Notes under the pieces: generated by a model
What the model saw: the letters and a program-made list of their open reading frames with translations, nothing else
Database searches by the model: none
What the model was told of the DNA's origin: nothing
Source: a virus
Virus record (IMG/VR): IMGVR_UViG_3300010883_000428
Coordinates: 1 to 25,029 of that record
Reading direction: 5' to 3' (one strand)
Length of the DNA: 25,029 bases
Shown here: piece by piece, positions 1 to 25,029 of the stretch
Numbering within the stretch: the first letter of the stretch is position 1
How the letters are laid out: each line of letters opens with the position of its first letter
Made by a program: the position numbers and the translations under genes

Positions 1-1
1 A

Positions 2-178
2 GGAATTATTGACTTCAAGTTTCTTGTTCAGATGGATAAAGCTGCATTTGCAAAACTTATGTGGGACTATGCGAACTCCAAAGCTCGTGTAGACCCGCAT
101 AAGTTTGTTGCAAAGCAGAATCGCTTGAGGGACCTTCTTAAATACCACATGAAAAATAGACAACGAAAAGGAGCCTGA
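2..178 (+). CDS. C-terminal end of an unknown protein (partial, 5' end outside window)
   Basis: An open frame runs from the window edge to TGA at 176-178 and gives 58 residues ending KNRQRKGA. The fragment is basic and helical-looking, with no motif I recognise. It stops 1 base before the TTG start, or 7 bases before the ATG start, of the tail chaperone gene, and the AAAAGGAG ribosome site of that gene lies inside its last codons, so the two are probably cotranscribed. Its place just before the chaperone fits a tail tube, tail terminator or related late protein, but this rests on position only. Confidence 0.6.
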   Translation, partial: GIIDFKFLVQMDKAAFAKLMWDYANSKARVDPHKFVAKQNRLRDLLKYHMKNRQRKGA

Positions 179-179
179 C

Positions 180-599
180 TTGATCATGGCAGATACAAAA
201 GAAGTTAGTAAATCGGAGAGGTTGATTAACTCCGGACGAAGTTTAAAGTTAAATCATTTCGACGAAGAAGTAGTAGTTAAGGAATTGACTTTAGAGGCCA
301 TCATACGAATCTCCGGCCAGTTGACTAAGCTTTCCTCGACTTTGATGAAAGGCACCTCTGCTGATAAGCTGTTAGACATGGTAAAAACGCCCGCGTTCCT
401 AGAGACTTTTAAAAGTCTTGCCGCCGAGTGTACCGGAAAGAATGCCAGCGATTTTGCTGAGATGGGCCTCGGAGACTGGATGGAACTATTAGCCGTAATG
501 AAGGACGTAATAGGATTTGAGAGAATCCAACAACTTTTTTCCCAACTGATTCCAAATCTGATGGAGAAGGGCACCGCAGCACTCCTGAAGCAATCATAG
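180..599 (+). CDS. Tail assembly chaperone (lambda gpG-like, short product)
   Basis: This 139-residue, mostly helical protein sits directly before the tape measure gene, the usual place for the tail assembly chaperone that coats the tape measure protein during tail building. Two starts are possible: TTG at 180, 6 bases after AAAAGGAG (166-173), and ATG at 186, 12 bases after it. Spacing favours TTG, codon type favours ATG. I do not recognise a specific family from sequence. The role follows from position, size, helical content and the -1 frame extension that follows. Stop is TAG at 597-599. A run of six T at 535-540 near the end is the best candidate for ribosomal slippage into the -1 frame. 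Confidence 0.8.
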   Translation: MIMADTKEVSKSERLINSGRSLKLNHFDEEVVVKELTLEAIIRISGQLTKLSSTLMKGTSADKLLDMVKTPAFLETFKSLAAECTGKNASDFAEMGLGDWMELLAVMKDVIGFERIQQLFSQLIPNLMEKGTAALLKQS

Positions 600-883
600 C
601 TCGGTATGTAACAAAGTTAGCAAAAGGGTACGGTTGGACTGATGATTACATCTATAGCCGTACCCTTTTTCAGTTGAATGTTTATACGAGTCGGTTGAGA
701 CGAGAAGAAGCCCAGAGGAATCAGGAGTTGATGGCTGTAATAAGAGTTTCAGTTAACGGCACAGAAGAGTCCTATAAGAATCATTTTGAATTATTATCGC
801 CCCCCAAAAGGAAGAAGTCTAAGACTCCTGTGGTACAGGCTTCTCCGGCTGTTGAAGGGGTTTTTCAGTATAATAAGAGGTAG
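521..883 (+). CDS. Tail assembly chaperone, -1 frameshift extension (lambda gpT-like part of GT)
   Basis: The frame one base back from the chaperone gene is open from 521 (after TGA 518-520) to TAG at 881-883. It overlaps the chaperone end by 79 bases and has no good start codon of its own before the non-overlapping part. The reading PEAIIARYVTKLAKGYGWTDD and the following LFQLNVYTSRLRREEAQR look strongly coding and resemble the T domain of phage GT proteins. A TTG at 674 would cut away this conserved-looking part, so I do not take it as the start. Expression is best explained by a -1 slip yielding a GT fusion of roughly 230 residues, as in lambda. The C-terminal end is a Lys/Pro-rich linker. 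The tape measure start follows 2 bases after the stop. Confidence 0.8.
   Translation, partial: ENPTTFFPTDSKSDGEGHRSTPEAIIARYVTKLAKGYGWTDDYIYSRTLFQLNVYTSRLRREEAQRNQELMAVIRVSVNGTEESYKNHFELLSPPKRKKSKTPVVQASPAVEGVFQYNKR
536..542 (+). other. Candidate -1 slippery site for the chaperone frameshift
   Basis: Zero-frame codons CTT TTT TCC (534-542) contain T TTT TCC. After a -1 slip the P-site Phe tRNA re-pairs perfectly (TTT to TTT) and the next codon read becomes TTC. I checked each codon pair from 522 to 599 for -1 re-pairing and this is the best candidate. It is not a textbook X XXY YYZ heptamer because the A-site match is imperfect. GGG C at 569-572 is a weaker alternative. Confidence 0.45.
622..670 (+). 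other. Perfect 12-bp inverted repeat with T tract inside the frameshift region
   Basis: AAAAGGGTACGG (622-633) is the exact reverse complement of CCGTACCCTTTT (658-669), with a 24-base loop and a T run at 666-670. It begins 22 bases after the chaperone stop codon and lies wholly inside the -1 frame extension. It could be a frameshift-stimulating structure, a weak or two-way terminator exposed when ribosomes stop at 599, or a polarity element that lowers tape measure expression. The long loop is unusual for an intrinsic terminator. Confidence 0.55.
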
Positions 884-885
884 AC

Positions 886-3800
886 ATGGCAGATAATTTA
901 GGCGATGCCGTACTTCGTGTAATTGCAGATATTAAGAGTGCTCAGAATGGTCTTGAGGTAGTCGTAAAAGGCTTAGAGAAAGTCCGAGTCTCTGCTGATA
1001 AAGCTGACAAGGCTTTAAATAAAACCGCTACCGCTTTAGATAAGACTGAAGCTAAGCTTAAGGCTGCCGCTGCCGCCACCCGAAAGTTGAATACTCAACT
1101 ACAGAATACGGGTAACAGTCTTGTCATGATTGGGCGAAGGGCCTTAGTGGCAGGAGCCGCTTTAGCTGCTATGTTTGCTCCCGTCATTATTCAAGGCGGT
1201 AAGTTTGAACGCATCATGGATGCGGTTTTGGCGGTAACAAAAGCTACTGAGGAGCAATTCACCGCCCTTAGTGATAAGGCCCGAGAGTTGGGTGCTACCA
1301 CTATCTTCGCCGCTACTGAAGTCTCAGAAGCCATGCGGTTTCTAGCGGTCGCGGGCCTCGAAGCCGAAGAGATTATCAACGCTACAGGTGACACTTTAAA
1401 CTTGGCCGCTGCCGGGGCTTTGAGTTTAGCTGAGGCCGCCAGTATCGCTGCTAACAACATGAACGTCTTCCAGTTGGGGTCTCAGGACCTTAACCGTGTT
1501 GTAGACGTATTCACTGCAACTAATGCTAACGCAAACACTTCTGTCGAAGAGTTGGCTGAGGCTATGAAGTTTGCAGCCCCGATTGCCGCCGCAATGGGAC
1601 AACGTATTGAAGACCTCTCCACAGTGTTAGGTGGATTGGCAAATACAGGTACAAAGGCAAGCATTGCTGGTACATCTATTAACCGTATGTTAGCCAATAT
1701 CGTACAGGATGCTGACAAGGTTAATGCTGTCCTTTCTGCTTATGGTAAGTCTTTTGAAGATGTTAATCCCGAGATTGTATCAGTAGTTGATATCATGCGG
1801 GTCTTCCGAGAGATCAACCTTTCAGCCGGTGATGCAGCCGACTTGTTTGGTCAACGTGCTTCTCGTGCAGTTAACGCGATGAAGAACGTTACTGAAACAA
1901 GTATGCAGGAAATTCGAGAGTCCATTGAAAACAGTTTTGGAGAAGGCTTACGACAAGCTGAAGTTAGAATTGACAACTTCATTGGCCGAGTCATTGAATT
2001 AATGTCTCGTGCCGAAGCCGTCTTCATCGGAGTTTTCAATAGCTTCAAGGATGGCCTCTCTTTATTCTTTGATGACTTAATCAAAGTGGCCGACGCTACC
2101 CGTGACTGGATTGAAGCTAATCAGGAAATTACTTCGGCTCTTACTGGAATGGTTGCACTCTTAGCTGTCCTTGTAACAGGCTTGGGAATAACTGCAATTA
2201 TCACAGGGAGTTTGTTGCGAACTTGGGCCGCGTGGAATCTGGCAATAGCCGGAAGCTCCCTTAATATCACAGGTGTGATGGCTAGTCTTATCGGTTTAAA
2301 TGCCACTTTAGTTGGAACTGGAGTGGTTATTAAAGGTGTAGCTATTTCTATGAGAGGGCTGGCTACTGCCGCAGCATTTGCCACAGGAGGCCTGACTCTA
2401 ATTGCAGGAGCCTTAACTATTTTACTGTTAGAGGCTAATGATACTACAAGTGCGGTGGAGGGTTTATTTTCTGCTTTCTCTGAAGGGTTCGCTCAGGGAT
2501 TTTTTGGGGGGTTCACTGATTTATCTTCAACTCTTACCGACATAAATTCTTCTATCCAGACCGCTACTAGACTCACGGGCGATTGGACCGGAGCAGGTGA
2601 GTCTCTTGTATCCGTCTTCGGACAACTGTTAAATATCATGATAGCTATTCCACTTCAAGCTACCAGCGTAATAGCTATGTTGAATGAGACTTTTGCTTTA
2701 GAAGTAGCCTCTGAGAAAGATGCTCTTGTCTTTAGACTGAGAACAACTCAGGATTTAGATGAACGATTGGCTATCTTAAAGGAACTACATTCCCGCAAGT
2801 TTGATCTTCTTAAGACGGAACAAGAGTCTGAGGATATTGCAAGAGCTATTAAGGCTCTTAAAGAAGGGGACGTAGCCTTAGCTGATAAGTTGATAGATCA
2901 ATCAGGAGAAATCCTATTCACTAATGAGAGAATCGGGAGAGTTCAAAGAGCGACTAACGCTGAGAGGGCAAAAGCATTCAAGTTAGCTGAGGATGAATTG
3001 AAGGCAGGGGGTAAGGTAGCCAAGCAGTTGCAGGAGTTCAACACTTTGATAAATCAGGAGAAGGATTTACTCCCTCTTCAGATTAAGCAACTGAAAGAGT
3101 TACAAGAAGCTTTGTTTGGCACGGACACTCCTGATCAAGCCGGTTTGGAGAAGAAAGTCACGGCTCAAATTGAGGCCGCTAAAGCAGCTAGAAAAGCACT
3201 AGCTGATGTGGATGATTCTAGTACAGGGGCAAAAGCAAGGTTATCTCTTTTAGACGCCGAGATTACAAAGTTAGAGCAAATTTTAGCTGACACCTTAGCT
3301 ATGGGAGATGCTGAGAAAGCACGCTTGGGGCAAACTATCTCAGACAGGGAGAAAGCTCTCACGAAAGCTGCTGAGGACGCCAAGATTCGTAGAGAGGCCG
3401 GAGCGGCTGAGAAAGCTTTACAAGACGCTCAAAAAGAGTCAGCCAAGATTCTGGCTAAATTACAGAACGCTGATTTGACGGGCTTGGAGAGTAAGCTTCA
3501 AAAATTGCAGGAGTTAAAGGAGGCTAGTGAAGCTGCCTTGGAGGCCGAAGAGAAGGGACTTGAGGCCAGGATTAACCTGAACGAGTTAATCCTGAAGCAG
3601 AAGACTGAGGCTTTAAATGCTCTATTAAATGATGCCGACGCTTCCGCTGAAGCAATAAACTCTGCTACTAAGGAACGTCAGTCTGTAATTGATCAGTTAA
3701 CTCAAGAGAGATCTTTGCTAGGGGATATCCAAGGTAGACGACAGCAGTTAGCGGATCTTGCAGCTAAGGAGAAAAAGAAGATTCTTGATGAAGTAGTCAA

Positions 3801-4800
3801 GGACGCTGAAGAGCAGGCAATGGCCGACCAGATTAAGAAGGCTGAGATTGAAGAGGACTTCCGTAAGATTGCTACACTTAAACGAAGGCAGTTTGAGAAA
3901 GAACGCTTGGCTGAACAGAAAGAATTTGCAGCCGACTTGGCTAAGGTAAATCAACAGAAAGCCGACGACTTTGAGAAGCAGTTTGAGAAGGATACTAAGT
4001 TACAAGCTGATGCTTTAGAGAAACAGATTCTTGAGAAAGGTAATGCAGCGACCGCCACTAAGAAAGTTCAGTCAATTGAAGAGCAGGCTGCATCTAGCTT
4101 GGCTAAGCAGGTTACTAGTGTACGTCAATTGGTAGTCTTGTTTGGTACTCTCATCAAATTGCGAAGAACTCAAGCCAGGGAAGCTGAGAGAGCCTTAGGT
4201 GCTCTGTCTTCGGCTAAGAATAAAGTACGTAAATTACAACAGAAGGTTGACGATAATCCTCAGGACCAGACGGCTAAAGACTTACTTAGAGCCGCCAAGT
4301 TGAAAGAGTTTGGGGCCGGTGTATTTGCTGGGTCCCAAGTTCAAGCAATGGGCGGTCAAGGGATAGGTGTTAGTGGAGGAGGCCCTAATTTAGGAGGCAG
4401 TGGTGGAGGTGGTGGAGGTGGTGGAGGCATAGCCTTAGCCGGTATTACTCAAGGTCTGGATCAGATAGCTTTTAATATTGAGACTTTCCAAACACTTCAA
4501 ATAGGAATGATGGGAAGTGCTTTATCTGTTCTTGAAGCAATTTTCAATAAGATGGGAGGGGCTGCAAATGGGTTAGCTGGATTTAATGCAGGGGGCATGA
4601 ACTTAGCTGCGGGTGCTTCGGCCCCGCGACCGGCTGCTTTGGCGGGTGTTGGTGGAGCAGGAGGTGATGGAGGCTCGGGAGCAAGCCCCGCCAGTAATAG
4701 GAGTGTGGCTATTACAGTTAACAACAATGTAGATTTAGCTAAGCTCACTCGTACTATTTTTGATGCCGTGGGCGATGGGCCGGATGTAAGTGGCGTTTAA
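886..4800 (+). CDS. Tail tape measure protein
   Basis: This is a 1304-residue protein that sets tail length and is threaded through the tail tube. ATG 886 is preceded by AAGAGG at 875-880. Residues about 20-75 are a Lys/Ala-rich coiled coil. Residues about 110-310 match the TP901-type tape measure core, with LGATTIFAATEVSEAM and repeated Ala-rich helices. Hydrophobic stretches near 417-443 and 491-518 fit the membrane-inserting segments seen in tape measure proteins. Residues about 590-1100 are a long charged coiled coil rich in Lys, Glu and Ala. A Gly-rich run near 1158-1184 precedes a hydrophobic and Gly/Ala-rich C-terminus. By the rough rule of 0.15 nm per residue the tail would be near 190 nm, which is an inference. 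It follows the chaperone pair, the standard order. Confidence 0.95.
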   Translation: MADNLGDAVLRVIADIKSAQNGLEVVVKGLEKVRVSADKADKALNKTATALDKTEAKLKAAAAATRKLNTQLQNTGNSLVMIGRRALVAGAALAAMFAPVIIQGGKFERIMDAVLAVTKATEEQFTALSDKARELGATTIFAATEVSEAMRFLAVAGLEAEEIINATGDTLNLAAAGALSLAEAASIAANNMNVFQLGSQDLNRVVDVFTATNANANTSVEELAEAMKFAAPIAAAMGQRIEDLSTVLGGLANTGTKASIAGTSINRMLANIVQDADKVNAVLSAYGKSFEDVNPEIVSVVDIMRVFREINLSAGDAADLFGQRASRAVNAMKNVTETSMQEIRESIENSFGEGLRQAEVRIDNFIGRVIELMSRAEAVFIGVFNSFKDGLSLFFDDLIKVADATRDWIEANQEITSALTGMVALLAVLVTGLGITAIITGSLLRTWAAWNLAIAGSSLNITGVMASLIGLNATLVGTGVVIKGVAISMRGLATAAAFATGGLTLIAGALTILLLEANDTTSAVEGLFSAFSEGFAQGFFGGFTDLSSTLTDINSSIQTATRLTGDWTGAGESLVSVFGQLLNIMIAIPLQATSVIAMLNETFALEVASEKDALVFRLRTTQDLDERLAILKELHSRKFDLLKTEQESEDIARAIKALKEGDVALADKLIDQSGEILFTNERIGRVQRATNAERAKAFKLAEDELKAGGKVAKQLQEFNTLINQEKDLLPLQIKQLKELQEALFGTDTPDQAGLEKKVTAQIEAAKAARKALADVDDSSTGAKARLSLLDAEITKLEQILADTLAMGDAEKARLGQTISDREKALTKAAEDAKIRREAGAAEKALQDAQKESAKILAKLQNADLTGLESKLQKLQELKEASEAALEAEEKGLEARINLNELILKQKTEALNALLNDADASAEAINSATKERQSVIDQLTQERSLLGDIQGRRQQLADLAAKEKKKILDEVVKDAEEQAMADQIKKAEIEEDFRKIATLKRRQFEKERLAEQKEFAADLAKVNQQKADDFEKQFEKDTKLQADALEKQILEKGNAATATKKVQSIEEQAASSLAKQVTSVRQLVVLFGTLIKLRRTQAREAERALGALSSAKNKVRKLQQKVDDNPQDQTAKDLLRAAKLKEFGAGVFAGSQVQAMGGQGIGVSGGGPNLGGSGGGGGGGGGIALAGITQGLDQIAFNIETFQTLQIGMMGSALSVLEAIFNKMGGAANGLAGFNAGGMNLAAGASAPRPAALAGVGGAGGDGGSGASPASNRSVAITVNNNVDLAKLTRTIFDAVGDGPDVSGV

Positions 4801-4808
4801 GTAAGTCA

Positions 4809-4824
4809 GTGCATACGCTTGCAC
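4809..4824 (+). promoter_or_regulatory. 16-bp palindromic site, copy 1 (GTGCATACGCTTGCAC)
   Basis: It lies between the tape measure stop (4800) and the start of the next gene (4846) and is followed by TTTTT. It has perfect GTGCA/TGCAC arms around a CG centre, shared with five other copies. Because of the T run it could also form a small hairpin terminator with a 5-bp stem. The other copies show that the element as a whole is not simply a terminator. Confidence 0.7.
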
Positions 4825-4845
4825 TTTTTAATAAGAGGTCTCGAT

Positions 4846-5247
4846 ATGACTTTTCCTGCAACTTTGGCAACTTTAGAGGGTCTGACTTTGCCCGAGCAAT
4901 TTAGCTACCCTCTGTACATACCTTCTAAAAGGAATAGTATTATTCCTACGGTGGACAGCGTAGTTGTTCAAGCTGCCTCACCTACACAGATTGTTCATGG
5001 GGAAGATGTAATAGGTTGGACCTGTCCTTCTTGTACTCCTGCGGAGTTTCAGGCTCTTTTCACTTTGTATAATACAGCGGCTCTTACGTCTTATACTTTT
5101 GTTGGTTATTGGGGAGAGACCCTAGAAGTTTATTTTGCGGGGTTTAGTGCTCCGGTGAGAGCACGGTTGTTTAATCTATCAGGACAGTTTCAAGTGCATA
5201 CGGTTACAGCTAATTATTCCGGTGTCACTTGTAAGACTGGATTATAA
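4846..5247 (+). CDS. Minor tail protein, unknown family
   Basis: A 133-residue protein starting MTFPATLATLEG. The start is set at ATG 4846 because AAGAGG (4832-4837) lies 8 bases upstream. An in-frame TTG at 4819 falls inside the palindromic site and has no ribosome site. The sequence is beta-rich with many aromatic residues and three Cys (WTCPSC, and a late Cys). It sits just after the tape measure gene, where small distal tail or tail-tip proteins are usual. No family motif is recognisable, so the role rests on position and composition. Confidence 0.7.
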   Translation: MTFPATLATLEGLTLPEQFSYPLYIPSKRNSIIPTVDSVVVQAASPTQIVHGEDVIGWTCPSCTPAEFQALFTLYNTAALTSYTFVGYWGETLEVYFAGFSAPVRARLFNLSGQFQVHTVTANYSGVTCKTGL

Positions 5248-5266
5248 GATATAATAAAGGATTAGG

Positions 5267-6691
5267 ATGTCTCGAATACGCCAAGATATCACTCTCTCGG
5301 CTAGTGAGCCGGGTACGACTTATAGGGGAGACAGCCTTCTTGATGCCCCGGTGCCATTGGGGCCTAAAGATGGAGCCACCCTATGTAGTCCTGAGGCAGA
5401 GCTACAGGCTTTTCTGACCAACGGAGTAAGTGGAATTCCGGTTCTATGGTCAGCCGTAGCGGGAGCCTCCTTCTACGTTCTTCAATGGTGTGCCAACTCT
5501 TCTTTCAATGGCCCCAGTTTAAGAGCCTCTAAAATAACTGCCCCCACTGTTTCCTACAATATGAGGTTTCTCACTGACTTTGCGTTAGGGGAAGAGACCT
5601 TTTGGCGGGTGATGGCTTTTGATGCTGCGGGAGCCACTTCTATCAAGTCTCCTGTATTCTCATTCACTTACCAATGTCCTGGCGGGAACGTAGAGAATAA
5701 CGACATTGGATGTGATTCCAATGGAATCGAAGTGAAAGTTATTGGGGAAGACGTAGTTAAGGCTGATTGTAACGAGGCTCTTTATCACGTTGTTACTAAT
5801 TTTGATTGTGAGGACGATGAGGGCAGAACTATTGCAATAAGTTCTGTGGCCTGGGAGATTAGACAATCTAATGGAAATCCTGTTAACTTCGTATGTACTA
5901 ATGAAGAATTTACAATAGTACGAATTAAGTCAAATAAGTCAGAGATGTTTCAAGTAGTAGCCGAGGTCACCTTTACGGATGGAGTTAAAACCTTTCAATG
6001 TCGGGCCTCTAAAGACGTAACAATAGATGCTCATAGTGTTAGTCCCGATAAAGGCAGACATGCCAAGGTTGCATCTATTCTAGGGTGTGGTCTCTACGGT
6101 ATCGATTTTGTTGACAGGACTTTTGGAGATGATGTACTAGAGGGTTCAGAAGAGCCTTCCACCAGTGGGGATACTTGTTGTTTTGATTGGATGGAATCCG
6201 TTGACTCCTTTGGCACAGAGATCGCAGCCGACATTGTAGAGAGAACTCCCTGTGATTTGCCGGTCGGGACCGACTTGATCGTAATGAAGATCAATACTCC
6301 TCCTAATGAGGAATGCTCCTCCAGTTTCGCCAATACTTCGACGGGTTTGGCCTGTGATTTAACAGTAGACAAAACAGCTAAGTGGTGGATTATAGAAGCT
6401 GATACTCGGCCTTCCATCTGTGATAAGATTAGAGGAACGGCTCTTCACACTGACTCAGGAGGATGGACTATAGGTATTGAGAGATGGCCTTGTGATTGTG
6501 ATACCGTGCCGGGGCAGGCTACTCAAGCTTCTTCCTCTGACGCAGGTTCCGCTCAAGTTCTTATAGGAGTGGCGGTAGGATTCTCTTGTATTAACATGGA
6601 GGCAAATATGGAGGTTTGGTGCGAGTACGTACAGGATGAAAACGGAGTTTGCTTCTGGGAAATTACTGATGCTTGCTGCCCCACTCCTTAG
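5267..6691 (+). CDS. Cys-rich phage structural protein with fibronectin/Ig-like region
   Basis: This 474-residue protein has ATG 5267 with AAAGG at 5256-5260. Residues about 45-135 (PVLWSAVAGASFYVLQW, then a WRVMAFD strand) look like a fibronectin type III-like beta sandwich. Residues about 150-255 look like a second Ig-like domain. The C-terminal half is acidic. I count 22 Cys, many as CC, CDC or CxC, which is very high for a phage tail protein and suggests disulfides or metal binding outside the cell. It stands between tail genes and has no signal peptide. A tail-tip or adsorption role is inferred. The next gene is also Cys-rich. Confidence 0.7.
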   Translation: MSRIRQDITLSASEPGTTYRGDSLLDAPVPLGPKDGATLCSPEAELQAFLTNGVSGIPVLWSAVAGASFYVLQWCANSSFNGPSLRASKITAPTVSYNMRFLTDFALGEETFWRVMAFDAAGATSIKSPVFSFTYQCPGGNVENNDIGCDSNGIEVKVIGEDVVKADCNEALYHVVTNFDCEDDEGRTIAISSVAWEIRQSNGNPVNFVCTNEEFTIVRIKSNKSEMFQVVAEVTFTDGVKTFQCRASKDVTIDAHSVSPDKGRHAKVASILGCGLYGIDFVDRTFGDDVLEGSEEPSTSGDTCCFDWMESVDSFGTEIAADIVERTPCDLPVGTDLIVMKINTPPNEECSSSFANTSTGLACDLTVDKTAKWWIIEADTRPSICDKIRGTALHTDSGGWTIGIERWPCDCDTVPGQATQASSSDAGSAQVLIGVAVGFSCINMEANMEVWCEYVQDENGVCFWEITDACCPTP

Positions 6692-6712
6692 AAGATAATA
6701 GAGAGATACGAT

Positions 6713-8023
6713 ATGCCAATGCAAATGAAACCGGGCTGCTGTTGCGAAACGTGTTATACCGATGCGTTTTGTGCTAACTGCATGCCCAAATGGTGGTGCT
6801 TAGCTTTAGACTTCTACGGCGGGGATATTTACTGCGGTGATTGGACTTGTACGGGAGAATTCTGTGGAGAGTTCACAGCTAACTGTGGCAAGCTTTCAGG
6901 TAATATGGTTTGTGGTGATGAGACCATAGATATCCTCATCACTATCCAAAAAGACATTTACGGTAAGTGTGAAGTTTGCCTTAATTCTACATGCCTGGGA
7001 ATCACAGATGAAACTTATGGAGCATGTCAGTCGATTAGTTCTGGGGAGGACTTAGATGGCCTAACCTGGGATTTAGACGATCTCTCCGGATGCTCTCAAT
7101 ATTGTGATAACACAGCAGTTCTTACAATTACTAAATCTCAAAAATGTACTCCAGATAATTGCATAGGTTGTGATTGTCATACTCAACAGATGTGCGTAAA
7201 ACTATTGAAAGAAGTTTATGGGGATGATGATGATTGTGGTGGAACAATTATTGGTGAGTTTAATTGTGACACTCAAGAGTTAGATGTTGTAGTAGATTGT
7301 TACCCAGATGATGTAGATTTGAATTTTAGAATTGGTCCAGAAGATTATGCTGATTACGCTTCAGATTGTACAATATTTTTGACTTCTATAGATTTAGGAG
7401 TTACTGATTTAGAGACAACTCTAGTTTGTTCTAATGGAGACTTATCTGCTGAATGGGTAATTACAAATCCTTATGGAAATATTGTTGTTTCTTTGAGTAA
7501 TTTAGATTGTGGTTGTCCTTGTTTTCTCAATATTGATTGCGGTATATTAGAGCTCCCTGAAATCCTTTACGCTCATTTTGACGATACTGGTGTTAATGGA
7601 GCGTGTGGCGATGGGTTTGTGGTCCCTATCTATGTCCAAAAAGACCCTAATGGTTTGCCGATTGAAAACCCTTTCTGGTTGTCAACCGGGCATTATGAGG
7701 AATTACCTGCTCTAAATTTTGGGGATTGCGTTGGTGAAAATGGAGGACTTCCAACAACGGTATTTGTTGAGTTTCATTGCCCAACTAATTTTGATCCTTG
7801 TGACGCCCAGTTTCAAGTGGGTTGGACGAACCTCGACAATTCAGATGGACAAGCGGCGAATAATCAATGCCAAGATGATTCCACACCGAACTCTACTGAT
7901 TCATGTTTCCTTGACCCATTTGAATTTGTTTATTCCTCAGACACGATATTTAATACGTGCCTCTGTTGTCCTGACCCCGGATTTGATGGGCAATTCACCG
8001 TGACGATTAGGACAACACCATGA
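6713..8023 (+). CDS. Extremely Cys-rich phage structural protein
   Basis: A 436-residue acidic protein with about 40 Cys, starting MPMQMKPGCCCETC. Its first 30 residues hold several CxxC pairs and a WWC, like a zinc or disulfide knot. The rest is a series of short beta-rich acidic segments with regularly placed Cys, often DC or CxC, which suggests repeated small disulfide domains. The ribosome site is weak (GAGAG near 6701). ATG 6713 is taken as first start and ATG 6719 is possible. The stop TGA overlaps the next start as ATGA (8020-8023). It is likely an external tail fibre or tip component by position. I do not recognise a family. The last third (from about 7590) has a different codon flavour from the middle, which hints at mosaic origin. 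Confidence 0.65.
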   Translation: MPMQMKPGCCCETCYTDAFCANCMPKWWCLALDFYGGDIYCGDWTCTGEFCGEFTANCGKLSGNMVCGDETIDILITIQKDIYGKCEVCLNSTCLGITDETYGACQSISSGEDLDGLTWDLDDLSGCSQYCDNTAVLTITKSQKCTPDNCIGCDCHTQQMCVKLLKEVYGDDDDCGGTIIGEFNCDTQELDVVVDCYPDDVDLNFRIGPEDYADYASDCTIFLTSIDLGVTDLETTLVCSNGDLSAEWVITNPYGNIVVSLSNLDCGCPCFLNIDCGILELPEILYAHFDDTGVNGACGDGFVVPIYVQKDPNGLPIENPFWLSTGHYEELPALNFGDCVGENGGLPTTVFVEFHCPTNFDPCDAQFQVGWTNLDNSDGQAANNQCQDDSTPNSTDSCFLDPFEFVYSSDTIFNTCLCCPDPGFDGQFTVTIRTTP

Positions 8024-10737
8024 CCTGTGCCAACCTTAAACCGGGCGATTATTGCCCAGAAATTGACGCAAAAATAACGACCAGCCAAATCAATATCTGG
8101 AAGGTGGCCGATGAAGACCCAGATAGCGAGCAAGCCCGGTATGTTCAACTCTGGAAATCTAAGGTAGGCAATGCTGAGCCTCCGACGCAGAGAACGAGAC
8201 CTTTTTCAAGCGGCAACCGGGGCAGGAAATTAAGTTCAAGCTCACTTCGGAAGCCTTTGATTTCATTACCTACGATCCTAGTGGGGTCAGCCCTGAAACT
8301 AATTTTAGCAGGTTACGGTTTTACCCCCGGCCCCACATGCCCTTGTACTAAGCGTGCTCAGGAGATGGATGATAAAGGATTAGACTGGTGCCAGAATAAT
8401 GTTGATTTAATAGTATCTTGGATGAAAGAGAGTGCTGCTGAGATAAGTCTCTTTAATTCTATTCTTGCTAAATTTGCAGCCCGGTCTATTGTATTGCAAG
8501 CTATTGAACAAAGCATCCTAGACTACTTAGAGGGAGTACAGAAATATTCTGATTCTCTTACATGGGCTTACGGAGTTACTACTGTTCCCTCAAGATTCAA
8601 TGGTTACTTAGATACAACTCTCTCTTCTCTGAAAAAAGTAGGGTTTCCTGACCCGCAATTATTCATTGATGGTTGTAGAGAAAGTGAAGTTCCTACTTCG
8701 TTACACAAGTACAAAACAACTTGTAGAAATGAGACAGCAAGAACGTATGGCAATTGGGTTCTCTCAATGTGGGAACTCTACATTCAAAATCCTAATGCTG
8801 ATCGTTACGCTATCTTCCAAGATGATTTTGTATCATCAAAAAACCTTCGATTGTTTTTAGATTCTTGTCCGTACCCTAAAAACGGTTATTGGAATTGTTA
8901 CACTTTCTTACAAAACGAAAAGAAAAAACCTTCTGATCATACTCAAGGTTGGTATCCTTCAAATCAAAAAGGTTTGAGTGCAATCGGTTTAGTATTTGAT
9001 AGAGAAACTCTCCAAAAACTTTTGAGTAGTCCTTCATTTGTTAATCGACCTACTCATACAGGTAAGTGGTGGAGACTTGTAGACGTTCAAATTGGTAAAG
9101 CAATGAGAGAAGCAGACGTTAAAGAATACGTTTGTAATCCTAGTCTTGTAAATCACATCGGTCTGAAAAGTTCTATGGGGAATTCCAATTACAGAGCAAA
9201 TAGAAGTTTCAATGGAGAAGACTTTGACCTAAAAGAATTAATTGGAAAGGTGAAACATAGCTACGATCAAGAGGTTATTATCTCCCATGCTCCTAAGAAA
9301 TCTGCTGTTAAAAACGAGGTAAAAACTCCCACCAAAGCTACGAAGATCAGTCCTCCTGTTAAGAAGGTGGTAAAGAAAAACCTTAACATTGACGTTGTAA
9401 TACCCTCTCATAATTATGCACATTTTCTTCCAGAATGCCTTAATAGTGTACTTGAATCGTCTATTACTCCAGACTCAATTATTGTTGTTGATGATTCAAG
9501 CGACGACAACACACAAGAAGTAGTAGGCAAATATGCAGATCAAGGTGTTCAGTATGTTAGAGTCGAACACCGATCTACAATAAAAACTAGGCGTACTGGA
9601 TTTGATCTAGGAAAAGCAGAGTTTGTGATGTTTCTAGATGCGGATGATAAGCTAAGCAATAAGTATTTAGAGACAGGAATTAACTCGTTTGGAGAATCTG
9701 ATGGTGTAGCAAATTCTGATTTTCAATACTTTGGTCAGCACAACGGCACGCGAACACTTAATTTTGATGACCATAATATATTCTATCAAAACGCGATTCA
9801 TGCTGGATCGATTTATCGCCGTGCGGCATTGTCTCTTTCTCAGGCGATGGAAAGAGAAACCGATGACATTACACATGACGATTGGACAGTAGCAAAAGAA
9901 GTAATTCGTCACGGTTGGAAAGTTACAAAAAATCCTACACCTTATTTGTATCGACAACACGATGAATCAATGATCCAAACTATGAAGCACGACCGACTTG
10001 AACCTGGAGGGTATTATCGTGCAGCAAATTTAGCCCGCGAGCCAATTACTTTGTTTATTCCTCTTTCAGGAAGGCATTACACTTGGGGTCCATTGTCTGA
10101 ATTCCTTGACCGGCAAACACGCGACGGCATTCGGTTGATTCTTGCTAACACAAGCAACGATAAATTATTTAGTCATAATGTGCAACAATGGATTGCTGAT
10201 TCAAAGTACAATGATACTCGTTATATTCAACTTAATGTTGGGCAACGTTCTGGCATGGCAGATGAGGATCGACACGATCAGACCGTTTGTGCTGATGTCC
10301 GTGAGATAGTTGCCCGAATCTATACAAGAATGAGAATGGAAGTCACGACCGAATTTGTCTGGATCGTCGAGGACGACGTTATACCTCCCGACGATGCGTG
10401 TGATCGTTTATTGCAAGGAATGACTTTTGATTCTGCGTCAATTTCTGGTTCTTACCAATCCCGTTATCATGACCAATACGATGCTCAGACACTCAAGTTT
10501 GAACACTACAAAACACCTGGAGAAGGAGTTGTAAAAATTGGCTGCAACGGATTTGGTTGTGTAATCCTACGAAAGTCAATTCTTAACCAAGCACCAATTA
10601 CTAACATAGCCGACACATCTGATTATGATGTTAATTTTTATAAATGGCTGACCCGTCGCCCCTATCGAGCACTGATTGATTGGTCAGTAGAATGTGATCA
10701 TCTTATAAAAGATAGAAAAGATATAACACAGCTATGA
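8020..10737 (+). CDS. Triple-module glycosyltransferase (first about 87 residues may belong to another gene)
   Basis: As one open frame this encodes 905 residues. Residues about 88-145 form a small Cys module (CPCTKRAQEMDDKGLDWC) that I have met ahead of GT-like proteins. Three GT-A-like modules follow: about 182-410 with FQDDF, about 456-660 with a clear GT2 pattern (VVIPSHNYAHFLPEC, VVDDSSDDN, FLDADD), and about 674-890 with WIVEDDV. A Lys/Pro linker lies at about 425-452. Such enzymes move sugars from nucleotide-sugar donors to an acceptor, unknown here. The first 50 or so residues look real, but residues about 53-87 are Arg/Ser-rich and unlike protein, while the -1 frame looks coding there. 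The GT may therefore start at TTG 8257 or GTG 8281. It overlaps the previous stop as ATGA and the next start likewise. Confidence 0.8.
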   Translation: MTCANLKPGDYCPEIDAKITTSQINIWKVADEDPDSEQARYVQLWKSKVGNAEPPTQRTRPFSSGNRGRKLSSSSLRKPLISLPTILVGSALKLILAGYGFTPGPTCPCTKRAQEMDDKGLDWCQNNVDLIVSWMKESAAEISLFNSILAKFAARSIVLQAIEQSILDYLEGVQKYSDSLTWAYGVTTVPSRFNGYLDTTLSSLKKVGFPDPQLFIDGCRESEVPTSLHKYKTTCRNETARTYGNWVLSMWELYIQNPNADRYAIFQDDFVSSKNLRLFLDSCPYPKNGYWNCYTFLQNEKKKPSDHTQGWYPSNQKGLSAIGLVFDRETLQKLLSSPSFVNRPTHTGKWWRLVDVQIGKAMREADVKEYVCNPSLVNHIGLKSSMGNSNYRANRSFNGEDFDLKELIGKVKHSYDQEVIISHAPKKSAVKNEVKTPTKATKISPPVKKVVKKNLNIDVVIPSHNYAHFLPECLNSVLESSITPDSIIVVDDSSDDNTQEVVGKYADQGVQYVRVEHRSTIKTRRTGFDLGKAEFVMFLDADDKLSNKYLETGINSFGESDGVANSDFQYFGQHNGTRTLNFDDHNIFYQNAIHAGSIYRRAALSLSQAMERETDDITHDDWTVAKEVIRHGWKVTKNPTPYLYRQHDESMIQTMKHDRLEPGGYYRAANLAREPITLFIPLSGRHYTWGPLSEFLDRQTRDGIRLILANTSNDKLFSHNVQQWIADSKYNDTRYIQLNVGQRSGMADEDRHDQTVCADVREIVARIYTRMRMEVTTEFVWIVEDDVIPPDDACDRLLQGMTFDSASISGSYQSRYHDQYDAQTLKFEHYKTPGEGVVKIGCNGFGCVILRKSILNQAPITNIADTSDYDVNFYKWLTRRPYRALIDWSVECDHLIKDRKDITQL
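8178..8351 (+). other. Coding-like -1 frame continuation of the short gene that starts at 8020
   Basis: This frame is open from after TGA 8175-8177 to TAA 8349-8351. It reads QPGQEIKFKLTSEAFDFITY and then a segment ending RFYPRPHMPLY, with a balanced composition, whereas the frame of the 905-residue protein is Arg/Ser-rich here. No ATG, GTG or TTG lies in its first part. The natural reading is a small protein of about 110 residues starting at 8020 (MTCANLKPGDYCPEID), shifting -1 near T TTT TCA at 8202-8208, and ending at 8351, overlapping the true GT start. A single lost T in the run at 8202-8206, as mutation or sequence error, would explain it equally well. Confidence 0.6.
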
Positions 10738-11105
10738 GTAAAGAGATTAAAGAAGAGCCTAAACTGCCCCCGCCAATTACACAGGCGTTTAACTTTGCAT
10801 CGTCTATGGCTAAGTTTGTTAAGAGCGGTTTGAAGTTCACATCCAAAGCAGTCTATTCTAATAGATTAGCAATGTGTACTTATTGCGATAAGCTTAGACA
10901 TTCTGATGGGAGATGCTCCGAATGTGGATGCTACGTGGAGGCTAAAGCAGAGATATCATCTGAAGCCTGCCCCTTAGGTAAATGGCCTGCTGTTAAAGAG
11001 GGGAAGACACTTAGAAGAGTAGGTAAGAAAGTAGGTACAGGTAAAGCGGTTGGTTCTGAAGTAAAAAAAGGAAAATGCGGGTCTTGCAATCGAAAGAGAA
11101 AGTAG
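10734..11105 (+). CDS. Small Cys-cluster (putative zinc ribbon) protein next to the glycosyltransferase
   Basis: A 123-residue basic protein whose start overlaps the GT stop as ATGA. Residues 48-84 carry CTYC, a spaced CSECGC and ACPLGKWP, giving C48, C51, C61, C64, C66 and C79. This is the pattern of a small family I know from phage and bacterial glycosylation neighbourhoods (similar to DUF6171-type proteins), usually of unknown function. A second CxxC is at the C-terminus (KCGSCNRKRK) after a Lys/Gly-rich tail. Tight coupling to the GT suggests a joint role, for example protein or nucleic-acid binding. No enzymatic motif is visible. A promoter -35 element overlaps its last codons. Confidence 0.75.
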   Translation: MSKEIKEEPKLPPPITQAFNFASSMAKFVKSGLKFTSKAVYSNRLAMCTYCDKLRHSDGRCSECGCYVEAKAEISSEACPLGKWPAVKEGKTLRRVGKKVGTGKAVGSEVKKGKCGSCNRKRK

Positions 11106-11112
11106 GTATAAT
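11084..11112 (+). promoter_or_regulatory. Sigma70-like promoter TTGCAA-N17-TATAAT
   Basis: TTGCAA at 11084-11089 and TATAAT at 11107-11112 are separated by 17 bases. Initiation would be near 11119. It lies at the end of the small Cys gene and would serve the non-coding patch and the HNH gene. The -10 box is shared with the left arm of the next hairpin. Confidence 0.6.
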
Positions 11113-11142
11113 AGGTTAGTTGAGAAGGCTAATCTATTTTTT
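11110..11142 (+). terminator. Intrinsic terminator whose left arm overlaps the -10 box
   Basis: AATAGGTTAG (11110-11119) pairs with CTAATCTATT (11129-11138) in a 10-bp stem with one G-U pair, a 9-base loop and a T run at 11137-11142. RNA arriving from the upstream GT genes can form it. RNA started at about 11119 from the overlapping promoter lacks the left arm and would escape. Confidence 0.65.
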
Positions 11143-11288
11143 ACCTTATTGGCATGGTAACTCCTTCCGTTATCTCTTTGTTTTTAATTGGGCTACGAGC
11201 GGTTAATAGTATCGCCATGAGGTCGCGTCCCAATCTTTTCGAGTTAAAAATCCGTGCTTCGGAGAAATACCGGAGAAGAATGAAAAAA

Positions 11289-11304
11289 GTGCACACGCTT
11301 GCAC
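11289..11304 (+). promoter_or_regulatory. 16-bp palindromic site, copy 2 (GTGCACACGCTTGCAC)
   Basis: It is identical to copy 5. It is flanked by six A before and five T after, so that AAAAAGTGCA and TGCACTTTTT make a 10-bp stem around a 6-base loop. In addition to a protein site it could act as a terminator in either direction. It lies about 170 bases downstream of the predicted start at 11119. Confidence 0.7.
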
Positions 11305-11348
11305 TTTTTCAGAAAGCGGTATTTTCACAAAGATAAAAATGCCTGTAA

Positions 11349-11375
11349 CTTCCTTTATATTTTGCATAAAGGGAG
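11349..11375 (+). other. Hairpin without T tract upstream of the HNH gene
   Basis: CTTCCTTTAT (11349-11358) pairs with ATAAAGGGAG (11366-11375): ten pairs with one G-U, loop ATTTTGC. No T run follows, so it is more likely an RNA structure in a leader than a terminator. Function is unknown. Confidence 0.45.
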
Positions 11376-11385
11376 GACCGTCACG

Positions 11386-11414
11386 TATACACATAAATTA
11401 CATATACACATAAA
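11386..11414 (+). repeat. Two direct copies of TATACACATAAA, 17-bp period
   Basis: The 12-base unit occurs at 11386-11397 and 11403-11414, followed by an AT-rich run up to the HNH start. It may be a local duplication or a binding site pair upstream of the HNH gene. Confidence 0.6.
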
Positions 11415-11431
11415 ATATATAAAAAGAGCAA

Positions 11432-12163
11432 ATGAGAATTAGTAAAGAGCGAAAAACCCAGAGAAAAATTGCTTCCGATTATTTGGTTGAGATTGCCACA
11501 GAATATAAGTTCTACATCAATTCTAGGGCGGGGACTCAAGGACAGTTGAGAGCAGAGGTACGAGATTCCTTTGAACCTTTCAAGGAAATTTTAGAGGCTA
11601 TTTTCAAGGTTCCGTTATCTGAGGTGATGCCGCTGGTGGTAGCCAGAACACAGCACTTATTTCCCTTACAGCGTACTTTCAAGAGGGAGAAAAAAGTCTG
11701 TTCTGCCACCACTTTTTTGAAGAGAGCGAGAAAAAAGAAGGTGAGAAAAAAGAGGCGGGGAAGCCGGATTAAGGTACGAAGTTCTAAATATGATAAGTAC
11801 CTGAAAAGCTCGTTATGGCGGAAAATAATACGCCCGAGAGTGTTAAAACGGGATAGTAACAAATGTCAAATTTGCGGAGAAATACCTAAAAAAAGTTACC
11901 TTTGCGTCCATCATATCTGCTATAATAAAGAGGTTATGGCAGGGGAAGACGATACCCAGTTAATCACTTTATGTAAGAGACACCATACACAAATTGAATT
12001 CGAGAAGGGTAAGAGGTTGGAAAGTGGAGGCCGGAGCAAGAGACGGAAAAGGTCAACTGAGGAAGTCCAAGTAGCCCTTCTGAGATATCTGGATAGGAAA
12101 ACATCCTACGGTCTGCCCTACGCTGAGAGACAGAAAATAAAACATAGAATACTAAAAGATTGA
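11432..12163 (+). CDS. HNH endonuclease (probable homing-type)
   Basis: This 243-residue, very basic protein cuts DNA through an HNH (beta-beta-alpha metal) domain at about residues 122-195. Zinc-knuckle Cys pairs are C145/C148 and C181 with H184/H185. The catalytic-type H160/H161 (CVHHICYN) and the downstream TLCKRHH motif are present, so the nuclease looks intact. The N-terminal 100 residues are helical and then Lys/Arg-rich (KKKVRKKRRGSR), fit for DNA binding. ATG 11432 has only a weak ribosome site (AAGAG). It stands alone behind a 300-base non-coding patch, between two GT blocks, which is typical for a free-standing homing endonuclease. It is unlikely to be the packaging-associated HNH because no terminase genes are nearby. 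Confidence 0.88.
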   Translation: MRISKERKTQRKIASDYLVEIATEYKFYINSRAGTQGQLRAEVRDSFEPFKEILEAIFKVPLSEVMPLVVARTQHLFPLQRTFKREKKVCSATTFLKRARKKKVRKKRRGSRIKVRSSKYDKYLKSSLWRKIIRPRVLKRDSNKCQICGEIPKKSYLCVHHICYNKEVMAGEDDTQLITLCKRHHTQIEFEKGKRLESGGRSKRRKRSTEEVQVALLRYLDRKTSYGLPYAERQKIKHRILKD

Positions 12164-12187
12164 AGCATGGAGAGAGGAAGGTAAGAG

Positions 12188-12757
12188 ATGAGATTATTTA
12201 AGTTAGTATGCACCCGAGCAATCACTATTCAGCAACAAGCCCATTTATATGAGACCTGGAAGAAGCAGATAGAAGGTACAGATATTGAGGGGGCTAAGTT
12301 ATTAGTTATAGATCGTATGGATATTATCCCCTTAGATGATGGGCCGGATCTCGACAAGATGGCAGACGCCTTAACAATTTTAAACAATACAGGGCACGTT
12401 GATGCTGCTAATCTATTGCTACAGATCATGAGTCAATGCCAAGACCGCAGGCCCGACCTTGGTATGGTAGATGTGCCCGAGGCAGGTGCACCTATTACGC
12501 TGGACTCATTGGAGGGCGTTGAATGGGATACAGAGGATGGGAGTCTCAAACGAATAGGTGGGTTAGCTGCTGCAAGTTCTGATACAGCAACAGCCATAAC
12601 GGATATGGATGATTTAAGTGATGAAGAGTGCACACGTTTGCACCCGATTTCAAAGAGCCGTGTTTCGTTGACAGCTATTTCTCATGGGGTGGAGACAGCC
12701 ATAGATGAGATTAGAGATCGTCATAGCAGAGATAGCAGCGAAGGGAAAAAGATGTAA
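12188..12757 (+). CDS. Unknown acidic phage protein
   Basis: A 189-residue protein with a good ribosome site (GAGGAAGG ending about 12181) before ATG 12188. The first 95 residues are helical (QQAHLYETWKKQ, then ALTILNNTGHVDAANLLLQI). Residues 95-150 are acidic and low in structure, and the end is charged. I recognise no family or catalytic motif. The coding sequence contains one copy of the 16-bp palindrome at 12628-12643 (codons for ECTRLH). It may be cotranscribed with the MptE-like gene 53 bases downstream. Confidence 0.7.
   Translation: MRLFKLVCTRAITIQQQAHLYETWKKQIEGTDIEGAKLLVIDRMDIIPLDDGPDLDKMADALTILNNTGHVDAANLLLQIMSQCQDRRPDLGMVDVPEAGAPITLDSLEGVEWDTEDGSLKRIGGLAAASSDTATAITDMDDLSDEECTRLHPISKSRVSLTAISHGVETAIDEIRDRHSRDSSEGKKM
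12628..12643 (+). promoter_or_regulatory. 16-bp palindromic site, copy 3 (GTGCACACGTTTGCAC), inside a gene
   Basis: It is identical to copy 4. It lies in coding sequence and starts at a third codon position, reading E-C-T-R-L-H. Copy 5 is also inside a gene but starts at a first codon position and reads V-H-T-L-A-Q, so the DNA and not the protein is what is kept. Confidence 0.65.
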
Positions 12758-12810
12758 CGCTCACTAAGACCCCTAAAGGACTTGAAATAACAGACGTTGA
12801 GGATATTTAG

Positions 12811-13734
12811 ATGGCAGTATTGAAAGCTTTTTCATTAGCAGATACTTATCGAGGGGCCTCGGCCTTTTTAGTTTGTTGCGGTCCCTCGCTTAAATCCCAG
12901 CCGACCAAACGGTTGTTGGAGCGGGGCATATTGTCTATGGGCATCAATAACGTATCCTCTGTAGTTAAAACAAATATGTGGATATGTGGAGATACTCCCG
13001 GTCATTTCTGTGACACCATTTTTAAAGACCCTTCCATTCAGAAGTTTATACCGGAGGGGCGGTTACATGAAAGATTTAGAGTACGCAACGCAAAGAAAGA
13101 ACTTGTGTCAGGAGGTAAGGTTTCAATGGTCCCTCATGTTTTCTCTTATCCCGTTGGAGAATACTTTTGCCCCGCGACTTTCATATCTGAGAAAGTATGT
13201 ACGTGGGGAAATGCAGATAATGTAACAGGGAAAGATGGACACCGGGGAGGCCGATCCACTATGTTATCTGCTATTAAGATGCTCTATGTTTTAGGGATTA
13301 GAAAGATCTATTTGCTGGGAGCCGACTTCAGTATGACCGGGAAAGATGCTTACGCTTTTCCTCAAGGCAAGGATGAGAAATCAAAGGCCCATAGCAATAA
13401 GCTATTTAAGATTTTGAATGAACGGTTTCCTATGTTGCTTCCTTATTTCAAGGATGCGGGATTGGAGATCTTTAATTGTACTCCGAATAGCCATTTAACG
13501 TCCTTTCCGTCAATGTCTTTTGAGGATGCTTTAATTGAGATGAAACGCAAATTACCCCTTTACGTAGATACTGCTGGAATGTATAATACAGTTAAGCCTG
13601 AGTACTCTAGGAAAATACCTGCTCCTAATCGAGGGGGTGGTCTTGTTGGACACCCTCCAAATATTCCTTTTGGAGTGGAGGATACTCGTGTAGCCAATAA
13701 AGCCCAGAAAGTGAAAAAGTTTAGCAGGAAGTGA
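12811..13734 (+). CDS. MptE-like / DUF115-like Rossmann protein, probably linked to glycosylation
   Basis: A 307-residue protein with GAGGAT upstream of ATG 12811. The N-terminal FLVCCGPSLKS (about 19-29) followed by MGINNVSS (about 43-50), then the SAIKMLYVLGIRKIYLLGADFS block (about 152-174), match the pattern of the DUF115/MptE-like family (GGGPSL, xxxN and GxDxS signatures). Members include a pterin diphosphokinase in archaea and proteins tied to flagellin and surface glycosylation in bacteria. In this setting, beside two GT genes, a sugar-transfer or sugar-nucleotide role is more likely than pterin synthesis. That is an inference. The C-terminal 40 residues are a Pro/Gly/Lys tail. Confidence 0.72.
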   Translation: MAVLKAFSLADTYRGASAFLVCCGPSLKSQPTKRLLERGILSMGINNVSSVVKTNMWICGDTPGHFCDTIFKDPSIQKFIPEGRLHERFRVRNAKKELVSGGKVSMVPHVFSYPVGEYFCPATFISEKVCTWGNADNVTGKDGHRGGRSTMLSAIKMLYVLGIRKIYLLGADFSMTGKDAYAFPQGKDEKSKAHSNKLFKILNERFPMLLPYFKDAGLEIFNCTPNSHLTSFPSMSFEDALIEMKRKLPLYVDTAGMYNTVKPEYSRKIPAPNRGGGLVGHPPNIPFGVEDTRVANKAQKVKKFSRK

Positions 13735-13744
13735 CCGTTGACTC

Positions 13745-14434
13745 ATGAAGAGAATTACGTTAATTACTCCGACCGTAGACAGGCCCGAAGCGTTTGCTTT
13801 ATGTGAAGAGTGGATACTTCGGCAGACTTTTGAAGGACACATTCAGTGGATAGTTGCAGACGGGGGCAAGGATGCAATCGAGTGCACTTTGAATCAAGAC
13901 CATATCAGAATTCCTTATACTAAAGATAAGAACTCCAGCCTGTGCCTTAACCTTCTGACAGCTCTGGAGTATGTTGAACACGACAAGGTTCTCTTTATTG
14001 AGGACGACGATTGGTATCACGAAGACTATTTGAATTTTCAATACGAAAACTTAAAAGATGTAATTTTGTTTGGAGAGCAACACGCAAAATACTATAACGT
14101 CAATACCCAGAAGCAGCATGTGGTAGGAAATTCTACTCACGCTTCTCTGTGCCAGACCGGAATCACTGATAAGATGCTGCCTCTTTTAAAGAAGATTTTA
14201 AAGGCATCTGTTACCGGCTTTATTGATATTAAGATGTGGAGTGCTCAAGTCAAGAAAAGACTCGCACCGGACAGTAATTATTGTGTGGGGATGAAAGGTC
14301 TTCCCGGCACCAAAGGGATAGGCATAGGCCATAGAAACACCTTCGGGGTGGATGATCCTAATTGGGAGACCCTAGAGAAGTGGATCGGGAAAGACGCTGA
14401 GAAGTATAAGAAATATCTAGGAAACAGATCGTGA
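13745..14434 (+). CDS. Glycosyltransferase, GT-A fold (GT2-like)
   Basis: A 229-residue protein starting with the GT2-like strand RITLITPTVDRPEAF, a WIVADGG second strand, and a metal-binding acidic motif FIEDDDW at about residues 84-90, all in the usual order. It is short, so it is a bare catalytic domain with no membrane segment, acting in the cytoplasm. ATG 13745 lies 10 bases after the MptE-like stop. The AGGAAG site is rather far (13 bases), so coupling to the previous gene is likely. The stop overlaps the next start as GTGA. Sugar and acceptor cannot be told. Confidence 0.82.
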   Translation: MKRITLITPTVDRPEAFALCEEWILRQTFEGHIQWIVADGGKDAIECTLNQDHIRIPYTKDKNSSLCLNLLTALEYVEHDKVLFIEDDDWYHEDYLNFQYENLKDVILFGEQHAKYYNVNTQKQHVVGNSTHASLCQTGITDKMLPLLKKILKASVTGFIDIKMWSAQVKKRLAPDSNYCVGMKGLPGTKGIGIGHRNTFGVDDPNWETLEKWIGKDAEKYKKYLGNRS

Positions 14435-15159
14435 ATTCTCATTTAGCTATTGTTACTTACTGCCCTGATCCTGCGATGGAGGGCACAAACAGGTTGATGA
14501 TTTGTTTGAAGTCTTTGAAGGAAGTAAATTTTGACTTAGACAAGGTAGTAATAATAGACGACGGCTCCCCTACTGATGTGCATTTAATTTACGCTATGGG
14601 GCTAGGTGTTGAGATAATAAGGCGTCCTCATAATGGAGGAGTTTGTAGAGCCAAGAACACTGCGATACTGGCTCTTTTGGAGAGAGGAACTGAGTTCGGT
14701 TTTATTGCTGAAGACGACACTCTCTTTAAAGATTCATTTTGGCACATTCAGTATGAAGTAGCTTATCAGAACACTCTGATACCTCATTTTTCTTGGGCTT
14801 GGGATGATGACCCTGGCGGAATGAGAAAAGAAACAGTCTATAGAAATAATTATTATGTAACGAAGACCAGCCGACTTAATGGAGTGCTACTAACATTCAC
14901 ACCGGAGATGATTGAGCAGGTGGGTGGGTTTAAGATTCTTCCTGCAAAGTGGGGCCATACTCACACCAATTGGACTAATAGAATTCTGAAGGCCGGTATA
15001 ATACCTTGTTACTCTGACATACTGGATTCTAATAAGTATATTGGTATGAATAAGGGTTCTAGACATTCTGCTATTACCGGAATGGAGAAGCGGTGCATGA
15101 AAGTGCAAAATCAAGCTTATGCTAAGGCAGATGAGATTTATTGTCCTTTATTAGATTAG
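14431..15159 (+). CDS. Glycosyltransferase family 2-like protein
   Basis: A 242-residue protein with GTG start 14431 overlapping the previous stop, and AGGAAA upstream. Classic GT2 order: LAIVTYCPDPAMEGTNRL, VVIIDDGSPTD (about 38-48), RRPHNGGVCRAKNTAI (about 64-79) and the donor/metal motif FIAEDDTLF (about 91-99). The later FSWAWDDDPGG and the VGGFKILP segment resemble acceptor-side elements of GT2 enzymes. No membrane helix is present, so it is a soluble cytoplasmic enzyme. Its stop TAG shares its last base with the next 16-bp palindromic site. It forms an operon-like row with the MptE-like and preceding GT genes. Confidence 0.88.
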   Translation: MNSHLAIVTYCPDPAMEGTNRLMICLKSLKEVNFDLDKVVIIDDGSPTDVHLIYAMGLGVEIIRRPHNGGVCRAKNTAILALLERGTEFGFIAEDDTLFKDSFWHIQYEVAYQNTLIPHFSWAWDDDPGGMRKETVYRNNYYVTKTSRLNGVLLTFTPEMIEQVGGFKILPAKWGHTHTNWTNRILKAGIIPCYSDILDSNKYIGMNKGSRHSAITGMEKRCMKVQNQAYAKADEIYCPLLD

Positions 15160-15174
15160 TGCACACGTTTGCAC
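15159..15174 (+). promoter_or_regulatory. 16-bp palindromic site, copy 4 (GTGCACACGTTTGCAC)
   Basis: It begins on the last base of the GT stop codon and ends directly against GGAGAT, the ribosome site of the tail hub-like gene (ATG 15185). A protein bound here on DNA could block elongation. As RNA the short hairpin would sit next to the ribosome site. Confidence 0.7.
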
Positions 15175-15184
15175 GGAGATTATA

Positions 15185-17110
15185 ATGGTTATTGCTACAA
15201 GTGATATTCAGAGTTTTACAGTATCTACTTCTCTTCGAGGGGTATTTTCTGGAGATATAGGTGTAACCAACCAAAACAGGCAGTATACAGGAAGTTATAG
15301 ATACACTCCTGTAAGACTAAATTTAGCTTCCACTGCCACTACTACGGGTATTGGTAGCCCTGCTTGTTTCTCGGGTTCAACCACTATTCTTGGACTTGTA
15401 TCCGAGGTGGAAGATGTTCGAGACATTTCAAGTCTTGAGGCCAATTTGAAGTTTAGATCTTTCTTCGCAACCAGCTACAAAAAAGCCATCAATACTGAGT
15501 ACTTCATCTCAACTGCAAGCACCGTTCTTTCCTCTATTCTTGAGGGCTATGCAGGCATTCCTTCTGCCCTTGTAGATATCAGTTTAAGCCCCTCCAATAC
15601 TATTGTTGGAGTCGTCTCGGGGAACAATGTTCTTGAGGAATGCGTTAAAATAGCTCAAGCCAGTGAAGCCAATCTATTCGTAGATATTGGCGGAATTTTA
15701 AAGGTTAGAAATTGGAAGGACGCTTCTGACAGTATTGACGTAGTTATCCCTCCTGAGTCACTTAAGGGTGCTTCTATTTTACGAGGCACATCTGTTGGCC
15801 CTACTGTTATCGCAGTTAAAGGTCGGTACATATCTAACTTTGATGCCGGGGAGCAGTTTTATACAGTCAAGAATCCGGCTGATCAAACTAGTGCCGATCC
15901 TAATAAATCCGTTGCTAAGCAGGGAATGAAAGATGCATGTTCAAAAGTAGGGCTTGGACGCCCGCGACTGGACATGCTGATAAAAAAGCTTGCTGCCACT
16001 GCTGAAGACTTAGCTAACAGTGCTTTCCGTATTACCGAGACTACTACAGAGTGTCCTACTGTCGATTCTTCAAGTGGGGTTATTACTAATCGTCAGACTG
16101 TCGGAGGTAAATTTCATGGGATCAATATCATAGCGGATGCCCAGATGGAAGTTGTGTTATCCGATGACTGTGACGGTTACTTGGAACCCGGTGACTTTTC
16201 TTGGGAGTATGATGTAGTTGGGCAACGAAGAAAGCATACTGAAAAAGATGATCCAGGGATGCTACAGAGACCTGATTTAAGCAATCGTTTAAAGGCTTTA
16301 CGGTTAGCGGAAAATGCTGTACGTCAAGCAAGCGGAAGACCTGTTTCGCAACTAGGAACGTCGGTAGATGGCACACTCGATAATGTTCGCACAAGCGACG
16401 AGCGAGATGATCAGCGTATCGAGATGTTTGTTGTTGATGACGACCTAGTTGCGGAATTTGGTATAATTATTGAGCAGTTGGATAATCAGTACATCTCAGA
16501 TTATGAGACTCTATTTGATGTCGCAATAAGACGTTTCCAAGAATACAAAATGCAGCGAAATGTTTGGCAAGTAGAGGTAGCTTATCTTCCTTGCCTTAGT
16601 GTTAATGACGTAGTTCAATTTGTTACGCCGGATGGAAATGATACTGTAACTGGAGTGCTCAGCTCTATCAAGTTAAGTTATACTAGTGCCCCTGAAGTAC
16701 TTATGTCTTTAACAGTGGAGTCTTTTGAAGATATTGGAGCTACTGATTATACTTCAGGAAATATGCTTTTGTACCCTAACTTGGAGGCAATTAACGGAGT
16801 TGATTGGATTGGAAATAATGCAGTGCGAATGTTACGAGGGTACGTTGCACTTGATTCCGGAGCCCAGCTAAGTCAGAGTTTTGCTAACTTAGAAGTGGGA
16901 GCTGATTATACTTTTACACTAACGGCTACAGTGGACACAGCCGGTAGTTTTACAATGTCTATGGGATCGGGCTCTCAATTAGTTGGAAGTTCCGGAACCT
17001 TCTTTGTCACATTTACCGCAGGCAGTTCTACCGCTACCGCTTTGATTACAGGCGTAACCGGAGGCTGGTATATTACAAATATGATAGTAGTAAAGGAAGT
17101 TACAAAATGA
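15185..17110 (+). CDS. Tail hub / distal tail-like structural protein with C-terminal beta domain
   Basis: A 641-residue protein, ATG 15185 with GGAG at 15175-15178. The middle part (SILEGYAGIPSALVDISL, then NNVLEECVKIAQASEANLFV and GGILKVRNWKD) has the layout of phage tail hub proteins, where a collapsing-spiral domain reads out a short coordinate frame. Residues about 380-500 carry an alpha/beta part and a late QVEVAYLPCLSVNDVVQF strand set. Residues about 520-641 form a separate Gly/Ser/Thr-rich beta sandwich (VGADYTFTLTATVDTAGSF), as in carbohydrate-binding or adhesive tail domains. It is embedded between GT genes, apart from the other tail genes. The hub call is by pattern and not certain. 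Confidence 0.7.
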   Translation: MVIATSDIQSFTVSTSLRGVFSGDIGVTNQNRQYTGSYRYTPVRLNLASTATTTGIGSPACFSGSTTILGLVSEVEDVRDISSLEANLKFRSFFATSYKKAINTEYFISTASTVLSSILEGYAGIPSALVDISLSPSNTIVGVVSGNNVLEECVKIAQASEANLFVDIGGILKVRNWKDASDSIDVVIPPESLKGASILRGTSVGPTVIAVKGRYISNFDAGEQFYTVKNPADQTSADPNKSVAKQGMKDACSKVGLGRPRLDMLIKKLAATAEDLANSAFRITETTTECPTVDSSSGVITNRQTVGGKFHGINIIADAQMEVVLSDDCDGYLEPGDFSWEYDVVGQRRKHTEKDDPGMLQRPDLSNRLKALRLAENAVRQASGRPVSQLGTSVDGTLDNVRTSDERDDQRIEMFVVDDDLVAEFGIIIEQLDNQYISDYETLFDVAIRRFQEYKMQRNVWQVEVAYLPCLSVNDVVQFVTPDGNDTVTGVLSSIKLSYTSAPEVLMSLTVESFEDIGATDYTSGNMLLYPNLEAINGVDWIGNNAVRMLRGYVALDSGAQLSQSFANLEVGADYTFTLTATVDTAGSFTMSMGSGSQLVGSSGTFFVTFTAGSSTATALITGVTGGWYITNMIVVKEVTK

Positions 17111-18552
17111 TGGATTTGAATAGTTATTTAAGAGGAGCCATTGAAAGACAGATCATGGAGGATAAGTTTTTTCAGTACGTGCCTGCAAGAGATGATGCAC
17201 GCACACTCCGATTTTTACCCAGTGGAGAGCTTGAGAACGAAGACGAATTTGATAAGTGGACTCTATCTTTCCACGAGAGATTTAAGACTTTTCAAATCAA
17301 CTTATACAAAGACGGAGAAGCCTTGTTAAGTTGTTTGCTACAACCGGAGGGGATTTTAAAAGGAAGAGATCGTAAGGACGGATTCTGTTTATTGCGTCCT
17401 CCTGAGTTTTCATCTTCTCGTTGGAAGCTATTCTCACATCCGGTTAAATTTGCAGACAGCATTGTAATGGATGACCGGGAGAAGGAATTTAGGTACAAGG
17501 AACCTCTAGCTTCACAGAAAGATTGGTCTGCCCATGAATGGGATATCACTAAGAAGCTAGATCTTAGTATTCTCCCTGAGTCTCAGACGGCCATCGCTTT
17601 AGTAGGTTGTGACAGAGCCGAATACTTTGAAGAAGTAATTCAGTCCCTCTCACTTAATGAAGAAGCTCATCACCTACCTCTTTTTGTCTTCTTCGATCTA
17701 CCTCCCGATGAAGATAGAAATCTGATCGGAAAGCAAGCCGACCTTCTTTACCGTGCTTTCCCTCATGCCGTCGTTGTGCGGAGACCTGTTAACTTCGGTT
17801 GTGGGAGAAACCTCATAGATGTTAGACGGCAGCTTTTCGATAATGCGGGATACAAGAGAGTCTTCATGTTTGAAGACGATATGGTAGTCTCTTCTAACTA
17901 CATTAAAATGACGACTAAGTTGTTTGAGTGGGCCTCTCGAAAATACACAAACGTAGGGGCTGTACAAGGCTGGTCCTGGTGTTCCTTAAAAGGAGCGGAT
18001 AGAACAGCTTTACACTCTTCCGCCGAAGCCTGTTTTGACAACTGGTGGGGCTATCTCTTGTGCAAGGACGCATGGGATTCTATGAAAGAGGAGATGTATA
18101 AATATGAGAATTTATTCTTAGGTGGGTCGTATGCTGAGAGACCTCACGCCTCTATTCAGACTTGGCTTAAGTTGAAAAGTGAGAGGCCTTTGAGGGAAGT
18201 GGGGAAGAATCCTTATCGTCTATCTGAATATGAACGTATCAAAAGGTCGCAGTGGTTTAGTAATTCTGCTACAGGCCAAGATGCTGTTACCATGCGACTA
18301 TTTGATTTACACGGTTGGGTTCGGATGAGTACTTCCGTGAACAGAGGCAAGTATATTGGTAAGGATGGTATCCACATGACCTCTCAACGGTGGAAGCAGC
18401 ATGGTTATGAAGAACTTAGTTTTGAAGAAATACCCGATGATGCAACCCGATCCAAGTTTGATCTAAGAGCTAGTTTCACGGAGGGCACAAAAGAGACTAT
18501 TAAATCTGATGCTTCGGGACTTTTAAACGCCATGAAAATCCAAACTATCTAG
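17107..18552 (+). CDS. Glycosyltransferase-like protein (GT13/GNT-I-like core) with N-terminal extension
   Basis: A 481-residue protein whose ATG overlaps the tail hub stop as ATGA. Residues 1-155 form an extension of unknown fold. From about residue 160 a GT-A core follows: TAIALVGCDRAEYFEEVIQS, VVVRRPVNFGCGRNLIDVRR and VFMFEDDMVVSSNY (acidic motif at about 255). This order, with the EDD followed by a hydrophobic strand, resembles the GNT-I (GT13) type and related bacterial proteins. A GWSWCSLKG and WWGYLLCKDAW segment follows on the acceptor side. Being coupled in translation to a tail protein suggests that it may modify that protein or another virion protein. The acceptor is unknown. Confidence 0.8.
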   Translation: MMDLNSYLRGAIERQIMEDKFFQYVPARDDARTLRFLPSGELENEDEFDKWTLSFHERFKTFQINLYKDGEALLSCLLQPEGILKGRDRKDGFCLLRPPEFSSSRWKLFSHPVKFADSIVMDDREKEFRYKEPLASQKDWSAHEWDITKKLDLSILPESQTAIALVGCDRAEYFEEVIQSLSLNEEAHHLPLFVFFDLPPDEDRNLIGKQADLLYRAFPHAVVVRRPVNFGCGRNLIDVRRQLFDNAGYKRVFMFEDDMVVSSNYIKMTTKLFEWASRKYTNVGAVQGWSWCSLKGADRTALHSSAEACFDNWWGYLLCKDAWDSMKEEMYKYENLFLGGSYAERPHASIQTWLKLKSERPLREVGKNPYRLSEYERIKRSQWFSNSATGQDAVTMRLFDLHGWVRMSTSVNRGKYIGKDGIHMTSQRWKQHGYEELSFEEIPDDATRSKFDLRASFTEGTKETIKSDASGLLNAMKIQTI

Positions 18553-18563
18553 TTAGACGCCCC

Positions 18564-18592
18564 TTGCATATTTAGCCTATTTACGCTATAAT
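18564..18592 (+). promoter_or_regulatory. Sigma70-like promoter TTGCAT-N17-TATAAT for the replication module
   Basis: TTGCAT at 18564-18569 and TATAAT at 18587-18592 are separated by 17 bases. Initiation would be near 18599. It lies in the largest gap before the first replication gene (ATG 18627). It has the same spacing, the same -10 and nearly the same -35 as the promoter at 11084-11112, and the same overlap with a hairpin. Confidence 0.7.
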
Positions 18593-18626
18593 ATCTTCTA
18601 TGCCATAACGCATAGGAGATATTTTT
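18590..18626 (+). promoter_or_regulatory. 14-bp hairpin that overlaps the -10 box and buries the ribosome site
   Basis: AATATCTTCTATGC (18590-18603) pairs with GCATAGGAGATATT (18610-18623), loop CATAAC, one G-U pair, and a T run at 18622-18626. The right arm contains AGGAG (18614-18618), the ribosome site of ATG 18627. The left arm starts in the -10 box. Read-through RNA forms the full stem, which either terminates on the T run or hides the ribosome site. RNA started at about 18599 keeps only a 5-6 bp stem. Phage T4 gene e uses a comparable hairpin that late transcripts avoid. Confidence 0.7.
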
Positions 18627-19517
18627 ATGGATGAATCTTTATTTTTATTTCTTTTTTCGGAGCAAGGCAAAAATTGCTCAGCCGACGAATTCCGAGTGTA
18701 CGCTCTTCTTAGAGGGGATATCGTTCTAAACAAGACATTGCAAGTGAAGTTTTATAAGTCTAAGAATATGCTGGTTTCGGGGCTTTCAGTGCACACGCTT
18801 GCACAACACACCTCTCTAAATGAATTGGCCGTGAAAAGATGCTTGGATTCTTTATGCCGAAAAGAGTGGATTCAGAGTATCTCTTTTTCATCAGACTCCG
18901 ATGATCGAGGCTACCATTTGGGATCAATCGAGGATTTTGAAGCAAAGTGGTTTGTGATGACTTTAAAAGAGCCTGCAAAGAAAGTAGGGGCTCGTGCTAG
19001 TATCCTGAAGTTGGTCGCGGCAAAGAAGGAAAGACGAGAATCTTTAGCTCGAACTAGAAGTAAGCTGTCTGGGGAAGCCAAGAGAGCTTTAGCTAAGGCT
19101 CTTGTTTCCCCAGTTATGTCAGACGAGAAAGCTTCCGTCACTTTGTTCAAAGTCTTTATACAGAGTTATGGCAAGACTATGGGGCATTCATTTCCCATAC
19201 CCTCTTCCACAGTTGAGCAGAATAAATTCATGCGGAAGAACTTCGCTCTTTTAAATAGATACCTAGAGAGGTGTAATCACGATTTGGATTATGCTCTCGA
19301 TCTTATAAAGTTTGTTTTTGATGATTGGGACAAGATTAAAGATTATCTTTCCTGGGAGGGCAATCCTTCGGTAGGAATGTTTGGAACTGTGAAGCTAGTA
19401 AAATTATTTAGAACCTGGAAGAAATTTGGAATACCTACTAAGAGTGATCCAAAAGGAGTAGCCAAGAGATATGACGCATCCCTTTCCGAAAAAGACCCCG
19501 ACAAAGGCTTCATTTAA
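18627..19517 (+). CDS. Putative replication initiator with N-terminal winged helix
   Basis: This 296-residue protein is the first gene of the replication module, directly before a DnaC-like loader and a DnaB-like helicase. This is the place of lambda O or DnaD-like initiators in many phages. Residues about 15-100 (SADEFRVYALLRGDIV, then LSVHTLAQHTSLNELAVKRCLDSLCRKEWI and a beta wing) form a winged-helix DNA-binding domain. Residues about 120-165 are a basic helical linker, and about 170-270 a helical domain (NKFMRKNFALLNRYLERC). ATG 18627 follows AGGAG by 8 bases, and that site lies in the hairpin arm. It contains one 16-bp palindrome copy. Its last 47 bases overlap the next gene. Assignment to a named family is not certain. 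Confidence 0.7.
   Translation: MDESLFLFLFSEQGKNCSADEFRVYALLRGDIVLNKTLQVKFYKSKNMLVSGLSVHTLAQHTSLNELAVKRCLDSLCRKEWIQSISFSSDSDDRGYHLGSIEDFEAKWFVMTLKEPAKKVGARASILKLVAAKKERRESLARTRSKLSGEAKRALAKALVSPVMSDEKASVTLFKVFIQSYGKTMGHSFPIPSSTVEQNKFMRKNFALLNRYLERCNHDLDYALDLIKFVFDDWDKIKDYLSWEGNPSVGMFGTVKLVKLFRTWKKFGIPTKSDPKGVAKRYDASLSEKDPDKGFI
18789..18804 (+). promoter_or_regulatory. 16-bp palindromic site, copy 5 (GTGCACACGCTTGCAC), inside a gene
   Basis: It is identical to copy 2. It lies within the winged-helix gene about 160 bases after the start codon and about 190 bases after the predicted transcription start, in a codon register different from copy 3. The site could act as a roadblock for transcription entering the replication genes. 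Confidence 0.65.
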
Positions 19518-20076
19518 AGCTAAGGCTCTATTTGATTATGTAGGTCTTCCGGAGAAACATAGAAAGTGCCGGTTGAATAGTATCCCTCGAAAATGTCCTC
19601 ATCGACAAGACGTAGTAAAGTATGTCAATAATATTGTAGGGGAGATCGAGAAAGGTAGAGGACTTTTGTTGCATGGAGAGTATGGCACCGGGAAGTCTGG
19701 CTCGGCTGCAATTTGTTTGAAGGCAGCGTTGAGTCATGGGATGTTCGGGTATTGGTTGAATGCAAAACGATTACCTGATTATATCATAAACAAAGTTAGA
19801 TTCAATGAAGAAGAGACCATCTATGAGAGATGCCTAACGGTCCCTCTTTTAGTTATAGATGAATTTCAATTAAGAAAGACGATTGCTTTTACGGAGACTA
19901 GTGTAGAGGATTTAATTCGTCTTAGAGTTGATGCCTCCTTAGCCACCGTCATAACAACTAACACTTCTTTACGAGTTCTGAAAGACGATTATCCTGCACT
20001 TTATTCGATCTTGACAGAAGCCGTACTCCCTTTGAAAATTCAGGGACATAATTTTAGATTGAAGGGTTCAGAATGA
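19471..20076 (+). CDS. DnaC-like AAA+ helicase loader
   Basis: A 201-residue P-loop ATPase, the size and layout of phage helicase loaders of the DnaC/IstB group. Walker A is GEYGTGKS (69-76) and Walker B LLVIDEF (126-132) with D130 and E131. A later TTN segment (VITTNTSLRVL) fits the sensor 1 region of this group. The N-terminal 45 residues carry a Cys/His cluster (C33, C42, H44) that might bind zinc. It would open the DnaB-type ring and place it on DNA. ATG 19471 overlaps the previous gene by 47 bases and the stop overlaps the helicase start as ATGA, so the three are coupled. Confidence 0.9.
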   Translation: MTHPFPKKTPTKASFKAKALFDYVGLPEKHRKCRLNSIPRKCPHRQDVVKYVNNIVGEIEKGRGLLLHGEYGTGKSGSAAICLKAALSHGMFGYWLNAKRLPDYIINKVRFNEEETIYERCLTVPLLVIDEFQLRKTIAFTETSVEDLIRLRVDASLATVITTNTSLRVLKDDYPALYSILTEAVLPLKIQGHNFRLKGSE

Positions 20077-21323
20077 AGCTCGGCAAGATGCTTGTAGTAG
20101 CCTTATTAAGAGAGCAAAGTTTTGAAGAACTTAATAAAGCCCACATAAAAGAAGAGGACTTTTTCGCTGAGGGAGAGAAGGCGTACAAATGGGTTAAAGA
20201 GTATTTCGATGAAACTTCCGAATGGCCTTCCATAACTCTTGTAGAAGACTCAACAGGTATAGCTTTACCAACTGATCCCGTCCCGTTGAAATATGCGGTG
20301 GATCAGGTACGTAAGCGGGCTCTGTCTAAACGGCTTCACAAAGAGTTAAGTCGAAGTGCCTCCTTATTAGAGGCTCGTGATCCGGACGCAGCTTTGCTTC
20401 ACGTTAAAGAGATTTCTTCTGAGGAGTCTTCTTATGTGGCAACAGAGATTACAGATTATTCTAAACGTCGAGAAACCCGAGTTGAAATCTATGAGGAGTT
20501 AAAAGAGGCGGGAGGCTACCGGGGATTGAGTACTCCTTGGGAGTGTTTAAACAAACAAATTCAAGGCTGGGTGAACGGTAGTTTAAACGTATTGATAGGC
20601 CCCACCAATGCTGGAAAATCCTGGTACTCTTGTATAATTGCTAATCATGGTCAGGCTCAAGACGCACTGATTTTACTGGTTACTATGGAGATGGACGCAT
20701 ACCGAATTGAACGTAGGTTGGACGCAGTTAAATACAAATTACCTTTCATTGATTTACGAGACGGTTCCATAGATGCTCTGAGTTTAGAGACTTGGAAAAA
20801 GAAAGCTAAAGAAGAGGTCACTGTTGGGAACGTCTTAATTGCAGATAAGAAATTAGTTCAAACTGTATCAGATGTTGCTGCTTTATGCCGAAGCCATAAA
20901 CCTGATATGGTGGTTGTAGATGGGGGCTACCGTTTCAAGGGATCGGGTAAAAGTAATTGGGAACAAACTGTAGCCATAGTCAATGATTTACAATTGGCCG
21001 CTGAAGACTCGGGAGTTCCTTGGATTGTTACTACTCAGTATGGGGATTCCTCTGAGACCGGCAAGCCAGGAAAGAGTGAAAAGGGACTTCGAGCTTGGGG
21101 TGTAAGGTATGGTAAGGAGTGGGTTATTAATCCTGATGTAGCCATTGGAATTTATCAGAACGATGATCTTAGGATGATCAATCAATCACAGTTACAGATA
21201 TTCAAAATTCGTGAAGGGGCGGGAGCAGCACGATCAGACTTTCTCATTAAATGGGATATGGAGAATATGAATTTCATGGAAGTGTCAGAAGAAGATTTAG
21301 ACCGAATTGAAGTAGAATATTAG
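20073..21323 (+). CDS. DnaB-like replicative DNA helicase (RecA fold)
   Basis: A 416-residue protein. Residues 1-115 resemble the shortened N-terminal helical domain of DnaB. The RecA-type core begins near 150 with GLSTPWECLNKQIQGW, then Walker A GPTNAGKS (176-183), LLVTMEMD (201-208, catalytic Glu region) and Walker B MVVVDGG (279-285). The TTQYGDS segment (about 318-324) corresponds to motif H3, and the later QIFKIREGA to the H4 region. It unwinds DNA at the fork using ATP, loaded by the product of the preceding gene. It is shorter than bacterial DnaB (about 470), as is common in phages. Start ATG overlaps the loader stop. Confidence 0.9.
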   Translation: MKLGKMLVVALLREQSFEELNKAHIKEEDFFAEGEKAYKWVKEYFDETSEWPSITLVEDSTGIALPTDPVPLKYAVDQVRKRALSKRLHKELSRSASLLEARDPDAALLHVKEISSEESSYVATEITDYSKRRETRVEIYEELKEAGGYRGLSTPWECLNKQIQGWVNGSLNVLIGPTNAGKSWYSCIIANHGQAQDALILLVTMEMDAYRIERRLDAVKYKLPFIDLRDGSIDALSLETWKKKAKEEVTVGNVLIADKKLVQTVSDVAALCRSHKPDMVVVDGGYRFKGSGKSNWEQTVAIVNDLQLAAEDSGVPWIVTTQYGDSSETGKPGKSEKGLRAWGVRYGKEWVINPDVAIGIYQNDDLRMINQSQLQIFKIREGAGAARSDFLIKWDMENMNFMEVSEEDLDRIEVEY

Positions 21324-21335
21324 AAAGAGATTAAA

Positions 21336-21611
21336 ATGGCATTTATTGATGAACTACGAAGTAGCTTTAGAGCCGACCTAGAAAACCGGGTAAAGAAGGA
21401 TGTGGCAGACGCCCATCATTATTATGAGTCAAGGCTTATGCTTGCTATGAGGGAAGTTAATGAGGACGGACGGCCTTATTTGACAGTAGATGTTTCAGAC
21501 AAAAGCCCTGATTTTACTCATGCTTTAGTCACCTTATTGAAGAAAGAACAATTTTCAATACGAGAGAGTTATTCAATGAGCACCCTCATAAAGATAAAGA
21601 TTTCGTGGTAA
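21336..21611 (+). CDS. Small unknown protein in the replication module
   Basis: A 91-residue protein, ATG 21336 with AAAGAGA at 21324-21330, 12 bases after the helicase stop and 1 base before the next start. The first half is a charged helix (DELRSSFRADLENRVKKDV) and the second half alternates strands. No motif is recognised. Its tight place between helicase and the next gene is the main support that it is real. Confidence 0.7.
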   Translation: MAFIDELRSSFRADLENRVKKDVADAHHYYESRLMLAMREVNEDGRPYLTVDVSDKSPDFTHALVTLLKKEQFSIRESYSMSTLIKIKISW

Positions 21612-21612
21612 C

Positions 21613-22092
21613 ATGAATATTTATGCCTTGGACTATGATCCTAAGAAAGCTGCTGAGTATCATAACAATACTCACTGTAATTTAATGATACGAGATGTTG
21701 CCAAGATCTTGTGCACAGTTCGGTTTCTATTAACAGACGGGAGAAACATTCCTTATAAGCCTGTTAATTTACGACATGGTTGTGTACAGTGGGCAGCAAC
21801 TTCCCCCCAGAATTATCATTGGTTGGCTAGTTTGGGGACAGCTCTTATTGACGAGAGGATGTACCGATTTCAACGAGACGATAAGAGAGATTGGATTATT
21901 AAGGAATGTGCAGGTTTGAAGTTGGATGGGTTTGGAAAGAAAGGATTGACTCCTTTTTATATGGCTACTGGAAAAAATAGACTAGCCAAAGACTTTAAAT
22001 CTGCTATAATGGAGTATCGCTTATACTATCGTGAATCGCAACGCCATTTGGCTAAGTGGTCAAAACGGGGAAGCCCCTCTTGGTGGAGTTAA
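21613..22092 (+). CDS. Phage protein of a family sometimes annotated as pyrimidine-dimer DNA glycosylase
   Basis: A 159-residue protein. The start MNIYALDYDPKKAAEYHNNT, then a helix ending in ILCTVRFLL, HGCVQWAATSPQNYHWLASLG (about 56-76) and an ERMYRFQR segment follow a family I know from cyanophages and other phages (MNIFVLD-type start, HxCxxW and NYxWL motifs). Database entries often label it pyrimidine-dimer DNA glycosylase, although similarity to T4 DenV is not evident to me and a biochemical role is not secure. The usual His-rich segment after the first helix is altered here (NNTHCNLMI). It starts 1 base after the previous gene and sits among replication genes, so a DNA-linked role is plausible. 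Confidence 0.65.
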   Translation: MNIYALDYDPKKAAEYHNNTHCNLMIRDVAKILCTVRFLLTDGRNIPYKPVNLRHGCVQWAATSPQNYHWLASLGTALIDERMYRFQRDDKRDWIIKECAGLKLDGFGKKGLTPFYMATGKNRLAKDFKSAIMEYRLYYRESQRHLAKWSKRGSPSWWS

Positions 22093-22126
22093 TTGTTCGC
22101 CGGAGATTAACTTGATAGGAGTACTG

Positions 22127-22384
22127 ATGTCAGATGAAGAAATAGTGGGAGCTAAGATATTATCCGGGTTAGTGACCGCAGTGGCCGAGCGATTACACTT
22201 GGAAACTCAATATGTTCCGGAGGCCATCGCTAAGAACGAGGGTATGCTGGATGAGTCTGCTGAAGAGGTTACTAGGCTTTTTAACAAGATTATGACGAAG
22301 CATAAGGATCTAATGGATATCAACAGAGCCGCCCTGTATGATCTACTAGAATCTTATACCAAGCTAGTGAAATCCATACCGTGA
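22127..22384 (+). CDS. Small helical unknown protein
   Basis: An 85-residue helical acidic protein starting MSDEEIVGAKILSG. The start is ATG 22127 because AGGAG (22117-22121) lies 5 bases upstream. A longer reading from GTG 22031 would overlap the previous gene by 60 bases, has no ribosome site, and begins with an unlike-protein stretch. The stop TGA overlaps the primase GTG start (GTGA). No family is recognised. Size, helices and place beside the primase allow a replication accessory role, which is a guess. Confidence 0.75.
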   Translation: MSDEEIVGAKILSGLVTAVAERLHLETQYVPEAIAKNEGMLDESAEEVTRLFNKIMTKHKDLMDINRAALYDLLESYTKLVKSIP

Positions 22385-23373
22385 ATAGACGAGAGCTTCT
22401 CGAAATTCTGAAGATTCTAAAAGTTCCTTTGGAGGAGTGTAAGTGGCTATCTGAGGTACAGGTACAAATACCCTGTCCTTTGGCTCCCTGGTTCCATGAG
22501 AGCAAGCACGACTTCAATCCTTCAATGGGAATTAGGTTAGGGGACGCTAAAGCTTGGACAGTGTTTAGATGTTTTACTTGTGATGAAAGTGGGAAGCTTG
22601 CTCACTTAGTTGTCTCTTTGGCATCTCTGGATCACAGAGAGGATTTAAACGATCTAATAGAAAGTTTGTTTGAGTCGGACGCTCCGAGTTTAGCGGCTAG
22701 GTTTAAATCCTTAGATGAAGAGACTTCAAAATGGTTTTATGATATCGAAGATAAGTCAAAGGATACTTCTTATTCCTTGGCACGTTTTGAAGATTTACAT
22801 CTTAGCCGGAGGGCTTGCGAGTATTTGAAGGGACGAGGAATATCAGACGACATCGCAACACAGTTTGATTTAAGGCATGACCCTCATTTGAATCGAGTAG
22901 TATTTCCGGTTAGGTCTGAAAAGGGAGAGTTGCAGGGAGCAGTGGGAAGAACATTGTTAAATGAGGTTCCTCCTTATTATAACTATTTCTCTTTCCCCGC
23001 CTCGGAGACTTTGGGAGGTGCTGATCATATTGTAGGGAACCCTCGGATCTTATTAGTTGAAGGTTATTTTGATCTATTAAATTGTTGGCAGTGGGCACAA
23101 GAAATAGAGACAGATGTAGTTTGTTGTTGGAAGGCGACTCTATCAAAAAAACAAATTGAATTCTTAGCTTCTAAGGATGCAACTATCTATGTAGGATTTG
23201 ATCCAGGGAAGGCCGGGAGAACTGGTTGGAATAAAGCTTTGAAAGAACTTGAACCTTATACTACAAAATTGCAGAAAGTCGAAGTTCCCGAAGATTCCGA
23301 TATAGGCGAATTGACAAAAGCTACTTTTTTGGATATAATGGAGCAGGCTCAAAGAAGAGCACGAATTTTTTAA
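22381..23373 (+). CDS. DnaG-like primase (CHC2 zinc finger and TOPRIM)
   Basis: A 330-residue protein that makes RNA primers for the fork. GTG start 22381 overlaps the preceding stop. The N-terminal zinc-binding domain has C32, H39 or H43, and C64/C67 (FRCFTCDE) with the PSMGI segment typical of CHC2 fingers. Residues about 135-215 correspond to the RNA polymerase N-domain (YLKGRGISDDIATQF and VVFPVRSEKGELQGAVGRT). The TOPRIM domain has ILLVEGYFDLL (E227, D231) and VGFDPGKAGR (D274), with the usual DxD reduced to DPG, as in some phage primases. It lacks the DnaB-binding C-terminal domain of bacterial DnaG. A promoter for the next gene lies in its 3' end. Confidence 0.9.
   Translation: MNRRELLEILKILKVPLEECKWLSEVQVQIPCPLAPWFHESKHDFNPSMGIRLGDAKAWTVFRCFTCDESGKLAHLVVSLASLDHREDLNDLIESLFESDAPSLAARFKSLDEETSKWFYDIEDKSKDTSYSLARFEDLHLSRRACEYLKGRGISDDIATQFDLRHDPHLNRVVFPVRSEKGELQGAVGRTLLNEVPPYYNYFSFPASETLGGADHIVGNPRILLVEGYFDLLNCWQWAQEIETDVVCCWKATLSKKQIEFLASKDATIYVGFDPGKAGRTGWNKALKELEPYTTKLQKVEVPEDSDIGELTKATFLDIMEQAQRRARIF
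23311..23339 (+). promoter_or_regulatory. Perfect consensus sigma70 promoter TTGACA-N17-TATAAT
   Basis: TTGACA at 23311-23316 and TATAAT at 23334-23339 have a 17-base spacer, all inside the end of the primase gene. Initiation would be near 23346. The transcript would give a separate supply of the ssDNA-binding protein and downstream genes. A 16-bp palindrome lies about 30 bases after the predicted start. Confidence 0.75.
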
Positions 23374-23376
23374 TTA

Positions 23377-23392
23377 GTGCAAGCGTTTGCAC
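23377..23392 (+). promoter_or_regulatory. 16-bp palindromic site, copy 6 (GTGCAAGCGTTTGCAC)
   Basis: It lies between the primase stop (23373) and ATG 23434. Symmetry extends outward to TAGTGCAAGC/GTTTGCACTA (23375-23394) with one mismatched pair. Read on the other strand it is GTGCAAACGCTTGCAC, one base from copies 2 and 5, so this copy probably sits in the reverse orientation. It begins about 31 bases after the likely start of the perfect promoter, a good place for a roadblock repressor. Confidence 0.75.
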
Positions 23393-23433
23393 TAGGATGG
23401 TTTAGACCACACTTGAAAATGAGGAAATGAAAA

Positions 23434-24141
23434 ATGGGTGAAATACCTAGTTGGGTTGATGGAGCAGGCTTTGATGCAGACATGGAGAGCGAGAAGGTTC
23501 TCCGAGCAAATGATCGCTTCTGGCTTAAGCAAGGGAGTACCAGAAAGATCATCTTCTTGACAGAGGACCCTGTTATTCTTTTTGAGCATCAAGTGTATAT
23601 TCCAGGTGGGGGCTATCATTATGCGACTTGCCTCCGTCCTCTGGATATCCCTTGTGCCCTCTGCGACTACGCAGATGATAATTCCGGTCAAGCCAAGCGA
23701 TCCCGAGTAGCTGTCTTTTCTATCATAGACACTACCACTTACGTTGATAAAGCCGAGAAAGAGCATTCTAATATTAAAAAGCTCTTGATGGCAAAGAAAG
23801 GGACTTTTGAGCTTCTTAAGAGGCGGCAACTGAAAATACGAGAGGCGGGGCATCCTGGCTTACAGTATGCTTTAGTTGAAGCTTATCGTACTAATAAGGA
23901 CAAGTCCCCGGCTGTAGGAGACGAGTTTGAATACATCAAGCACGTTGATCCTACCACCTTGGAGGATACCGAAGAGTTTGATTGGCAGACCCTTTTGGCC
24001 CCCGACCAAGATAAGACTCGTAATGTCTTACGAAAATTAACCGGAGGAAGCTCAGCTCCTCGTGAGGACTTCCCTGATAGTTGGAGCGACAAACCTTCGG
24101 ACGCTCCCTCTGAAGGAACGGACACCTCGGTTAAATACTAA
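23434..24141 (+). CDS. Putative phage single-stranded DNA-binding protein
   Basis: A 235-residue protein, ATG 23434 with GAGGAA at 23420-23425. Residues 25-55 (RFWLKQGSTRKIIFLTEDPV) look like the first strands of an OB-type fold. H52/H62, C66 and CALC (C74, C77) could form a zinc site as in T4 gp32-like proteins. Residues 185-235 are acidic and disordered (EDFPDSWSDKPSDAP), as in the C-terminal tails by which SSBs contact other fork proteins. It lies between primase and RNase H/DNA polymerase and has its own strong promoter, fitting a protein needed in large amounts. Family identity is inferred from pattern and place. Confidence 0.72.
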   Translation: MGEIPSWVDGAGFDADMESEKVLRANDRFWLKQGSTRKIIFLTEDPVILFEHQVYIPGGGYHYATCLRPLDIPCALCDYADDNSGQAKRSRVAVFSIIDTTTYVDKAEKEHSNIKKLLMAKKGTFELLKRRQLKIREAGHPGLQYALVEAYRTNKDKSPAVGDEFEYIKHVDPTTLEDTEEFDWQTLLAPDQDKTRNVLRKLTGGSSAPREDFPDSWSDKPSDAPSEGTDTSVKY

Positions 24142-24151
24142 AATAGGATGT

Positions 24152-24200
24152 AGGTAGCCTAAGTGCCGTTGAGTCAATCCAAAGGTATTTTAGGCTGCCT
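24152..24200 (+). other. Long-loop inverted repeat between SSB and RNase H genes
   Basis: AGGTAGCCTAA (24152-24162) pairs with TTAGGCTGCCT (24190-24200), 11 pairs with one G-U, and a 27-base loop. It is followed by pyrimidine-rich GCCTTCTTTC without a clear T run. It occupies most of the 83-base gap before ATG 24225 and could be a weak terminator, RNA-processing site or mRNA-stability element after the SSB gene. Confidence 0.5.
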
Positions 24201-24224
24201 GCCTTCTTTCGTTGGAGATTATGG

Positions 24225-24656
24225 ATGTCGCATTACGAACTCTTTTTTGATGGGAGCAATAAACCCACCCACATAGGGTACGGATGGGTTTTATTGGAAA
24301 ATGATGTTGTTATTGAGGAAGGCAGTGGTCGAGGCAGCTTCTCTAAAAACAGTAACAATGTAGCAGAATATTGTGCCCTTGGCTTTGGATTAGCCCGCTT
24401 TGTGAAGTCTAACAGGAATCTATCTGATTGCACTCTTCAAATCTACGGGGATTCGATGTTGGTGGTAAATCAGATTAACAGAGAATGGGCATGTAAGACC
24501 CCTCACCTTCGACCTTTAAGAGATAATTGTTGGGACTTTTGGAAGAAGCTTAACTGTTCACATAAGGCTATTTCTTGGATTCCCCGAGAACAAAACAAAC
24601 TAGCTGATGCTTTAAGTAGAAATACAAAAAAGATAGTATTATGGACCGACGTATAG
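24225..24656 (+). CDS. rnhA: Ribonuclease H type I
   Basis: A 143-residue protein that cuts RNA in RNA-DNA hybrids, here probably removing primers. The four catalytic acids are in order: D9 (FFDGS), E48 (NVAEYCAL), D76 (YGDSMLV) and D128 (LADALS). The length and strand order fit the short RNase HI type without the basic protrusion of E. coli RNase HI. ATG 24225 follows GGAG by 8 bases, while ATG 24221 is out of frame. It lies beside SSB and DNA polymerase genes, and its end overlaps the next start by 16 bases. Confidence 0.92.
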   Translation: MSHYELFFDGSNKPTHIGYGWVLLENDVVIEEGSGRGSFSKNSNNVAEYCALGFGLARFVKSNRNLSDCTLQIYGDSMLVVNQINREWACKTPHLRPLRDNCWDFWKKLNCSHKAISWIPREQNKLADALSRNTKKIVLWTDV

Positions 24657-25029
24657 AAGAATTCATTGAAGCTGCAAAGAAGGCTGGCGGGTATGCTTTT
24701 GACATTGAATACCCTCCTACTCTATCTGTGCATGATCCAGCTAACTTTCGTTTAGCAGGGTGCAGTTTTGCCACAGATGGAATAGCTTTCTATGAAAAGG
24801 ATATGGACATAGTTCGAGAGTTGATCCGAACTTTGTTTCTGGAATATCCTGAGTTAGACACAGCAGGACACAATGTTAAATCTGACTTCCAGGGATTAGT
24901 CGCAGCCGGGATTATCAATAGCTATGAGTATCCTGAGAATCCTGTAGACACCATGAGTTCAGTTAACATGCTGAACGACAATCTTAAGCCTAAGCAGTTA
25001 GGTTTGGACAAGGTGGTACTTTCCCGGTA
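24641..25029 (+). CDS. Family A DNA polymerase, N-terminal 3'-5' exonuclease part (partial)
   Basis: An open frame from ATG 24641, overlapping the RNase H end, to the window edge gives 129 codons. It shows the DnaQ-like exonuclease motifs in order: AFDIEYP (ExoI, D-x-E at about 21-23), AGHNVKSDFQGL (ExoII, N-x3-D) and DTMSSVNMLNDN followed by KQLGLDKV, the pattern after ExoII in DNA polymerase I proteins. There is no 5'-3' nuclease domain ahead, as usual for phage family A enzymes. The polymerase domain would lie outside the window. A stand-alone exonuclease is possible but less likely in this gene order. Confidence 0.8.
   Translation, partial: MDRRIEEFIEAAKKAGGYAFDIEYPPTLSVHDPANFRLAGCSFATDGIAFYEKDMDIVRELIRTLFLEYPELDTAGHNVKSDFQGLVAAGIINSYEYPENPVDTMSSVNMLNDNLKPKQLGLDKVVLSR

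Follow-up and report, generated by a model that had tools for sequence, protein, structure and literature searches.

We present computational evidence that rep, a replication-initiator-like gene of an uncultured phage, can probably be read only from RNA beginning at a promoter nested in its own leader, because that leader folds over the Shine-Dalgarno (SD) sequence and because related phages handle the same problem in a comparable or simpler way. The leader would make Rep translation depend on where the RNA begins. Read-through RNA from the upstream tail and glycosyltransferase genes would carry both arms of a 14-bp hairpin, hiding the SD and yielding little or no Rep. RNA from the nested, sigma70-type promoter (start at about 18599 to 18601) would lack most of the left arm, keep a 5' stem of 3 to 5 bp, and be translated. 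With the SD free just in locally started RNA, Rep synthesis would thus depend on its own promoter being active, despite the one-strand arrangement of the genes. We hold this reading, of start-dependent translation through a promoter nested in an SD-hiding hairpin, with moderate confidence. Its purpose might be to keep replication proteins from being made off structural-gene RNA.

The window, by which we mean the whole stretch of DNA analyzed, is a virus record of 25,029 bases with 43% G+C, and one strand carries every gene. A tape measure gene is followed by tail genes with several glycosyltransferase-like genes among them, then by a tail-tip-like gene and a further glycosyltransferase-like gene. 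After the rep start at 18627 come a DnaC-like loader, a DnaB-like helicase, a primase, a gene without assigned function, and an RNase H-like gene. The genes nearest the junction are:

15185-17110: tail-tip-like gene ("tail tip" reflects its position and sequence; no family match)
17107-18552, + strand: glycosyltransferase-like gene 5' of rep, its stop 37 nt ahead of the hairpin
18627-19517, + strand: rep, replication-initiator-like protein, first gene of the rep-dnaC-dnaB-primase block; no family match found, orthologues at about 30% in relatives L078/L082 and L081
19471-20076, + strand: DnaC-like helicase loader
20073-21323, + strand: DnaB-like replicative helicase

We named the gene rep because it comes first in a rep-dnaC-dnaB block whose order is conserved, and it is this position that points to an initiator role. 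A structure prediction for Rep made without an alignment was meaningless (pLDDT 36).

Several other features of the window were observed. Between 8020 and 18552, the tail genes are interspersed with at least four glycosyltransferase-like genes. Just 5' of the tape measure gene, an open reading frame at 180 to 599 overlaps a frame, in the -1 register, that is open from before 557 to 883; together (180 to 883) they probably encode two tail assembly chaperones linked by a frameshift. An inverted repeat of 12 bp is located at 622-633/658-669. No clear gene occupies the roughly 325 bases from 11106 to 11431, which hold three hairpins (11110-11138, 11284-11309, and 11349-11375) and a 17-nt tandem repeat (11383-11416).

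The leader of rep contains the following elements:

18564-18569, + strand: -35-like hexamer TTGCAT, with three of six matches; weak by itself
18587-18592, + strand: -10 box TATAAT, 17-nt spacer to the -35; predicted start 18599-18601; place and spacing as in the 11/12 promoters of relatives L081, L082, and the L087 group
18590-18603, + strand: hairpin left arm AATATCTTCTATGC, whose 5' half would be missing from locally started RNA
18600-18608, + strand: ATG CCA TAA minigene at the predicted RNA 5' end, its ATG 7 nt past the -10 box
Between the arms 18590-18603 and 18610-18623: hairpin loop CATAAC, 6 nt
18610-18623, + strand: hairpin right arm GCATAGGAGATATT, which contains the SD
18614-18618, + strand: SD sequence AGGAG of ATG 18627

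The hairpin has the anatomy given in the preliminary description of this DNA: 14 bp, a left arm that starts in the -10 box (at base 4 of TATAAT), and a right arm that contains the AGGAG of ATG 18627. Its 14 pairs (18590 to 18623) include a single G.U, T18597-G18616. No other stem in the window with a loop of 3 to 10 nt exceeds 11 pairs. Dinucleotide shuffles of the whole window contain on average 0.1 stems of 12 or more pairs with no more than one G.U, and 1 of 3000 local shuffles contains such a stem. The hairpin alone folds at -16.9 kcal/mol, and the 121-nt region around it has a fold z of -2.55, equalled by none of 200 shuffles. A search of Rfam 15 at the gathering score found no match in the window.

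The nested promoter that had been proposed is borne out in part. The TATAAT box is in place, and a start at 18599 to 18601 would be expected from its position, but TTGCAT-17-TATAAT scores only 9/12, and when the 70 nt upstream are shuffled, 437 of 3000 sequences do as well. Since the promoter is weak taken alone, its support comes from relatives.

Computed SD accessibility depends on where the RNA starts. With the whole left arm present, as in read-through RNA, opening the SD costs 11.4 to 13.8 kcal/mol. The cost is about 9.7 kcal/mol for a start at 18594 and about 6 kcal/mol for starts at 18596 to 18598 (a residual stem of 6 to 7 bp being left by starts at 18597 and 18598); for the predicted starts, 18599 to 18601, it is about 3.5 to 4.4 kcal/mol. 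Among 21 window genes placed in a read-through context, rep has the highest cost (11.9 kcal/mol; the next is 5.3). The net energy of SD pairing with the anti-SD of the 16S tail is +3.9 kcal/mol for rep in read-through RNA versus about -3 in local RNA. When just the bases from the -10 box to the SD are shuffled, the observed cost is attained in 1 of 2000 cases. The calculations thus agree with two earlier proposals, that read-through RNA hides the SD (a computed cost of about 12 kcal/mol, an outlier among the 21 genes) and that local RNA keeps a short stem, here 3 to 5 bp, and leaves the SD free. The upstream stop at 18552 would be too distant for ribosomes to melt the hairpin.

Single-protein searches with Rep, DnaB, primase, and DnaC as queries found no relatives, nor did a DNA similarity search against known phages; the sole match in a DNA pattern search with the hairpin arms was in the interior of a gene, by chance. 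Relatives were reached via a glycosyltransferase, which led to the L003 contig (102 kb, also with the dispersed palindrome described below), then via the DnaB of that contig (47% identical to the window DnaB), and finally with a two-sequence DnaB alignment, which retrieved twelve contigs at 40 to 49%. The order tail tip-rep-dnaC-dnaB is kept wherever the contigs reach, and in none of the relatives seen is tail tip separated from rep by a glycosyltransferase gene, as it is in the window. L078 and L082 are the same contig; its Rep can be aligned with that of the window starting at residues M1 and D2, and therefore the start codons are comparable.

The hairpin layout is shared by one relative only, L081, whose Rep is about 30% identical. 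Its promoter, TTGATA-17-TATAAT (11/12, 28 nt to the ATG), is equalled by 5 of 3000 shuffles. The hairpin differs from that of the window: it has 8 bp, with arms GACTTCTC (2192-2199) and GGGAGGTC (2207-2214). The left arm sits between the -10 box and the expected start, and the SD, GGGAGG, lies inside the right arm. Opening this SD costs 5.5 to 9.3 kcal/mol with the full left arm versus 1.5 to 2.1 for most starts from 2197 on, and the observed cost is attained by 1 of 2000 shuffles of the bases from -10 to SD, for a hairpin noticed before testing among about six independent junctions. In both phages, the SD would be hidden in upstream RNA, and by the promoter geometry local RNA would lack the 5' strand of the helix. 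Net SD binding in L081 is -6.0 in read-through RNA versus about -10 in local RNA. The hidden SD is very strong and its binding in read-through RNA is still favorable, so this switch would be leaky and silencing partial.

TATAATA, ATAGG, and ATTTATGGATG allow the two leaders to be aligned, and the hairpins may therefore share an origin. The position of the arms relative to the -10 box differs by about 3 nt, and a free alignment puts the arms in different registers. With a hairpin that has slid in this way, and two sequences, column-by-column covariation is ambiguous. A check of arm covariation in this one relative found the layout kept, the helix different, and the register slid; our claim is therefore of a common layout with changed sequence, without column-by-column covariation.

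Could such a hairpin be a chance product of an A+T-rich gap? The gap is a single one, of 74 nt, and its choice in the preliminary description was post hoc. The tests given above (1 of 3000 local shuffles, 1 of 2000 for the SD, and 1 of 2000 again in a second phage) make this explanation barely plausible.

The inverted repeat might instead be a DNA operator, with a repressor or the initiator itself bound to the dyad, across the -10 box and start site, and so blocking the promoter. Plasmid initiators often repress themselves at such dyad sites, and here the dyad overlaps -10 and +1 with its arm centers 20 bp, or two helical turns, apart. We nevertheless regard an operator as unlikely. Copies of the arms in the window are at chance level (22 loose matches versus 15 expected), and none but the two arms themselves has fewer than two mismatches. 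All asymmetries are G.U pairs (1 of 14 in the window, 2 of 8 in L081), which keep RNA pairing and break DNA symmetry. In both phages an arm falls on the SD, and the arms of L081 are unlike those of the window and less symmetric as DNA. Finally, the obvious protein site in these genomes is a different, dispersed palindrome.

That near-palindrome, AGTGCAYACGYTTGCAC(T), is unrelated to the hairpin. The window holds six copies in the same orientation, against 0.04 matches expected:

4808-4824, 11288-11304, 12627-12643, 15158-15174, 18788-18804, and 23376-23392: palindrome copies, four of them in gene gaps

In the relative G001 (102 kb, the contig of L003, L078, and L079), TGCAAACGTTTGCA or a close variant occurs 48 times, about once per 2 kb, and a control pattern once. 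The copy within rep is at offset 163 in both the window phage and G001. A perfect consensus promoter, TTGACA-17-TATAAT, lies at the 3' end of the primase gene (23311-23339), with a copy 36 nt downstream and the next gene at 23434. We take the form of the palindrome to resemble that of LacI/PurR-type operators; a search for a LacI-type protein as a candidate binder found none above the cut-off. The palindrome also recalls mycobacteriophage stoperators. Further virus contigs, G002 (41,961 bp; L021, L028, L029, L051, and L060) and G003 to G006, carry 4 to 11 copies, and they have either no related DnaB or a distant one. The palindrome is therefore spread more widely than this phage group.

It had also been proposed that the full hairpin might terminate read-through RNA. 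On this account it would be an intrinsic terminator of the upstream tail and glycosyltransferase RNA, with the promoter of the next operon packed inside. The hairpin is stable, is the sole one of such strength between the upstream stop and the ATG, and is followed by TTT; the "five T" of the preliminary description comprise these three and two that belong to the stem. Several observations argue against termination and make it quite unlikely. The outer stem pairs are A-U, the hairpin is absent from the terminator-scan list, and the stem of L081 is followed by just ATTT, with no T-run. The d-scores are -15.6 or -25.6 for the window and -47.5 for L081. Start-dependent translation is thus supported computationally, and termination is without such support. 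An operator or a terminator function might be an added role.

Not all members of the group have the hairpin. In L082, a promoter TTGACC-17-TATAAT (11/12; equalled by 4 of 3000 shuffles) has its -10 box ending 6 nt before the ATG. In the L087 group (L087, L088, L090, and L091), the junction reads TTGACA-18-TATACT with 7 nt to the ATG, and the 11/12 promoters of L088 and L091 are each equalled by 0 of 3000 shuffles. With the -10 box 6 to 7 nt before the ATG, where about 6 to 8 nt would be expected of a leaderless mRNA, RNA would start at or next to the start codon, and leaderless RNA is therefore predicted. In the three of these tested, a useful SD is absent upstream (L082 and L087) or there is a negligible, far one (L088), so that read-through RNA of this type is predicted to lack a useful SD.

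No promoter comparable to these is present within 70 nt in the lineages L083/L084, L085, and L086. The SDs of L085 and L086 are open (net -4.8), and the start codon of L083 overlaps the upstream stop (TAATG), which suggests translational coupling. Two lineages are thus of predicted leaderless type and three are without a close promoter, so the group can do without the design. In read-through RNA, the SD is predicted to be hidden or is missing in each of the four lineages that have a close promoter, and the two without such a promoter but with an SD have it open, a pattern in small numbers and seen after the fact. It might be that the initiator is insulated from read-through RNA because its translation depends on the first base of the RNA, and that two interchangeable solutions have evolved at one junction: an SD-hiding nested hairpin, or a leaderless promoter without an SD. 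On that view, the choice of start site would be where phage replication is controlled. We offer this tentatively, at somewhat less than an even chance. The same logic, or leaderless RNA, in the phage group would show a general answer to one-strand read-through.

The leaderless junctions also bear on the ATG CCA TAA at 18600 to 18608, whose ATG lies as far from the -10 box (7 nt) as the leaderless ATG of the L087 group (6 nt in L082). It is possibly a leaderless-start relic, a minigene, or chance. The hairpin might act mainly after local initiation, with the 5' stem or the minigene stabilizing the RNA or guiding ribosomes to ATG 18627, and SD hiding in read-through RNA would be incidental. A 5' stem of 4 to 5 bp does remain in local RNA, and ATG 18600 is at leaderless distance from the -10 box, as in relatives. 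We consider such a role very unlikely, because a perfect 14-bp arm extending into the -10 box is more than a short 5' stem requires, and because L081 has no such 5' stem or minigene if its RNA starts at 2198 to 2200.

Gene e of phage T4 is the textbook example of silencing on the wrong RNA. There the SD is masked in the long RNA made early, and a short RNA that is translated well comes from late promoters situated in the DNA of the 5' strand, with an effect of 100-fold; the soc, 49, and I-TevI leaders of T4 are listed alongside it in section 29 of PMC3014915. Start-dependent translation of rep would work in the same way, the long RNA folding over the SD and the RNA of the nested promoter, without the 5' strand, being freed. 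In T4, a late gene is silenced on early RNA and the late promoters are TATAAATA; in the window, it would be a replication gene on structural-gene RNA, with host-type -35 and -10 elements. The order would be reversed relative to gene e if the timing is as the preliminary description supposed. Gene e is established by experiment, and the window arrangement is predicted by computation. A homologue of the gene e leader is ruled out: the window has TATAAT preceded at 17 nt by a -35-like hexamer, not TATAAATA, and an initiator-like gene downstream, not gene e. The gene e logic invoked earlier thus holds as to mechanism but not as to descent, promoter type and gene being different. The leaders of mobE of Aeromonas phage Aeh1 and segB of T4, cited in PMC3014915, are reported to form an RNA helix over the ribosome site. 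There, too, the helix belongs to phage genes, but these are homing endonuclease genes, not replication genes.

The transposase leaders of IS10, IS200, and IS50 follow a similar principle: a fold hides the ribosome site on RNA from outside, and RNA from the element's own promoter escapes. Those are mobile elements guarding against the promoters of their neighbors, and their sequences are unrelated to the window. The other solution also has a counterpart, the leaderless phage mRNA of lambda cI from PRM. L082 and the L087 group resemble it in having the -10 box 6 to 7 nt before the ATG and no SD, whereas in the window phage and L081 an SD-containing leader precedes the gene.
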